Source: Bacteroidota bacterium
GTDB taxonomy: Bacteria; Bacteroidota; Bacteroidia; NS11-12g; UBA955
Assembly: GCA_016787485.1 (NCBI GenBank)
Contig: JAEUUL010000014.1
Location: 1 to 64,000, forward strand
DNA length: 64,000 bases
Direction of reading: 5' to 3'
A program made the translations under genes and the position numbers. Shown here in pieces: positions 1 through 64,000 of this stretch. Below the pieces are notes generated by a model that was not told where the DNA came from, did no database searches, and saw only the letters and a list, made by a program, of their open reading frames with translations. How positions within the stretch are numbered: the stretch's first letter is position 1; each line of letters begins with the position of its first letter.

Positions 1-848
1 CATTTCGGGGAGTACGAGCTATCTCTCAGTTTGATAGGCCTTTCACCCCTACCCTCAGCTCATCCGAAAACTTTTCAACGTTTACCGGTTCGGACCTCCA
101 TATCATGTTACTGATACTTCATCCTGGCCAAGGGTAGATCACAAAGTTTCGCGTCTACCCCCACTGACTATGCGCCCTGTTAAGACTCGCTTTCGCTTCG
201 GCTGCTCCCGTACACGGGATTAACCTTGCCAGTGAGGAGTAACTCGTAGGCTCATTATGCAAAAGGCACGCCGTCACCACGAGCAAGCTCGCGGCTCCGA
301 CCGCTTGTAGGCGTACGATTTCAGGTTCTTTTCACCTCCCTGTTCGGGATACTTTTCACCTTTCCTTCGCAGTACTAGTTCACTATCGGTCTCTCAGGAG
401 TATTTAGCCTTACCAGATGGTGCTGGCAGATTCACGCAAGATTTCTCCGGTCCCGCGCTACTCAGGATACTCGCCAAATGCAAAAGTTTACGCATACGGG
501 GCTATCACCCGCTATGGCCTAACTTTCCAGAAAGCTTCTGCTTAGCTTTTACATTATTATGCAAGTCCTACAACCCCCCGGATGCCGTAACAACCGAGGT
601 TTGGGCTATTCCCTGTTCGCTCGCCACTACTTAGGGAATCATTAAATTATTTTCTTTTCCTCCGCTTACTTAGATGTTTCAGTTCAGCGGGTTGGCTATA
701 AATTCCGATAAATCGGAAGGGTTCCCCCATTCGGAGATCTCCGGGTCACAGGTTTTTAGGCACCTAACCGGAGCTTATCGCAGCTGAACGCGTCCTTCAT
801 CGCCTCTGAGAGCCTAGGCATCCGCCGTACGCCCTTAGTAACTTATCC
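1..848 (-). rRNA. 23S ribosomal RNA, 5' part (cut by window edge)
   Basis: Read on the minus strand, the sequence has the conserved 23S 5' region (ACTAAGGGCGTACGG... then the GGATGCC and GCGATGAAGGACG blocks). Aligning ACTAAG with E. coli bases 10-15 puts nucleotide 1 near 848. Only about the first 850 bases (domain I and part of domain II) are present; the rest and the 5S gene lie beyond base 1. It is the distal gene of the rrn operon that starts upstream of 16S. The exact 5' end is set by RNase processing and is uncertain by a few bases. Confidence 0.97.
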
Positions 849-882
849 TATGAATTTCTTATAGAATATCTTATTTCCAACA

Positions 883-894
883 TGTCAAAGAACT
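883..894 (-). promoter_or_regulatory. boxA-like antitermination element before 23S
   Basis: The minus strand reads AGTTCTTTGACA, close to the bacterial rrn boxA consensus (E. coli TGCTCTTTAACA, B. subtilis TGTTCTTTGA). It lies in the spacer between tRNA-Ala and 23S, where a second boxA is expected. The same 10-mer AGTTCTTTGA recurs in the 16S leader at 2881-2890. A role in Nus-factor antitermination is inferred from family knowledge. Confidence 0.6.
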
Positions 895-999
895 CTTCCA
901 CCGAAGTGGACGGAGGTAAGCAACGGAATCGAACCGAACCTGCCGAAGGGCAGTACAACCATGTAAAAACCTGATAAAGAACGAAACTGCTAGCAGTTT

Positions 1000-1076
1000 T
1001 GGTGGAGAATAACGGATTCGAACCGTTGACCCCCTGCGTGCAAGGCAGGTGCTCTAGCCAGCTGAGCTAATTCCCC
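1000..1076 (-). tRNA. tRNA-Ala (TGC), CCA encoded
   Basis: The minus strand folds as a cloverleaf: acceptor GGGGAAT pairs with ATTCTCC, the D arm contains AGCTCAGCTGG, the anticodon loop is CTTGCAC (anticodon TGC), and the T arm contains GGTTCGAATCC. The gene ends with an encoded CCA. It sits between tRNA-Ile and 23S, the standard rrn spacer arrangement, and is released by processing of the rrn transcript. Confidence 0.96.
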
Positions 1077-1088
1077 GAAGAGTATTTG

Positions 1089-1162
1089 TAGTCCCGAGCA
1101 GATTTGAACTGCTGACCCCTACATTATCAGTGTAGTGCTCTAACCAACTGAGCTACGGGACT
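1089..1162 (-). tRNA. tRNA-Ile (GAT), CCA not encoded
   Basis: On the minus strand acceptor AGTCCCG pairs with CGGGACT, followed by discriminator A. The anticodon loop CTGATAA gives GAT (Ile), and the T arm is AGTTCAAATCT. The bases after the discriminator are CAA rather than CCA, so the 3' end must be completed by a nucleotidyltransferase, unlike the neighbouring tRNA-Ala. It is the first tRNA of the 16S-23S spacer. Confidence 0.95.
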
Positions 1163-1286
1163 GGGCAGATTCAGCAGCTGAGTTACAACCACTCTATCGG
1201 TTGATGTAAGCTTAAGAACGTCTAATATTTGAAAGAAAGTAAGAAATAACGAGCCAGCCGGTATTGTAATATTACTAGATTACTCT

Positions 1287-2812
<1,526 letters not shown>

Positions 2813-2878
2813 AAAAGATTTTGATCGCCAGCTTTTTCCCAAAAGATTTTGGGCGGCTCGCTATTCCTTACTTGTTTC

Positions 2879-2890
2879 TTTCAAAGAACT
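2879..2890 (-). promoter_or_regulatory. boxA-like antitermination element in 16S leader
   Basis: The minus strand reads AGTTCTTTGAAA, about 65 nt upstream of 16S and downstream of all four rrn promoters. It shares AGTTCTTTGA with the element before 23S. Position and similarity to boxA suggest assembly of an antitermination complex on the rrn transcript; this is inferred, not tested. Confidence 0.55.
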
Positions 2891-2945
2891 TTATAAATCG
2901 TGCCGTTGCACGTTTATCTCTTTATTCATTCCCAGAACGGGGCTG

Positions 2946-2977
2946 CAAAGGTAAGACTTTTTCAAACTAATTGTCAA
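2946..2977 (-). promoter_or_regulatory. rrn promoter P1 (proximal)
   Basis: On the minus strand TTGAC (2973-2977) is followed after 19 nt by TACCTTTG (2946-2953), the Bacteroidota -33/-7 pattern. Downstream bases CAGCCCCGTTCTGG are shared with the other copies, so the initially transcribed region is conserved too. It is the promoter closest to 16S. Confidence 0.85.
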
Positions 2978-3029
2978 GTCTTTTTTTTCGAAAATTTTCA
3001 GAACCCTTTTTACCTCCCAAATGGGGGTG

Positions 3030-3061
3030 CAAAGGTAAGTGAAGTCTTTTCAAAATGTCAA
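3030..3061 (-). promoter_or_regulatory. rrn promoter P2
   Basis: On the minus strand TTGAC (3057-3061), a 19-nt spacer and TACCTTTG (3030-3037), followed by CACCCCCATTTGGG. Spacing and -7 element are identical to P1, and the copy lies 84 bases further upstream. Confidence 0.85.
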
Positions 3062-3124
3062 GAGAAATTTTAATTTATTTTCTCCTGCCTTTTTTCTCCT
3101 CAGCATGTCACCAGAACGGGGGTG

Positions 3125-3156
3125 CAAAGGTATGCTTTTTATTTTGAGATTGTCAA
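3125..3156 (-). promoter_or_regulatory. rrn promoter P3
   Basis: On the minus strand TTGAC (3152-3156), a 19-nt spacer and TACCTTTG (3125-3132), followed by CACCCCCGTTCTGG. Its -33 element is the end of a perfect 13-bp inverted repeat (3152-3182), unlike the other copies. Confidence 0.82.
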
Positions 3157-3182
3157 GTAAAAAATAAACTTTTTTACTTGAC
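3152..3182. repeat. Perfect 13-bp inverted repeat overlapping rrn P3
   Basis: Arm GTCAAGTAAAAAA (3152-3164), loop TAAAC, arm TTTTTTACTTGAC (3170-3182). The left arm contains the P3 -33 element. As RNA it would make an AT-rich hairpin with a U run; as DNA it could be an operator. It might also act as a weak terminator for queA read-through, since queA ends at 3294 on the same strand. Confidence 0.6.
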
Positions 3183-3217
3183 TCTAAAAAATCATACACT
3201 GTGCCAGAACGGGAGTG

Positions 3218-3247
3218 CAAATGTACAACAAATACTGACATTTGCCA
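3218..3247 (-). promoter_or_regulatory. rrn promoter P4 (distal, degenerate -33)
   Basis: TACATTTG (3218-3225 on the minus strand) is followed by CACTCCCGTTCTGG, the same initiation block as P1 and P3. At the expected -33 position only TGG is present instead of TTG, so this copy is probably weaker or needs an activator. It lies just downstream of the queA stop codon. Confidence 0.6.
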
Positions 3248-3293
3248 GCGATGAAAACTGTTTTTTATATATTTATGCTGTTTTCGGGCTGAA

Positions 3294-4490
3294 TTACTGC
3301 CGTGCAGTCCCCGAATCAGGGATGAAAAGACAGGCGTCGCCATAGGATAGAAAGCGGTACCCATTGCGGATTGCCTGATTATATACCTCACGCCAAACCG
3401 GACCTATAAATGCCGCTACCAATAGTACGAGTGTGGAAGCTGGCTGGTGAAAATTGGTAATGAGTGCCCTGGAAGCTGAAAATTGGAATCCTGGCATGAT
3501 AAATATCGATGTAAGCCCCTGTAAATGCCCATGAACCTTGCAAATACGTATGCATTCGTTCAGCGCCTGGGGCCATGGGACTTCGAGTAAAGCAGGGTTA
3601 TAGCCATCGTCTGCTTGTATATGCAGGTAATCCTGCATACCCAACAAGCTGCGTGCGCCCACGAATCGCAGGCTTTCCAACACACGCATTGAGGTGGTGC
3701 CCACCGGCACCATGCCATTCGGCAATGTTTTGAGCCTTTGAAGCAACTGTTCTGAAACCACAAACCGTTCAGCGTGCATTTGGTGGCCTGCGGTTCCGGG
3801 CGAACTCACCGGTCGAAATGTACCTGCACCAACATGCAGTGTGAGGAATTCAACAGAATGGCCTTGTATTTCCAGTTGTTTCCACATGTTCCTGGTAAAG
3901 TGCAATGAAGCAGTAGGAGCAGCGACGGCACCTGCATTTATTGCAAACACAGACTGATAACGTTCCCAGTCTTCAGTTTCCGCCTCACGATTGAGGTATG
4001 GAGGTAGTGGTACTTTGCCAAAAATGCCCAGGCAATCTTCGATTTTATGTCCTGAATTAGATTGCAACTGAACAATATTTTTCTCTCTGTTCCACCATGC
4101 TACAGATAATGTAATGGTTTCTCCGGAAACAATTTTGCTCAATTCCAGCATTTCATCCTCTTTGAATTTACTGCGATTACCGACCATGGCCTCCCATATC
4201 CAGCCAGATTCATCCACGGGTGTAAGCAAGAATATTTCAATCTCAGCCCCTGTATTCTTGGTAAACTCCAGCCGCGCTGGAATTACTTTCGTGTCATTGG
4301 CGGCAAGTACAGAGTTTGCGGGCAGCAGACCCGGCAAATATTTAAACTTCTGATGATGTATATGGTGACCATTGTAAACAATTAGCCTGGAATCCTCTCT
4401 GTTTGCCAGCGGATATCTGGCAATTTGTTCGTCTGGCAAATCATAATCATAGTCTGCCATGGTCAGATTGGGCAAGAAACCAGATCCCAT
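3294..4490 (-). CDS. queA: S-adenosylmethionine:tRNA ribosyltransferase-isomerase
   Basis: QueA transfers and isomerises the ribosyl group of SAM onto preQ1-modified tRNA, making epoxyqueuosine in the cytoplasm. The N-terminus (YDYDLPDEQIARYPL, REDSRLIVY), the central AAPTASLHFT block, the LHVGAGTFRPV motif and the C-terminal LITNFHQPASTL segment are family hallmarks. It has 398 residues; the E. coli protein has about 356, and longer Bacteroidota versions are usual. The ATG overlaps the rdgB stop (TAATG), indicating coupling; a second ATG ten codons later (4460, MADYDYDLP) is an alternative start. It is the last gene of the plsY operon and ends about 45 bases before rrn promoter P4. Confidence 0.95.
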   Translation of the reverse strand: MGSGFLPNLTMADYDYDLPDEQIARYPLANREDSRLIVYNGHHIHHQKFKYLPGLLPANSVLAANDTKVIPARLEFTKNTGAEIEIFLLTPVDESGWIWEAMVGNRSKFKEDEMLELSKIVSGETITLSVAWWNREKNIVQLQSNSGHKIEDCLGIFGKVPLPPYLNREAETEDWERYQSVFAINAGAVAAPTASLHFTRNMWKQLEIQGHSVEFLTLHVGAGTFRPVSSPGTAGHQMHAERFVVSEQLLQRLKTLPNGMVPVGTTSMRVLESLRFVGARSLLGMQDYLHIQADDGYNPALLEVPWPQALNECIRICKVHGHLQGLTSIFIMPGFQFSASRALITNFHQPASTLVLLVAAFIGPVWREVYNQAIRNGYRFLSYGDACLFIPDSGTARQ

Positions 4491-5080
4491 TATTCCACCA
4501 TTCGAAGTCTTTGAGCCAGCAGTGTAACCGCACGATTGCGATGACTCATTGCGTTTTTTTCTGCTGAATCCATTTGTGCAAATGTCAGTGTTTGGCCGGC
4601 AGGCAGAAAAACCGGATCGTAACCAAAACCAGATTGCCCGGAGGGTTCAAGAGCAATGTGACCTTCCACCCTGCCTTCGAAATACTCAGCTGAACCAGCC
4701 GGTGAACAAAGGCAAAGTACACAAATGAACGCAGCTTTGCGATTTTCAATGGATTGCAAATTGTGCAACAGCAGTTGAACATTGTCATTATCAGTGGCTG
4801 AGGCTCCGGCATACCTTGCTGAAAACACTCCGGGTTCTCCATTCAAGGCATCCACTTCCAGACCACTGTCATCTGTCAATACCCAATAATCCGGGAAATG
4901 TGCCGTCAGTGTTTTGCACTTTTGCCAGGCATTTTCATGGAACGTATGTCCTGTTTCAGGAATAGGTTCATGAAAGCCAGCATCCTGTAAGTCGAGAATC
5001 CGGAAATTCACCTGAAGCATCTCTTTCAATTCTGATGCTTTGTGCCTGTTGTGGGTGGCTATCAACAGGGTTTTTGTCAT
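4490..5080 (-). CDS. rdgB: RdgB/HAM1-type dITP/XTP pyrophosphatase
   Basis: Hydrolyses non-canonical purine nucleoside triphosphates (dITP, XTP) to monophosphates, cleansing the nucleotide pool. The N-terminal LIATHNRHKASELKEML is the substrate-binding signature; LTDDSGLEVDALNGEPGVFSARYAG follows, with catalytic acidic residues, then GFGYDPVFLP and the C-terminal SHRNRA. At 196 residues it is full length. The ATG at 5080 was chosen because the only upstream in-frame candidate (5086) is TTG. The gene starts three bases after the scoA TGA and its stop overlaps the queA start. Confidence 0.95.
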   Translation of the reverse strand: MTKTLLIATHNRHKASELKEMLQVNFRILDLQDAGFHEPIPETGHTFHENAWQKCKTLTAHFPDYWVLTDDSGLEVDALNGEPGVFSARYAGASATDNDNVQLLLHNLQSIENRKAAFICVLCLCSPAGSAEYFEGRVEGHIALEPSGQSGFGYDPVFLPAGQTLTFAQMDSAEKNAMSHRNRAVTLLAQRLRMVE

Positions 5081-5082
5081 AA

Positions 5083-5784
5083 TCAAGGGTTGCGGGGGCG
5101 GGTTGTACGTTGCTCAATTCGCTTTTCGTACCCTGTTCCCTGAAAAATACGGTGAACAAAAATTCCCGGTGTGTGAATCTGGTCAGGGTCTAAAGAGCCA
5201 ACGGGCACGAGTTCTTCCACCTCGGCAATGGTGATTTTTCCGGCCATTGCCATCATGGGGTTGAAATTACGTGCGGTTTCCCTGTATATCAGGTTGCCCT
5301 GGGTGTCACCTTTCCAGGCTTTTACAATTGCAAAATCGGAATTGAACGCATGTTCTAGGAGGTACATTTTACCATTAAACTCCCGGGATTCCTTTCCTAT
5401 GGCTACCTCTGTGCCAAAACCTGCAGGGGTGTAAAACGCAGGAATACCTGCACCGGCTGCACGGCATCTTTCGGCAAGTGTACCCTGAGGGATGAGTTCC
5501 ACTTCCAATTCACCCGAAAGCAATTGGCGTTCAAACTCTTCATTCTCACCCACATAACTGCTGACCATCTTTTTCACCTGATGGTTCTGCAGCATCAGCC
5601 CGATTCCAAAATCATCCACACCTGCGTTGTTTGATATGCATGTGAGATTATTTATACCTTTAGTTACTAGCGCAGAAATACAATTCTCAGGAATGCCGCA
5701 CAGTCCGAAACCACCCAACATGATAACAGCACCACTTTGAATATCGAAAATGGCTTCTTCTGCGTTTGAATATACTTTTTTCAT
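5083..5784 (-). CDS. scoA: 3-oxoacid CoA-transferase subunit A
   Basis: Subunit A of a succinyl-CoA:3-ketoacid (or acetate/acetoacetate) CoA-transferase, which moves CoA between carboxylic acids. The family opening [31 protein letters not shown] and the [11 protein letters not shown] block are visible. The length of 233 residues fits the A subunit. The ATG at 5784 was chosen because it begins the conserved opening and follows the clpS stop by seven bases. Odd: subunit B, whose glutamate forms the covalent CoA intermediate and which is normally adjacent, is absent here; rdgB follows instead. B must be encoded elsewhere or A is an orphan. Confidence 0.88.
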
Positions 5785-5791
5785 TGAGGTA

Positions 5792-6073
5792 TTATTGTTC
5801 CAGTCTGGCAGACAGTCCCTGATCACAGAGGGCTGAGCATACCGGAATCATTTCTTCCAAATCACCGGTTTTCACGGCATATTTCCCTTTGGTATGAACC
5901 AACCAGGCACATTGTTCTGCCTGAAGTGCATCATGCCCGCAATAATGAATCAGACACTCTATCACCCAATCGAAGGTATTTACCTCATCGTTATACAACA
6001 CGATTGCCCATTGAGATGCCACATCTGCTGCAAGTGATGTTTCTTCTAATATATAAGGAGTATATGCAGGCAT
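5792..6073 (-). CDS. clpS: ATP-dependent Clp protease adaptor ClpS
   Basis: Small adaptor that binds the N-domain of ClpA/ClpC-type ATPases and delivers N-end-rule substrates. The 93 residues include the core [20 protein letters not shown], equivalent to the LLNDDxTPMxFVxxVL motif of ClpS, and a later [16 protein letters not shown] segment corresponding to the conserved VHxxGxAVxGxYxxExA region. It sits between plsY (4 nt upstream) and scoA in a tight operon; no clp protease gene is in the window. Confidence 0.9.
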
Positions 6074-6077
6074 ACAA

Positions 6078-6728
6078 TCAGGCGTTGCGATAATGACGAG
6101 GGAGCAATCTGGCTTTATTTTCGTTTCCGGTTAACAACCGGTTAATGTTTTTGCGGTGTGTGAGAATGACCATGAGTGCCGCACAGATACCAAAGGAGAT
6201 GAACAATGGCTCATGTTTTTTGAAAATCCAGATAAGCAGAATGGGGAACATGACTGCGGCAAAAATTGAACTAAGGCTTACATACCGGGTAGACATGAGC
6301 ACACCCACAAAAATACCCAAACACAGCAATGCGCTGAGGTAGTGAATTGCGATGAGCATACCAAACAGGGTGGCAATGCCTTTGCCGCCCTTGAATCCGG
6401 CGAAGACCGGAAACAAATGGCCCACTACAGAAGACAAGCCAAAGAGCAGTTGAATATTGACGTACAGTGTTTTATTTGTTACGGGGCTGATATCCGGCAG
6501 GTAGTTTACCAAACATGCGGCGGTGAACCCTTTAATAACATCCATTGCTAAAACACCAATACCGGCTTTTTTCCCCAATACACGAAAAGTGTTGGTGGCA
6601 CCGGCATTTCCACTGCCATGCTCACGTACATCAATGCCATAAAACGCCTGGCCAACCCACACAGCACTGGGAATAGAGCCCAGTAAATAAGCGAGTATTG
6701 CCAATGCTACAATAGAAACGGGAATCAT
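6078..6728 (-). CDS. plsY: Acyl-phosphate:glycerol-3-phosphate acyltransferase PlsY
   Basis: Membrane acyltransferase using acyl-phosphate to make lysophosphatidic acid, the first step of phospholipid synthesis. The PlsY motifs are visible: LLGSIPSAVWVG, then REHGSGNAGATNTFR in the phosphate-binding loop, and later GGKGIATLFG. About five hydrophobic segments span its 216 residues. An upstream ATG at 6812 would add 28 residues, but a promoter -7 element (TATTTTTG, 6750-6757) lies inside that extension, so the ATG at 6728 is preferred. First gene of a five-gene operon with clpS, scoA, rdgB and queA. Confidence 0.93.
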   Translation of the reverse strand: MIPVSIVALAILAYLLGSIPSAVWVGQAFYGIDVREHGSGNAGATNTFRVLGKKAGIGVLAMDVIKGFTAACLVNYLPDISPVTNKTLYVNIQLLFGLSSVVGHLFPVFAGFKGGKGIATLFGMLIAIHYLSALLCLGIFVGVLMSTRYVSLSSIFAAVMFPILLIWIFKKHEPLFISFGICAALMVILTHRKNINRLLTGNENKARLLPRHYRNA

Positions 6729-6749
6729 GCAGATAACAAAATAAGGGTG

Positions 6750-6778
6750 CAAAAATAACAATTTGATGTTTGATGCAA
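6750..6778 (-). promoter_or_regulatory. Promoter of the plsY-clpS-scoA-rdgB-queA operon
   Basis: On the minus strand TTG (6776-6778), an 18-nt spacer and TATTTTTG (6750-6757), followed by CACCC as in the rrn promoters. Predicted transcription begins near 6743, leaving a leader of about 15 nt before the plsY ATG at 6728. Confidence 0.65.
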
Positions 6779-6943
6779 GTCGTAAACCGGATAAGAAGGA
6801 AACTAAAATCATGTAAAAAAGCGCAATTAGCCTTTCAGAGTAAGGGAAATTGCACTTTTAAAATTGCTGTACCATTCGAATCTGGCCAGCCCTTTTAAAT
6901 ACTATGCCCATATATCCCGTGGGCGGAAAAGCCGAAAAACGAT

Positions 6944-6951
6944 TAGATTTG
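6944..6951 (+). promoter_or_regulatory. -7 element TAGATTTG of the PKD lipoprotein gene
   Basis: TAGATTTG matches TAnnTTTG and ends seven bases before an in-frame ATG at 6958, so the transcript would be nearly leaderless. No convincing TTG is seen at -33. It supports ATG 6958 over the upstream in-frame start at 6904. Confidence 0.5.
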
Positions 6952-6957
6952 CGATTT

Positions 6958-7653
6958 ATGATTTTTTCAGAAACAGCTAAACATATTGGGATAATCACTT
7001 TTATCGGGGTGCTGGTTACCTTTATCGCATGCCGAAAAACACCTGATCCCGTGGCAGATTTTGCACTGAACACCCTAAACCCGAAAGAAGGTGAAGTGGT
7101 GCTTTGCACACAGAGAAGTAAGAATGCGAGCCAATATGAATGGAGGACAGATAACGGCAGCTTCAGCAGTAATGAGGCTCAGCCTGCCATTCATTTTGAT
7201 TTACCGGGTTCCTGTAAACTCACATTGACTGTTAAAAACAAGGATGGAAAGGCTGCTGTTAAAAGTGTGGATGTTGTAGTTCTGCCAGACACCATTTGGC
7301 GTCTGAGTAACAATGATAAAAAAGTATGGCATATAAGGAGTATTGTGTATGCCGGAAATGAATTGCTTACCGAAGATTGCCAGAATGATGACGAGTTTAT
7401 CTGCTATAAAACAGGCGCAGACACCTTTCAAATTACCGAGGGCAGCAAAAAATGTCCGGATGGCAGCTATCCATTTGCCATGCCCGGAAGCGGACAGTGG
7501 AAATTTGATACGAAAAAGAGGGCTCTGCAATTTGCACTTGTTGCATTCGGAAGCCCTATAAACCTCAGCTTTGCAAGTACAAAATGCTCACGCGACAGTT
7601 TTATAGGCTATGACAGTGTGAATGACGTTTACCTGAAAATGGTGCGGAAATAG
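6958..7653 (+). CDS. PKD-domain lipoprotein, function unknown
   Basis: The 231-residue protein begins with a hydrophobic segment ending in a lipobox-like VTFIAC (Cys at residue 25), so it is probably lipid-anchored. Residues about 30-105 resemble a PKD/Ig-like domain: NPKEGEVVLCTQRSKNASQYEW, an Ala-rich turn and CKLTLTVKNKDGKAAVKSVDVVV. The C-terminal part (from TIWRLSNNDKKVW) has no motif I recognise; it resembles lipocalin-like domains seen in Bacteroidota lipoproteins only in its W-x-L-x-x opening. Four Cys may form disulfides. Convergent with the M36 protease gene. Confidence 0.75.
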   Translation: MIFSETAKHIGIITFIGVLVTFIACRKTPDPVADFALNTLNPKEGEVVLCTQRSKNASQYEWRTDNGSFSSNEAQPAIHFDLPGSCKLTLTVKNKDGKAAVKSVDVVVLPDTIWRLSNNDKKVWHIRSIVYAGNELLTEDCQNDDEFICYKTGADTFQITEGSKKCPDGSYPFAMPGSGQWKFDTKKRALQFALVAFGSPINLSFASTKCSRDSFIGYDSVNDVYLKMVRK

Positions 7654-7665
7654 GGTTTCTATTTC
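7647..7665. repeat. 7-bp inverted repeat spanning two convergent stop codons
   Basis: GAAATAG (7647-7653), loop GGTTT, CTATTTC (7659-7665). The plus-strand gene's TAG and the minus-strand gene's TAG sit on opposite arms. The stem is short and AT-rich with no U run, so its value as a terminator is doubtful. Confidence 0.35.
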
Positions 7666-10229
7666 TTCACAATCCTCGATGTCATTTTTTTATCCGGCAA
7701 TTCTGTTTCAACAAAGTAAATACCAGCAGGAATATCGGCCAACCCGAGTACCCATGCTCCACCCTGCAATTTTTGCGCTTTGCAATTTACCCTTCTGCCA
7801 TCGGCAGAATAGATTTGAACTGAAAGGATGTCCGGACAATTTGCAGGTTCTATGGTTATGTGGTTGCCTGCCGGATTCGGATAAATCCTGACTTCCTGCA
7901 ACCCGTTTGTCAGCGGATTTACTTTGTTGATGCCCGGTGGAAGATCGTAGGCTTCTTTGCCATCACCGGTGTTGTTTGCACTTCCCTGACTGGCTGAATA
8001 CCCCAGGCCGCGACGGGCAAAAACTTCCCATATCAATTTGTTGTTTGCGGCACCATACAGCAACGAATCAGCTTTGAGAATCGCATTGCGCCCATCAACA
8101 AATCCCGGACTGCATTTCTGCAAGATCAACCCCTGCATAACAAGCCGGATTGCCATGTTGTTGCCGCCGGTTCCACGATACAAATCCTTGTTATAACCGT
8201 ATTTCTCTACCAGGCTCCAATGCAAATCCCAAAGCATGGCACACCATACTTCACCCACATAGTGTACTTCGGTTCTGCCCAAAGTTGAGTTTAGAATGAT
8301 GTTTTTATAGGTATGTGGATTTTTGGACATGTTGGTGGTGTATGGGTAATCCCGGATTCCGCCCCCGTTTTTGTCTTCGCCTATCAGCCAATTCCCTACT
8401 CCTCTGGGTGTGGAACCCACATCTCCGGATTTTACAGTAAGCGCCAGTGCAATAAAATCACTCCAGCCTTCCCCCATCTGCTCTGCATTTGCAAGTGCTG
8501 TGGTGTTGGACGGGCCGCAGGTAAGCCGGTTTGAAATGCCGTGGGTGTATTCGTGGGCAATGACCGCCATATCCAGATCACTGTCTGTGCGGGGCTGAAA
8601 CCCTGAACTGTCGTACAAACTCACATTCACAGGACCTGCCAGCAATGATTCCATGAGATTGTTGGCATCAGAATATTTGATAAAAATGGCAGGAATGGTG
8701 ATGAGGGAAGCCTGGGCGGTATTGTCTGAAGCCATAGTAATGGTGCGGTCTGCCACTGCAGTATCGAGTATAACTGCCGCAATGGCGCCGGCCAGCTGGG
8801 CTTTATATACTTTCTGAACGAAGGAACAATTTCCTCTCTCGATAGCGGCAATGTTGTTTTTAAGCGCAGAAGCATTCTTCAGAGAATTGCAACCTTTGTA
8901 TTTGTCATTTCCTGCACCATCATTCACAAGCACCATATTGCCGGTAACCTGTACAACACCCAGGTTTCCACCCCATCCGCTGGCGGTCCGGCCCGCCGTG
9001 TACACGTCAGGTATGCTTTTGTTTACACGCAGTGAAACCCCAGAACCGGCATCCCAGATAAACATCTGCATGCGTGGATTGCTTCCATCCGGCGGGGTGC
9101 TGAAGTTGGCATTGTTGGTACCACTTCCGTCCTGTGCGTCGGCATTTACGGCATCACTCTGCTCACCCAGACCTGTGTAATTAAAATCCTGAAAATTTCC
9201 TGCTTCTTCTGTAAATCCATAGTGGTGCATCACATCGTGAATCTGATTGTTCACCACAAATAGGTTGGTAATGGCAAATGTCTGATAATTCATTGGGTCG
9301 GGCTCGGCCGGATTGTAGGAAAAGTCAAAGATCAGCGATGAACCGCCCGAGGGACTGAATCCCGGCAAATTATCGGCATCTGCATCTTCACTTGCATACA
9401 CATTGTTGCCCCGTGTAATGGTGTACTCAGCGCCCTGCACCCCATTTGCATCGTGCCATCCATAGGGTGAGGCAGTCGTATCATAGGGGTTTCCCAGTTT
9501 CATCCGCGTTCCGTATAAAGGACTTTCCGTATTGATATGGAACGCATTGTATTCCGAAGATTCTGCACCCGATGCTCTTCGGCTAAGCTTTTTTACAGAC
9601 TGGGTGCAGTGTGAAGTCCAGTTTGCCCGTGCCAATTCATTGCCAGCAGCATCCAATACTATATTCCACCAATCACCTGTTTTCAGATTGTAAATGATAA
9701 AATTATAACCACTGCTTACGTTATCCCCTAAAGCAACGGCGCATGGATAATAATATATTCCCGTTTCCAGATACTCTGCAGGCAACGCAGGGTCAGCAAG
9801 ATTTAATACGGCTTCATCTGCAATGGCTATTCCGGATTGTTTTGCCAGTGCGGGCAACAACGTTGAAGGAGATACCTCCACAGAAGGCGTTCGCCATTTA
9901 TCCGACAAGTTGTGCACCAGGTTGTCGGCCGTGTGAACGACTTGTCCTTTCCGATTGAAGTGGATTCCGATTCTCGCATTCAAAATAGGCAGTCCATGCA
10001 TGTATTGTTGTACCCAACTATGGGTAAGACCCGTAGATTTTTCGAAAAACAAATCGGTTACCTGTGCATCCTGAACATCTTCACTTGTGAGTCCCAGACT
10101 GGTATGGTTGGTTAGCAACCAATCATGAACCATGGTTTTGCTGATGGATTTTAATTCCGCAGTTTGTGCAAGGATGTAAGAATTACCTGCCGAAAGCAGG
10201 ATGAAAATCAATGAAAATTTCCTGAACAT
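7659..10229 (-). CDS. Secreted M36 (fungalysin-type) metallopeptidase with T9SS sorting domain
   Basis: Extracellular zinc protease of 856 residues. A signal peptide (about 1-21, ending ILAQ) precedes an FTP-type propeptide region (about 30-200). The catalytic domain has VIAHEYTHGISNRL near 555-568, with the HExxH zinc site at about 559-563, and the downstream ligand motif AEQMGEGWSDF near 582-592. A PA-like insert (about 430-540, with GNCSFVQKVYKAQLAGAIAAVI) lies before HExxH. The C-terminal 75 residues (VRIYPNPAGNHITIEP... GIYFVET) are a type A T9SS sorting domain, so secretion through the outer membrane by the Por machinery is expected. The N-terminal ATG lies just after a TAATTTTG element. 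Confidence 0.93.
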   Translation of the reverse strand: MFRKFSLIFILLSAGNSYILAQTAELKSISKTMVHDWLLTNHTSLGLTSEDVQDAQVTDLFFEKSTGLTHSWVQQYMHGLPILNARIGIHFNRKGQVVHTADNLVHNLSDKWRTPSVEVSPSTLLPALAKQSGIAIADEAVLNLADPALPAEYLETGIYYYPCAVALGDNVSSGYNFIIYNLKTGDWWNIVLDAAGNELARANWTSHCTQSVKKLSRRASGAESSEYNAFHINTESPLYGTRMKLGNPYDTTASPYGWHDANGVQGAEYTITRGNNVYASEDADADNLPGFSPSGGSSLIFDFSYNPAEPDPMNYQTFAITNLFVVNNQIHDVMHHYGFTEEAGNFQDFNYTGLGEQSDAVNADAQDGSGTNNANFSTPPDGSNPRMQMFIWDAGSGVSLRVNKSIPDVYTAGRTASGWGGNLGVVQVTGNMVLVNDGAGNDKYKGCNSLKNASALKNNIAAIERGNCSFVQKVYKAQLAGAIAAVILDTAVADRTITMASDNTAQASLITIPAIFIKYSDANNLMESLLAGPVNVSLYDSSGFQPRTDSDLDMAVIAHEYTHGISNRLTCGPSNTTALANAEQMGEGWSDFIALALTVKSGDVGSTPRGVGNWLIGEDKNGGGIRDYPYTTNMSKNPHTYKNIILNSTLGRTEVHYVGEVWCAMLWDLHWSLVEKYGYNKDLYRGTGGNNMAIRLVMQGLILQKCSPGFVDGRNAILKADSLLYGAANNKLIWEVFARRGLGYSASQGSANNTGDGKEAYDLPPGINKVNPLTNGLQEVRIYPNPAGNHITIEPANCPDILSVQIYSADGRRVNCKAQKLQGGAWVLGLADIPAGIYFVETELPDKKMTSRIVKK

Positions 10230-10236
10230 GTTGAAT

Positions 10237-10244
10237 CAAAATTA
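10237..10244 (-). promoter_or_regulatory. -7 element TAATTTTG of the M36 protease gene
   Basis: The minus strand reads TAATTTTG eight bases before the ATG at 10229, a near-leaderless arrangement. A possible -33 TTG at 10269-10271 is 24 nt away, longer than the 18-21 nt elsewhere in the window, so the promoter call is moderate. Confidence 0.45.
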
Positions 10245-10325
10245 AACAATATGATTAATTCTCTATTACAATTTGTCAGCAAATGACAAAAGACAGACGG
10301 GAAACTGCCATGCGGATGATAAAAA

Positions 10326-10910
10326 TCAGGCTGCAAACAACTCCAGTTCCCGGGCATTGCTGCGCAGAACCTGCTGTTGCCAATCGTCCGGAATTTGTGG
10401 AAATGCTTTTTGCAATTCCTCCACAAACCGAAGCCAGCCGTTTATTTCCTCGTTGACTTCAAAAAAATGTCCCTCTGTCCATTCCAATTTAATGGCAATG
10501 TCATCATCATTGGTTACCACGTCTTCCACATGGGCAGAAATACGTCGAATCCGGCTCCATTCAACACGAATGACATTTCCAACTTCAGGGGTAAATTCAA
10601 ATCCATCGGAGACGTAAACAAAACTTCCGGTGTCCTGTCTCATGGATTCATACCGTTCCTGCATGTATGCATCAAAGTCTGGGCCTTTGCGGCCGATAAA
10701 CCGGTATTTGCGGTTTGCCAGCATATATGTCAATCCCATTGCAAATGCGGTCATTACTGTTTCTGCCATCCAGAATTGCCAGTTTCTGGATGGTACAGAG
10801 AAAGTGAGCAGACCGGCCAAAACCAGCGACCAGCAAACCACGGCATACAAGATATATTTCCAGCGGTACTCTGCAATTACGAAGCGATGATTGATATTGT
10901 CTGAGGCCAC
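10326..10910 (-). CDS. Membrane protein with C-terminal soluble domain, unknown function
   Basis: The 194-residue protein has two hydrophobic segments (about 17-40 and 47-65) followed by a soluble domain with WSRIRRISAHVEDVV and IAIKLEWTEGHFFEVN, a beta-rich pattern reminiscent of the YcxB-like C-terminal domain. That likeness is only suggestive. Translation appears to start at GTG (10910), three bases after the stop of the upstream DUF4870 gene, so the two are co-transcribed and perhaps coupled. No catalytic motif is visible. Confidence 0.7.
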   Translation of the reverse strand: MASDNINHRFVIAEYRWKYILYAVVCWSLVLAGLLTFSVPSRNWQFWMAETVMTAFAMGLTYMLANRKYRFIGRKGPDFDAYMQERYESMRQDTGSFVYVSDGFEFTPEVGNVIRVEWSRIRRISAHVEDVVTNDDDIAIKLEWTEGHFFEVNEEINGWLRFVEELQKAFPQIPDDWQQQVLRSNARELELFAA

Positions 10911-10912
10911 AA

Positions 10913-11410
10913 TTACAGATTAGTCGTTTTATTGTAAGGGTCCGTCACGGGGAAAAACCTTATACTGAATGGGTAATGCCACAATATACCATCACCCGCG
11001 CGGATAAGTCCGAGGATGGAAAAAACCAGATTGCACACAGCAAGTGCAAGCAGGACACCTATTCCCACAAAAACAAATGTAAGGACAAGGCCGGCAACTG
11101 CGATAATCAGGGCAGTCAGCACCCAGTTCATAACAACCTTTCCATGGGCATCTATGCGACTGCTTTTGTCCTTGTTCACGAGCCATAGAATCAAAGGCAC
11201 AACAAAACCTGCGTAGGGTATAATGAGCCCAAGCAAAACTGAACCATGCAAGACCATGCAATAGGTGCGTTCATCCATACCCATAAAATCACCGGAAGGT
11301 GCAGTGCGGTTCAGCAATTTCTCCTTTTGTGCCTGAAACTCAGTTTCACTGATAATGCCCCGGTTTTTCAGATCATTCAGTTTTTCGAGGTCTTCATATA
11401 CACTGGCCAT
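10913..11410 (-). CDS. SHOCT + DUF4870 membrane protein
   Basis: Residues 1-35 (YEDLEKLNDLKNRGIISETEF..KEKLL) form a SHOCT-type short helical domain, usually found at the end of membrane or lipoproteins. Residues about 45-150 match the DUF4870 (Tic20-like) pattern: YCMVLHGSVLLGLIIPYAGFVVPLILWL, a charged KDKSSRIDAHGKVVMNW loop, and two further membrane segments. 165 residues. It probably forms a unit with the following two-TM protein. Function unknown. Confidence 0.8.
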   Translation of the reverse strand: MASVYEDLEKLNDLKNRGIISETEFQAQKEKLLNRTAPSGDFMGMDERTYCMVLHGSVLLGLIIPYAGFVVPLILWLVNKDKSSRIDAHGKVVMNWVLTALIIAVAGLVLTFVFVGIGVLLALAVCNLVFSILGLIRAGDGILWHYPFSIRFFPVTDPYNKTTNL

Positions 11411-11458
11411 AATTTAATTTTCTCTGCGGATTCAGCGAACGAACGAATCTTATTAATA

Positions 11459-11466
11459 CAAATGTA
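11459..11466 (-). promoter_or_regulatory. -7 element TACATTTG before the SHOCT/DUF4870 gene
   Basis: The minus strand reads TACATTTG, 49 bases upstream of the ATG at 11410. No TTG lies at the right distance, so only the -7 half is supported. Confidence 0.4.
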
Positions 11467-11513
11467 GCTAATTGCGAACCGGGTTGAATCATTAAACCAA
11501 AATTAGACTACAG

Positions 11514-11537
11514 TGTCACCCACGGTGTTTGGTGACA
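11514..11537. repeat. 7-bp inverted repeat downstream of eno
   Basis: TGTCACC (11514-11520) and GGTGACA (11531-11537) flank a 10-base loop, about 40 bases after the eno stop. There is no T run on the minus strand, so it could be an mRNA-end hairpin but is not a classical terminator. Nothing else is seen in 11467-11573. Confidence 0.35.
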
Positions 11538-11573
11538 AACTTATTGGGCATAGGAGACACAAAAAGCGAACCC

Positions 11574-13978
<2,405 letters not shown>

Positions 13979-14044
13979 TTCAGGGGTGCAAATCTCGTAT
14001 GAATACACCAACAAACCGTGAGATGTGGGAAAGTTGTGTACCCC

Positions 14045-15118
14045 TTATGTATTGGATTCGATTCCCTTGTTTTTTGGAAACAGCAATGCAAGGGCCACCG
14101 TGAGGGAAAGAATGCCGCCCAGCACCAACAAATTGTGCCAGTGATTGAAACCCATATAATCAAACCATTGGGGAACCAACATCTTTACTCCTATAAAAAT
14201 AAGAATCAAACTCAGCCCGTACTGCAAGGTATGCAGCTTTTCCAGGCTGTGGCCCAGCAGAAAAAAGAGACTGCGCAATCCCATAATGGCAAACATGTTT
14301 GAGAAGAAAACGATATACGGATCCTGAGTTATACCGAAAATGGCAGGGACGCTGTCCACGGCAAAAATCAGGTCTGTCACTTCCACCACAACCAATACCA
14401 AAAACAGCGTAGTGATCATTCGCTTTCCCTGCTCCCTTACAAAAAACTTTCCTTCGGGGTTGCCCCTGTACACCCTGAATCTTTTGGACATAAGGCGTAC
14501 AACCCAATGGTGGCTGGCATCCATTTCCTCGTTTTTATCCTTGCCAAACAGCAGTTTTAGTCCACTGAAGACCAGCAACCCGCCAAAAAAGTAAAGGATC
14601 TGATGAAAAGACTGAATGAGGGCTCCACCCAGAAAAACAAACAGAAAGCGCATGAGCAGCGCCCCGGCTACTCCCCATACAAGAATCCGTTGCTGATCTG
14701 CCTGTTTTACCCGAAAGGAGCCAAAAATGAGCATGATCACAAACAGATTGTCTACACTGAGACTGTATTCTACAAAGTAACCGGTAATATACTGTATGGC
14801 AGCTTCCGTTGCAAAAGCGGTTTTCAACCGGGCAAGGTCTGAGTAAAGGGTAAAGCTTGAGTTAAACTGGTTTTTATACACAGTATAATCAGCCACAGTC
14901 TCCAGTCCGTGCAATCTGTGATGCAGAAAATACACAGCCTGTGAAAAAAGGAGACCGGCAGAAACCCAGATAATTGTCCGGAATCCACTGGAACGCAAAG
15001 TGCGGGCCTTGTTCTCTTTGCGGCCGAGCAAGCCAAGATCCAGCGCCATACCGGCCACCATAAGCAGCAGAAAACACACTAAAAACAGGGGACGGGAGAA
15101 TTGAAGACTGAGTAACAA
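14045..15118 (-). CDS. TerC family integral membrane protein (Alx/TerC)
   Basis: Nine-helix membrane protein of the TerC family, linked to manganese export and metal supply to secreted proteins; tellurite resistance is the historical name. Motifs EYSLSVDNLFVI and EVTDLIFAVDSVPAIFGIT carry the acidic residues typical of the putative metal path. 357 residues. The start is TTG at 15118, since the first helix (PLFLVCFLLLMVAGMALDLG) would be truncated by the later ATGs. It lies head-to-head with the S46 peptidase gene. No yybP-ykoY Mn riboswitch can fit, because almost no leader is available. Confidence 0.88.
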   Translation of the reverse strand: MLLSLQFSRPLFLVCFLLLMVAGMALDLGLLGRKENKARTLRSSGFRTIIWVSAGLLFSQAVYFLHHRLHGLETVADYTVYKNQFNSSFTLYSDLARLKTAFATEAAIQYITGYFVEYSLSVDNLFVIMLIFGSFRVKQADQQRILVWGVAGALLMRFLFVFLGGALIQSFHQILYFFGGLLVFSGLKLLFGKDKNEEMDASHHWVVRLMSKRFRVYRGNPEGKFFVREQGKRMITTLFLVLVVVEVTDLIFAVDSVPAIFGITQDPYIVFFSNMFAIMGLRSLFFLLGHSLEKLHTLQYGLSLILIFIGVKMLVPQWFDYMGFNHWHNLLVLGGILSLTVALALLFPKNKGIESNT

Positions 15119-15126
15119 TTGTGCCG

Positions 15127-15168
15127 CGAAATTATAATACCGCAGTTAGGAGGTGGCAATTATTTTTG
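15127..15168. promoter_or_regulatory. Divergent promoters of terC (-) and the S46 peptidase (+)
   Basis: Minus strand: TTG (15157-15159), 22 nt, TAATTTCG (15127-15134), one mismatch from TAnnTTTG, with transcription predicted near the terC TTG start. Plus strand: TATTTTTG (15161-15168) ends seven bases before the ATG at 15175. The terC -33 lies two bases from the peptidase -7, so the promoters face away from each other with almost no gap, and polymerase binding at one should hinder the other. Confidence 0.5.
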
Positions 15169-15174
15169 CGCAAT

Positions 15175-17304
15175 ATGAATATGCTGAGAAAATTGACCGG
15201 GAAGTCGGCTCCCTTCCTTATGAGCACTTTGCTGGCACTGTATGTGCTGCTCGCCTCGCATACCCACGAGGAAGGCATGTTTCCACTGAACTACCTTAAC
15301 GAAAAGGAACTGCAGCAGGCAGGCATGAAACTGGGAGTAAAGGAAATTTTTAATCCCGGAGAGATAGCACTGACCAATGCCCTGGTAAAAGTAGGTGGTT
15401 GCACCGGTTCGTTTATCAGCAAAGACGGACTGATTATTACAAATCATCACTGCGTATATGGAGGAGTGGCCGGACTAAGCACGAAAGAACACGATTATCT
15501 GGAAAATGGATTTACAGCCAGTACCCGCGAAATGGAATTGCCCATAGACATGCCCTGCCGCATTACCCAAAGCTATGAAGATGTGTCTGCCAGAGTGCTT
15601 GCCGGCACAGACGATGCAACAGACCCGGCAGTAAGGGCGCAAACCATCGCTGCCAATATTAAAAAAACCATCGAAGAAGAAAAGAAGGAAACTCCGGACC
15701 TGAGTGTGGAAATTTCAGAAATGTTCGTGGGAAAAAGCTATACCCTTTTCCGCTACTTCCTGATTACCGATGTGAGGCTGGTATATGCGCCCCCGGTAAC
15801 CATAGGCCAGTTTGGCGGAGATCTGGACAACTGGGAGTGGCCCAGGCACAACGGTGATTTCAGTTTGGTACGGGCATATGTGGGCAAGGATGGTAAGCCA
15901 GCTAAATTCAGTACCGACAATGTACCTTTTCACCCCGCCAAACATCTGAAAGTAAATGCCAATGGCACCAAAGAAGGCGATTTTGTGTTCATTATGGGAT
16001 ACCCCGGACGGACATTCCGGCATGAAAGTGCCCCGTATATGAAATACCAGCAGGAAATACAGTTGCCCACCATACAAGGCTGGTATGCATGGCTTATCAG
16101 ACAAATGAGAGACCGCAGTGCTGAAGACAGAAACAAGTACCTGGCTTTTGCAGGTGAGATTCAGAGTCTGGAGAACGTAGAGAAAAATTACCGCGGAAAA
16201 ATGCAGGGACTTACACGCACCAATCTGGTACAGCGCAAGTATGCGGATGAAGATGCCATGGCTGCCGGCGGTAATGCAGAAACAAAAACGCTGGTAAACC
16301 GTATACGTGAAATCTGGACAAGGAAAACACAGTTGGCGGCCAAACGGTATGTGTATTTGTTTATGCAAAACCATAGCAACCCGTTTTATGCTGCCCAGCA
16401 GATTGAAATGGCAGAAGATGCGATGGAAGAAACCAAATCCAAGTCGACCAAAGAGACCATTCTGAATTCAATGAAAAAGGCCCTTTCAGCAGGGTACAGT
16501 ATTACAGATGTGGGCTATGAAAAAGCCATACTGAAAGAATTGATAAAGCGGCTTGAAACACAAGGGGTAAACCTGAAAGGCCTTTGCGGGAAAGCCGGCA
16601 CGGCCCAATGGGTTGAGAGAAAACTGTTGCAGGATAAATTGTTTGACACAGCCTGGGTTATGCAAACCCTGAGAAAAAAACCTGCTGCGCTGGCTGCTTA
16701 CGATGGTCCGTTAAATGAGTTGCTGGAGTTTATAGAGTCAGATATGCAAACAACAGAAACTGAATTCAGTCAACTGGACCTGGAATTAAAAGCACTGATG
16801 CCCAGATATCTGGATGCAAAGGAGAAATTCAAGGCCGGACAGTTTATTCCCGATGCCAACAGCACACTCCGTCTCACTTATGGTTATATTAAAAGGTACA
16901 AACCCAATGATGCAGAAATACACATGCCATACACCACGTTGAACGGCATCTTTGAAAAAGCAAATACCCAACCTGATTACAGACTACCGGCGGTAGTGGC
17001 AGACAATCTGCGGGTGGAAAACGTACCTGCCATGCTCCGCGACCCCGAAACCGGTGAAGTTACTGTGGCTTTTCTGTACAATCTGGATACCACTGGAGGG
17101 AATAGCGGAAGTCCGGTACTTGACGCAGAAGGCAACCTGATAGGTGTCAATTTCGACAGGGCTTTTACTGCAACCATCAACGATTATGCCTGGAATGACA
17201 AGTATAGCCGAAGCATAGGTTGTGATATACGGTATGTGCTGTATGTGCTGAAGTATGTGGGAAAAGCAGACCATTTGCTCCTGGAAATGGGTGTGGATAT
17301 CTGA
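15175..17304 (+). CDS. S46 family dipeptidyl peptidase (DPP7/DPP11 type)
   Basis: Periplasmic serine exopeptidase that removes dipeptides from oligopeptide N-termini, a route to amino acids in proteolytic Bacteroidota. 709 residues with an N-terminal signal segment (FLMSTLLALYVLLAS). The triad is visible: His in IITNHHCVYGG, Asp in WEWPRHNGDFSLVRAY, Ser in TTGGNSGSPVLD. Shortly after the Ser the sequence reads LIGVNFDR; in characterised S46 enzymes an Arg here goes with acidic P1 preference (DPP11) and Gly with hydrophobic (DPP7), so acidic specificity is inferred. ATG 15175 follows a TATTTTTG element; ATG 15181 is an alternative. Confidence 0.9.
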   Translation: MNMLRKLTGKSAPFLMSTLLALYVLLASHTHEEGMFPLNYLNEKELQQAGMKLGVKEIFNPGEIALTNALVKVGGCTGSFISKDGLIITNHHCVYGGVAGLSTKEHDYLENGFTASTREMELPIDMPCRITQSYEDVSARVLAGTDDATDPAVRAQTIAANIKKTIEEEKKETPDLSVEISEMFVGKSYTLFRYFLITDVRLVYAPPVTIGQFGGDLDNWEWPRHNGDFSLVRAYVGKDGKPAKFSTDNVPFHPAKHLKVNANGTKEGDFVFIMGYPGRTFRHESAPYMKYQQEIQLPTIQGWYAWLIRQMRDRSAEDRNKYLAFAGEIQSLENVEKNYRGKMQGLTRTNLVQRKYADEDAMAAGGNAETKTLVNRIREIWTRKTQLAAKRYVYLFMQNHSNPFYAAQQIEMAEDAMEETKSKSTKETILNSMKKALSAGYSITDVGYEKAILKELIKRLETQGVNLKGLCGKAGTAQWVERKLLQDKLFDTAWVMQTLRKKPAALAAYDGPLNELLEFIESDMQTTETEFSQLDLELKALMPRYLDAKEKFKAGQFIPDANSTLRLTYGYIKRYKPNDAEIHMPYTTLNGIFEKANTQPDYRLPAVVADNLRVENVPAMLRDPETGEVTVAFLYNLDTTGGNSGSPVLDAEGNLIGVNFDRAFTATINDYAWNDKYSRSIGCDIRYVLYVLKYVGKADHLLLEMGVDI

Positions 17305-17505
17305 TGCCGGTGGAGAAACAGACCCAAAAACCACAAATCGCTGATAATCTATCACTTAAATAATATTGATACAACAACAATTAAACACCAGACAAAACCA
17401 AAACGGGATTTCACAAAGTCAAAACGGCATTTCGTAAAAATGTGAATTAGTACTTTAATACTAAGCCTAAGTTTGTATTGTCATTCAAACGAATGGCAGT
17501 TTTTA
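17305..17505 (+). promoter_or_regulatory. Intergenic stretch with -7 element TAAGTTTG (17468-17475)
   Basis: About 200 bases between the S46 gene and the next secreted protein. TAAGTTTG at 17468-17475 fits the phylum -7 consensus and lies 30 bases before the ATG at 17506; no clear TTG is placed at -33. I see no convincing terminator for the S46 gene. Confidence 0.4.
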
Positions 17506-18318
17506 ATGAAAACCCTCCTCCTCAGCACCGTGTTTCTTGGTTTCTCGTGCTTTCAAGTGCGAGCCACCGGGAACCCGGTGACTGATGGAAAAACCCGTCA
17601 TGTATGCAGCAATTCCGCGCCGCAAAATGAGTGGATACGAACAGAGTTGATCGCGAGACTCGCAGGCACTGCTTCTGGTGGAATCATCAACCTGCATGAT
17701 GTAATGATACAAACGGATAAACTGAGTGCTTCTCAAATTGAAGTAACCAGTGGTCATTTCCTTGCCAGTGAGAATATACAACATCTCATTTCTATTGCAG
17801 GAACTGCAACTAACAAATCCCGGTTTGGCTGGGAAAATCATCTGTGGTTGCTGGTAGAGTGTGATGCAGACTCCGGATACAGAGTGCTGCAAACCGGGCG
17901 GGGTGATGCCGTAGGACAATATAACTTTATCGATGCGGACGGTGATGGACTCATGGAAGTGCCTATGACCAACCGCACCACCTCCGATTCCGGAACAGAT
18001 TGCATTACCTACAAACTATACAGCTTTCAGAAAGGTGGTTTTTTGTATCAGAGCAGTTGCTCCGATTATAATCCCGGGTTAAGAAAGCAGGGGAAGAACA
18101 AAAAATGGAAAAAGGGCAGTGCTATGTACAGCATCATGCAGGTTGAATACAAAGACCTGGACAACAATGGTACAATGGAAATCCTGGAACACTGGATAAC
18201 CTACTGCTATAATGGGGGAAAACGCCAGAATGAAATAGAGCAGCGCAAAACCACTAAACGGCAAACGCGCACACTTTATCTCACAGATGGTGCATTCAAA
18301 ACCATTAGCAGCCAATAA
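17506..18318 (+). CDS. Secreted protein with Asp-rich loops, unknown function
   Basis: 270 residues with a signal peptide (MKTLLLSTVFLGFSCFQVRA, cleavage near 20). Two segments, DADGDGLMEVPM and DLDNNGTMEILEHW, have the D-x-D-x-D/N-G spacing of calcium-binding loops in FG-GAP/VCBS and EF-hand-like repeats, so a beta-propeller-like or Ca-binding fold is possible. No enzyme motif is seen. The ATG was chosen because it opens the signal peptide; the only upstream in-frame candidate is a TTG inside the promoter. A hairpin terminator follows at 18341. Confidence 0.7.
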   Translation: MKTLLLSTVFLGFSCFQVRATGNPVTDGKTRHVCSNSAPQNEWIRTELIARLAGTASGGIINLHDVMIQTDKLSASQIEVTSGHFLASENIQHLISIAGTATNKSRFGWENHLWLLVECDADSGYRVLQTGRGDAVGQYNFIDADGDGLMEVPMTNRTTSDSGTDCITYKLYSFQKGGFLYQSSCSDYNPGLRKQGKNKKWKKGSAMYSIMQVEYKDLDNNGTMEILEHWITYCYNGGKRQNEIEQRKTTKRQTRTLYLTDGAFKTISSQ

Positions 18319-18340
18319 AGACAACCCATAAACCCTCCAT

Positions 18341-18374
18341 AGCCGGCTACCCGTAACAGGGGGTCGGCTTTTTT
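18341..18374 (+). terminator. Rho-independent terminator after the secreted-protein gene
   Basis: AGCCG (18341-18345) pairs with CGGCT (18365-18369) and ACCC (18349-18352) with GGGT (18361-18364), with a three-base bulge, followed by TTTTTT. It is 22 bases after the stop at 18318 and in the right orientation. Confidence 0.75.
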
Positions 18375-18619
18375 ATTATGGATGTCCGGTGAGAATTTTG
18401 CCCGTAGCATAGAACAGTATTAACAGGTTTTTCAGGCCAGTGAATAAAACGGGGCGTCATTATCGCTGAATTGTATTTACAGAACCTGAACCAGGCACAC
18501 CAGCAGTGTTTTCCCAGCTATAATCACCAGAAACCGGTAACTGGTCCCTGTTATTTAACACGAAAATACAGTCCTGGTTCCATGTCAACGGCAATTATTC
18601 AGAAACACCAGCGCTGAGC
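18375..18619. other. Intergenic stretch, no gene seen
   Basis: About 245 bases between two terminators of convergent transcription units. I find no ORF with protein-like composition, no tRNA fold and no promoter-like TAnnTTTG with a spaced TTG. It appears to be spacer. Confidence 0.5.
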
Positions 18620-18657
18620 AACAAAAAAAGCACCTGTTCTCAGGTGCTTTTTTTGTT
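18620..18657 (-). terminator. Strong terminator of the ribosomal protein cluster
   Basis: Perfect 17-bp stem with a TTCT loop: AACAAAAAAAGCACCTG (18620-18636) and its complement (18641-18657). Read on the minus strand it is a GC stem followed by a seven-T run, 16 bases after the rplQ stop. Being symmetrical, it can also stop plus-strand transcription. Confidence 0.92.
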
Positions 18658-18673
18658 AGATCTTATTTTAATT

Positions 18674-19438
18674 TCAGGCGATGCGTGATTTTGCCTCGCT
18701 GATCCAGTTCTGCCATTCTTCAGGGCTGGTCATGCTATCCTGTTGCTCCAGTTCAGCAATCTTCTCTTCGGTAAGCGCGGCCAAATCGGCAAAGGTGTGA
18801 ATACCCAGAGCATTCAAACGCTGAGCAAAAGCAGGACCAATACCGTTGATATCTTCAAGATTGTCACCGGCAGGGGTTTCAGCAACCACTTCTGCAGTCT
18901 GAACTTCAGCTACGGGTGCAGCTGTTTCTTCAGCTACCACTTCCGCCACTTCTTCAACGGCTACTTCTTTAGCAGGAGCTGCAACACGGGCAGCAGTCGC
19001 TTCAGTAGTTGTCTTACCGCGACCACGACGGGTGCGTTTGCTGCCAGCATCTTTCTTCTTGCCGAAGCCTGTGAAGTATTCGTTGAAATCTACCAGCTCA
19101 ATCATCGCCATATCGGCATTGTCACCCATACGGTTACCGGTTTTCAAAATGCGTGTATATCCTCCCGGGCGGTTGGCAATTTTCTCACCCACTACCGTAA
19201 ACAGTTCTTTTACCGCATCTTTATCACCCAAATAGGCAAAAACCGTGCGCATGTTGTGAGTGGTATTGCTTTTTCCGCGGGTAAGCAGAGGTTCTACATA
19301 GGTGCGCAGCGCTTTGGCTTTAGCTACAGTAGTAGTAATGCGCTTATGCTTAATCAACGATGACGCCATATTGGCCATCATGGCTTTGCGGTGTGAGGAC
19401 GTGCGCCCCAGGTGGTTAATTTTCTTTCCGTGTCTCAT
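18674..19438 (-). CDS. rplQ: Ribosomal protein L17 with long C-terminal extension ending in a helix-hairpin-helix-like domain
   Basis: Residues 1-125 are a normal L17 ([57 protein letters not shown]). L17 is usually near 120-160 residues; this one has 254. The extension is a basic stretch (KRTRRGRGK), a low-complexity Ala/Val/Glu linker (about 145-190), then a C-terminal domain with [20 protein letters not shown], the GIGP helix-hairpin-helix pattern of DUF4332-like domains. Such a tail may bind rRNA or another nucleic acid; this is inference. Last gene of the cluster, directly before the terminator. Confidence 0.95.
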
Positions 19439-19445
19439 TACTCAA

Positions 19446-20438
19446 TCAATCGTCATTCAGGTTATACTTGGCCACATCCATGCCGAAGTGCAGACCTTTG
19501 TCGCGTACAAACTCTTCCAGTTCGGACAGAGATTTTTTACCAAAGTTGCGAAATTTCAGCAGGTCGTCTATCTGATAATTTACCAGTTCGCCCAGTGTTT
19601 TTATTTCTGCCGCTTTCAGGCAATTGTAAGCGCGAACACTCAAGTCCAGATCGGCCAGGGGCGTTTTCAGGATTTTGCGCATCTGCAGGTATCCTTCGTC
19701 TACTTCCTCCACAGCCTTGGTGGCTTTGGATTCGGGCATGATATTCTCATCGCTGAACAATACAAAGTGCTGAATGAGGATTTTAGCAGCCTCTTTCAAC
19801 GCCTCTTCGGGATGTATGCTGCCATCGGTGCTTACTTCCAGAACCAGCTTTTCAAAGTCTGTCCGCTGCTCTACACGAAAATCTTCTACTGTGTACTTTA
19901 CGTTGCGGATAGGGGTGTAGATAGAATCTATGGCAATAAGACCAATAGGAGCATCTTTTACCTTGTTTTCTTCTGCAGGCACATAGCCACGTCCTTTACC
20001 CACAGTGAGTTCCATTTCCAGGTTCACGGTAGGCTCCAGATTGCAGATAACCTGCTCAGGGTTCAGGATATTAAACGCATTCGTATAGCGTCCGATATCA
20101 CCGGCCAGAAACTGATCTTTGCCTTTGATGGAGATGTAAATTTTCTCCTGGTCTTCGGCAGAGCTGTTGGCTTTAAAGCGAACCTGTTTCAGATTCAGCA
20201 CAATTTCCACTACATCTTCCACCACACCTTTGATGGTTGAGAATTCATGGTCTGCACCCTGAATTTTCACTGAGGTAATGGCATGGCCTTCCAGGGAAGA
20301 CAGGAGGATACGACGCATGGCATTGCCAATGGTTACGCCGTAACCCTTTTCCAGGGGACTGAATTCGAACACCCCGTGGAAGTCAGTGGCTTTGTTCATT
20401 ACCACCTTATTCGGTTTCTGAAATGGTATTACACCCAT
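19446..20438 (-). CDS. rpoA: RNA polymerase alpha subunit
   Basis: The N-terminal domain ([28 protein letters not shown]) drives polymerase assembly; the C-terminal domain ([41 protein letters not shown]) binds UP elements and activators. 330 residues, full length. Genes rpsM-rpsK-rpsD-rpoA-rplQ are the classical alpha operon in order. In E. coli S4 (rpsD) represses this operon; whether that applies here is unknown. Confidence 0.98.
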
Positions 20439-20462
20439 GTTTGTTTTTTCTGTTTTTAAGGA

Positions 20463-21068
20463 TTATTTGCTGTACAATTCCACGATGAGTTGCTCCTTGA
20501 TATTCTCAGGAATCTCAGCGCGATCGGGGTAGGTCAGGAATTTGCCGGAAAGGTCGTTTCCATCCCATTCAATCCAGTTGTAACGTTTGCGCACATTGCT
20601 TACACTGTTTGCAATCACTTCCAGAGACTTGGATTTCTCGCGAACAGCCACAACGTCGCCAGGGCGCAGTTGGTAGCTGGGAATATTTACCACTTCACCA
20701 TTCACGGTAATGTGGCAATGACCTACCAATTGGCGGGCACCACGTCTTGTAGGAGCAATACCCATACGAAAAACTGTGTTGTCCAGACGTGCTTCCAGGA
20801 ATTTCAACAGGTTTTCACCGGTGATGCCTTTCTTGGAAGCTGCTTTTTTAAACAGGTTACGGAACTGACGTTCGAGCAGACCGTAAGTGTATTTGGCTTT
20901 TTGTTTTTCTGCCAATTGAACGGCATATTCAGACAATTTGGGTCTGCGGCGGCTGTTGCCGTGCTGTCCCGGTCCGTAATTCTTTTTTTCAAGTGCCTTA
21001 TCGCGTCCGAAGATTGCTTCTTTGAAACGACGGGCTACTTTTGATTTTGGGCCTCTATACCTTGCCAT
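20463..21068 (-). CDS. rpsD: Ribosomal protein S4
   Basis: Primary 16S-binding protein of the 30S body. Visible features are [17 protein letters not shown] at the N-terminus, the [19 protein letters not shown] block, and the S4 RNA-binding domain [30 protein letters not shown]. 201 residues, the usual length. The N-terminus lacks the Cys cluster of zinc-binding S4 forms, so it is the zinc-free type. Confidence 0.98.
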
Positions 21069-21105
21069 GGATTCTTCTTTCTCTGATTAATTGGGTTGGG
21101 GTAAA

Positions 21106-21492
21106 TTATACACGACGACGCTTTGGAGGACGACATCCGTTGTGGGGCAGCGGAGTAATATCCATGATAGACATCACTTCAATACCTACGGTTTGCAGAT
21201 TACGAATGGCACTGTCTCTTCCGCCTCCGGGTCCTTTAACGAACACATCCACCTTGCGCAGACCTGCGTCAAAAGCAACCTTGGCACAATCCAGAGAAGC
21301 CATTTGGGCAGCGTAAGGGGTATTCTTTTTGGAGCCACGGAAACCCATTTTACCCGCTGAAGACCAGGAAATTACCTGACCTTCGGTATTGGTTACCGAA
21401 ACAATGATATTGTTAAAAGTGGCATGAATATGCACCTGACCGATAGGGTCAACTTTTACTTTTTTCTTTTGTACTTTTTTCTGATTCGCCAT
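21106..21492 (-). CDS. rpsK: Ribosomal protein S11
   Basis: 30S platform protein near the mRNA exit. Contains [43 protein letters not shown] and the C-terminal signature [25 protein letters not shown]-like ending. 128 residues. Typical alpha-operon position between rpsM and rpsD. Confidence 0.98.
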
Positions 21493-21504
21493 TACTACAC
21501 TTTA

Positions 21505-21882
21505 TTATTTAGTGGCTTTCTTCTTACCAGCAACAGTTTTGCGCTTGCCTTTGCGTGTGCGTGAATTGGTTCGGGTACGCTGTCCGCGCAGAGGCAAGCC
21601 TTTGCGATGACGCAGACCACGGTAACAACCAATGTCCATGAGTCGTTTGATGTTCAGTTGAACTTCACTGCGCAGTTCACCTTCGGTTTTCACACCTGCG
21701 GTGATATATCCACGGATTTTAGAAAGCTCGTCGTCATTCCACTCGCTTACTTTTTTATCCTGGCTGATTCCGGAAGCATCCAGAATTTCCTGTGCTCTGC
21801 TGCGACCTATACCATAGATATAGGTGAGTCCTATCACACCGCGTTTGTTTTTTGGCAAATCAATACCTGCTATCCTGGCCAT
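21505..21882 (-). CDS. rpsM: Ribosomal protein S13
   Basis: 30S head protein contacting P-site tRNA and the 50S subunit. [26 protein letters not shown] at the start and the basic [23 protein letters not shown] tail are diagnostic. 125 residues. It begins six bases after the rpmJ stop. Confidence 0.98.
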
Positions 21883-21888
21883 TTTTTG

Positions 21889-22005
21889 TTAACCTTGTCT
21901 TTGTTTGAATTTGGGGTTCTTTTTGTTAATAACATACACCTTTCCCTTACGGCGTACGATCTTGCAGTCTACACTGCGCTTCTTTACGGAGGTTCTAACT
22001 TTCAT
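21889..22005 (-). CDS. rpmJ: Ribosomal protein L36 (zinc-free form)
   Basis: Read by eye between infA and rpsM: ATG at 22005 and stop TAA at 21889-21891 give 38 residues, beginning [20 protein letters not shown] and ending [10 protein letters not shown]36 sits at the base of the 50S near helix 89. The zinc-binding form has three Cys and a His; only Cys14 remains here, so this is the C-minus type common in Bacteroidota. Too short to be found by usual length cut-offs. Confidence 0.95.
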
Positions 22006-22010
22006 ATCTT

Positions 22011-22229
22011 TTACTTGTATCTGTAACTGATACGACCTCTGGACAAGTCGTAGGGGCTCATTTCCACCTGCACCCTGTCGCCGGGTAGTATCCTGATATA
22101 GTGCATTCTCATTTTGCCACTTATGGTTGCGATAATCTCATGTCCGTTCTCCAATTTCACACGGAAAGTGGCGTTAGACAAGGCTTCGGTTATGGTACCG
22201 TCTTGTTTTATCGCGTCCTGCTTAGGCAT
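22011..22229 (-). CDS. infA: Translation initiation factor IF-1
   Basis: Single OB-fold protein that binds the 30S A site during initiation. 72 residues with the hallmark pattern [40 protein letters not shown] and [18 protein letters not shown]. It is preceded by its own promoter inside the secY-infA gap. The map and adk genes that often sit between secY and infA are absent. Confidence 0.98.
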
Positions 22230-22244
22230 TTGTCAAAAGGGCTG

Positions 22245-22275
22245 CAAAAATAGTGTTTATTTTCTTATAAATCAA
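22245..22275 (-). promoter_or_regulatory. Internal promoter of the infA-rpmJ-rpsM-rpsK-rpsD-rpoA-rplQ unit
   Basis: On the minus strand TTG (22273-22275), a 20-nt spacer and TATTTTTG (22245-22252). Predicted start near 22238, with a leader of under 10 nt to the infA ATG. The -33 element lies within the last codons of secY. It lets IF-1 and the alpha operon be expressed apart from the upstream genes. Confidence 0.7.
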
Positions 22276-23632
22276 CCTGTGAATATTGGTTTGTCATTCG
22301 CCCTTTCATGCGACCTCCACCACTCATCAGGCCATCGTATTTGCGCATGAGCAGGTAGCTGTCTATCTGCTGCAACGTATCGAGCACCACTCCCACCAAA
22401 ATCAGCAGGCTGGTACCACCATAAAACTGGCTGAATTCCTGGTTGATTCCCACATTTACCGCAACCACAGGCAATATGGCCACCACCGATATAAAGATGG
22501 CTCCCGGCAAGGTAATGCGCGAAATGACATCGTCGATGAAATTGGCTGTCTGCTTACCAGGTTTGATACCGGGTATAAAACCGTTGTTCCGTTTCATATC
22601 ATCGGCCATTTGTACAGGATTGAAGATAATCGCTGTATAGAAATAGGTAAACAATACAATCAGGAATACAAGCAGTGCATTGTGCCAGAAACCGTTGGGG
22701 TTCATCAGTGCCATCAACCAGCCGGGTGCAGCGGTTTCATTATAGAAACTGCCGATTGTAGCCGGAAGGAACAGAATGGCCTGTGCAAAAATGATGGGCA
22801 TAACACCCGCTGCCAGTATTTTGATGGGAAGATACTGACGCACACCGCCGTATTGTCTGTTTCCTACCACCCTCTTGGCGTAGTTGATTGTAATTTTACG
22901 TGTACCCTGGGTCAAAAGAATGACTCCCAGAATAACCATGAACCAAACGGCCAGTTCCACTACGAAGAGAATGAAACCCGAACGCTGTGACTTGAAGGCA
23001 ACTTCTGAAATCAACGCTGACGGGAGTCGGGCAATGATACCCACCATAATCAACAGAGAGATACCGTTACCCAGTCCTTTGTCTGTTATTCTCTCGCCCA
23101 GCCACATGGTAAACATTGTACCACCGGTAAGCAGGATTACGTTGGTAAACAAGAACATGCTTTTGCTCAGCACCTCGGGTGCAACGTTGAAGAGCAAAGC
23201 AGCTCCATTTCCCGGAGTTCCGATGATGTTATTCAGATAACCAATTGCCTGCACTGCAGTAAATGCAATGGTGAGGATACGGGTAAACTGATTGATTTTT
23301 CTGCGTCCCTCCTCTCCTTCTTTTTGCATGCGCTGAAATGCCGGAATGGCAATAGACACAAGCTGCATAAAGATAGATGCAGAGATGTAGGGCATTATAC
23401 CCAGAGCAAAAATGGCTCCGCGGGCAAAGGCACCACCTGCAAAAATATTGATCAGACCCAGAATATTGTTCTTTGTCTGGCGGTTTAGTCCTTCGAGGGC
23501 CTCACTGTCTATACCTGGCAGAATAACATAGGTACCCAACCGGTAAATAACCAGCAGTATGGCGGTATACAGTATCCGGCGACGCAGTTCGTCGATGGAC
23601 CATATGTGCTTGAGTGTTGAAATCAGTTTCAT
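22265..23632 (-). CDS. secY: Preprotein translocase subunit SecY
   Basis: Channel subunit of the Sec translocon in the inner membrane. About ten hydrophobic segments; motifs include GTYVILPGID (first periplasmic loop), FARGAIFALGIMPYISASIFMQL, LGERITDKGLGNGISLLI and GGTSLLILVGVVLDTLQQIDSYLLMRKYDG. 455 residues, full length. It follows rplO as in most spc operons. Confidence 0.98.
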   Translation of the reverse strand: MKLISTLKHIWSIDELRRRILYTAILLVIYRLGTYVILPGIDSEALEGLNRQTKNNILGLINIFAGGAFARGAIFALGIMPYISASIFMQLVSIAIPAFQRMQKEGEEGRRKINQFTRILTIAFTAVQAIGYLNNIIGTPGNGAALLFNVAPEVLSKSMFLFTNVILLTGGTMFTMWLGERITDKGLGNGISLLIMVGIIARLPSALISEVAFKSQRSGFILFVVELAVWFMVILGVILLTQGTRKITINYAKRVVGNRQYGGVRQYLPIKILAAGVMPIIFAQAILFLPATIGSFYNETAAPGWLMALMNPNGFWHNALLVFLIVLFTYFYTAIIFNPVQMADDMKRNNGFIPGIKPGKQTANFIDDVISRITLPGAIFISVVAILPVVAVNVGINQEFSQFYGGTSLLILVGVVLDTLQQIDSYLLMRKYDGLMSGGGRMKGRMTNQYSQVDL

Positions 23633-23640
23633 GGTTGCTG

Positions 23641-24090
23641 TCAGGCAATCAGATTGGCAGATCCTCCGGCTTTTTCTATGGCGTCTTTAGCAGCCTGGCT
23701 GAATTTGTGTGCATGTACTTCAACACCTGCCTTGATTTCTCCGCGGCCCAGTACTTTTACCAGGTCACGTTTACCTATCAGATTTTTGCTTACGAGCAGG
23801 GTGTGGTCAATTTTTGACACATTCAGGCTCTCAGCCAGGTTTTGCAACACATCCAGGTTGATGGCAGCATATTCTACACGGTTGATGTTTTTAAAACCAC
23901 CTTTTGGAATACGGCGCTGAAGGGGCATCTGACCACCCTCAAAACCTATTTTGCGGCTAAAACCGGTACGTGATTGCTGGCCCTTATGACCTTTGGTGGA
24001 TGTACCACCGCGGCCAGAACCTTCACCACGACCTATGCGTTTTCTTTTTTTAACGGAACCTTCTGCAGGTTTCAGATTACTGAGATCCAT
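23641..24090 (-). CDS. rplO: Ribosomal protein L15
   Basis: 50S assembly protein. The N-terminal MDLSNLKPAEGS..KRKRIGRGEGSGRGGTSTKGHKGQ is the Gly/Arg-rich L15 hallmark; the GFEGGQMPLQRRIPKGGF segment follows. 149 residues. Nine bases separate it from secY. Confidence 0.98.
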   Translation of the reverse strand: MDLSNLKPAEGSVKKRKRIGRGEGSGRGGTSTKGHKGQQSRTGFSRKIGFEGGQMPLQRRIPKGGFKNINRVEYAAINLDVLQNLAESLNVSKIDHTLLVSKNLIGKRDLVKVLGRGEIKAGVEVHAHKFSQAAKDAIEKAGGSANLIA

Positions 24091-24093
24091 AGC

Positions 24094-24276
24094 TTAGTCT
24101 GCGTTTTCTACTTTAACAAGGTGATTCACAACATTGATCATTCCCTGAATCTGTGGGTTGATTTCCACAACACGGGAAGCATTCATTTTACGCAGACCCA
24201 ATGCCTGCAAGGTGGCTTTTTGATTTTTGGGGTAGCCAATTCCGCTTTTTATCTGGGTTAATTTTACTTTGGTCAT
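24094..24276 (-). CDS. rpmD: Ribosomal protein L30
   Basis: Short 50S protein, 60 residues, with the L30 core VKLTQIKSGIGYPKNQKATLQALGLRK and INPQIQGMINVVNHLVKVE. Three bases before rplO. Typical spc position between rpsE and rplO. Confidence 0.97.
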   Translation of the reverse strand: MTKVKLTQIKSGIGYPKNQKATLQALGLRKMNASRVVEINPQIQGMINVVNHLVKVENAD

Positions 24277-24281
24277 GGCTA

Positions 24282-24800
24282 TTATCCGTTAAATACTTTT
24301 TTCATACTGATGCCACGCAACTGTGATACGGACCATGGGTCGCGCATATTGATCAGTGCATCGAAGGTGGCTTTTACCACGTTGTGGGGATTACTGCTGC
24401 CTTTGGATTTGGCAAGTACATCGGTAACACCGGCACTTTCCAATACAGCACGCATTGCACCACCGGCGATTACACCGGTACCATGGGCGGCTGGTTTCAG
24501 AAACACATTACCACCACAGTACTTACCTATTTGCTCATGAGGCACAGTTCCATTAATCACAGGAACTTTAATCAGGTTTTTCTTGGCGTCTTCAATGCCT
24601 TTGTTGATCGCATCGGTCACCTCGTTTGACTTACCCAGACCATGGCCAACAGTGCCTTTACCATCGCCCACCACAACCAGTGCGGTAAAGCTGAAGGTAC
24701 GACCACCTTTGGTAACCTTGGCCACCCGGCTGATATTCACTACCTTTTCGGTAAGGGTAAGTTCACCCGGACGAACATGTTTGATATTACGATTTGACAT
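24282..24800 (-). CDS. rpsE: Ribosomal protein S5
   Basis: 30S protein at the mRNA entry channel that contributes to decoding fidelity and helicase activity. Contains [19 protein letters not shown], the S5 signature [18 protein letters not shown] and [20 protein letters not shown]. 172 residues. Confidence 0.98.
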
Positions 24801-24811
24801 TTTTCTTCAGA

Positions 24812-25168
24812 TTAGAATTGGAGACCTCCCTCCCTGGCGCCGTCGGCCAGGCTTTTCACACGGCCGTGGTAGAGGTAACCACCACGGTCAAATACTACTG
24901 CGCTGATACCAGCTGCCAGTGCTTTCTCGGCAATTTTTTTACCTACCAGCCCGGCTTTGGCCACTTTATTGTCTGTCACAGACTCGATGCCATCCTCGCG
25001 GGATGAAGCAGCGCAAACGGTTACGCCGCGGCTGTCATCGATAATCTGCGCATAAATATCCTTATTGCTGCGGAATATGCTCAGTCTGGGTCTTCCGGTG
25101 GTACCGGCCAGGCGACCACGAATTCTGCGGCGGATTTTGGTTCTTCTTTGTGTTTTACTTTGTGCCAT
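24812..25168 (-). CDS. rplR: Ribosomal protein L18
   Basis: 5S-rRNA-binding protein of the central protuberance. [31 protein letters not shown] and [42 protein letters not shown] are diagnostic. 118 residues. Confidence 0.98.
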
Positions 25169-25181
25169 TGCTCTTTTCTCC

Positions 25182-25733
25182 TTACTTAGATGCTGACTTA
25201 CCGGCTTTCTTCCTCAGGATTTCTCCGGAGAAGCGAATACCTTTTCCTTTGTATGGTTCCGGCTTACGGAATGACCTGATTTTTGCAGCTATTTGCCCCA
25301 GCAGTTGTTTGTCTGCACATTCCATGGTTATGGAGGGGTTCTGACCTTTCAGGGTTTCTGTAGCCACTTTAATTTCTTTCGGTACTTCCAGCATGATGCG
25401 GTGAGAGAAACCGAGGGTGAATTCCAGCAGGTTGCCCTGGTTGGATACCTTGTAACCTACACCCACCAGCTCTTGCTTCACCTGGTGACCCGTGCTTACA
25501 CCTACCACCATATTGTTTATCAGGGCGCGGTACAAGCCATGAAGGGCTCTGTGTTGCTTGCTGTCGCTTGGGCGATTGACTGTCAGCACGCCATTCTCAA
25601 TCTCGATGGTAATATCGGGGTTCATGGCTTGCGACACTTCTCCTTTCGGACCCTTGGCAGTAACCAATCCATCTTTTACAGTGATGGAAACACCATTCGG
25701 GACGGTGATGGGTGATTTTCCTACGCGTGACAT
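25182..25733 (-). CDS. rplF: Ribosomal protein L6
   Basis: 50S protein near the factor-binding site with two similar folds. [15 protein letters not shown] at the start, [20 protein letters not shown] in the middle and the L6 signature [21 protein letters not shown] at the end. 183 residues. Confidence 0.98.
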
Positions 25734-25762
25734 ATTCTTATATTATCTCTATGATTCAGTTT

Positions 25763-26161
25763 TCAGGAAACGTAACACAATACTTCGCCACCCACACCCA
25801 TCTGACGGGCTTCCTTATCGGTCATCACACCTTTGGAAGTGGTTACTATGGCAACACCCAGTCCGTTCAACACGCGGGGAATCTCATCGTGGCCTGCATA
25901 GCGGCGCAAACCGGGAGAACTCACACGTTTCAGTTCACGAATGGCGCTTTGCTTGGTTACCGGATGGTACTTCAGTGCAATTTTGATTACGCCCTGTTTG
26001 TTTTCGCTATCCTCGAATTTGTATTTCAGGATGTAGCCTTTTTCGTACAATACCCGCGTGATTTCCTTTTTCAGGTTATTTGCGGGAATTTCCACGATAC
26101 GGTGTTGTGCTTTTACAGCATTGCGTATCCTGGTGAGGAAGTCTGATATTGGATCAGTCAT
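25763..26161 (-). CDS. rpsH: Ribosomal protein S8
   Basis: 16S central-domain binder; in E. coli it is also the spc-operon repressor. MTDPISDFLTRIRNAVKAQHR and the C-terminal GVAIVTTSKGVMTDKEARQMGVGGEVLCYV are diagnostic. 132 residues. Confidence 0.98.
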   Translation of the reverse strand: MTDPISDFLTRIRNAVKAQHRIVEIPANNLKKEITRVLYEKGYILKYKFEDSENKQGVIKIALKYHPVTKQSAIRELKRVSSPGLRRYAGHDEIPRVLNGLGVAIVTTSKGVMTDKEARQMGVGGEVLCYVS

Positions 26162-26179
26162 TTTTTTCTTTCTTTTTTC

Positions 26180-26449
26180 TTACCAACTTGATTTTGTCAC
26201 ACCCGGAATTTTTCCGTCACTGGCCATCTGGCGGAACTGGTTCCTGCAGATACCGAATGTGCGCATATAGCCTCTGGGGCGACCCGTAATTTTGCAGCGG
26301 TTGCGCAAACGAACCGGTGATGCATTGCGGGGAATGCGCTGAAGGGCTTCGTAATTGCCTTCGGCTTTAAGGGCGGCGCGCTTCTCAGCGTACCTTGCTA
26401 CCAGTGCCTCACGCTTTCTCTGCCTGGCTTTAATTGATTCTTTTGCCAT
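26180..26449 (-). CDS. rpsN: Ribosomal protein S14 (zinc-free form)
   Basis: 30S head protein. 89 residues with [32 protein letters not shown]. The paired CxxC motifs of the short zinc-binding form are absent and the length matches the long C-minus form, in line with the zinc-free L36 nearby. Confidence 0.98.
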
Positions 26450-26457
26450 TTATCTTC

Positions 26458-27009
26458 TTATTTGCTTTTGAAGGGAAATCCCAATTGTTTTAACAGTTCC
26501 AGACATTCTTCGTCGGTTTTTGCATTGGTCACCACAGTGATGTCCATACCGGTAATGCGGTTTACCTTGTCAATGTCAATTTCAGGGAAAATGATTTGCT
26601 CGGTAATGCCCATGGTGAAATTTCCACGGCCATCGAAACCTTTCACATCCAGTCCCTGAAAATCACGAACACGGGGTAGTGAAATGGAGATGAGTTTTTC
26701 CATAAAATCGTACATGCGGTCTTTGCGCAGGGTAACTTTTGCACCGATGGGCATATTCTCACGCAATTTGAAATTCGAAATTGCCTTGCGTGAAAAGGTT
26801 GCCTGTGCGCGTTGTCCGCTGATGCGTGACATTTCATCCACTGCGGCATCCACCAGTTTCTTATCGTTTACCGCTGCACCCACACCCTGATTCAGGCATA
26901 CTTTTACTACCTGGGGTATCTGCATTACGTTTTTATAACCGAACTTCTGCTGAAGTGCGGGAATAACTTCTTCTGTGTATTTGGTCTTAAGCCTGGGTAT
27001 GTAGCTCAT
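26458..27009 (-). CDS. rplE: Ribosomal protein L5
   Basis: 5S-rRNA binder that contacts P-site tRNA. Contains [20 protein letters not shown], the loop [32 protein letters not shown] and [18 protein letters not shown]. 183 residues, full length. Confidence 0.98.
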
Positions 27010-27020
27010 GATGTCTTTCG

Positions 27021-27356
27021 TTATTTAATAAAGTCCCCTGTTTTTTTGGCAAAGCGCTGCAGCTTTCCATTCTCGTTCAGTTTGCGTCCGATACGGGTAG
27101 GAGTACCTGCTACAGTCACCATCAAATTTGACAAGTGAATGGGTGCTTCGATTTTTTCAATTTTGCCACTGGTATTCTGGGCACTGGGTTTAAAGTGTTT
27201 GGTCACAAGATTGAGACCTTCCACTACGGCACGGTTTTCTGAGGTGATTACGCGCAGAACCTTACCGGTCTTGCCTTTATCATCACCGGCAATCACCTTT
27301 ACAGTGTCGCCTTTTTTCACGTGCAATTTTACTTTTGCTTTGTTCTTGGTTGCCAT
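27021..27356 (-). CDS. rplX: Ribosomal protein L24
   Basis: 50S assembly initiator with a KOW motif: [25 protein letters not shown], then [10 protein letters not shown] and the C-terminal [21 protein letters not shown]. 111 residues. It follows rplN by three bases. Confidence 0.98.
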
Positions 27357-27359
27357 TTC

Positions 27360-27728
27360 TTACAATACTTCAGGTGCAAGTGACACAATTTTCATGAACT
27401 GCTTATCGCGGAGCTCACGGGCTACCGGTCCGAAAATACGGGTACCCCGGGGCTCGTCGGACGCATTCAGCAGTACACAACTGTTTTCATCGAAGCGGAT
27501 ATAGGACCCATCCGGACGACGGATTTCCTTTTTGATGCGTACAACCACCGCTTTGCTCACAGCGCCTTTTTTCATGGCACTGCCGGGGAGGGCATCTTTC
27601 ACACTCACTACTATTTTATCGCCCAGGCTGGCATACCGGCGGCCAGAGCCACCGAGTACACGAATACAAAGCACCTCGCGGGCACCGCTGTTGTCAGCTA
27701 CTTTCAGTCTTGATTCTTGTTGTACCAT
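27360..27728 (-). CDS. rplN: Ribosomal protein L14
   Basis: 50S protein at the subunit interface. [27 protein letters not shown] and the signature [33 protein letters not shown] are clear. 122 residues, the canonical length. Confidence 0.98.
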
Positions 27729-27729
27729 T

Positions 27730-27990
27730 TTACTTCGCTTTTTCTACGATTTCTATCAGTCTGAAACGTTTGGTCTTACTCAGCGGACGGGTTTCCATAA
27801 TGCGAACGATATCATTTTCACCGCATTGATTGGTTTCGTCATGTGCTGTATATTTTTTGGTCTTTTTGAAATACTTGCCGTATTTGGGGTGCTTTACATT
27901 GCGCACCACAGATACCACAATGGTTTTATCCATTTTGGCACTGGTTACGGTACCTGTAATTTCTTTCCTGGCGTTGCGTGCAGTTTCCAT
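27730..27990 (-). CDS. rpsQ: Ribosomal protein S17
   Basis: 16S-binding assembly protein. [52 protein letters not shown] holds the S17 signature. 86 residues. ATG 27990 is used because the next upstream in-frame codon is TTG; the ATG overlaps the rpmC stop (TGATG). Confidence 0.97.
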
Positions 27991-28223
27991 CAATTTTCTT
28001 CGCTTATATTTTTCAGGTAGGCCGCATTTTCTGACTGGATCCTGCGGGCATTCATTTCAGTAAGCAACTGCGCCATATAACGGCGGGTAGCTTTCAGTTT
28101 GTGGGGCTGGTCGATTTGCGACACAGCATTCTGGAACATCATTTTCTGAAGGCGTTTCTTCTCCTCCTTGTATTGTTCCACGAGCTCCTTATTGGGCAGT
28201 CCTTTGATTTCTGTGTTTTTCAT
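27990..28223 (-). CDS. rpmC: Ribosomal protein L29
   Basis: Helical 50S protein near the exit tunnel, a docking site for SRP and trigger factor. [50 protein letters not shown] fits the family. 77 residues; its stop overlaps the rpsQ start. Confidence 0.96.
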
Positions 28224-28225
28224 TT

Positions 28226-28651
28226 TTATTCCTCCCCTGCGTAATCCGGACGTACAATAAATTTGGTAGTCACCGGCAGTTTCTGAGCCGCCAGGCGCAT
28301 TCCTTCCTTGGCTGTTTCCAGCGGAACACCACCCACTTCAAACATAATGGTACCTGGTTTTACAGTAGCCACCCAGTATTCCGGAGCACCTTTACCTTTA
28401 CCCATACGCACTTCTGCGGGCTTTTTGGTTATCGGTTTATCCGGGAAGATGCGGATCCACACCTGTCCTTCACGCTTAAGATAACGTGTCAGGGCAATAC
28501 GCGCAGCTTCTATCTGGCGGGCGGTAATCCAGTGGGGTTCCATAGATTTGAGGCCAAAGCTTCCGAAATCCACGGTATGTCCGCGCTGGGCAATTCCTTT
28601 TACCCGTCCTTTTTGCTGTTTCCTGTATTTGGTTCTTTTAGGGCTAAGCAT
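28226..28651 (-). CDS. rplP: Ribosomal protein L16
   Basis: 50S protein near the A site. [42 protein letters not shown], and [26 protein letters not shown] are hallmarks. 141 residues. The Arg targeted by hydroxylases in other bacteria lies in the KGKGAP neighbourhood. Confidence 0.98.
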
Positions 28652-28664
28652 TTTTTCTAATCAA

Positions 28665-29417
28665 TTAGGGGTTATTGCGTCTTGGGCGGCGGTCTCCACC
28701 TCGGTTGCGGTCGCGGTCACGACGATCATCGCGGCCAGGACGGTTACCATCACGCTTGCGTTCTACATCCTGTTGTGGAGCCAAATCTACTTTTCCGTAG
28801 ATCTCACCGCGGCACAACCATACTTTGATTCCGATTTTTCCATACACGGTCTGTGCTTCCACATTGGCATAGTCAATGTTCGAACGCAGGGTGTGCAATG
28901 GAGTACGGCCATCTTTATACTGCTCACTGCGAGCAATCTCATTTCCGTTCAAACGGCCGCTTACACGTATTTTGATTCCGTCAGCACCCATCTTCATGGT
29001 ACTCTGAATCGCCATTTTCAGCGCACGCTTGTATGAAAAACGATTTTCAATCTGCTGTGCAATGTTTTCGGCAACCAGGCGGGCATCCAGTTCCGGACGC
29101 TTGATTTCATGGATATTGATCTGAACGTCTTTACCTGTGATTTTGCGGATCTCTTCACGGATGGTGTCTACTTCCTGTCCGCCTTTACCGATAACGATAC
29201 CGGGACGCGAGGTATGCACTGTGATGGTAATCCGCTTAAGGGTACGTTCAATCACAACCTTGGCGATACCCCCTTTGGGAATACGCACCTTCATGTATTT
29301 GCGGATTTTATCGTCCTCTATCAGTTTATCACCGTAGTCCTTTCCTCCGTACCAGTTGGAGTCCCAGCCACGGATGATTCCCAGGCGTAGTGCGATAGGG
29401 TTTACTTTTTGTCCCAT
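28665..29417 (-). CDS. rpsC: Ribosomal protein S3 with Arg/Asp/Gly-rich tail
   Basis: 30S head protein at the mRNA entry. It starts [28 protein letters not shown]; the KH domain shows [17 protein letters not shown], followed by [13 protein letters not shown] and [14 protein letters not shown]. 250 residues. The last 35 or so are a charged tail ([20 protein letters not shown]), an RGG-like extension seen in Bacteroidota and Chlorobi S3 that may add RNA contacts. Confidence 0.98.
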
Positions 29418-29418
29418 A

Positions 29419-29796
29419 TTAGTTTGCTGCCTCGCTTTCTTGTGCTTTGTTTTTCAGACTGTCTATAATCACAACAACGTGATTGCTGCGCTTGCGCTGA
29501 CGGTAACCGCGACCCTGGGGTGCAGTACGCAGCCTTTTCATGGTGGTGCCACCATCTACCATAATGGTCTTCACATACAGGTTGCTGTCTTCAATCCGTT
29601 CTCCGGCATTTGCCTGAGACCAGTTTGCCACTCCGCTGCGAATCAGTTTGCTCAGAAACAGGGCATAACCCGGTTTTTGGTTCCACTGAAGGATATTCAG
29701 GGCGCGTTCTACCTTTTGGCCACGCACCAGGTCAGCTACCAGACGCATTTTGCGCGGAGACAGCGGACAGTTGTTCAGAATTGCTTTTGCTTCCAT
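29419..29796 (-). CDS. rplV: Ribosomal protein L22
   Basis: 50S protein lining the exit tunnel with a long beta hairpin. [28 protein letters not shown] and the C-terminal [25 protein letters not shown] are diagnostic. 125 residues. One base separates it from rpsC. Confidence 0.98.
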
Positions 29797-29805
29797 CAGT
29801 TTCTA

Positions 29806-30063
29806 TTATTTAGAGTGGCCCTTGAATGTACGTGTAGGAGCAAACTCACCCAGTTTGTGACCAACCATATTTTCGGTTACGTACACAGGGATGAATTTGT
29901 TGCCGTTATGAACAGCAAAAGTGTGACCCACAAAATCGGGGATGATGAGGCTACGGCGCGACCAGGTTTTTACCACGGTCTTTTTGCGCGATTCGTTCAA
30001 AACATCCACTTTGCGCATCAGTTTATGATCTACGTAGGGTCCTTTTTTTATTGACCTTGCCAT
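29806..30063 (-). CDS. rpsS: Ribosomal protein S19
   Basis: 30S head protein forming a complex with S13. [19 protein letters not shown] and the signature [39 protein letters not shown] are clear. 85 residues, slightly short of the E. coli 92. Confidence 0.98.
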
Positions 30064-30077
30064 TTTCGTTTGCTACT

Positions 30078-30914
30078 TTATTTGTTCCTTATGCTTTTCC
30101 TTCGTTCAATAATCATTTTGCTGCTAGCCTTCTTCGGCGCACGGGTTTTCTGACCCTGTGAGTAAATCAGGTTGCGGCTTCTGGGTTGTCCACCTTTGTT
30201 GCGGCCTTCACCACCACCCATGGGGTGATCCACAGGGTTCATGGCAGAACTGCGGGTACGGGGACGGATACCCAGCCAACGGCTGCGACCGGCCTTACCC
30301 AGGTTTTCCTGGCTATGGTCTGAATTGCTCACTGAGCCAATGGTTGCCAGACATGCGGCAAGAATCAGGCGGCTCTCGCCACTGGGCAGTTTTACTGCCG
30401 CATACTTGCCTTCACGTGCCATCAACTGGGCATAGCTGCCCGCGCTGCGGCAAATTTTAGCACCCTGTCCCGGAGCCATTTCTATATTGTGAATCAGCGA
30501 ACCCAGAGGAATATTGCTCAGGGGAAGGGCATTGCCGATTTCCGGCGCAGCTGCAGCTCCCTGCTCTATCTTCTGTCCAACTTTGATTCCGTTGGGTGCC
30601 AGAATGTAACGCTTGTCTCCATCTGCGAATTCCACCAGACTGATAAATGCGGTACGGTTAGGGTCATATTCCACGGTTTTCACTTCTCCAACAACACCAA
30701 AGTTGTTGCGCTTGAAGTCGATAACGCGGTAGCGACGTTTGTGTCCGCCTCCGATGAAACGCATGGTCATGCGACCCTGGTTGTTACGTCCACCGGATTT
30801 TTTTACCGGCGTAAGCAGGGATTTTTCCGGTTTGGAAGCCGTCAGTTCGGTAAACGCATTGGCTACGCGAAAACGCTGACCGGGGGTAGTGGGTTTAATA
30901 CGATTTACTGCCAT
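30078..30914 (-). CDS. rplB: Ribosomal protein L2
   Basis: 50S protein needed for subunit joining and peptidyl transfer. Contains [50 protein letters not shown] and the signature [22 protein letters not shown]. 278 residues. ATG 30914 ([12 protein letters not shown]) is used because the upstream candidate at 30920 is TTG. Confidence 0.98.
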
Positions 30915-30916
30915 GA

Positions 30917-31201
30917 TCAAATGTTTTCGTAAAAGTCAATGTTAAAACCTTCTTTTAAAGTCACGATGGCCTTCTTATACGCGTTGGTATAACCGGAGAT
31001 CTGACCAGTGCGACGGTTACGACGCATCTTCCCCCGGGCAATCATTGTGTTCACCGAGTTCACCTCCACACCATAGAAATCTTCGATAGCTTTCTTGATT
31101 TCGTCTTTGGTGGCTTTTTTGTCCACCACGAAACCATACTGGCCACGTTTATCCATGATGCCGGTCATCTTCTCGGTAATCAACGGCTTCTTGAGTATCA
31201 T
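30917..31201 (-). CDS. rplW: Ribosomal protein L23
   Basis: Exit-tunnel protein and trigger-factor dock. [52 protein letters not shown] fits L23. 94 residues. The ATG overlaps the rplD stop (ATGA), and its stop precedes rplB by two bases. Confidence 0.97.
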
Positions 31202-31824
31202 TTGCTTATTGTCTCCTCTATTTTGGCGATAGCATTCTCAGTAAGGATGAGGTTTTTGGCCTTCATCACTTCATATGTATTCAGATCCGCTGCACGCATC
31301 ACGGTGTTTCCTTCGATGTTGCGGCCAGACAGGTATACATTTTTATTTACTTCGGGTGTAACAAACAGGCTGCGTCCGCTGATATTCAGTGCTTTCAGCA
31401 TACCTGCAAATTCTGAAGTCTTTGGTGTGTTGAAATCAAAATCTTCCACAACCACAATATTGTTCTTCTGGGCTTTGTAAGACAGAGCTCCGATACGGGC
31501 CAGACGCTTCAGTTTCTTGTTCAGCTTGAAGGAATAATCGCGGGGACGGGGACCGTGAATGCGACCACCACCTACATAGATACCAGACTTGAGGCTACCA
31601 TGACGGGCTCCGCCTGTACCTTTCTGGCGGAATACCTTACGGGTACTTCGTGAAATTTCGCTGCGGTCTTTTGTTTTGTGGGTACCCTGGCGCTGATTTG
31701 CCTGGTACTGTTTCACATCCAGATAAATCGCGTGGTCATTGGGTTCCGCGCCAAATATACCTTCCGGCAGGCTCACTGTGCGGCCTGTTTCTGCTCCGGC
31801 TTTGTTTAATACCTTAACTTCCAT
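31198..31824 (-). CDS. rplD: Ribosomal protein L4
   Basis: Tunnel-constriction protein; in E. coli the S10-operon attenuator. [37 protein letters not shown] is the L4 loop, and [19 protein letters not shown] follows. 208 residues. Whether L4 autoregulation occurs in this phylum is not known to me. Confidence 0.98.
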
Positions 31825-31826
31825 GA

Positions 31827-32453
31827 TTAACGTTCTACTATTACGATGGAACCATTGTGACCTGGTACTGAACCTTTTACCAGCAACAAATGCTGGTCAG
31901 GCATGATTCTCAACACCTGCAGATTTACCGCTTTCACGGTGTCTCCACCGGTGCGGCCTGCCATGCGCATACCTTTAAATACACGGGCGGGAAACGAACA
32001 GGCACCAATGGAGCCCGGCGCACGCAAACGGTTGTGCTGACCATGGGTAGATTCACCCACACCTGCAAATCCGTGACGCTTTACCACACCCTGAAAACCT
32101 TTACCTTTAGAGGTACCGATGATGTCCACGAACTGACCTTCTTCAAAGATATTTACATCAAACACATCACCTTGTTTTGCACTGGCTTCTGCCTCATCGG
32201 GGTTACGGAATTCGAAGAATTCACGTTTTGCCGAGGTATTGGCTTTTGCACAATGGCCGGTGATAGCGGCGTTTGTATGTTTTTCTTTCACATCGCCCCA
32301 GGCCATCTGAATAGCACTGTAGCCGTCTGTTTTTTCCGTTTTCACCTGGGTAACCACACAGGGTCCTGCCTCTATTACAGTGCAGGCAACGCTGCGACCA
32401 TTGGCATCATAGATGCTGGTCATACCGATTTTTTTTCCAATCAAGCCTTCCAT
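31827..32453 (-). CDS. rplC: Ribosomal protein L3
   Basis: 50S assembly initiator. [20 protein letters not shown] at the start; the signature region is [57 protein letters not shown]. 208 residues. Confidence 0.98.
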
Positions 32454-32462
32454 GGTGCTGTC

Positions 32463-32771
32463 TTACAGTTTAATTTCAACTTCTACCCCGCTGGGCAGTT
32501 CAATTTTCATCAGGGCATCCACCGTTTTGGTGCTGCCATTATATATGTCTATCAGTCGCTGATAGGTGCAGTATTGGAACTGCTCCCGCGCTTTTTTATT
32601 CACGTGGGGTGAACGCAATACCGTGAATATCTTCTTGCGGGTAGGCAGCGGAACGGGTCCACTTACCACCACACCGGTAGTACGCACAGCCTTCACTATC
32701 TTCTCTGCCGACTTGTCCAGCAGGCTATGATCGAACGACTTCAGTTTTATGCGAATCTTTTGGCTTACCAT
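32463..32771 (-). CDS. rpsJ: Ribosomal protein S10
   Basis: 30S head protein that also acts as NusE in boxA antitermination, which links it to the boxA elements of the rrn operon here. [50 protein letters not shown] are diagnostic. 102 residues. Confidence 0.98.
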
Positions 32772-32776
32772 TTCAA

Positions 32777-34915
32777 TTATTGTTTAGCAACGGAACCGTT
32801 AACTTTTTTAAGTACTTCTTCTGCAATGGCTTTAGGTGTTTCAGCGTAGTGGCTGAATTCCATAGAGCTGGTAGCGCGCCCTGATGTGATGGTACGCAGG
32901 GTAGTTACATACCCAAACATTTCACTCAGTGGCACTTTTGCTTTTACTACCTGTGAACCTGCGCGTTCGTCAATTCCTTCCAACTGACCACGACGACGGT
33001 TCAGGTCACCCATAACGTCACCGGTATTGTCGGCAGGAGTTACTACTTCCAGCTTCATGATTGGTTCCAGCAATACCGGACCGCAAGTGCGGGCAGCTTC
33101 GCGGAAACCACTGCGGGCAGCAACCTCAAATGACAGAGAATCTGAATCCACAGGGTGGAAAGAACCGTCAAACAGGCGTACCTTCATGCGGCTGATCGGG
33201 TAACCGGCCAGCACACCATTGATCATGGCAGCTTTAAAGCCTTTTTCTACAGAAGGAATGAATTCACGGGGAATAGAACCACCCACTACATCATTTACAA
33301 ACTGCAGACCTTCACCTACAAAATCTTCATCAGCAGGGCCAAGTTCAAACTGGATATCGGCAAACTTACCCCGACCACCGGTTTGCTTCTTGTACACTTC
33401 ACGGTGGGTGTTCATGCGGGTAATGGCTTCTTTGTAGGCAACCTGAGGAGCTCCCTGGTTACATTCCACTTTAAACTCGCGACGAAGGCGGTCTACGATA
33501 ATTTCCAGGTGCAACTCACCCATACCGCTGATCACGGTTTGGCCTGTGTCCTGATCTGTGTGCACACGGAAGGTAGGATCTTCTTCTGCCAGCTTGGACA
33601 GAGCAGTTCCCAGCTTATCGGAATCCGTTTGCGTTTTAGGCTCGATGGCCAAACCAATAACCGGATCAGGGAATACCATGGCTTCCAGTACGATGGGGTT
33701 TTTCTCATCGCAAAGGGTATCGCCGGTTTTAATATCTTTAAATCCAACAGCTGCGCCAATATCGCCGGCACCCAGAGATTCCACTGCATTCTGTTTATTT
33801 GCATGCATCTGGAAAATACGTGAGATACGTTCTTTGTTGCCACTGCGGGTGTTCAACACATAAGAGCCGGCATCCAGCTTACCGCTGTATGCGCGCATGA
33901 AAGCCAGACGACCTACGAAAGGATCGGTAGCAATCTTAAATGCCAGTGCGGCAAAAGGTTCGTTGTAATCCGGCTTACGCACCACTTCGTCTCCGGAGTT
34001 GGGGTTAGTCCCTTTTACATTTTCTTTATCCAGCGGGCTGGGCATCAATTCCATCACCAGGTCCAGCATGGTTTGTACTCCTTTGTTTTTGAAAGAAGAA
34101 CCACACACCATAGGAACGATTTTCATTTCCAGGCACGCCTGACGAAGGGCATTCAATATTTCACGTTCGGTAATGGAGGTAGGGTCTTCAAAGAACTTCT
34201 CCATCAGGGTCACGTCATATTCAGAAACAGCTTCGAGCAATTTCTCGCGCCATTCTGTAGCTTCCTCCAGCATTTCGGCAGGAATGTCAACCACTTTGTA
34301 GGTCATGCCTTTGTCGTCTTCATTCCAGATCATGCCGCGGAAATTGATCAAATCCACAACTCCTTTGAAGTTGTCTTCAGCACCAATAGGCAATTGGAGG
34401 GGAACAGCATTGCTACCCAACATTTCGCGAACCTGTTTTACCACGTTCAGGAAATCAGCACCGGCACGGTCCATCTTGTTGACGAAACCAATGCGTGCTA
34501 CATTGTAATTATTGGCCAGGCGCCAGTTGGTTTCACTCTGGGGTTCCACACCGTCAACTGCGCTGAAAAGGAACACCAGTCCATCGAGTACACGAAGTGA
34601 ACGGTTTACCTCTACGGTAAAATCAACGTGACCCGGGGTATCGATGATATTGATGTGGTATTGGTTGGTTTCAGGAATGGCTTTTCCGTCTTTCATGGGG
34701 TAATTCCAGAAAACGGTTGTAGCTGCCGAGGTAATGGTGATACCGCGTTCCTGCTCCTGTACCATCCAGTCCATGGTAGCAGCGCCATCGTGTACTTCAC
34801 CAATTTTGTGATTCACACCGGCATAGTACAGAATGCGTTCTGTAGTCGTGGTCTTGCCCGCATCAATGTGGGCAGCAATTCCAATGTTTCTTGTATAACG
34901 TAAGTCGCGTGACAT
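32777..34915 (-). CDS. fusA: Translation elongation factor G
   Basis: GTPase that drives ribosomal translocation. GTP-binding motifs: G1 AHIDAGKTT, switch region [13 protein letters not shown]3 DTPGHVDF, G4 NKMD. Later domains include [18 protein letters not shown] and the C-terminal [25 protein letters not shown]. 712 residues, full length. It sits between rpsG and rpsJ, merging the str and S10 operons; tuf is not in the cluster. Confidence 0.98.
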
Positions 34916-34927
34916 TTGTGCCTTGGC

Positions 34928-35398
34928 TTATACCTTAAAGTGTGAGAAAGCCTTATTGGCTTCGGCCATTTTATGGGTGTCTTCTTTCTTTTTAACAGCA
35001 GCGCCTTCACTTCTGGAAGCTGCGAGAATTTCTGCGGCCAGTTTTTCTGCCATGGATTTCTCGTTGCGTTTGCGGGCATACGAAATCATCCATTGCATGC
35101 CTACAGCCAAACGGCGGCGTGGGGGTATCTCAGTAGGAATCTGGAAAGTAGAACCACCTACACGGCGGGCTTTCACTTCCACACTCGGCATCACATTATT
35201 CATGGCCTTGCGCCAGGTTTCCAGTCCGGGTTCTTCCGTGGCTTTCTTTTCTACCAGTTCCAGGGCTTTGTAAAATATGTTGTATGCCAGAGACTTCTTG
35301 CCATCATACATCAGACTGTTCACGAAACGGGTAACCATCGTGTCATTGAACTTTGGGTCGGGCAGAAGAATGCGTTTTTTGGCGCGGGATTTTCTCAT
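34928..35398 (-). CDS. rpsG: Ribosomal protein S7
   Basis: Nucleates assembly of the 30S head. [36 protein letters not shown] and [26 protein letters not shown] are hallmarks. 156 residues. In E. coli S7 represses the str operon. Confidence 0.98.
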
Positions 35399-35414
35399 GG
35401 TTCAGTTCCTCGTA

Positions 35415-35792
35415 TTATTTTTTCTTAGGCTTCTTGGTTCCGTATTTGGAACGGCGCTGATTGCGGCCTTCCACTCCAGCAGTATCAAGGGCACCGCGAA
35501 CAATGTGGTAACGCACACCGGGAAGATCTTTTACCCTGCCACCCCGTACCAGTACGATACTGTGCTCCTGCAGGTTATGACCCTCTCCGGGGATATAGGC
35601 GTTCACCTCTTTTCCATTGGTCAAACGCACACGCGCAACCTTGCGCAGAGCAGAATTCGGCTTCTTGGGCGTAGTGGTATATACACGTGTGCAAACCCCA
35701 CGACGCTGAGGACAAGAGTCCAATGCTGGGGACTTACTCTTCCAAAGTGTCTCCTGTCGGCCCTTGCGAATTAACTGTTGAATGGTAGGCAT
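35415..35792 (-). CDS. rpsL: Ribosomal protein S12
   Basis: Decoding-centre protein and classical streptomycin target. [13 protein letters not shown] starts at ATG 35792; [31 protein letters not shown] and [32 protein letters not shown] are clear. The Lys of TTPKKPNSA is the wild-type streptomycin-sensitive residue. 125 residues. An in-frame upstream extension to 35843 would cross the promoter, so it is not used. Confidence 0.98.
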
Positions 35793-35812
35793 ATCTCTCG
35801 TAAAAAGGACGG

Positions 35813-35843
35813 CAAAATTACGCGTATTATTTGGGAAAATCAA
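35813..35843 (-). promoter_or_regulatory. Main promoter of the str-S10-spc-alpha cluster
   Basis: On the minus strand TTG (35841-35843), a 20-nt spacer and TAATTTTG (35813-35820), followed by CCGTCC. Predicted start near 35806, giving a leader of about 14 nt before the rpsL ATG. Confidence 0.75.
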
Positions 35844-35922
35844 CAGGGGTTCTGAAATTTTTTAGTACTCATTTTCACCACATGCCCCGGAATGTGCCAA
35901 ATTTGCATCCCCGTTGGGTTTC

Positions 35923-37824
35923 ATGCATCCGATAATATCCCGATTTCGCACCTTTTTTCAGCTGGCCATCATCAGGCAGCTGCTTTTTGCACTTGCTTTG
36001 CTCAGTCTGAGCCGGCTCGTTTGGCTCCTCCTGAATACAAAAGGCATGGGACAGACCGAACCTGTTGATGTCCTTTTTGCCATTGCATGGGGCGTGTACT
36101 TCGACTTACCGGTAATAGCCTATGTTTTCAGCCCGCTGTGGCTGTGGATGGTGATTTACCCTACCGGACATATCCGATTTCCCCGCATTTCACGGTTGCT
36201 CTTTACCATCCCGGCTGCCCTTTGCCTCACATTGAATGCCATTGATTCGGCCTATTCCCGGGTTACAGGACGCCGAAGCGGACCGGAACTGTTCACCAAC
36301 CTGGCAGACGAGGGTAATCATATCTTGCCTTATATTACTGAATACTGGTATGCTATAACAGCCTTGCTGTTAATCATCGTGTGTATTTACCACCGGGTAC
36401 CACTCAAAAAACTTTCCTTATATATATACGGCAAACCCTGGTATGCTCCACTTTGGATCATTCCGCTGTATACCGCCGTCTGGATTCTGGCAGCCAGAGG
36501 CGGTCTCCAACTGAAACCATTGCGCAGTCTGGATGCCGGGTTGTATGTTTCCCCTGGACTCACCAACCTTACCACCTCTACCCCATTGCAGATCCTTTCC
36601 GGGTGGGGACACGCCAAACTGGCTCCTGTGCAATTGATGAATCAGGATTCTGCAGAAAAACTGATTCTTCCACTAAAAAAAGGCCATCAGGCAGCTACAC
36701 CTCAAAAAAACATTGTTCTTCTCATCGTGGAAAGTCTGGGCAGGGATTATACCGGATTCATGAATGGCCGACCCTATACCCCGTTTTTGGACAGCCTGAG
36801 CCGGCAAAGCCTTGTCTTTCAGTATTGCTATGCAAACGGAACCCGCAGTATAGAAATGGTGCCAAGTATTTTTTGCGGCATACCCGGCTTTATGGAAGAA
36901 CACTATATTACATCCGTCTACTCAACCAATAAGGTGGAGAACGCTTTTGCAAGTTTCAGAAAAACAGGTTACAGCACCCAGTTTTTTCATGGTGCAGCAA
37001 ACGGGACCATGGGGTTTGCCTCCTTTTTGGGCCACACAGGCGGCGTGCAGTATTTCGGGTTGAATGAATACCCAGCCCAATTGAAAGAAAAGGATTATGA
37101 CGGTGCCTGGGGGATTTACGATGAACCCTGGCTGCAATATGTAATCCATTGCCTCGATACTGTGAAAAAACCATTCTTTTCAGCTGCCTTCACCCTGAGC
37201 AGCCATCATCCCTATCAGATTCCGGACCGGTTTAAAAAACAGTTTCCCGAAGGGCCTTTGCCCATACACCGCAGCATCCGTTATGCCGATTATGCCCTGC
37301 AATCCTTTTTCAAAGAAGCAGCTACAAAACCCTGGTTTAAGAATACGTTGTTTGTCATTACCGGTGACCATACATCTTACGGACTGGATGATTATTTTTA
37401 CAGTCCAATCGGGCATTTTGAAATCCCGCTTCTGATTTATGGCAGCTCTGTAAAACCTGGCAGCGTGGACAAAACCGTGTCCCAATGCGACATCATACCC
37501 ACGCTGGCAGAAATGACCGGTTTGACGGCACCAGTGTTCAGTATGGGTCGTTCCGCGTTCGACAGCACCTACCCCGGCTACAGTTTTCATTTTGAAAGTG
37601 GCTTGTACTATATGGTTCAGTACCCACTGGCCATGGCTATGGATGAACAGGGCAGGGTAAAGGATTTTCACAGGCAGGTGCGCAATGAGAAAGTGCGGCA
37701 ACCTTTGGCACGGCATGGTACGGAATATGTAAAAATGGAAAAGATCCTGCGTGCGGCCATTCAGGTTTTTCACACCCGGTTGAATGAAAACACATGGAAT
37801 ACAAACACAGGCAACCCTGATTGA
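35923..37824 (+). CDS. LTA synthase family protein (membrane sulfatase-fold phosphotransferase)
   Basis: The N-terminal 210 residues hold about five membrane helices, followed by a periplasmic alkaline-phosphatase-superfamily domain. Metal and active-site motifs are NIVLLIVESLGRDYTGF (first metal Glu), NGTRSIEMVPSIFCGIPG (the Thr is a candidate nucleophile by comparison with LtaS) and VITGDHTSYG (metal Asp/His). 634 residues. True lipoteichoic acid is not expected in this phylum; relatives move phosphoglycerol or phosphoethanolamine onto surface glycans or lipids, so the acceptor is unknown. ATG 35923 is used; the upstream candidate is TTG. A degenerate promoter CAAATTTG (35898-35905) lies just before. 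Confidence 0.87.
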   Translation: MHPIISRFRTFFQLAIIRQLLFALALLSLSRLVWLLLNTKGMGQTEPVDVLFAIAWGVYFDLPVIAYVFSPLWLWMVIYPTGHIRFPRISRLLFTIPAALCLTLNAIDSAYSRVTGRRSGPELFTNLADEGNHILPYITEYWYAITALLLIIVCIYHRVPLKKLSLYIYGKPWYAPLWIIPLYTAVWILAARGGLQLKPLRSLDAGLYVSPGLTNLTTSTPLQILSGWGHAKLAPVQLMNQDSAEKLILPLKKGHQAATPQKNIVLLIVESLGRDYTGFMNGRPYTPFLDSLSRQSLVFQYCYANGTRSIEMVPSIFCGIPGFMEEHYITSVYSTNKVENAFASFRKTGYSTQFFHGAANGTMGFASFLGHTGGVQYFGLNEYPAQLKEKDYDGAWGIYDEPWLQYVIHCLDTVKKPFFSAAFTLSSHHPYQIPDRFKKQFPEGPLPIHRSIRYADYALQSFFKEAATKPWFKNTLFVITGDHTSYGLDDYFYSPIGHFEIPLLIYGSSVKPGSVDKTVSQCDIIPTLAEMTGLTAPVFSMGRSAFDSTYPGYSFHFESGLYYMVQYPLAMAMDEQGRVKDFHRQVRNEKVRQPLARHGTEYVKMEKILRAAIQVFHTRLNENTWNTNTGNPD

Positions 37825-37870
37825 TGCTTCCGCGTCTGAATAGGTATAGTTTTTGATATATCACTGCAAC

Positions 37871-38992
37871 ATGAGATTTGGTATCATTGCCGTATTGCTG
37901 TTTTCACTGATGGATGGATTGGCTCAAACCAAAGCCACCGGTGGTCCGCAGATTATGTTCCGCAAACGGCTTCACGATTTTGGCAAGGTGAAGGAAAGCA
38001 GCATCTATGCCACCACCCGCTATACTTTTGTCAATACCGGCGACAAGCCTCTGTTTATCAGCAGTGTACAAAGCAGTTGCGGATGCACTGTGCCGGACTG
38101 GACCCGCGACACCATCAGACCTGGTGATAGTGGGTTCGTTCAGGCCAAATATGAAACGATCAACAGGCCGGGAACCTTCCAGAAAACGGTAACTGTCTAC
38201 AGTAATGCAACCAATGCTCCTTTTTATCATCTTGATTTTGTGGGAGAGGTTATCAGGGATGAAGCGCCGGAAGGAGCACCTGCCATTCCTGATTATGGTA
38301 AGGTCTATTTCAGCAAACCCACAGTTGATTTTGGGGTCATTTACGACAACCAGACGGATACACAGGAAATACGGCTGGTGAATGGTTCTGTTTACACCAC
38401 TGAGTTTCAACCCTTACAAAACATTCCCGCCTGGTGCCGCGTGCTGGGATTTCCGAAAAGCCTGGAACCCAACGAAAATGCTGTAATTCAGGTTATTCTG
38501 GATGGAAAGTTGCTCAAAGGATTTGGGTTTGGTGCCTTTGAAATTCCGGTGGCAAGCGACAATGCCATGACCCCATATACAGGCATGTATATCACCTATA
38601 CCCGCAAACTGTGGTTCCCAAAACTGAATGCCCGCGAACTGGCCAGAGCACCCAAACTTGTGGTTGACAAAAAGCTTCATAACTTCGGAGAAGCAAAAAG
38701 CGGCGATTTTCTGAGCACCGAATTTCTTTTTACCAATACCGGTAAGCAGGAACTAAAGTTATATGAAATGCACCCCGACTGCACTTGTCTGAAAGTAGAA
38801 TATGACCGGGATGTGCTGAAACCGGGCGAAAAAATGAAAGTGAAAGTCACGTTTGATACGGTGCTGAAAAACGGAAATGCCAATCAAAGTATCTGGGTTG
38901 TATGCAACGATCCGGTTACCCCGGAAAGATTTATTTCAGTACATGCCCACTTGCCGGAGCAGGTGTACAATTGCCCCACTTGCCCCAAGTGA
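37871..38992 (+). CDS. DUF1573 protein with three Ig-like repeats
   Basis: Secreted protein of 373 residues: signal peptide ending LMDGLAQ, then a DUF1573 domain (KRLHDFGKVKESSIYATTRYTFVNTGDKPLFI..SSCGCTVPDW), a middle diverged copy (TVDFGVIYDNQTDTQEIRLVNGS) and a third canonical copy (KKLHNFGEAKSGDFLSTEFLFTNTGKQELKLYEMHPDCTCLKV). Copies one and three keep the CxC motif (CGC, CTC), the middle one does not. DUF1573 domains are common in Bacteroidota envelopes; their role is unknown. ATG 37871 opens the signal peptide. Confidence 0.85.
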   Translation: MRFGIIAVLLFSLMDGLAQTKATGGPQIMFRKRLHDFGKVKESSIYATTRYTFVNTGDKPLFISSVQSSCGCTVPDWTRDTIRPGDSGFVQAKYETINRPGTFQKTVTVYSNATNAPFYHLDFVGEVIRDEAPEGAPAIPDYGKVYFSKPTVDFGVIYDNQTDTQEIRLVNGSVYTTEFQPLQNIPAWCRVLGFPKSLEPNENAVIQVILDGKLLKGFGFGAFEIPVASDNAMTPYTGMYITYTRKLWFPKLNARELARAPKLVVDKKLHNFGEAKSGDFLSTEFLFTNTGKQELKLYEMHPDCTCLKVEYDRDVLKPGEKMKVKVTFDTVLKNGNANQSIWVVCNDPVTPERFISVHAHLPEQVYNCPTCPK

Positions 38993-39053
38993 ACCAATTG
39001 TAAAATTTGGCGTAATGGGGGCTTCCCCGTACTGAACAAAGGGAATAACCCTA

Positions 39054-39061
39054 TACATTTG
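39054..39061 (+). promoter_or_regulatory. -7 element TACATTTG of the T9SS protein gene
   Basis: TACATTTG ends six bases before the ATG at 39067, so the mRNA would be leaderless. A weak -33 (CTG, 39032-39034) lies 19 nt upstream. Confidence 0.5.
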
Positions 39062-39066
39062 CATAT

Positions 39067-39924
39067 ATGAAAAAACTTGTACTGTTTTCTGCAAGCGCGC
39101 TTTTGTTTTTCGGACTTGGTGCACAAATGGTTCCCAACGGTGATTTTACCGTAACCACGGGCACCACAAACTGGAAAGGCACCGCTGCCACATTGGTTCC
39201 GGGTGTGAATGTAACTGTGAATGGCACACCCCAATATCTGAAAGGTATTGACGGCGGGAGTTATGCCTTTTGCCAGAATACCCAGGTGGTTTCCACCATC
39301 TTTACTGACCGGTTCGCCTTTACCAACCGCCCGGTGGCACTGAGTTTCCTCACCTGCTATCTCCCGGCCGCCGCAGGCGAAACCCCAGGTGTAATTGTTT
39401 ATCTGAGTAAATGGAACAGTGGCACAAACAAACGTGACACCATTCTTTACAACATGATTGCAATTACCACAAACACCATTTTCCCTTGGAGAGAGCTGAC
39501 CCTGAATCTGTCCAATTATAAATCAGCCAGCAACCCTGATTCTGCTTTTGTGCAGTTCATCACCACTGTAAACAGTGCACCCAAAGTATCTACTGCACAG
39601 TTCATTGACAATGTAAAATTTGTTGACTGGGCTATGAACAGCACCCAGATTGATAACCACTTCAGCGGTGAAATTAAAGCTTTCCCCAATCCTGTTGCCA
39701 ACGGCAAAGACCTTTCTGTAAACTATCTGCTGAATGGAGAAAGCCAAACCACGATTGAGCTGTTTGATATGACCGGACGCATGGTAAAACCTATTTTCAC
39801 CGGCAAAGAAGATCTGGGCAACCAAAATCACAGTTTCAGCACAGCTGGCTTGAATGCAGGCACTTATCTGCTATCGGTAAAAACCGGCTCATTCGCCAAA
39901 ACCCAAATCATTTCTGTAAAATAA
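39067..39924 (+). CDS. Secreted protein with T9SS type A sorting domain
   Basis: 285 residues: signal peptide (MKKLVLFSASALLFFGLGAQ), a beta-rich domain (about 21-195, starting MVPNGDFTVTTGTTNWKG, a carbohydrate-binding-like opening common in T9SS cargo) and a C-terminal sorting domain from IKAFPNPVANGKDLSVNYLL to GTYLLSVKTGSFAKTQIISVK. No catalytic motif. It should be exported by the Por system and may attach to the cell surface. A bidirectional terminator follows. Confidence 0.85.
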   Translation: MKKLVLFSASALLFFGLGAQMVPNGDFTVTTGTTNWKGTAATLVPGVNVTVNGTPQYLKGIDGGSYAFCQNTQVVSTIFTDRFAFTNRPVALSFLTCYLPAAAGETPGVIVYLSKWNSGTNKRDTILYNMIAITTNTIFPWRELTLNLSNYKSASNPDSAFVQFITTVNSAPKVSTAQFIDNVKFVDWAMNSTQIDNHFSGEIKAFPNPVANGKDLSVNYLLNGESQTTIELFDMTGRMVKPIFTGKEDLGNQNHSFSTAGLNAGTYLLSVKTGSFAKTQIISVK

Positions 39925-39942
39925 ACGAATCAGATACCAAAG

Positions 39943-39972
39943 AAAAAGGCTACCTGTGGGTAGCCTTTTTTT
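39943..39972. terminator. Bidirectional terminator between convergent genes
   Basis: AAAAAGGCTACC (39943-39954), loop TGTG, GGTAGCC (39959-39965), then a T run. It serves the T9SS protein gene on plus and yebC, ending at 39994, on minus. Confidence 0.9.
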
Positions 39973-39993
39973 ATGCTCTTCACTGCAAGTGCT

Positions 39994-40710
39994 TCATCTC
40001 AGATTGTGGTATACGTTCTGCACATCGTCATCCCCTTCCAGACGTTCTACCAGTTCAAGAACGTCTTTGGCCTGCTCAGCATCCAGGTCTACCCAGGTGA
40101 GAGGAATATACTGCAGTTCTGCGCTTATTGTTTCTATTCCCAGTTCTTCAAGTCCTTTCTGCATATTCCCAAAATCAGTGAATGAAGTATAGATGTAAAC
40201 TTCCTCCTCATCGATGGCAATATCCTCGCAGCCAAAGTCTATCAATTCCAATTCAAGTTCATCTGTGTCTTTACCTTTGAGAGCAGACTTGGCAATTTTG
40301 AACACCCCCTTGCGGGTAAATACAAAATCGAGGCTGCCTGTTTTACCCAGTGAGCCTTCGCACTTATTGAAATGGCTCCGGACATTGGCAACAGTACGGG
40401 TATTGTTGTCTGTTGCGGCCTCAATTAAAATGGCTACCCCATGCGGAGCATAGCCTTCGTATTTAATTTCTTCATACCCGGCAGTGTCCTTATCGCTAGC
40501 CCTCTTTATCGCGGCATCTATACGGTCTTTGGGCATATTAACGGACTTGGCATTCTTTATAGCCACACGCAACCGTGGATTGTAATCCGGATTGGGACCA
40601 CCCTGCCTCACGGCTATGGCGATTTCCTTGCCAATGCGGGTAAACTGCTTTGCCATGCGGTCAAACCGGGCAAACATGGTGTGTTTTCGCTTTTCAAATA
40701 TGCGTCCCAT
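39994..40710 (-). CDS. YebC/PmpR family protein
   Basis: Member of the YebC/TACO1 family: some act as DNA-binding regulators (PmpR), others aid translation of proline stretches or mitochondrial translation. Motifs: FARFDRMAKQFTRIGKEIAIAVRQGG, NPRLRVAIKNAKSVNMPKDRIDAAIKRA, YEGYAPHGVAILIEAATDNNTRTVANVR. 238 residues, full length. A -7-like TAATTTCG (40724-40731 on minus) lies just upstream. The target here cannot be told. Confidence 0.93.
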   Translation of the reverse strand: MGRIFEKRKHTMFARFDRMAKQFTRIGKEIAIAVRQGGPNPDYNPRLRVAIKNAKSVNMPKDRIDAAIKRASDKDTAGYEEIKYEGYAPHGVAILIEAATDNNTRTVANVRSHFNKCEGSLGKTGSLDFVFTRKGVFKIAKSALKGKDTDELELELIDFGCEDIAIDEEEVYIYTSFTDFGNMQKGLEELGIETISAELQYIPLTWVDLDAEQAKDVLELVERLEGDDDVQNVYHNLR

Positions 40711-40763
40711 AAGAAATGAGGGGCGAAATTAATACTGCCAACTCATCAAAAAATCAGTTCTGG

Positions 40764-41774
40764 TTAAAATCGTGGAAACAACCGGGCCCGGCGTTTCTTT
40801 TTATACATAAGAACTTCTGCTATTGATTCAGAAATCTGGTGCTTAAAAACCAAATCAATCCAAAAATACTCACCTCCGGAATTCACTTCCAAAAAGTATA
40901 AGTCCCCTTTGTGATTTTCGATAAAGTCAAATGCCCCGTAATTCAGCTGGTAGATATCCATAAACTCCAGAATTTGCTTTTTTAGTTTACCTGGTATATC
41001 ATACTCATACCAATCATATAAAAGGGTTGTACCTTCTTTTCTCCAGTCATCCCTTGCATTTTCCAGCTTTTGAGAATCCACAGCAGCGGTAAATATTTTA
41101 TTACCGGCAACAGTTACACGCAATTCTCTTCGCTTGTCAATATTTGCCTGAAATGTAAGCGGACAAAGTTGAAGACCCATCTTATCTTCCAAATATGATT
41201 CGGGAAACTTATTTGTAAAAACCACATTCTCATTGCCTTTCTCGTCATAAATCGCAAAAGAGTGATGCATTTTCATAATGATCTCTCCCTTCTGATTTTT
41301 GAAAAACCGCTTCAGTTGACTGTTGTCATTTGTCACAAGGGTATTCGGAATTTGCATACCAAGAGATTGGGCAACAGTGAGTTGTTTCATTTTATTCGCC
41401 GCAATTCTGTGCTTCATATAAGTATCCAGTATAAATGTATCGCAAGAATCCAAAGCTCCCCAGAACGCAGTAAGACTTTCATCAATTGTCGGTTTTATAA
41501 AGGCCGGTTTCATATAATGATTGAGATTCTCTCCCAATCGCAATCGACGGTACCAAATGGCATAGAATTCACTTATGTCATGTGTCGTTCCATCAGTGGA
41601 TAGAAAAAAACGAAATTTTCCTTTTTGATATTTACTGCTTATATGGGTTGAAATGGGATATAAGTCTGTGTTGAATCTTACAACCTGGGTATTTTGTCCG
41701 TTCAGAATTTGAGTCACTACATCAACACAGTCATTTTCTGCCGTATGGGTAATAATTAATATCTTTTTTTTCAT
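40764..41774 (-). CDS. Microviridin-type ATP-grasp peptide ligase (MdnB/MdnC family), second in operon
   Basis: 336-residue ATP-grasp enzyme expected to form omega-ester or omega-amide cross-links between side chains of the precursor encoded two genes upstream. The N-terminus (KKILIITHTAENDCVDVV) is the family pre-ATP-grasp domain; ATP-grasp landmarks are EIIMKMHHSFAIYDE (nucleotide-binding Lys), DKRRELRVTVAGNKIFTAAVDS, and the metal-binding FIENHKGDLYFLEVNSGGEYFWID with Glu/Asn ligands. Its ATG overlaps the stop of the first ligase gene (ATGA), so the two are coupled. In the mdn pathway one ligase makes both esters and the other the amide; which is which cannot be read here. The DNA is more AT-rich than its neighbours. 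Confidence 0.88.
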   Translation of the reverse strand: MKKKILIITHTAENDCVDVVTQILNGQNTQVVRFNTDLYPISTHISSKYQKGKFRFFLSTDGTTHDISEFYAIWYRRLRLGENLNHYMKPAFIKPTIDESLTAFWGALDSCDTFILDTYMKHRIAANKMKQLTVAQSLGMQIPNTLVTNDNSQLKRFFKNQKGEIIMKMHHSFAIYDEKGNENVVFTNKFPESYLEDKMGLQLCPLTFQANIDKRRELRVTVAGNKIFTAAVDSQKLENARDDWRKEGTTLLYDWYEYDIPGKLKKQILEFMDIYQLNYGAFDFIENHKGDLYFLEVNSGGEYFWIDLVFKHQISESIAEVLMYKKKRRARLFPRF

Positions 41775-42706
41775 TGTGATAGAAACCTTGCTATAGATTT
41801 TGAAATGGGCAAATGAAGATTTTTCTCAAGCATACCCCATTCTCCGGTAGGATTCACTTCTAAAAAATACCATTCATTCTTCGGCGTATGTATCAAATCA
41901 ATGGCTCCGAAATTCAATCCTAATTCTTGCATAAACCGTTTCAATTTACCTCTGATCGGTGCAGGCAGTTTGCCGGTCTGCCATTGAAATTGTGTTCCGG
42001 GAATGCGCCAATCGGTCTGCCTGTCAAAGATGTTCCCCGGAATTACTCCGCAGTGGAAATCTCCATCTACATAGATGACCCGGTATTCTTCTTTCTTTTC
42101 AACTTTTTCCTGATAGGTCAATGGTGCATTGAGCAACTCCTTGTATTGGGAAGTCTCAAAATCAGACCAATCTGTGGTATAAAAAAACTCTCCGCCACCA
42201 TCCATAGACCAGGACAGTGGAATTTGCAATTTCACCACTGTTGCGCGGGATTGGGTGAATTCCCGGGAGTAATAGGGATGGTTTGTTATAATGGTATCCG
42301 GAACAAGTAAATCACATTTTTTCGCCAGCACCATTTGAACCCACTTGTTTTCTGAATTTGAAATGCATTCCAGCGAGTCCATGATTTTGGTTCCGGGCTT
42401 TAACGTAGTTAAAAATTGTCTCAAAACACGATCTGACTCAGGGAATATTCCCGGATGATAACCTTCCGTTACGAAAGAACCTGGTGATACCCATTTTCTG
42501 ATCCATACCGCGGAAATCAGGTCTGCCGGAATGAACTCCTGTTTAATAATGATTCCATGAACACCGGAAGTAGACAATAATATTTCATAATCCAGAGGAA
42601 AACGATCTGTATATACAATGCGGTAGGGGAGTTGATTCTTGTCCAACTCCCCTGCTACCAAAGGCACACAGTATTCATCCCCTGAATGGGTGAATAACAG
42701 TATCAA
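41771..42706 (-). CDS. Microviridin-type ATP-grasp peptide ligase (MdnB/MdnC family), first in operon
   Basis: 311-residue ATP-grasp enzyme, diverged from its partner but with the same layout: ILLFTHSGDEYCVPLVAGEL at the start, VVKLQIPLSWSMDGGGEFF, KKEEYRVIYVDGDFHCGVI with the Arg typical of the family, and AIDLIHTPKNEWYFLEVNPTGEWGM with the metal ligands. It begins 25 bases after the precursor stop. No ATG is available at the N-terminus; TTG 42706 is the only start that keeps the conserved first strand. The two ligases differ enough to suggest separate reactions (ester versus amide), as in MdnC and MdnB. Confidence 0.86.
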   Translation of the reverse strand: MILLFTHSGDEYCVPLVAGELDKNQLPYRIVYTDRFPLDYEILLSTSGVHGIIIKQEFIPADLISAVWIRKWVSPGSFVTEGYHPGIFPESDRVLRQFLTTLKPGTKIMDSLECISNSENKWVQMVLAKKCDLLVPDTIITNHPYYSREFTQSRATVVKLQIPLSWSMDGGGEFFYTTDWSDFETSQYKELLNAPLTYQEKVEKKEEYRVIYVDGDFHCGVIPGNIFDRQTDWRIPGTQFQWQTGKLPAPIRGKLKRFMQELGLNFGAIDLIHTPKNEWYFLEVNPTGEWGMLEKNLHLPISKSIARFLSQ

Positions 42707-42731
42707 GGTGATATGCTTTTTAACCAGTTAC

Positions 42732-43415
42732 TCAGATGCGGGGTTCATCCCCATCGGAAGGATACTTCAAGGTCATCACTGGTGGATTTGACACCTCGTC
42801 CCTATCCGAAGGGTATTTCAATGTTACAACTACGGGCGGTTTCATAGCTCTTTCCAGTCTTTCCTGCTGGGTAGTTGGTTCCTTTATATCCTCATCCTGG
42901 TCGCTGGGTGATTTCATGGTTGCCTTACTTGAGGGGTCTAGTAAAACGGCCTCTTCATCGCTTGGCCATTGCGTCGTGGCAAAATAATTCACCAATTTCA
43001 CATTTTCATCATCATCAGACGGAGCTTTCATTGTCATAGGACCATCATTATTTGCAATAACGGAACCTGTAAAATCTCCCGGTTCCCTGCGATAATAACC
43101 GTCATCGCCGTCAGAAGGGTATTTAAGGGTTACTGATTCATCTGAATCTGAAGGGTACTTTAACGTATGATAAATGGTGTCTTTCTTTTTATTTGTTGCC
43201 TCTACACGTGTCACCTGCATCTGACCCGTATTGCCCATAATATCTGCATTGTCATGCGGATATTTTGGAGTATCAATTACATCATTTTTTTTGTCCGTAC
43301 CCAAATTTCCAGGTTTTTGATTTTCCAAAAATTTGGCAAACAATGGATCACTGTAAAGCACCTCATTCCCTGATGCACTTTTGCTTTCTTTGGTTGTTTT
43401 TTTATTATTTTCCAT
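42732..43415 (-). CDS. Multi-core microviridin-type graspetide precursor
   Basis: 227-residue precursor. Residues 23-31, DPLFAKFLE, match the PFFARFLE leader helix by which microviridin ligases recognise substrates. Eight cores follow: 49 TPKYPHDNAD, 84 TLKYPSDSDE, 96 TLKYPSDGDD, 128 TMKAPSDDDE, 147 TTQWPSDEEA, 166 TMKSPSDQDE, 198 TLKYPSDRDE, 215 TLKYPSDGDE. In microviridins Thr esterifies the Asp of PSD, Ser the next acid, and Lys forms an amide with the last acid; six cores hold all needed residues. Core 5 has Gln for Lys, core 1 has His for Ser. No signal peptide. ATG 43415 was chosen because AGGAGG lies four bases upstream. It heads an operon with two ATP-grasp ligases. The products are likely protease inhibitors (inference). 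Confidence 0.9.
   Translation of the reverse strand: MENNKKTTKESKSASGNEVLYSDPLFAKFLENQKPGNLGTDKKNDVIDTPKYPHDNADIMGNTGQMQVTRVEATNKKKDTIYHTLKYPSDSDESVTLKYPSDGDDGYYRREPGDFTGSVIANNDGPMTMKAPSDDDENVKLVNYFATTQWPSDEEAVLLDPSSKATMKSPSDQDEDIKEPTTQQERLERAMKPPVVVTLKYPSDRDEVSNPPVMTLKYPSDGDEPRI
42744..43271 (-). repeat. Eight tandem-type core repeats within the graspetide precursor
   Basis: The DNA encodes T-x-K-x-P-S-D-x-acid-acid eight times, with irregular spacing (12 to about 35 residues). The two closest copies (residues 84-93 and 96-105) are two residues apart; the last two (198-207 and 215-224) are separated by SNPPVM-type linker. Codon use differs among copies, so they are not recent perfect duplications. 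Linkers are rich in Asn, Pro and charged residues and show no uniform protease site. Confidence 0.85.
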
Positions 43416-43419
43416 AATT

Positions 43420-43425
43420 CCTCCT
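43420..43425 (-). promoter_or_regulatory. Strong Shine-Dalgarno AGGAGG of the precursor gene
   Basis: The minus strand reads AGGAGG-AATT-ATG. Other genes in the window lack such a site, in keeping with the weak use of Shine-Dalgarno sequences in Bacteroidota. It decides the start at 43415 and hints at high expression or foreign origin. Confidence 0.75.
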
Positions 43426-43481
43426 TGTGGATGCAATAATAGCTCTTATGGACTCATAGATTATCTCCACACATGGCTCAA

Positions 43482-43510
43482 TTCACAAACTGTCAATTTC
43501 ACTTTGTGAA
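43482..43510. promoter_or_regulatory. Operator-like dyad upstream of the precursor gene
   Basis: TTCACAAA (43482-43489) and TTTGTGAA (43503-43510) are perfect inverted copies 13 bases apart, 67 bases upstream of the precursor ATG. A TTGAC (43492-43496, minus) lies between the arms. It may bind a dimeric regulator; the regulator is unknown. Confidence 0.4.
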
Positions 43511-43869
43511 ATGCCGGTTTGACTTTATTAAACCCCAGCATAAAACCATGGCTAGAAGCCATCTCAAAATTCCTTCTGGCCAATTTATGCAGTTTGCTAA
43601 TATTGAACGAAACTTCGCCTTTTTGCGTAATCCTGCGTCACTTCTTTTGTCCAGGCTCCCAGCCTGAACTGCAATAAGTTCCTTGTCTTTCACAAAAAAC
43701 CTTGAAATTGACTCAAAACTCATTTTTGAGATAGCTTCTACTCAGACCTACAATTTTCAAAAAAATGAATGGTAGTAAAAGTAAGAGGATCGCATTGAAT
43801 CTAAAATGCACAAACAATTACAATGTCGAATATTCAGGCAGTCAAAAAAAAAGGTCGGATATCATCACA

Positions 43870-44382
43870 TCAATGCGGCAATGAATCCCGAAACTTTCCA
43901 TACAACCATGTTCCCGCAATGGCGCTGAGCAGAGTAATGGCAATCACACTGAAACCAGCTCCAATCTGCGCAAATAAAGGTCCCGGACATGCTCCGGTGA
44001 TGGCCCAGCCTATGCCGAACAACAATCCGCCATAGATCTGACCTTTGCTAAATGTTTTGGTTTCTATATGTATGGATTCGCCATAAATGCTTTTCAGCTG
44101 AAAACGCTTAATGATCCAGATGCTGAAAGCAGCTACAATCACTGCTGTTCCTATAACACCATACATGTGAAATGACGTGGCCTGAAACATCTCCTGAATG
44201 CGGAACCAACTCACAATTTCTGCTTTCACAAAGGTGATTCCGAAGAGAATACCTGCCAGCGTATATTTAAAATTGTACCACCAGGGGTGCACCAGTTCAG
44301 AATCATTGGCACACATGGTATCCAGATGACGGATTTCAAATTCTTCCGGCGTTTCGGTATGCGGATTTATTTCTTGTTGCAT
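43870..44382 (-). CDS. YeeE/YedE-type membrane protein, C-terminal half of a split transporter
   Basis: 170 residues: about 30 soluble N-terminal residues, then four helices. GGLLFGIGWAITGACPGPLFAQIGAG carries the conserved Cys of the YeeE/YedE (DUF395) family, members of which import thiosulfate or other sulfur species; the related PmpB-type halves sit in persulfide operons. It pairs with the other half directly upstream (one base gap). Last gene of the sulfur operon; function in moving sulfane sulfur is inferred from context. Confidence 0.82.
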   Translation of the reverse strand: MQQEINPHTETPEEFEIRHLDTMCANDSELVHPWWYNFKYTLAGILFGITFVKAEIVSWFRIQEMFQATSFHMYGVIGTAVIVAAFSIWIIKRFQLKSIYGESIHIETKTFSKGQIYGGLLFGIGWAITGACPGPLFAQIGAGFSVIAITLLSAIAGTWLYGKFRDSLPH

Positions 44383-44383
44383 T

Positions 44384-44947
44384 TTAAAGGTGTTTTAACA
44401 AAAATGGAAGAATTACATTGGCAGATAAAAATCCTCCTGCCATGAACATAATTGTGGCTACGAGTGAAGGCCATTGAAGATTTGCCAATCCCATAATGGA
44501 ATGTCCACTCGTACAACCTCCTGCCCAACGGGTACCAAATCCTACAAGGAATCCACCCAGTACAAAAAATACAAATCCTTTCAGACTAAACAGATGATCC
44601 CAGGAGAAAATTTCTGACGGCAATAAATGACTGTAGTCTGTGATACCATAAGAAAGCAGGCGGGCTTGTGTTTGCTCAGCAACGACCACAGGTTCAGGAT
44701 TTGCAAGCCAGAATGCTGCAATGGTTCCACCCAGCAAAACCCCACCCACAAAAAACAAGTTCCAGACTTCTTTCTTCCAATCGTACGTAAAAAAAGGAAT
44801 TTTCGCAGGCAGACAGGCCGCACAAATGTGACGCATCGAGGAACTGATGCCGAATTTTTTATTGCCGAGTAAGAGCAGTGCCGGCACTGTGAGGCCTATA
44901 ATAACACCGGCGATAGACCAGTGCCAGGGCTGAGTGAGTATTTCCAT
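44384..44947 (-). CDS. YeeE/YedE-type membrane protein, N-terminal half of a split transporter
   Basis: 187 residues with about five helices. GFGTRWAGGCTSGHSIMGLANL is the YeeE/YedE signature with the Cys thought to hold sulfur, and CAACLPAKIPFF near residue 43 holds two more Cys. Together with the next gene it rebuilds a full-length transporter, as in BigR-regulated operons of Xylella and Agrobacterium. It follows the persulfide dioxygenase gene by six bases. Confidence 0.85.
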   Translation of the reverse strand: MEILTQPWHWSIAGVIIGLTVPALLLLGNKKFGISSSMRHICAACLPAKIPFFTYDWKKEVWNLFFVGGVLLGGTIAAFWLANPEPVVVAEQTQARLLSYGITDYSHLLPSEIFSWDHLFSLKGFVFFVLGGFLVGFGTRWAGGCTSGHSIMGLANLQWPSLVATIMFMAGGFLSANVILPFLLKHL

Positions 44948-44953
44948 CTGTTA

Positions 44954-46366
44954 TCAGCTGAGTGTGGAAGGACAAACGTAATCCGTGCGAGGTACATCAG
45001 TTTTGCTGATGGCCGAAAATCCCCCATCCACTTCGGTAAAATTATCCCAACCGCGCGCTTTGAGTATACTGGCGGCAATCATGCTGCGGTAACCGCCGGC
45101 GCAATGAAGATAAAAGTGTTCATCTTTGGGAAACCCTGCCAGATTATCATTGATAAAATCCAGAGGCAGGCTCTTGGCCTTATCTACATGCTCGCTGGCA
45201 TATTCACCCGGTTTGCGCACATCGATTACTTTGGGAGCCTCTGCTTTGTACCTGCCTGCAAATTCATCGGCAGAAATGCGGTGAATGCTGTCTGTCTCTT
45301 TACCGGCAGCCACCCAGGCTCCATATCCACCCTGCAAATAGCCAATCACATAGTCATAACCCACACGAGCCAACCTTGTAACCACTTCTTCTTCACGGCC
45401 GGGTTCTGTAATAATCAGGATTTGCTGCTTTACATCCGGAATAAGGGCACCTACCCACGGGGCAAACTGCCCGTCGATACCAATATTGATGCTGTTGGGG
45501 ATAAAACCTTTATGAAAATCAGCAGCCTTCCGGGTGTCCAACATCAGGGCTCCTGTTTCGTTTGCGGCAGCCTCAAAAGCTTCCGGACTCAGCGCTTGTA
45601 AGCCACGCTTTAACACGTCGCTGATGCTGTCATATCCCTGCTTATTCATGGCCACATTCAACGGGAAATATGCAGGGGGAGGCAACAATCCATCCGTAAC
45701 TTCCTTTACAAATTCCTCTTCGGTCATATCGGCACGCAAGGCATAATTCAGACGCTTTTGTTCTCCAATGGTACTTACTGTTTCCTTGCTCATGTTTTTA
45801 CCACAGGCACTGCCAGCCCCATGGGCAGGATATACAGTTACGTCATCGGGTAAAGTCATTACTTTTTCCCTTAATGAATGAAACAAAGTTGCTGCCAACT
45901 GCTCCTGTGTCATACTTGCCGCTTTCTGGGCAAGATCCGGACGACCTACATCACCGATAAACAAAGTGTCTCCCGTAAACAGTGAGTGCGGATTCCCGTC
46001 TTTGTCCTTCAGCAGAAAACAGGTGCTTTCCATGGTATGCCCGGGGGTGTGAATGACATGGAGAGTAACATCGCCCAGCGGAAATACCTCACCATCCTTG
46101 GCTATGTGTGCTTTATACCCGGGATTTGCGTTGGGTCCATATACAATTGTGGCTCCCGTGGCATTTGCGAGGTCAACATGCCCACTTACAAAGTCCGCAT
46201 GAAAATGAGTCTCGAAAATATAGCGTATGGTTACTCCATCCTTGGAAGCGCGGTCCAGATACGGTTGTATCTCGCGCAGCGGATCAATGATCGCGGCTTC
46301 ATTTCCGTCTGTAATGTAATAGGCTCCCTGAGCCAGACAGCCTGTGTAAATCTGTTCGATTTTCAT
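44954..46366 (-). CDS. CstB-like persulfide dioxygenase-rhodanese fusion
   Basis: 470 residues. The N-terminal metallo-beta-lactamase domain (1-240) has THFHADFVSGH, HTPGHTMEST, TGDTLFIGDVGRPD and AHGAGSACG, matching ETHE1/Blh persulfide dioxygenases, which oxidise persulfide to sulfite with Fe(II). The middle rhodanese-like domain (about 265-355) lacks the catalytic Cys: the active-site loop reads ITEPGREEEV. The C-terminal rhodanese has the active loop HCAGGYRS with Cys. This order, dioxygenase, pseudo-rhodanese, active rhodanese, is that of S. aureus CstB, which turns persulfides into thiosulfate. Cytoplasmic. Central enzyme of the operon. Confidence 0.92.
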   Translation of the reverse strand: MKIEQIYTGCLAQGAYYITDGNEAAIIDPLREIQPYLDRASKDGVTIRYIFETHFHADFVSGHVDLANATGATIVYGPNANPGYKAHIAKDGEVFPLGDVTLHVIHTPGHTMESTCFLLKDKDGNPHSLFTGDTLFIGDVGRPDLAQKAASMTQEQLAATLFHSLREKVMTLPDDVTVYPAHGAGSACGKNMSKETVSTIGEQKRLNYALRADMTEEEFVKEVTDGLLPPPAYFPLNVAMNKQGYDSISDVLKRGLQALSPEAFEAAANETGALMLDTRKAADFHKGFIPNSINIGIDGQFAPWVGALIPDVKQQILIITEPGREEEVVTRLARVGYDYVIGYLQGGYGAWVAAGKETDSIHRISADEFAGRYKAEAPKVIDVRKPGEYASEHVDKAKSLPLDFINDNLAGFPKDEHFYLHCAGGYRSMIAASILKARGWDNFTEVDGGFSAISKTDVPRTDYVCPSTLS

Positions 46367-46374
46367 AGTTCGAT

Positions 46375-47787
46375 TTATTTTTTTGGTTTGTTTTTCTGTT
46401 TTTGAAACTGGTAATTCACAACCAGATTGGATTGAAACAAATTCACCCGGTTGTATTCATATCTGGCAAGCAATGTGCCGTCTTCCATGTTCTTCTTGGC
46501 TACAAGTAACAGTTGTACTTCCAGACCGGATATTCCAGGGATCTTGTATACAAAATTGACATTGGCCTGCAAATAATCATTCAAAGTATATTTATTCAGC
46601 AAAGGACTCCCGGTAACAGGTGGCATGCGATAGTATCCACCGGCAATTGAAAACTGTAAGCCTTTAATGGTTCCTTTGTTCTGGTAACCAGCAGTAAATG
46701 CCCAAACATCTGCGGTTCCCTCGTTGCGTTCTCTGGGTAAGAAGGTATAAAAGGGTTCCCTGCCCCACTCTCTGGGAAACAAAAAGCGGCCCTGTTTTCC
46801 AATTCGTGTGGCATTCATATGAAACAAGTGTTTTTTCCATCCATACGCCACCCTGCCGCTGATTACCATGCTGCTTGTCTGTTCAAAATATCTTTTCTCT
46901 GGCAAAATATCCCCACCATGAAATAGCCGGTCTTGTCTGGTCATTTGAAGGCCAAACATCCAGTTGCCGGCATTGTAGCGACCCTCGGCAAATGCAGTGT
47001 TCATTACATCCCACCAAAGATAGTCCCAAACTTCAACCTGCAGTTTTTTACTCCTCAGACTCCAGGAATAGATCCCCAGAGAAGTCAGCGGTAAATTTCC
47101 CTGATATGCGGAGGGTTTATCCTTCAGGGTGCGTCCCGCCGGGTACAAACCCACAGACTGATCCATGCTGTACCATTTTACAGTACTGCGGGGAGAAATG
47201 CCCGATATATGGGATGCCGATAAAGACTGTCCTCTTCCCAGGGGAATTGTGGTATGAAATCCCTGCACCAGGGTTCCGCGCATCCGGCCATCCTGTGCAT
47301 TCAAAAACGGAGTGTTCAGCATAAACCTTCCCCCCTGAAATTTCCAACCGGGTATCAGTGAGATGTTTCCATATACAAACAGTTCTTCAGGTCTCCATAA
47401 AAAATTCCGGGTACCGGGCCGCGCCACATCATAGAGTCCCACTTCGTAACGGTTTAATTGCCCGGTTTGCGGGTCTGCACCTTCAAGGTGCGAAGATGCA
47501 ATATTGGTTTGCACCCAACCACTGAGTCCAAAACCCAAGCCGTGGTATAGAGGAGAAACATAACCAACGGATGCACCAGCTGCTATTGCGTAATCGTCTT
47601 TCAGCTGTCCGTTTTGGTAATTATCTGTCATCCAGAATAGCCGGCTTTGCAGTACGGGCTTTCCCCCTCTGAGCCATTTACCCATAGGTCCTTTGGATTC
47701 AGGCATAGAATCAGGCAAAATCCCTCTGGGTTGGGCCGAAACCGCAGCGACCAGAAAGAAGGCGATATGGAATAAACAGGTTTTCAC
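46375..47787 (-). CDS. Outer-membrane beta-barrel protein, OprD-porin-like
   Basis: 470 residues with signal peptide (FHIAFFLVAAVSAQ) and many amphipathic strands ending in aromatic residues, including the last strand LFQSNLVVNYQFQ. The opening LQSRLFWMTDNYQNGQLKDDYAIAAGASVGYVSPLYHGLGFGLSGWVQTN resembles OprD/OprF-type porins of Campylobacterota and Bacteroidota. It starts with GTG overlapping the cytochrome stop (GTGA). In this operon it may let thiosulfate, sulfite or another anion cross the outer membrane; this is inference from location. An alternative is a capsule-assembly-type barrel. Confidence 0.72.
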   Translation of the reverse strand: MKTCLFHIAFFLVAAVSAQPRGILPDSMPESKGPMGKWLRGGKPVLQSRLFWMTDNYQNGQLKDDYAIAAGASVGYVSPLYHGLGFGLSGWVQTNIASSHLEGADPQTGQLNRYEVGLYDVARPGTRNFLWRPEELFVYGNISLIPGWKFQGGRFMLNTPFLNAQDGRMRGTLVQGFHTTIPLGRGQSLSASHISGISPRSTVKWYSMDQSVGLYPAGRTLKDKPSAYQGNLPLTSLGIYSWSLRSKKLQVEVWDYLWWDVMNTAFAEGRYNAGNWMFGLQMTRQDRLFHGGDILPEKRYFEQTSSMVISGRVAYGWKKHLFHMNATRIGKQGRFLFPREWGREPFYTFLPRERNEGTADVWAFTAGYQNKGTIKGLQFSIAGGYYRMPPVTGSPLLNKYTLNDYLQANVNFVYKIPGISGLEVQLLLVAKKNMEDGTLLARYEYNRVNLFQSNLVVNYQFQKQKNKPKK

Positions 47788-48710
47788 TTCTTATGGGCAG
47801 CTTCTATGGGTGAAAAAGGTCCGAACTTATGCTGTGTGGCACTAAATCCGTCAGCAAAGGGGCCAAAAGGATGGTCCACCGGCTTTTCTTCCAGTCTGGG
47901 CCAGTCTCTGGACAAATCTGCAGCCGGCCTGGGCATACTGCTGATATAAGCAGCTATATCCCATGCCTGCTCTGCGGTTAATTGCGGATTGCTTTGGCTG
48001 CTTCCCAGCGGCATATTGCTGTGTATAAAGCCGGCCAGCCTGCTCAGCCTGTACAATCCTGCACCTGAGTTAAAACTCTGAGATCCCCATAATGGTGGAA
48101 AGGTATATTCGTTTGCGGCAATTACACCTTGTCCTTCAACTCCATGACAACTCTGACATTTTTGGGAGTAAATTTCCTTTCCCGACTCTGGACTGGCGGC
48201 ACGGTTCATATACGGCAAACGTTCAATGCCTTCCTGCATCTTTATTTTTCCATTTTTCACATCCCGGCCTACCCACAGTACCCAGGCTGCAATAGCCTGC
48301 ATTTCCAGGCTGCCGGTATCAAGGGCTTTTCCGTTTAAACTGCGTTCAAAACAATCGTTGATGCGCCTTGCCACACCTTCAACCCTGCCGCTGCGGGGCC
48401 TGTATTTGGGATAGGTGGAGGCCACAGCCAAAAAATTGTTGCCATACGGCCGGGTACCTGCATCCAGGTGGCAGTTCTGGCAATTCATGCCATTGCTATT
48501 TTTGTTTATAGAACCCGAAGGGCCAAAATATTTGCCGGTGTGCTGCACCAGTTCCCTGCCGTAATTTCTGAGAGAATCTGCACTGATTTCAGGCGCACCT
48601 GCAAAAGGATGTTTGCCCCCCAAAGCAAGATATACTGCAATAAATATCAGAACCATTCCCAGAAGAATGCCTGACTGTGCCATGCGATATGCAGTTCTCT
48701 CCAAGGTCAC
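47784..48710 (-). CDS. Dihaem cytochrome c, thiosulfate dehydrogenase (TsdA)-like
   Basis: 308 residues: one N-terminal helix (13-31) as anchor or signal, then two cytochrome c domains with CQNCH (77-81) and CQSCH (185-189). MNCQNCHLDAGTRPYGN and RINDCFERSLNG are TsdA hallmarks; Cys120 of DCFERS is a candidate axial ligand of the active haem, as the Cys ligand in TsdA. TsdA interconverts thiosulfate and tetrathionate in the periplasm. Start GTG 48710 overlaps the methyltransferase stop; ATG 48683 is an alternative. In this operon it would use thiosulfate made by the CstB-like enzyme. Confidence 0.85.
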   Translation of the reverse strand: MTLERTAYRMAQSGILLGMVLIFIAVYLALGGKHPFAGAPEISADSLRNYGRELVQHTGKYFGPSGSINKNSNGMNCQNCHLDAGTRPYGNNFLAVASTYPKYRPRSGRVEGVARRINDCFERSLNGKALDTGSLEMQAIAAWVLWVGRDVKNGKIKMQEGIERLPYMNRAASPESGKEIYSQKCQSCHGVEGQGVIAANEYTFPPLWGSQSFNSGAGLYRLSRLAGFIHSNMPLGSSQSNPQLTAEQAWDIAAYISSMPRPAADLSRDWPRLEEKPVDHPFGPFADGFSATQHKFGPFSPIEAAHKK

Positions 48711-49300
48711 TTTTTATGTATCTCCACCCAAAATTCCTGTCCGGCCCGCTTGGGATGTGAATCCAAGCAAGGGGAAAAGGAGAAATCAAACGCCGTTTGA
48801 AAAAGAGACTCATACTCTGATAGGGTGCCACCGAAAGGAGGTCCCTGGAAAGGGAACTCCACATTGAAAAGCAGGCCGCAAATTCTTCCACCCGGGGAGA
48901 GCAATCGGGCGGCCTGTTTTACATAGGCTGGTCTCAATACGGGGTCCAGCGCACAGAAAAAGGTCTGTTCCAGAATGAGATCGTATTCTCCCTTGTGTTC
49001 GAAAAAATCGCCATGCACTACATGTACAGCCGGATGGCCTGCAAATTTCTCACGAAGTGTTTGCACTGCGCCTTCAGCAATATCAATCAGTGTTACATTT
49101 TTACACCCTTTTTCCAACAAATATTCCGCTTCCCAGGCATTGCCGCAGCCCGGAATAAGGATGCGCACTGAAGTATCAGAAAGAGTATCTGCAAAAGATA
49201 CCATTGGCGGACTTGGTGCACCCAAATCCCAGCCGGTATCGCCGGTTTGATAGCGTTGCTGCCAAAAAGCAGCATCCAGATGTTGTGGGTTGTTATCCAT
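48707..49300 (-). CDS. TPMT-type S-methyltransferase
   Basis: 197-residue SAM-dependent methyltransferase of the thiopurine/thiol methyltransferase family. DAAFWQQRYQTGDTGWDLGAPSPP is the family N-terminus; SAM motif I is ILIPGCGNAWEAEYL, followed by VTLIDIAEGAV, GDFFEHKGEYDLILEQTFFCAL and the FPFQGPPFGGTLSEYE substrate loop. Relatives methylate thiols, halides, selenite or tellurite. In a sulfide operon, methylation of sulfide or a small thiol to a volatile product is a reasonable guess. It overlaps tauE by eight bases and the cytochrome gene by four. Confidence 0.87.
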   Translation of the reverse strand: MDNNPQHLDAAFWQQRYQTGDTGWDLGAPSPPMVSFADTLSDTSVRILIPGCGNAWEAEYLLEKGCKNVTLIDIAEGAVQTLREKFAGHPAVHVVHGDFFEHKGEYDLILEQTFFCALDPVLRPAYVKQAARLLSPGGRICGLLFNVEFPFQGPPFGGTLSEYESLFQTAFDFSFSPCLDSHPKRAGQEFWVEIHKK

Positions 49301-50093
49301 GAAAAACGGTTTCCTTTAGAATGATGTATATACCCATAGCCAAAACGAACCAACCAAAGGCGGGTTTCAGTTTTTCGCCAGGTATGCGTTTTGCGAGTTG
49401 CTGTCCGATAAAGATACCTCCAATGCTGAAGGCAGTGAAAATCAGCAGCAGTTGCCAGTCTATAGCCATTTTACCCAAATCTCCGGTAAAACCAATCAAC
49501 GATTTTGCGGCGATGATCATCAGTGAAGTCCCCACGGCCTGCTTCATGGGCAAGCCGGTAAACAGCACCAGTGCAGGAATGATAAGAAATCCACCTCCTG
49601 CACCCACGAGTCCTGTGATTACACCCACCACTGCACCTTCTGCAAGAATCATGGGATAATTAAAACCGCCGGAGGACTCTTTTGTCTCTGCCTTAGCACG
49701 GGGCTTTCGCAGCATACTCCACGAAGCCAGAATCATGAGTATGGCAAACAACCCAAGCAAAAACAACCTTTTGGTAAGTTCAAAATCACCGAGATGCAGC
49801 ATGACCTGAGGAATATGAGGCATAATCCATTGCCGGGTTGCATATACTGCCAGTATACTGGGTATGCCAAAAACCAACCCCGTACGTATGTCAAGCAAAC
49901 CCTGGCGCCAGGCAAAAATGGCCCCCACCAGACTGGTACTGCCCACAATAAAAAGAGAATAGGAGGTGCTCAGTTCTGCGTTTACCCCCAGAACATACAC
50001 CAAAATAGGAACAGTAAGTATACTGCCTCCACCACCAATGAGACCAAGTGACACCCCGATTAGTATGGCAAGTAAATAACCCAGAATTTCCAT
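49293..50093 (-). CDS. TauE/SafE family sulfite/anion exporter
   Basis: 266-residue inner-membrane protein with about eight helices. The two internal repeats show [24 protein letters not shown] and [34 protein letters not shown], the TauE/SafE signature. Homologues next to CstA/CstB or BigR export sulfite or related sulfur anions. The ATG shares one base with the arsR stop (TAATG). Confidence 0.92.
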
Positions 50094-50413
50094 TATTTCA
50101 CCATGTTACAGGATTCCATACAATCGAAAATATGCAGTATGCTGCGGTCCTGCAAGCGGTAGCGCATGTGCATACCATCTTTTTCACAAGACAACACACC
50201 CTTATCCTTCATTTTTATCAGGTGGTGCGACAATAAACTTTGCTCCACCGGCGTTTCCAACCGTTGTTGAATTTCCGAGACACACAGCGGCTCCTGCGTT
50301 TCCAGAATTTCCATAATTTCCAGTCGCACAGGATGTCCTATGGTTTTCAGCAGCTCAGCAACTTTGATAATCTGAGTGTGGTTGAGCTTTCGTGGAGGCA
50401 ATGCGATTCCCAT
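50093..50413 (-). CDS. ArsR-family repressor, BigR/SqrR-like sulfur sensor candidate
   Basis: 106-residue winged-helix regulator. ELLKTIGHPVRLEIMEIL, the recognition region VEQSLLSHHLIKMKDKGVLS and a wing with GMHMRYRL fit ArsR. Cysteines at 44 (EPLCVSEI), 76 (LSCEKDG), 98 and 102 (DCMESC). BigR and SqrR sense persulfide with two Cys at about 42 and 108; Cys44 with Cys98/102 could play that part, though a metal site is an alternative. ATG 50413 is used because the -7 element (50422-50429) lies inside the longer reading frame. First gene of the eight-gene sulfur operon. Confidence 0.85.
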   Translation of the reverse strand: MGIALPPRKLNHTQIIKVAELLKTIGHPVRLEIMEILETQEPLCVSEIQQRLETPVEQSLLSHHLIKMKDKGVLSCEKDGMHMRYRLQDRSILHIFDCMESCNMVK

Positions 50414-50421
50414 TTCAAGTG

Positions 50422-50467
50422 CAAAATTATGACTATATGAACATATATTCATGTGATAAAAATCACG
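50422..50467 (-). promoter_or_regulatory. Promoter/operator of the arsR sulfur operon
   Basis: On the minus strand the -7 element TAATTTTG is at 50422-50429, giving a start within two or three bases of the arsR ATG. A dyad ATGAA-CATATA-TTCAT (50437-50452) occupies the spacer, where repressor binding would block polymerase. Directly upstream is TGTGA-N6-TCACG (50452-50467), a Crp/Fnr-type box centred near -44, a typical activator position. No clean TTG at -33, consistent with a need for activation. Confidence 0.55.
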
Positions 50468-50472
50468 GTTAT

Positions 50473-50498
50473 AAAAAAAGCCGGACTTTCGCCCGGCT
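50473..50498 (-). terminator. Terminator of the TonB receptor gene
   Basis: On the minus strand AGCCGG (50493-50498), an 8-base loop and CCGGCT (50479-50484), followed by a run of T (A at 50473-50479 on plus). It lies 23 bases after the receptor stop and just upstream of the Crp-like box. Confidence 0.85.
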
Positions 50499-50520
50499 CT
50501 TCCCAAGATTCAACCTTTAA

Positions 50521-52746
50521 TCATAAACTTGCTTTCAAGCTGATTGTAAGGTTGCGACCCGGAGCACTCATACCACTGCTGAATACACGGTAGTGGAGGT
50601 CCAGGATATTTTCCAGTGAAAATCCCATGCTCAGCCTTTCATGGGCTTTCCACAGTGCACGCAGGTTCCATGTTTGCCATGATCTTGTTTGCCCACCCGC
50701 GCTGTATTGTACATTGTCTTCACCACTGGGGCTGTATTCTCTGGCACGTTTCCAGCCATTGAAAAGCATAAAGGCTTCCAATTGCCAGGCTTCTGTAGAC
50801 CAGCGAAGTCCGGCACGGCCATGATCAGGAGCCACATGATCCAGTGGTTGCCAGGCTGACTGCTCAGTAGATCTGTACCTGCCATAGGTACTGGTGTAGT
50901 TCATATCTGCATACAGGTGCTGAATGATTCTGAACTTGGCAGCCATGTACAGTCCGGTCACATACCCTCCGGCAGTATTTGCCATTTGATACACCGGGGT
51001 TTGTTTACCATCGTACATAAATGAGTCCATGCCATTGTACCGGGCTTTTTGATCTATAAGCAAATTTGAAATATGGGTGTAGTATGCCCCACCTTCAAAA
51101 CGCATATTGCCGCCCGTATAGGAGATTCCCAAGTCGCTGGTGGTGGTCCGTTCTGGCTTCAGGTCCTTATTGGGAATCACCAGTTTGCTGCCCGAAACAG
51201 ATTCGAACAACTTGGTCATGTCATCCACATTCGGGTTGCGAAATCCGTTGCTCACACTGGCTTTCAGATACAACCCTTCCATATCCAGCTTTTTGGTAAG
51301 TCCGGCATGAAATACAGGGGCCAGGCTGCTGTTCTCTGCTTTGGTATAGGGCAGTTTCAGAAAATTATCTGTGCTGAAATTTGCAGTCAGATTGTATTGT
51401 GTGATCCGGAAACCATATTCCAGAATCAGATCATCCGGCGTCAATACCGTAGACATATTGGCATAAACGGCCATGGAATTGGTTGATGCGCCACCGTCTG
51501 CGTAGCGGGTGTCTTTAATATCGGTTTTTACCCCTGTCATTACATTCAGGTTGGTTGCCGATGAACTTACTTTATTCATGGCAATTTCTGCCCCGCCGTT
51601 CAGTTTACCCCATTTGCCCAGATCGTAAACCAAATCATAATTGATGGTATTCATGCGCACTTTGTCGAGTTGGGTTTTTTCATTGTCATTTCTGAAACTC
51701 CGTGTGACTCTGCCAACTTCTGTTCCCTGAGAAGCGATAATCAGCCTGTGGCGGAGTTTTGCTGTTTCCGGCAAAGTAAGGGTATAGGAAATCAGATCGC
51801 GGTTTTGGGGGGTATAGCTCCATGTCGCGAAACGCAATGCCCCGTTTCGCACATCAGTAAGCCGGTCATAACGGGGAATCTCCGGGTTGCGGCTCACCTG
51901 TAAATTCAGCATATGGGTAAAGTTTCCTGTTTTCACCGATACTTTCGTGAGGATATCGGCTTGTTTATACGCTGTACCAATCTGAACAAACGGGTCTGTG
52001 TTTTTCAACTGTGTATCCCGTCCATTAATACGATCGATGTAATAGCCGCGGTAACCAAATGTATCCCTGCCGCTGAAATTGCGTTGCTGACCGCTGCGTA
52101 AATCCCCGAAATCACTGTAAGTGGCATTAACCAACCAGGCCACTTTGCGGCCACTGAATTCAAGACTGAAGTTGTTTTGCCAGCCATTGTATGCAGTCAT
52201 ATAACGGCTGTTTACATTGGCAGAACTCAATCCGAATTTGTGGTCACGGAATTTGGGGTCGCGTGTTTTGAAATAGATTACACCTCCAAGGGCATCGCTG
52301 CCATACAGGGTGGAACCAGAACCGAACAACACCTCTGTGCGTTCCAGCATATATGGGTCTACTGTAATTACATCCTGGAGGTGACCGGCACGGTATGTGG
52401 CGTTGTTCATGCGAACTCCGTCCACCACCATAAGAACCCGGCTGGCTTCGAAACCACGAACCACCGGACTGCCGCCTCCCAACTGACTTTTTTGTACAAA
52501 TACCTGACCTGTCTGGCTCAGCACTTCTGCCATCGTGGGTTGTTGGGCCAGCGCAATTTTCCGGCCATCGATCACTTCTATCTGCCGGGTAGAATTCCGG
52601 CGGGTTTGTCCCAGACGCTGCCCGGAAATTAATGCCTCATCCATGCTTTCAATTTCGGTCGAATCTTCCTGATTTTGTGCATTTACTGCTGTGGCTGTAA
52701 ACACGATTCCCGTGTACAACACCATTCTTATGATTGTTTTTTTCAT
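50521..52746 (-). CDS. TonB-dependent receptor, haem/haemoglobin type
   Basis: 741-residue outer-membrane receptor. Signal peptide MKKTIIRMVLYTGIVFTATAVNA; plug domain with QTGQVFVQKSQLGGGSPVVRGFEASRVLMVVDGVRMN and ALGGVIYF; barrel ending in HYRVFSSGMSAPGRNLTISLKASL. In the barrel SNGFRNPNVDDMTKLFE and PNKDLKPE align with the FRAP and NPNL motifs of haem receptors (HmuR/HemR), so haem or haemoglobin is the likely ligand, though the motifs are altered. ATG 52746 begins the signal peptide; an upstream in-frame start at 52803 would give an unusual N-terminus. Terminated at 50473-50498. Confidence 0.9.
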   Translation of the reverse strand: MKKTIIRMVLYTGIVFTATAVNAQNQEDSTEIESMDEALISGQRLGQTRRNSTRQIEVIDGRKIALAQQPTMAEVLSQTGQVFVQKSQLGGGSPVVRGFEASRVLMVVDGVRMNNATYRAGHLQDVITVDPYMLERTEVLFGSGSTLYGSDALGGVIYFKTRDPKFRDHKFGLSSANVNSRYMTAYNGWQNNFSLEFSGRKVAWLVNATYSDFGDLRSGQQRNFSGRDTFGYRGYYIDRINGRDTQLKNTDPFVQIGTAYKQADILTKVSVKTGNFTHMLNLQVSRNPEIPRYDRLTDVRNGALRFATWSYTPQNRDLISYTLTLPETAKLRHRLIIASQGTEVGRVTRSFRNDNEKTQLDKVRMNTINYDLVYDLGKWGKLNGGAEIAMNKVSSSATNLNVMTGVKTDIKDTRYADGGASTNSMAVYANMSTVLTPDDLILEYGFRITQYNLTANFSTDNFLKLPYTKAENSSLAPVFHAGLTKKLDMEGLYLKASVSNGFRNPNVDDMTKLFESVSGSKLVIPNKDLKPERTTTSDLGISYTGGNMRFEGGAYYTHISNLLIDQKARYNGMDSFMYDGKQTPVYQMANTAGGYVTGLYMAAKFRIIQHLYADMNYTSTYGRYRSTEQSAWQPLDHVAPDHGRAGLRWSTEAWQLEAFMLFNGWKRAREYSPSGEDNVQYSAGGQTRSWQTWNLRALWKAHERLSMGFSLENILDLHYRVFSSGMSAPGRNLTISLKASL

Positions 52747-53033
52747 TTTTTTTTCAATTGTTTTGCTTTGTTGTTTTATTAAAACAGCATTCGCATGTTG
52801 CATGCACGTTGAATATCATTGTGCACACAGTTGATTTTCTTTGTATGTTTGGTTTAATGAATGATTAACCCAATTTCTGAATTGGGCTGCGTGAAGCAAA
52901 GGGATAAAATCTGATGCATGAAAAGGTATACTGTAATATCATTTCTTAAAAAACAATACAGAAAACCCCATCACTGGCGCAATAACGCTGAAGGCTGAAA
53001 TCGTTCAGCTTTTCATGCAGCAGAAAATATGAA
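52747..53033 (-). other. Gap between the small membrane protein and the TonB receptor
   Basis: About 290 bases without an ORF. It holds a 7-bp hairpin CCCAATT-TCTG-AATTGGG (52869-52886) and a 6-bp hairpin GCTGAA-ATCG-TTCAGC followed by TTTT (52994-53013, plus strand). No clear -7 element for the receptor is seen, so the receptor may depend on the upstream promoter or an unusual one; a metal- or haem-responsive leader is possible but unsupported. Confidence 0.4.
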
Positions 53034-53525
53034 TCAGGCCTCCGGCGGTTGCACGGCAACTGCAATCGCCTGCTGAATAACCAGATATTCTTTTACAGGA
53101 AATTGCATAATACATACCGGAGAAACTACCGGTTGAACGGATTTCTGATGAATATCCCAATCCGGAACTTTAATAGAAATCAATGATTTGTTTGCACTGC
53201 GTTGTGTTCCATTGTCAGCCGACAATCTGAGGGCGGTTTCTATTTTATCCCTTACGGCAAGCACATGCAGCAAATCGCCGTTGCGAACAACAGAAATCAC
53301 ATCATAATCGGCATGCTGCCACTGAATTTCACCACCCGGTTTCACGCTTTTGAACTTTGATACAGGCAAATGGATGACTACCGCGGATTCCCGTGGCAGG
53401 TTCTTTATCCAGGTGCAGTGCACATAATGCTTCCGAACCAACACCCCTGCAGTTTGCAATACCGGAAGCACGGCCAAAAGGGCTGCTGCCAGTATCCAGA
53501 GAATATGGATTCGTTGATTGCGCAT
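53034..53525 (-). CDS. Small membrane-anchored or secreted protein upstream of the TonB receptor
   Basis: 163 residues. An N-terminal hydrophobic segment (9-31, ILWILAAALLAVLPVLQTAGVLV) is followed by a soluble part with two Cys (HCTW near 37 and VCIMQF near 140). No family recognised. Same strand as the receptor but 290 bases away. Several Bacteroidota metal/haem receptor loci have a short exported protein before the receptor, so a linked role is possible. A -7 element TACATTTG lies at 53562-53569 on minus. Confidence 0.6.
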   Translation of the reverse strand: MRNQRIHILWILAAALLAVLPVLQTAGVLVRKHYVHCTWIKNLPRESAVVIHLPVSKFKSVKPGGEIQWQHADYDVISVVRNGDLLHVLAVRDKIETALRLSADNGTQRSANKSLISIKVPDWDIHQKSVQPVVSPVCIMQFPVKEYLVIQQAIAVAVQPPEA

Positions 53526-53561
53526 AGGTTACAGCAAGTGCGTCTGCTCTTTGAACCGGCA

Positions 53562-53569
53562 CAAATGTA
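53562..53569 (-). promoter_or_regulatory. -7 element TACATTTG of the small membrane protein gene
   Basis: The minus strand reads TACATTTG, 37 bases upstream of the ATG at 53525. No TTG lies at -33. It may also drive the TonB receptor gene. Confidence 0.45.
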
Positions 53570-53659
53570 GTAAAAGGTTGGAAAAATCGCATTGCAGCAG
53601 TGAAAAGGTGATAAAACAATGAAAATAGATGAATTTTGCAGTCAGTTCAGAAAAAACAC

Positions 53660-54859
53660 ATGTCCCAGGTTTATATAATTGATGCATTGCGCACCCCGGT
53701 GGGCAAATTTGGCGGGGCTCTTGCCTCTGTTCGCCCCGATGATATGGCGGCTCATGTTTTGCGCGCGGTAATGAACCGCAATTCCACCATTGACTTTTCA
53801 GAAACAGACGAAGTCATTCTGGGTGCAGCAAATCAGGCCGGGGAAGACAACCGCAATGTGGCTCGCATGGCGCTGCTGCTGGCAGGAATGCCCGTACACG
53901 TGCCCGGTTACACCGTAAACAGGCTGTGCGCCAGTGGCTTGCAAAGCATAATGAATGGCTTCATGGCCATACGAAGCGGTACAGCACACCTGATTCTTGC
54001 CGGTGGAACCGAGAGTATGACCAGAGCCCCGTTTGTAATGGGAAAGGCAGCCGATGCCTGGCAAAGAAGTACTGAGATTTATGACACCACCATAGGCTGG
54101 CGGTTTACAAACCCCGCGTTGGCCGACATGTATCATCCTTACAGTATGGGTGAAACGGCCGAAAATGTAGCTGAAAAATATGGAATCAGCAGAGAGGCGC
54201 AGGACCAGTTTGCCTGGGAAACCCAGTTAAACTGGAAAAATGCACAGGAAGCAGGACGTTTTCATGACGAGATTGCCCCTGTGCATATTCCACAACGCAA
54301 GGGCGATCCCCTGCCATTCCATATAGACGAACACCCACGTCTCAGTTCCGTTGAGGTTCTGGCCCAGTTGAAACCGGCGTTCCGTAAAAACGGAAGCGTA
54401 ACCGCTGGCAACAGCAGTGGAATCAATGATGGTGCTGCTTGTGTCATACTCGCATCCGAAGAAATGGTAAAACGCTACAACCTGCAGCCCATGGCACGAA
54501 TTGCCGGCATTGGCGCTGCTGGTACCGACCCGGCAATTATGGGCATTGGTCCGGTTCCTGCCACCCAAAAAGCACTGAAACATGCAGGAATTACCGCACA
54601 GGATCTGGATGTGTGTGAGTTGAATGAGGCTTTCGCCTGCCAGGTACTGGCCAGTATGCAATTGCTGGATATCCCGCGGGAAAAGGTAAATCCCAACGGC
54701 GGAAGCATTGCAATAGGTCACCCATTGGGTGCAAGTGGAACACGCATTACCGCTACCCTGCTGCACGAAATGAAACGCAGGGAATATGCACGTTACGGTT
54801 TGGCAACCATGTGTATCGGGGTTGGACAGGGTTGCGCCATTGTTTTTGAGAAAGCCTGA
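53660..54859 (+). CDS. Thiolase (acetyl-CoA acyltransferase, 3-oxoadipyl-CoA thiolase-like)
   Basis: 399-residue thiolase. Nucleophile Cys90 in NRLCASGLQS, GGTESMTRAPF, and the C-terminal catalytic motifs GGSIAIGHPLGASGTR (His) and CIGVGQGCA (Cys). DTTIGWRFTNP and MGETAENVAEKYGISR are features I associate with PcaF/PaaJ-type 3-oxoadipyl-CoA thiolases, but no aromatic-degradation genes are nearby, so acetoacetyl-CoA or beta-oxidation thiolase is equally possible. ATG 53660 is preferred over an upstream TTG. truA follows 50 bases later without a clear promoter. Confidence 0.9.
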   Translation: MSQVYIIDALRTPVGKFGGALASVRPDDMAAHVLRAVMNRNSTIDFSETDEVILGAANQAGEDNRNVARMALLLAGMPVHVPGYTVNRLCASGLQSIMNGFMAIRSGTAHLILAGGTESMTRAPFVMGKAADAWQRSTEIYDTTIGWRFTNPALADMYHPYSMGETAENVAEKYGISREAQDQFAWETQLNWKNAQEAGRFHDEIAPVHIPQRKGDPLPFHIDEHPRLSSVEVLAQLKPAFRKNGSVTAGNSSGINDGAACVILASEEMVKRYNLQPMARIAGIGAAGTDPAIMGIGPVPATQKALKHAGITAQDLDVCELNEAFACQVLASMQLLDIPREKVNPNGGSIAIGHPLGASGTRITATLLHEMKRREYARYGLATMCIGVGQGCAIVFEKA

Positions 54860-54909
54860 ACACGTTTGCAATTACACAAGAGAAACCGCCTGGTTGCGTT
54901 TTACAACTG

Positions 54910-55668
54910 ATGAGATACGCCCTGGAACTGGCCTATAACGGCAACGGATTTACCGGCTGGCAAAGACAGGCAGAGGGTCCGGGGGTGCAGGGCACGCTGG
55001 AAAATGCCCTTTCATTGATTTTAAGACATCCGGCAGAGGTTACCGGCTGCGGACGCACAGATACTGGGGTTCATGCCCGCTATTTTGTGGCACATTTCGA
55101 TTCTTCAGAACCGGTGCCTCTCAATCTTCCATACCGCCTGAACAGCATGCTGCCCCCGGGAATAGCCATCTTTTCCTGCCATCCGGTGCCCGTTGATTTC
55201 CATGCCCGCTTTTCTGCCATCAGCCGCAGCTATGGTTATTATATCACCCACCGCAAGGATCCGTTTGCCATTGGCATGAAATGGTATCTCCCTTTCCAGC
55301 CAGATGTGGATCGCATGAACGAGGCGGCAAAGCTCATGCTCACCCATGAGGAATATCCCTGTTTCTGCAAAGGCAAGCCCCCACATGACAATTACAAATG
55401 CACGGTAACCCATGCCGAATGGAGTGCAACAGAATCCGGACTTGTTTTCCGCATCAGTGCAAACCGGTTTTTACGGAGCATGGTACGCAGCACGGTTGGA
55501 ACTTTGCTTCAGGTTGGGTTTGGAAAAATGACTGTACCCGGATTTGCCCAGCTGCTGAAACACGGAACCCGAAGTGATGCCGGCAAGTCCGTTGCTCCAC
55601 AGGGGCTCTACCTGGAAGCCGTGGAGTATCCGGAAATTACCGGCTGGGAACCCTTGAAAATGGATTAA
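54910..55668 (+). CDS. truA: tRNA pseudouridine synthase A
   Basis: Makes pseudouridine at positions 38-40 of tRNA anticodon stems. GRTDTGVHA holds the catalytic Asp; NGFTGWQRQAEGPGVQGTLENAL at the start and FRISANRFLRSMVRSTVGTLLQVG near the end are typical. 252 residues. Likely co-transcribed with the thiolase gene. Convergent with the large secreted-protein gene. Confidence 0.95.
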   Translation: MRYALELAYNGNGFTGWQRQAEGPGVQGTLENALSLILRHPAEVTGCGRTDTGVHARYFVAHFDSSEPVPLNLPYRLNSMLPPGIAIFSCHPVPVDFHARFSAISRSYGYYITHRKDPFAIGMKWYLPFQPDVDRMNEAAKLMLTHEEYPCFCKGKPPHDNYKCTVTHAEWSATESGLVFRISANRFLRSMVRSTVGTLLQVGFGKMTVPGFAQLLKHGTRSDAGKSVAPQGLYLEAVEYPEITGWEPLKMD

Positions 55669-55713
55669 CGACTTTCAAACAGCGGTCTCCTTCTGATGGA
55701 ACACAGCTTGGGT

Positions 55714-58700
55714 TTATTCCCCAAACTTTGCCAAAAACCGTTCCACCTGTTTCTGGGTAGCCTGCCGCACGTAGAAATCCTCAACAGGTAACTTTTCTGC
55801 TGTGTTTATCAGAATTTCATTCAGTTTGGTATCACTGCTCAGAATGTAGGCTGTGGTTTTGGTCAGGTTTACATATAACCACTCGCTGCCGCCCAGATCC
55901 AGGTAAATATACATGTTCTCTCCGCTGCGCTTGTGTTCGAGCAACATCGTTGCCTTTATGTTTTTATTCACCGGCGTTCCAGCCACACTGGCCACACTCA
56001 CATTGTCATTGCAGTACATACCCCGTCTGCGGCTGTCCCAGCGGAATGTGGCATCACTCAATACAAGCTTGTACTCTGCTTCATCCTTGCCAGTAAGATT
56101 CCCGGTTTTTTCAATATTCTTTATCATGGCCCGGGCGGATTTGTCGTCGGTAACCATTTCACCCAAGGCACGCTTGAAAAAGTCATTGTTGATATTTACG
56201 GAAGCTCCGGCACTTGCGGCCATCATCTCTTTGAGTCTGGCCACATAATCTTTGTGCAACGGGAAATCCAGCATCATCGCCATGTTAAAGGTGAAGGTGC
56301 TGTCATTCTCAAAAAGGTCTGCCACACCGGCGTTTTTGAATTTGATGTTGGGCGATTCAAGTCCAAAATCCAGCGGGCCTTCGGCATGTACTGTATGGTT
56401 ACTCTCATTCAGTTGCATAAAACTTCCCTTCAGCCCGCCCTTCAGCAACTTGTCTTCATTGCCTGCAAAAAAGCTTTGCTTGGCATGGTCGTAATACAAG
56501 ACACCCGTGTCATTTGTCACATCCGGGTCGCTGTACCGGCGTTTCCAGCTAAAGAACAGGGGATAAACAAAGCTACTGTCATTGGCCACAAACAAGCCCA
56601 CGTACTGCTTCTTATTGTCCTTGTCTCTGGGGTCACGCACATTGATGACCACATTCTTTGGATCCACACGGTCATTATACCGCAACCATACACTGGGCAG
56701 CACATTTTTAAACGTGTGCAGGGGTTTTACATAACCGGTAAACTGGATGTTCTTTTCTGTACTCAGTATCTGCGCGAAACCTTTGTACCCGATTTTGGTA
56801 TCCAGGGTAAAATTCTGGGTTTCATCTATGCGACCCCAGCCTTCCACTTTTTTATCCCGGTTTACAATTACGCTGTCCAGGAAAAACTCCTGCCTGTTGC
56901 CCAGCTTATTAACGTATTGGTAGTTGCCTTTTCCACGCAATTTGTTCTTTCCGTAAATTTTTGCGGTCAGATTGTAAATCTCGTGGAACTTGTCAATCCG
57001 GTTGGCAATGATTTTGGCACTGTCCACCTGGTCCATATTGGCATTTTCGCGTATGGTCACTTTGCCGTTTTTCAGGAATACACGACTGTCAGCAATATCG
57101 ATATAAGGAATTTGTTCCACTTGCAGCGTGTATTGATTCAAATCATAAATGCCCTTTTTCCCTTCAAACCGCAAACTGTCCTGGGTGGGGTTTGTGCTCA
57201 GCCAATATGGGGTGGTTCCCACCATGGCCGGTCCCATTTTGGCCTCTATGGTCTTCGGATCCATATTCCACTTGTAATCGTTCAGATTGGTCACATACAT
57301 ATTGAACGGAAACTTGGTCATGGCATCTTTCTTATTGGTGGTAAATACACCCTGGCGTTTGTCAAAATCAAGGTTGCCCTTTACATCATCAGTTTCAAAC
57401 GCAATTTTTGTGCTGTCTGCTGCATATATCTTCAGGGATGCTTTTTCTGCGCTGGTCTTGTTGGGGCCAAAAGTCATTTCCTGACTGGCAAACTTTGCTT
57501 CATTCCAGCTCAGGGTTCCGTTGCCCTTAAGATTCACCGGTGTTTGAGTTAGGTTCCCATAGAAATCGTACCCCATCTTAAATACCTTGATAGGATTGGC
57601 TCCCTGGGCAACATGGAATTCATCCTTGTAAGGATTCCACTCCATTCCTGCATCCGCGGCATACACTTTCGGGTATTTGGCGCCCTGCGGAATTTCATAA
57701 CTGTCTACTGTTCCCACTGCTTTGTCGGGCAGCAACAATACCTGTTTAAACTTACTGGTACTTCCACTGTAGTCTATTTGTCCGGCAAGGCCGTACAACC
57801 CCTCTTCACTCAGGCTCATGACCATTTCGCCCTTGCCTTTGCCGCGATACATGGGGTATCCTCCGGGCGGTGTGGGTTTCACAAATCCGAGTGAATAGTC
57901 TTTCTGAATACTCACATGGTATCTGAAATCCGGGAATATCCCATCGCTGAGAAACGTACCGTCAAACTGCAAACCTTCGATGGTAAAGTTGTCCAGACTG
58001 TCTATGGTAAACGGATCCACCACAAACTTGAATTTGTCTGACTTATAAGCCCCGCCATGGATATGCGGTTTATCGTACAACACCTCTGAACCTTTACTGG
58101 ACTTAAAAATGGGATATTCCGGGTAGTTGATCAATCCCGATTTGTTGTTCGGTTTGTCTATAAATAAAGTCCCGTAAATATTTCGCAATACCGATTTAAT
58201 GGGAATGATTTTCCGTCCTGTACTATCCGGAAAATACAGGCGCATGCTGTCGATATTCGAATAAGCAATTTGAAAATTGTTGTAATCAAATTCGAATTTT
58301 TTACCAAAGAAATCAAAACGGCCGGCGCGAATCATTCCACCGAAACGCAACCTGCGGTTTTTAAGGATAGTCACTTGTTGTTCGGTGGGCACTACTACCA
58401 CATTCTGAGAGTCGGAAAAGTAGAATTTAAGCACCCCTTCCATGTTCAGTTCGTTGCTCAGCAGGTTGAGGGTCACGTTCGGCCTTTTGCTGATCAGACT
58501 GCTCAGCCGGATTACATCATAGTCTCTTGTTTTCTCATGGGCCTGCACATATTTAAACAGTTTGGGCAAAATCAATGCACTGTCTTTTTCCTGATAGTAA
58601 GTAAGGAATCCGGCGTCATGCAAATCAATAAACACACTGTGCAGATACTCGGGCTGAGTTTTCGAAAAATCTGCATAATCGCGCAGGGAAAATTTCAGCC

Positions 58701-60246
58701 GGTCTGCTGCTTTAAAAGATTCGCGCAGTTCTTTTTTCCGGGCCTGCAGTGCCTTGAGTTTGGCATCTATCAGTGCCTTGTCTTCCGGCCTGTTTTTGGC
58801 CATCAGATCCCGTATTTCAAGCTGCAGCTTGTCTGAATATTCATCCGGTGGTGTGCGGTTGTAAAACGCATTCAGCGTTTGCAACGGGTGTGAACTCAGC
58901 GCACCCTGTGTGCGGGCATAAATAATCTCACGGTAAAAATCCGAGGAGGCTACTTTGGCTTCCTGGTCTTTGTTGATGTTGTCGAAATCCACAAAGGGCT
59001 GATCTATTTTCCAGCGCACCTGCTGCACATCAAGATCCACCTTATGAAAATCATCAGTAAAAGGCACACGCATCAGTCCGGTTTCACCCCGATTCACCAG
59101 CAGTTTTCCTTCTTTAAAATTGAAATTCACATTGGCATTGGGGTGCGAAATCGTTCCTCCGCTATCCAGCAGCAGTGTAAATCCAGCAGAGGGGCTTACC
59201 GCAGCGCCGTCGCTGATTTTGAAGGTTTTGCTGCGCAACACAGCCTTCTTCTTCAGCTTGTAATAAATGGTGATTTCGGTTTCCTGCCCATTTGCAGTCT
59301 GGGTATTGATTTCCTTTCCATTCATGGAAAATCCTCCCTTAAATGTAGCGTTCGGACCTACAATGCCCTTTATCTCAAGGCTGTTTGCATAACTCGCAAA
59401 TCGCGGATAGGTGCTCTTGCGCACATCAGCAGTGTCCGGCGAGAAACTGAGTTTGTCTGTAAATTTACCCAGCACCTTTACCGCACCAAAGTATTTGGGG
59501 TGATTGAGCCTGGCACTGTCAATGGTATATTCGCTTTCATCCAGATTCAGGGTAAACTTTCCAAATTCCACCGTGGCATTTTCTCCCGGCAACACCCGGT
59601 TGAAATTTGCCTTGCCCTGGGTTCCCATCCACATGCGCTTACCAGGCAGGTAATACCCGCTGGTTTGCAATACATGCAACCTGTCCACCGGGCCTTTACA
59701 GGTCAGGGTTACCGATGCGAATTTGATGGCTATCTGCCCCTTTTCATAAACGATGTCGTAGGCCGTGTTGTCTGCCACCCAGCGTTTGTGGTCATCAAGC
59801 ACCAGTATGTTTTCTGCAAACAGCAGGCTGGTCATTTTCAGAAATTCCAGGTAGTCCTTATTGTCTTTCCCCAGCAGGCTGCGGGTTACCGACTGCCACT
59901 GCACCAGCACCTTATCCGGAAGTTTACGGGCAAGAAATGCCGCCAGTGAATTCAGCATCAGGCTGAAATGGGGCTGTACTGGCATGCCCTCTGCCAGCAT
60001 ATCGTTGCAGATTTGTATGATGGATTTCTGTTGCAGGGGCGAGAACTTGCCCAAATCCCAGTTTTGCCGGAATATAGCAAAGTCTTCGTTCAGGCTCTTC
60101 TGTCCGGCTCCCTGTACAAAGGACTCCAGTTCCTTGATAAATACAGCGGGTTCCGGGCTGAAACTCTTGATCTGGGCATTTGCGGCAAATACCGAAAACA
60201 CCATAAGGCCTGTGACGAAAAATCTGCGCAGCAACAATTTCACCAT
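55714..60246 (-). CDS. Very large secreted protein, unknown function
   Basis: 1510 residues with signal peptide (LLLRRFFVTGLMVFSVFAANA). The first 170 residues look helical (ELESFVQGAGQ..., LNSLAAFLARKLPDK); most of the rest is beta-rich with recurring Tyr/Lys strands and phrases such as FDKRQGVFTTNKKDAM and KGKGEMVMSLSEEGL, suggesting a long beta-helix or barrel-like repeat reminiscent of LptD/OstA or AsmA-like proteins. An Arg/Lys-rich helical stretch lies near 500-530. No catalytic motif, no T9SS tail, no Cys-rich region. It directly follows tpiA (54 bases) with no obvious promoter. I do not recognise the family; an envelope role is guessed. Confidence 0.75.
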   Translation of the reverse strand: MVKLLLRRFFVTGLMVFSVFAANAQIKSFSPEPAVFIKELESFVQGAGQKSLNEDFAIFRQNWDLGKFSPLQQKSIIQICNDMLAEGMPVQPHFSLMLNSLAAFLARKLPDKVLVQWQSVTRSLLGKDNKDYLEFLKMTSLLFAENILVLDDHKRWVADNTAYDIVYEKGQIAIKFASVTLTCKGPVDRLHVLQTSGYYLPGKRMWMGTQGKANFNRVLPGENATVEFGKFTLNLDESEYTIDSARLNHPKYFGAVKVLGKFTDKLSFSPDTADVRKSTYPRFASYANSLEIKGIVGPNATFKGGFSMNGKEINTQTANGQETEITIYYKLKKKAVLRSKTFKISDGAAVSPSAGFTLLLDSGGTISHPNANVNFNFKEGKLLVNRGETGLMRVPFTDDFHKVDLDVQQVRWKIDQPFVDFDNINKDQEAKVASSDFYREIIYARTQGALSSHPLQTLNAFYNRTPPDEYSDKLQLEIRDLMAKNRPEDKALIDAKLKALQARKKELRESFKAADRLKFSLRDYADFSKTQPEYLHSVFIDLHDAGFLTYYQEKDSALILPKLFKYVQAHEKTRDYDVIRLSSLISKRPNVTLNLLSNELNMEGVLKFYFSDSQNVVVVPTEQQVTILKNRRLRFGGMIRAGRFDFFGKKFEFDYNNFQIAYSNIDSMRLYFPDSTGRKIIPIKSVLRNIYGTLFIDKPNNKSGLINYPEYPIFKSSKGSEVLYDKPHIHGGAYKSDKFKFVVDPFTIDSLDNFTIEGLQFDGTFLSDGIFPDFRYHVSIQKDYSLGFVKPTPPGGYPMYRGKGKGEMVMSLSEEGLYGLAGQIDYSGSTSKFKQVLLLPDKAVGTVDSYEIPQGAKYPKVYAADAGMEWNPYKDEFHVAQGANPIKVFKMGYDFYGNLTQTPVNLKGNGTLSWNEAKFASQEMTFGPNKTSAEKASLKIYAADSTKIAFETDDVKGNLDFDKRQGVFTTNKKDAMTKFPFNMYVTNLNDYKWNMDPKTIEAKMGPAMVGTTPYWLSTNPTQDSLRFEGKKGIYDLNQYTLQVEQIPYIDIADSRVFLKNGKVTIRENANMDQVDSAKIIANRIDKFHEIYNLTAKIYGKNKLRGKGNYQYVNKLGNRQEFFLDSVIVNRDKKVEGWGRIDETQNFTLDTKIGYKGFAQILSTEKNIQFTGYVKPLHTFKNVLPSVWLRYNDRVDPKNVVINVRDPRDKDNKKQYVGLFVANDSSFVYPLFFSWKRRYSDPDVTNDTGVLYYDHAKQSFFAGNEDKLLKGGLKGSFMQLNESNHTVHAEGPLDFGLESPNIKFKNAGVADLFENDSTFTFNMAMMLDFPLHKDYVARLKEMMAASAGASVNINNDFFKRALGEMVTDDKSARAMIKNIEKTGNLTGKDEAEYKLVLSDATFRWDSRRRGMYCNDNVSVASVAGTPVNKNIKATMLLEHKRSGENMYIYLDLGGSEWLYVNLTKTTAYILSSDTKLNEILINTAEKLPVEDFYVRQATQKQVERFLAKFGE

Positions 60247-60300
60247 ACTACAACGTTGGGAATGCATTCGGATTGTATAAGGAAAGAATCGTGCCGGAAA

Positions 60301-61062
60301 TTAGCGCATTCCTTTCACGATATCCACAAAATCGCGGGCTTTAAGGGCTGCACCCCCTATCAGGCCGCCATCGATATCCTCCTGACCAAAAAGGGTGGCC
60401 GCATTGTCGGGTTTCACACTTCCACCGTACAGGATGGAGGTATCGGCTGCAATTTCATCGGTATAGTGGGTAGCAACCACTTTGCGGATGTAGGCATGCA
60501 TCTCCTGCGCCTGTTCCGGACTTGCGGTAAGGCCGGTGCCAATGGCCCATACCGGTTCATAAGCGATCACTACCTGGCTGAATTCTTTGCGGTCCAGGTC
60601 AAACAGGCCGTCACGCAATTGGGCTTCAACAACCTTGAAATAGGTTTTGTCTTCCCGCTGTTGAAGGGTTTCTCCCACACAGAAGATTACTTTCAGCCCG
60701 TGTCGTATGGCGTTCTTTGCCTTGCGGGCGGTGATTTCATTGGTATCTCCAAAAAACTGTCTGCGTTCGCTGTGACCAATGATCACATAGCGGGCTCCGG
60801 TGCTTTTCACCATAGGGGCAGAGATTTCTCCCGTATAGGCTCCCTGGTCTTCGAAGTGGCAATTCTGGGCACCCAGACCAATGTCGGTACCTTCCAGCAG
60901 ACGGCTGGCAGCAGTGAGTGCAATAAACGGAGGACATACAATCACGCGGGTTTGGCCGCGCAGTTCGTCGCGGATGATTCCGCGGATTTCGGTAATCAGC
61001 GCCTGGCTCTCTTCCAGGGTCTTGTGCATTTTCCAGTTTCCGGCTACAATTTTTTCTCTCAT
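60301..61062 (-). CDS. tpiA: Triosephosphate isomerase
   Basis: Interconverts dihydroxyacetone phosphate and glyceraldehyde 3-phosphate. VAGNWKMHKT carries the Asn/Lys pair, GHSERRQ the electrophilic His, and VIAYEPVWAIGTG the catalytic Glu; YGGSVKPDN binds phosphate. 253 residues. ATG 61062 is used: the -7 element TACCTTTG (61072-61079) immediately precedes it, ruling out the longer frame to 61074. Enolase is the other glycolytic gene in the window. Confidence 0.97.
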   Translation of the reverse strand: MREKIVAGNWKMHKTLEESQALITEIRGIIRDELRGQTRVIVCPPFIALTAASRLLEGTDIGLGAQNCHFEDQGAYTGEISAPMVKSTGARYVIIGHSERRQFFGDTNEITARKAKNAIRHGLKVIFCVGETLQQREDKTYFKVVEAQLRDGLFDLDRKEFSQVVIAYEPVWAIGTGLTASPEQAQEMHAYIRKVVATHYTDEIAADTSILYGGSVKPDNAATLFGQEDIDGGLIGGAALKARDFVDIVKGMR

Positions 61063-61071
61063 ATGCGGGTG

Positions 61072-61079
61072 CAAAGGTA
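61072..61079 (-). promoter_or_regulatory. -7 element TACCTTTG of tpiA
   Basis: The minus strand reads TACCTTTGCACCCGC, identical through CACCC to the rrn promoters, ten bases before the tpiA ATG. No TTG is found at the usual -33 distance. Confidence 0.55.
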
Positions 61080-61156
61080 AGGTTTATCAAATAACGGGTA
61101 TGGGGGAAGCCTGCCATTGTTGTTTATCTTCGCAATCCCTTCCTGTTTGCAGCAAA

Positions 61157-61537
61157 ATGTCAACTTTCCTGTCCGCCCAAATCTTCACCATTCTCACCGG
61201 CGTTGTTGTGTTATTTCAAGCCGGACTGGCCGTCGGCATGCCCTGGGGTGCGGCTTCCATGGGCGGAAAATTTCCCGGGAAATACCCTCCCCGCATGAGG
61301 TGGGTTGCTGTGATCAATATTTTCGTTCTGGCATTTCTTGCATTGATTGTATTGTCGCGGGCACATCTGCTTTTACCGGGTATGTTGTCTTTTTCTAAAA
61401 TAGCCATCTGGTTCGTGGTCCTGTATGCCCTGGCCGGAACCATCCTCAATACCATCACCCCCAGCAAAACAGAACGCATCTGGGCCCCGGTTGCATTCAT
61501 TCAGCTGGTTTGCAGTCTGATGGTTGCGTTGGGGTGA
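61157..61537 (+). CDS. Small four-helix membrane protein
   Basis: 126 residues with four hydrophobic segments: LSAQIFTILTGVVVLFQAGLAVGM, WVAVINIFVLAFLALIVL, IAIWFVVLYALAGTIL and IWAPVAFIQLVCSLMVAL. The first loop has GAASMGGKFPGKYPPRMR and the third NTITPSKTERIWAP, patterns seen in a conserved small membrane family of unknown role. ATG 61157 was chosen as the first that yields a complete helix; a longer frame runs back into tpiA on the other strand and is not credible. Confidence 0.75.
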   Translation: MSTFLSAQIFTILTGVVVLFQAGLAVGMPWGAASMGGKFPGKYPPRMRWVAVINIFVLAFLALIVLSRAHLLLPGMLSFSKIAIWFVVLYALAGTILNTITPSKTERIWAPVAFIQLVCSLMVALG

Positions 61538-61678
61538 TCCTGGATTTTTTCAGACTGAACTGGTCTTAACAATTGTAATATCCGGGTTTGATGATGAATT
61601 ACCTCTAGCAGCTTTGAACAAAACCGAAGGAGGTATTGAAGGGATTTTCATACATTTACACCATAAATAACTTCTTTC
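61538..61678 (+). other. Spacer before the cyclase gene
   Basis: About 140 bases. TACATTTA (61651-61658) is one mismatch from TAnnTTTG and lies 21 bases before the cyclase ATG; an AGGAGG at 61629-61634 is too far from any start to act in translation. Confidence 0.3.
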
Positions 61679-62920
61679 ATGATGCGAAACAGAACATGGC
61701 TGATATTCCTCCTTTCGGGCCTTTGTGGATTGCTGATTTCAGCTTATCCTGCCACACACGGCCTTAAGATTGCCTTCATCATTTCCATAACCTTTTCGGT
61801 TTCCATTTTGTTTCTGGGGATCTCCTTTCGCGCCATCCGGGCAGAAAATGCGAAACAGAATAAATTGAGGTATATTTTTCTTGCCATTTCCATTTCCCTG
61901 CTTGTTTTCGGATTGATATCCAAATACCTTACCTGGCCTGGTGCCAACATCGAAGTCTTCCTTGCCGTGCTTGGCTACTGCTTTATGTATGCCCCTCTTG
62001 AATTGCACCATAAAATTACACGATGGAGTGAATATGCCAAAAATAAATGGGAAATGTTTTTGCTCAGCTCCCTTGATTTTGTCGGGACAAATCTTGTCCT
62101 GATCGGCCTGTTATCCCTCAACATGCAATGGCCTGGGAAATATTATCTGCTATACACCGGTTGCGGTCTGTTATTCATTGGCATCATAGCATGGAATACA
62201 AGACTCAAGCAAGAAGTTATCCGCCGCAAAAACGCAGAGGATAAAATAATATTTCAGTATCATGAAATTGAAAAGGAAAAGGAGATTTCTGATAATCTTT
62301 TATTGAATATTTTACCTGCAGAAGTGGCAGATGAACTCAAAGCCAAAGGAAGAACAGATGCAAAACAGTTTGAAAAAGTAACCGTCCTTTTCACTGATTT
62401 CAAAGATTTTACAAAACTGTCGGAAAAAATGACGGCCAAAGAACTGGTGGAAGAAATCAATGATTGCTTCATCGCCTTTGACAAAATTGTGGAATCCTAT
62501 GGAATAGAAAAGATAAAAACCATTGGCGACAGCTATATGTGTGCAGGAGGCCTGCCCGTAACCAACACCACACATGCAGAAGATGTGGTAAATGCCGGCC
62601 TGGAAATGCTGAAATACATTTCAAACCGGATCATTGAGAGAACAAATTCAGGAAAAGAACCCTTTCAAATACGCATAGGAATTCATACAGGCCCGGTAGT
62701 GGCAGGAATCGTGGGCATTAAAAAATTCGCCTACGATATTTGGGGCGATACCGTAAATACTGCAAGCAGGATGGAAAGCAGCGGGGATGTGGGTAAAGTG
62801 AACATCAGTGAGGCAACTTACGCACTGGTTAAAGACAAATTCCATTGTGTTCACCGCGGAAAAATTCCTGCGAAAGGAAAGGGTGAAATCGACATGTATT
62901 TTGTAGACAACCAGATTTGA
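61679..62920 (+). CDS. Membrane-anchored class III adenylate cyclase
   Basis: 413 residues. Six hydrophobic segments (about 8-180) form an integral membrane sensor or anchor, then a short coiled linker (KNAEDKIIFQYHEIEKEKE) and the cyclase domain from about 235. Metal-binding Asp residues are in VTVLFTDFKDFTKLSE and KTIGDSYMCAGG; the purine-binding Lys (IKTIGD) and Asp (YDIWGDTVNTASRMES) favour ATP; Asn and Arg of NTASRM bind the transition state. So cAMP is the likely product. A Crp-type box precedes the sulfur operon, but no link is shown. Two ATGs (61679, 61682) are possible. Confidence 0.9.
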   Translation: MMRNRTWLIFLLSGLCGLLISAYPATHGLKIAFIISITFSVSILFLGISFRAIRAENAKQNKLRYIFLAISISLLVFGLISKYLTWPGANIEVFLAVLGYCFMYAPLELHHKITRWSEYAKNKWEMFLLSSLDFVGTNLVLIGLLSLNMQWPGKYYLLYTGCGLLFIGIIAWNTRLKQEVIRRKNAEDKIIFQYHEIEKEKEISDNLLLNILPAEVADELKAKGRTDAKQFEKVTVLFTDFKDFTKLSEKMTAKELVEEINDCFIAFDKIVESYGIEKIKTIGDSYMCAGGLPVTNTTHAEDVVNAGLEMLKYISNRIIERTNSGKEPFQIRIGIHTGPVVAGIVGIKKFAYDIWGDTVNTASRMESSGDVGKVNISEATYALVKDKFHCVHRGKIPAKGKGEIDMYFVDNQI

Positions 62921-63522
62921 CACAGACTTTCCTCATCAGACTGTCAGCTGCTCTGCGCGGTATTTTCAAGCCATGCAGGCCCCGCAATGCCAGCAGCCAC
63001 TATTGATTATTAGCCATTCACTTTTCGATCCAACCCATTCTGATTGCGAAGTGGTTTTCATGATTTATGTGTGAATTATCCGGCATATGGTTGCGATTCC
63101 CTTTCAGGCCATTGGAAAGACGCAACTAACCCTTTTGGGGTTCGTTTTGAATACCACCGTCATCCCCATTTTTCGGACCCGGGTTTTTGAAAGGTGGTTC
63201 ACCCATTTGCCAACTTGTCCTTATTACCAGTTGTCAGGTTCATCAGTTGTTGGTTGCCTGCAAAGCCGTAGTTCCCTGAATTTTCAGCGTTCTGATTCCA
63301 CGGGATGGGTGAGCCTTTGGTCATCCTGCCAGATCTACCCCGGATGCGAATATATCTCTTTGTATTTCTGAGTGGAGTGAGCACAAATGAATTGAACGAA
63401 ATCTTATCAGGATTGATCTTCCAAGGCAGTTGAAAGGAATTAAAAACACATTAACAATCCAATCACCATAGAAAAGTAGTGATTTATTCAACGAAATGTC
63501 ATATCATTGAATACCAAATATT
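62921..63522. other. About 600 bases without a clear gene
   Basis: Only short open frames occur: a 95-codon frame on plus (63087-63371) and on minus a 61-codon frame (63199-63384) whose reading continues in another frame as KWVNHLSKTRVRKMGMTVVF. The three frames have protein-like stretches broken by stops, which could be a decayed gene, but I recognise no family. No tRNA, terminator hairpin or -7 element with spaced -33 was found; AT content rises just before the SDR gene. Confidence 0.35.
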
Positions 63523-64000
63523 ATGGCAAGAAAAATACTTATTACGGGAGGCACCAGCGGAATAGGCCTGGCCACGGCTGAAGCACTCTCTGAAAAAGGG
63601 CATCATGTGATTGCAACCGGACATACGGAAGCAGATGTGGCTGCTATGAAAGAATATGTTCAATCAAAAAATTTGCCCATAGATAGTTTCAAGCTGGATA
63701 TAACCCAGGAGGCTGACAGGAAACTCATTTCCAATTATCAGATAGATGTTCTCATCAACTGTGCTGGTATGGGAGAATCCGGCTCACTTGCCGAAATCCC
63801 AATGGACCGTCTCAGGAAAAATTTCGAAACCAATGTTTTTGGAACCATCGCCCTTTGCCAGGAAGCATTCAAACAGATGATACCCAGAAATTCGGGCACC
63901 ATTGTCATTATCAGTTCCCTGGCAGGAAGAAGTCCGCGGCCTTTTCTGGGTTCATACAGCACAAGCAAATACGTATTGTCTGCAGCAGCAGCTATTCTGA
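63523..64000 (+). CDS. SDR family NAD(P)-dependent oxidoreductase, cut by window edge
   Basis: The first 159 codons of a classical short-chain dehydrogenase. TGGTSGIG is the Rossmann cofactor loop, NCAG corresponds to NNAG, Ser of IVIISSLAG and YSTSK supply the catalytic Ser-Tyr-Lys. About 100 residues are missing beyond base 64000. The ATG at 63523 follows an AT-rich stretch and gives the canonical MARKILITGG start. The substrate cannot be told. Confidence 0.92.
   Translation, partial: MARKILITGGTSGIGLATAEALSEKGHHVIATGHTEADVAAMKEYVQSKNLPIDSFKLDITQEADRKLISNYQIDVLINCAGMGESGSLAEIPMDRLRKNFETNVFGTIALCQEAFKQMIPRNSGTIVIISSLAGRSPRPFLGSYSTSKYVLSAAAAIL

Follow-up and report, generated by a model that had tools for sequence, protein, structure and literature searches.

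A divergent multi-core microviridin-type graspetide operon in a Bacteroidota bacterium

The window, the whole 64,000-nucleotide stretch of Bacteroidota DNA analysed here, carries a compact locus which raises the question of whether a precursor with eight core-like units, followed by two ATP-grasp ligases, belongs to a known class of graspetides and what product it would yield. Three closely packed genes, encoding a precursor, then an MvdC/MdnB-type ligase and then an MvdD/MdnC-type ligase, were found on the minus strand at 40764-43415, and an earlier sequence-only reading had correctly given the extent of the locus, the motif DPLFAKFLE in the leader and the pair of ATP-grasp ligases. The features of the locus are as follows.

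43497-43511, no strand assigned: perfect 6-bp inverted repeat TTTCAC-AAA-GTGAAA (TTTCACAAAGTGAAA), ~80 bp 5' of the precursor start
43420-43425, minus strand: Shine-Dalgarno-like AGGAGG, 4 nt ahead of the precursor ATG
42735-43415, minus strand: microviridin-type precursor, 227 aa, ATG at 43415
41771-42706, minus strand: MvdC/MdnB-type ATP-grasp ligase, predicted lactam former, TTG start (profiles, AMdnB match and tree)
40764-41774, minus strand: MvdD/MdnC-type ATP-grasp ligase, predicted lactone former (profiles, CdnC match and tree)

All three reading frames are open, and the order precursor-MvdC-MvdD is common to the window and to Nostoc, Chryseobacterium and Flavobacterium loci. The inverted repeat is a possible operator. 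No RNA element was returned by an Rfam search of the locus, and promoter and terminator scans of the same region gave nothing better than chance.

The precursor matched the NCBI microviridin/marinostatin family NF033738 with 99.4 bits (cut-off 26) and the Pfam family PF12559 (Inhibitor_I10) with 44.9 bits, both far above chance. Its leader motif DPLFAKFLE, whose counterpart in relatives is PFFA(N/R/Q/S)FLE, is of the P(F/L)FAxFLE type that marks microviridin-type (group 1) graspetides. The leader and cores, identified in the sequence, are listed in order from the N-terminus.

43323-43349, minus strand: leader recognition motif DPLFAKFLE
43242-43271, minus strand: core 0, TPKYPHDNAD, both small-lactone partners (S and first acid) missing
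43137-43166, minus strand: core 1, TLKYPSDSDE, strict
43101-43130, minus strand: core 2, TLKYPSDGDD, strict, two residues (SV) past core 1
43005-43034, minus strand: core 3, TMKAPSDDDE, strict
42948-42977, minus strand: core 4, TTQWPSDEEA, both lactam partners (K and second acid) missing
42891-42920, minus strand: core 5, TMKSPSDQDE, strict
42795-42824, minus strand: core 6, TLKYPSDRDE, strict
42744-42773, minus strand: core 7, TLKYPSDGDE, strict, with the C-terminus three residues on

Six copies therefore follow TxKxPSDx(D/E)(D/E) strictly, and the remaining two each lack one ring pair: core 4 has Q in place of K and A in place of the second acid, and core 0 has H in place of S and A in place of the first acid. 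The sequence-only reading had counted eight copies of the full motif, which holds for six and was overstated for these two. The cores are separated by spacers of 25, 2, 22, 9, 9, 22 and 7 residues. Comparison of the six strict cores gave a saturated pS of 0.96 and a pN of only 0.19, which indicates old copies kept by purifying selection. Both an assembly artefact and a recent tandem array were considered and were ruled out by this strong divergence of the cores at the DNA level.

Each ligase scored higher with the profile of its own type. The MvdC-type ligase gave 250.8 bits with TIGR04185 and 154.9 bits with TIGR04184, and the MvdD-type ligase gave 368.1 bits with TIGR04184 and 233.7 bits with TIGR04185. 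These scores lie below the strict NCBI equivalog cut-offs (425 for TIGR04185 and 475 for TIGR04184), so the two enzymes are divergent members of their families. The best solved structure for the MvdC-type ligase was AMdnB (7m4s, 3.9e-52); for the MvdD-type ligase the best was CdnC (7mgv, 1.4e-73), and the ATP-grasp ligase 5ig9 was also matched (1.5e-66). In a joint ligase tree the C and D types separated with full support, and the pair from the window fell one on each side (100%). A profile comparison with the MvdC and MvdD families had been proposed together with the microviridin-type assignment, and both the family scores and the matches to AMdnB, MdnC and CdnC structures bear that assignment out.

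The lactone ligase is placed inside a Bacteroidota clade (99% SH-aLRT) and outside the Chryseobacterium clade, on a long branch and with no close relative; it is ~38-44% identical to its Bacteroidota relatives. End branches amount to 0.87 (lactone ligase) and 1.85 (lactam ligase) changes per column, the latter being the longest in its tree, where its placement is unsure. The window ligases retain 60/64 and 44/47 of the near-invariant columns, so that the conserved ligase residues, as read from the alignment, are intact. The long isolated branches and the scores below the equivalog cut-offs count against the main reading to the extent that the regiochemistry could differ. On the combined evidence of precursor families, ligase families and gene order, the operon is very probably a minimal microviridin-type graspetide cluster with a multi-core precursor. 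It is a genuine, intact and divergent microviridin locus of the multi-core sort and not a new kind of system.

By analogy with the characterised homologues AMdnC, MdnB and MdnC (PMC5934393, PMC11672978), from which the leader docking, ring order and cross-links are carried over, PLFAKFLE would dock the MvdD-type ligase, which in every core would form the ester Thr1-Asp7 and next the ester Ser6-acid9; Lys3 would afterwards be linked to acid10 as a lactam by the MvdC-type ligase. What the sequence itself shows is which genes are present, to which families the ligases belong, which residues each core has and, as described below, that ring partners are lost together. Action on each of several cores within one precursor has been observed in vitro for AMdnC (PMC5934393). 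The six strict cores are predicted to become tricyclic with the loss of three waters each, core 4 to become bicyclic with the loss of two, and core 0 to acquire a lactone plus a lactam at most. Judged by core residues, the six fully tricyclic products and two variants anticipated by the sequence-only reading would thus be the right expectation. In total ~20-22 waters would be lost, so that the average mass of the precursor would fall from 25,408 Da to ~25,011-25,047 Da. Each unit would act as a substrate-like inhibitor of serine proteases, inhibition of which is the known activity of the microviridin family. In all six strict cores Leu or Met stands between Thr and Lys, which suggests elastase-, chymotrypsin- or subtilisin-like targets. 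The precursor combines eight cores of differing build, three ring patterns and spacers of 2-25 residues in one natural substrate, and so lends itself well to studying how a pair of ligases copes with many sites served by a single leader.

The number of cores was compared with that of relatives. A query with a single ligase returned no relatives among named genomes; with an alignment of six ligases as query, 80 named loci were obtained, the best-scoring 80 of 347 relatives, and 99 precursors from these 80 and the window were counted. Within this best-scoring 80 of 347, strict cores per precursor reached at most four in Bacteroidota, at most four in Cyanobacteriota and at most two in Acidobacteriota and Planctomycetota, and the window precursor (six strict, eight in all) was exceeded only by two Myxococcota MAGs; the true maximum may be higher, since only the best-scoring loci are covered. 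The operon thus raises the number of cores known for a single Bacteroidota precursor. Multi-core precursors are themselves ordinary in the phylum, with 2-4 cores in 26 of its 54 precursors in the same best 80 of 347 loci, and one multicore product, chryseoviridin from Chryseobacterium, has been characterised (PMC8939145, PMC12291112). The earlier description of such a precursor as little described in Bacteroidota consequently applies to the combination of six strict cores, eight in all, without a GG site, of which no description was found in the accessible literature, and does not apply to multi-core precursors in general; novelty is modest. What distinguishes the locus is the highest core number of the Bacteroidota precursors compared here, the lack of a GG site and of an adjoining transporter or protease, low GC and rarity in its family.

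The two Myxococcota MAGs encode 13 strict cores (L096, JAUXRI010000275.1, 3631-4953) and 12 strict cores (L103, JACSRE010000051.1, 5-1078), in each case with Gly-rich spacers and followed by two ATP-grasp ligases; both numbers exceed the up to five cores per precursor given in reviews (PMC7823629, PMC13039773). Microviridin-type precursors with ligases were also observed in MAGs of Planctomycetota and Acidobacteriota (L049, L053, L072, L079 and L118), phyla seldom named for microviridins in the reviews consulted.

Among known systems, AMdnA/AMdnB/AMdnC of Anabaena sp. PCC 7120 resembles the locus in having one leader, several TxKxPSDx(D/E)(D/E) cores and both a lactam and a lactone ligase, and AMdnA also includes a non-canonical quasi core, as the window precursor includes variant cores (PMC5934393); AMdnA has three cores and the window precursor eight. 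Class II microviridins, as the definition of Ahmed et al. 2017 is relayed in PMC7823629, have one leader and several cores, at most five. The window precursor has one leader and eight core-like units, and with six strict cores it passes that limit, which reflects the sample of 2017 and is no rule, since L096 and L103 reach 12-13. Class II/III precursors typically bear a GG motif and often have a C39 peptidase transporter in the cluster (PMC13039773), whereas the window has neither. Chryseoviridin (CdnA/CdnB/CdnC, Chryseobacterium gregarium) is likewise a multicore Bacteroidota system, and its CdnC is the best structural match of the lactone ligase. It is, however, made from several short GG-containing precursor genes and not from one long precursor without GG, and the window locus accordingly falls outside the chryseoviridin family of short GG precursors and Chryseobacterium-type loci. 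Two Bacteroidales MAGs (L052 and L081) resemble the window in having several cores per precursor, with two- or three-residue spacers, and share the 12-mer TMKAPSDDDENV with core 3, but their precursors are 86 aa long, with four strict cores, a GG site and no altered cores. The Myxococcota loci share the long multi-core precursor followed by two ATP-grasp ligases and differ in their 12-13 strict cores, Gly-rich spacers, GG site and ligases on a separate branch.

No G[GAS] is present ahead of the first core of the window precursor, whereas GG, GA or GS stands there in 52/52 other multi-core precursors of Bacteroidota and Cyanobacteriota (26 from each phylum, all G then G, A or S) in the best 80 of 347 loci; two-core precursors of Acidobacteriota and Planctomycetota likewise lack GG. 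No transporter, protease or acetyltransferase belonging to the cluster was found among the neighbours of the operon. The genome encodes a single C39 transporter, on another contig and beside a separate GG-leader peptide. Release and export would therefore not be encoded in the cluster: either the irregular spacers would be cleaved by host proteases, or the chain, once modified, would work uncut. The C39 peptidase ABC transporter itself (L130 5331-9323; contig C29, ~117.3-121.3 kb) is followed by a 431-aa protein that is HlyD-like by eye; the 102-aa peptide next to the two has a GG leader (MSNDNLDPNKKSLSDFTNDAVSGSNVKGGDGG...), and by sequence the genome appears to encode here a bacteriocin-like export system distinct from the operon.

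An even chance is given to cleavage in trans, in which a host protease (for example the target protease itself, or a NosP-like peptidase of the M1 type) cuts the spacers to give seven or eight separate inhibitors. A cognate protease is missing from many graspetide clusters (PMC13039773), GluC releases single cores from AMdnA in vitro (PMC7823629, PMC5934393), and the spacers contain ordinary cleavable residues; against this, the spacers share no common motif that could serve as a cleavage site, only two residues separate cores 1 and 2, and no dedicated protease lies near the cluster. That the modified 227-aa chain is never cut, and acts as a multi-headed inhibitor which binds several proteases or survives proteolysis while blocking its attackers, is less probable but a live possibility, since a leader-bearing modified precursor inhibits elastase with a low nanomolar IC50 (PMC11672978). 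The absence of the G[GAS] site, of a nearby protease and of a C39 transporter not already paired with its own GG peptide fits an uncut chain, as do motif-free spacers of 2-25 residues. Two-residue spacers nevertheless occur in GG-bearing relatives too (23/116 spacers in the best 80 of 347 loci), the GG-free two-core precursors of Acidobacteriota and Planctomycetota weaken the argument from the missing site, leader proteases such as NosP can lie elsewhere in the genome (PMC13039773), and no export signal for the intact chain was identified. A more specific form, rather doubtful at present, is a mixed uncut polyprotein with six tricyclic units, one lactam-free bicyclic unit and one small-lactone-free cage, the whole chain acting as a multivalent protease trap. 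The missing cut site thus poses a testable question, namely whether some graspetides act as uncut, multi-headed inhibitors.

The two variant cores were evaluated by Fisher test against the core-like 10-mers of up to 84 loci, window included (236 in all). Loss of Lys3 was coupled to loss of acid10 (p=1.9e-5) and loss of Ser6 to loss of acid9 (p=2e-8), and the four non-partner combinations showed no coupling (p>=0.19). These counts include kin cores, for example four Calothrix-type cores that probably reflect one event, so significance is overstated, although coupling is still seen between true partners only; with each of the 117 unique cores counted once, p was 0.0025 for K3/acid10 and 1e-5 for S6/acid9. 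Through this coupling, sequence comparison backs the lactam pairing as well as the small-lactone pairing and offers a means to predict which cores form fewer rings. Other lineages show such paired losses too (TLAYPSDNES, TMAYPSDQEG and TKKFPPEIPD), and cores 0 and 4 accordingly look like cores built with fewer rings and not like products of random decay. Core 4, without its lactam pair, is marinostatin-like: marinostatin lacks the lactam ring (PMC13039773) and core 4 likewise has only two lactone pairs, although it is one unit inside a microviridin-type precursor. Lactam-pair losses have also been reported within the chryseoviridin family (PMC8939145).

It is unlikely that cores 0 and 4 are instead decaying repeats without function. 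Deviation is confined to two of eight cores, six good ones remain in the precursor, and core 0 additionally has Pro at position 2, all of which would fit decay; each odd core nonetheless misses exactly the two partners of one ring (chance ~0.2 per core and 0.04 for both), the same paired losses recur elsewhere, and AMdnA constructs lacking the non-canonical quasi core went unprocessed (PMC5934393).

The cluster has a GC content of 40.0%, compared with 46.8% for the window, and is among its GC-poorest 2.65-kb stretches. The precursor is present in 1/70 genomes of the host family, and a strong MvdD-type ligase in 1/108 genomes of the host order, this genome only. Low GC and patchy distribution suggest horizontal acquisition. 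No donor of the operon was found; the lactone ligase sits within a Bacteroidota clade without a close relative. Strong Shine-Dalgarno sites such as AGGAGG are uncommon in Bacteroidota, and the one at 43420-43425 fits acquisition and proves nothing. That the operon is inactive cargo, lately acquired by the lineage, would agree with the GC difference and with its rarity in the family and order, but is highly improbable given three open frames, intact ligase residues and cores under purifying selection.

A weak second precursor match in the same genome (C34) was rejected, since it lies in a frame of 24 aa that contains a stop, and no ligase adjoins it. Within the family one other ligase was found (G040), but no microviridin precursor lies close to it.

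The operon is flanked by a YebC-type regulator on one side and by sulphur-transport genes on the other. On the latter side, a sulphur-related run on the same strand (43870-50093) includes two YeeE/DUF6691-type transporters, a metallo-beta-lactamase/rhodanese fusion and, both recognised by eye, a cytochrome-like CxxCH protein and a TauE/SafE-like permease.
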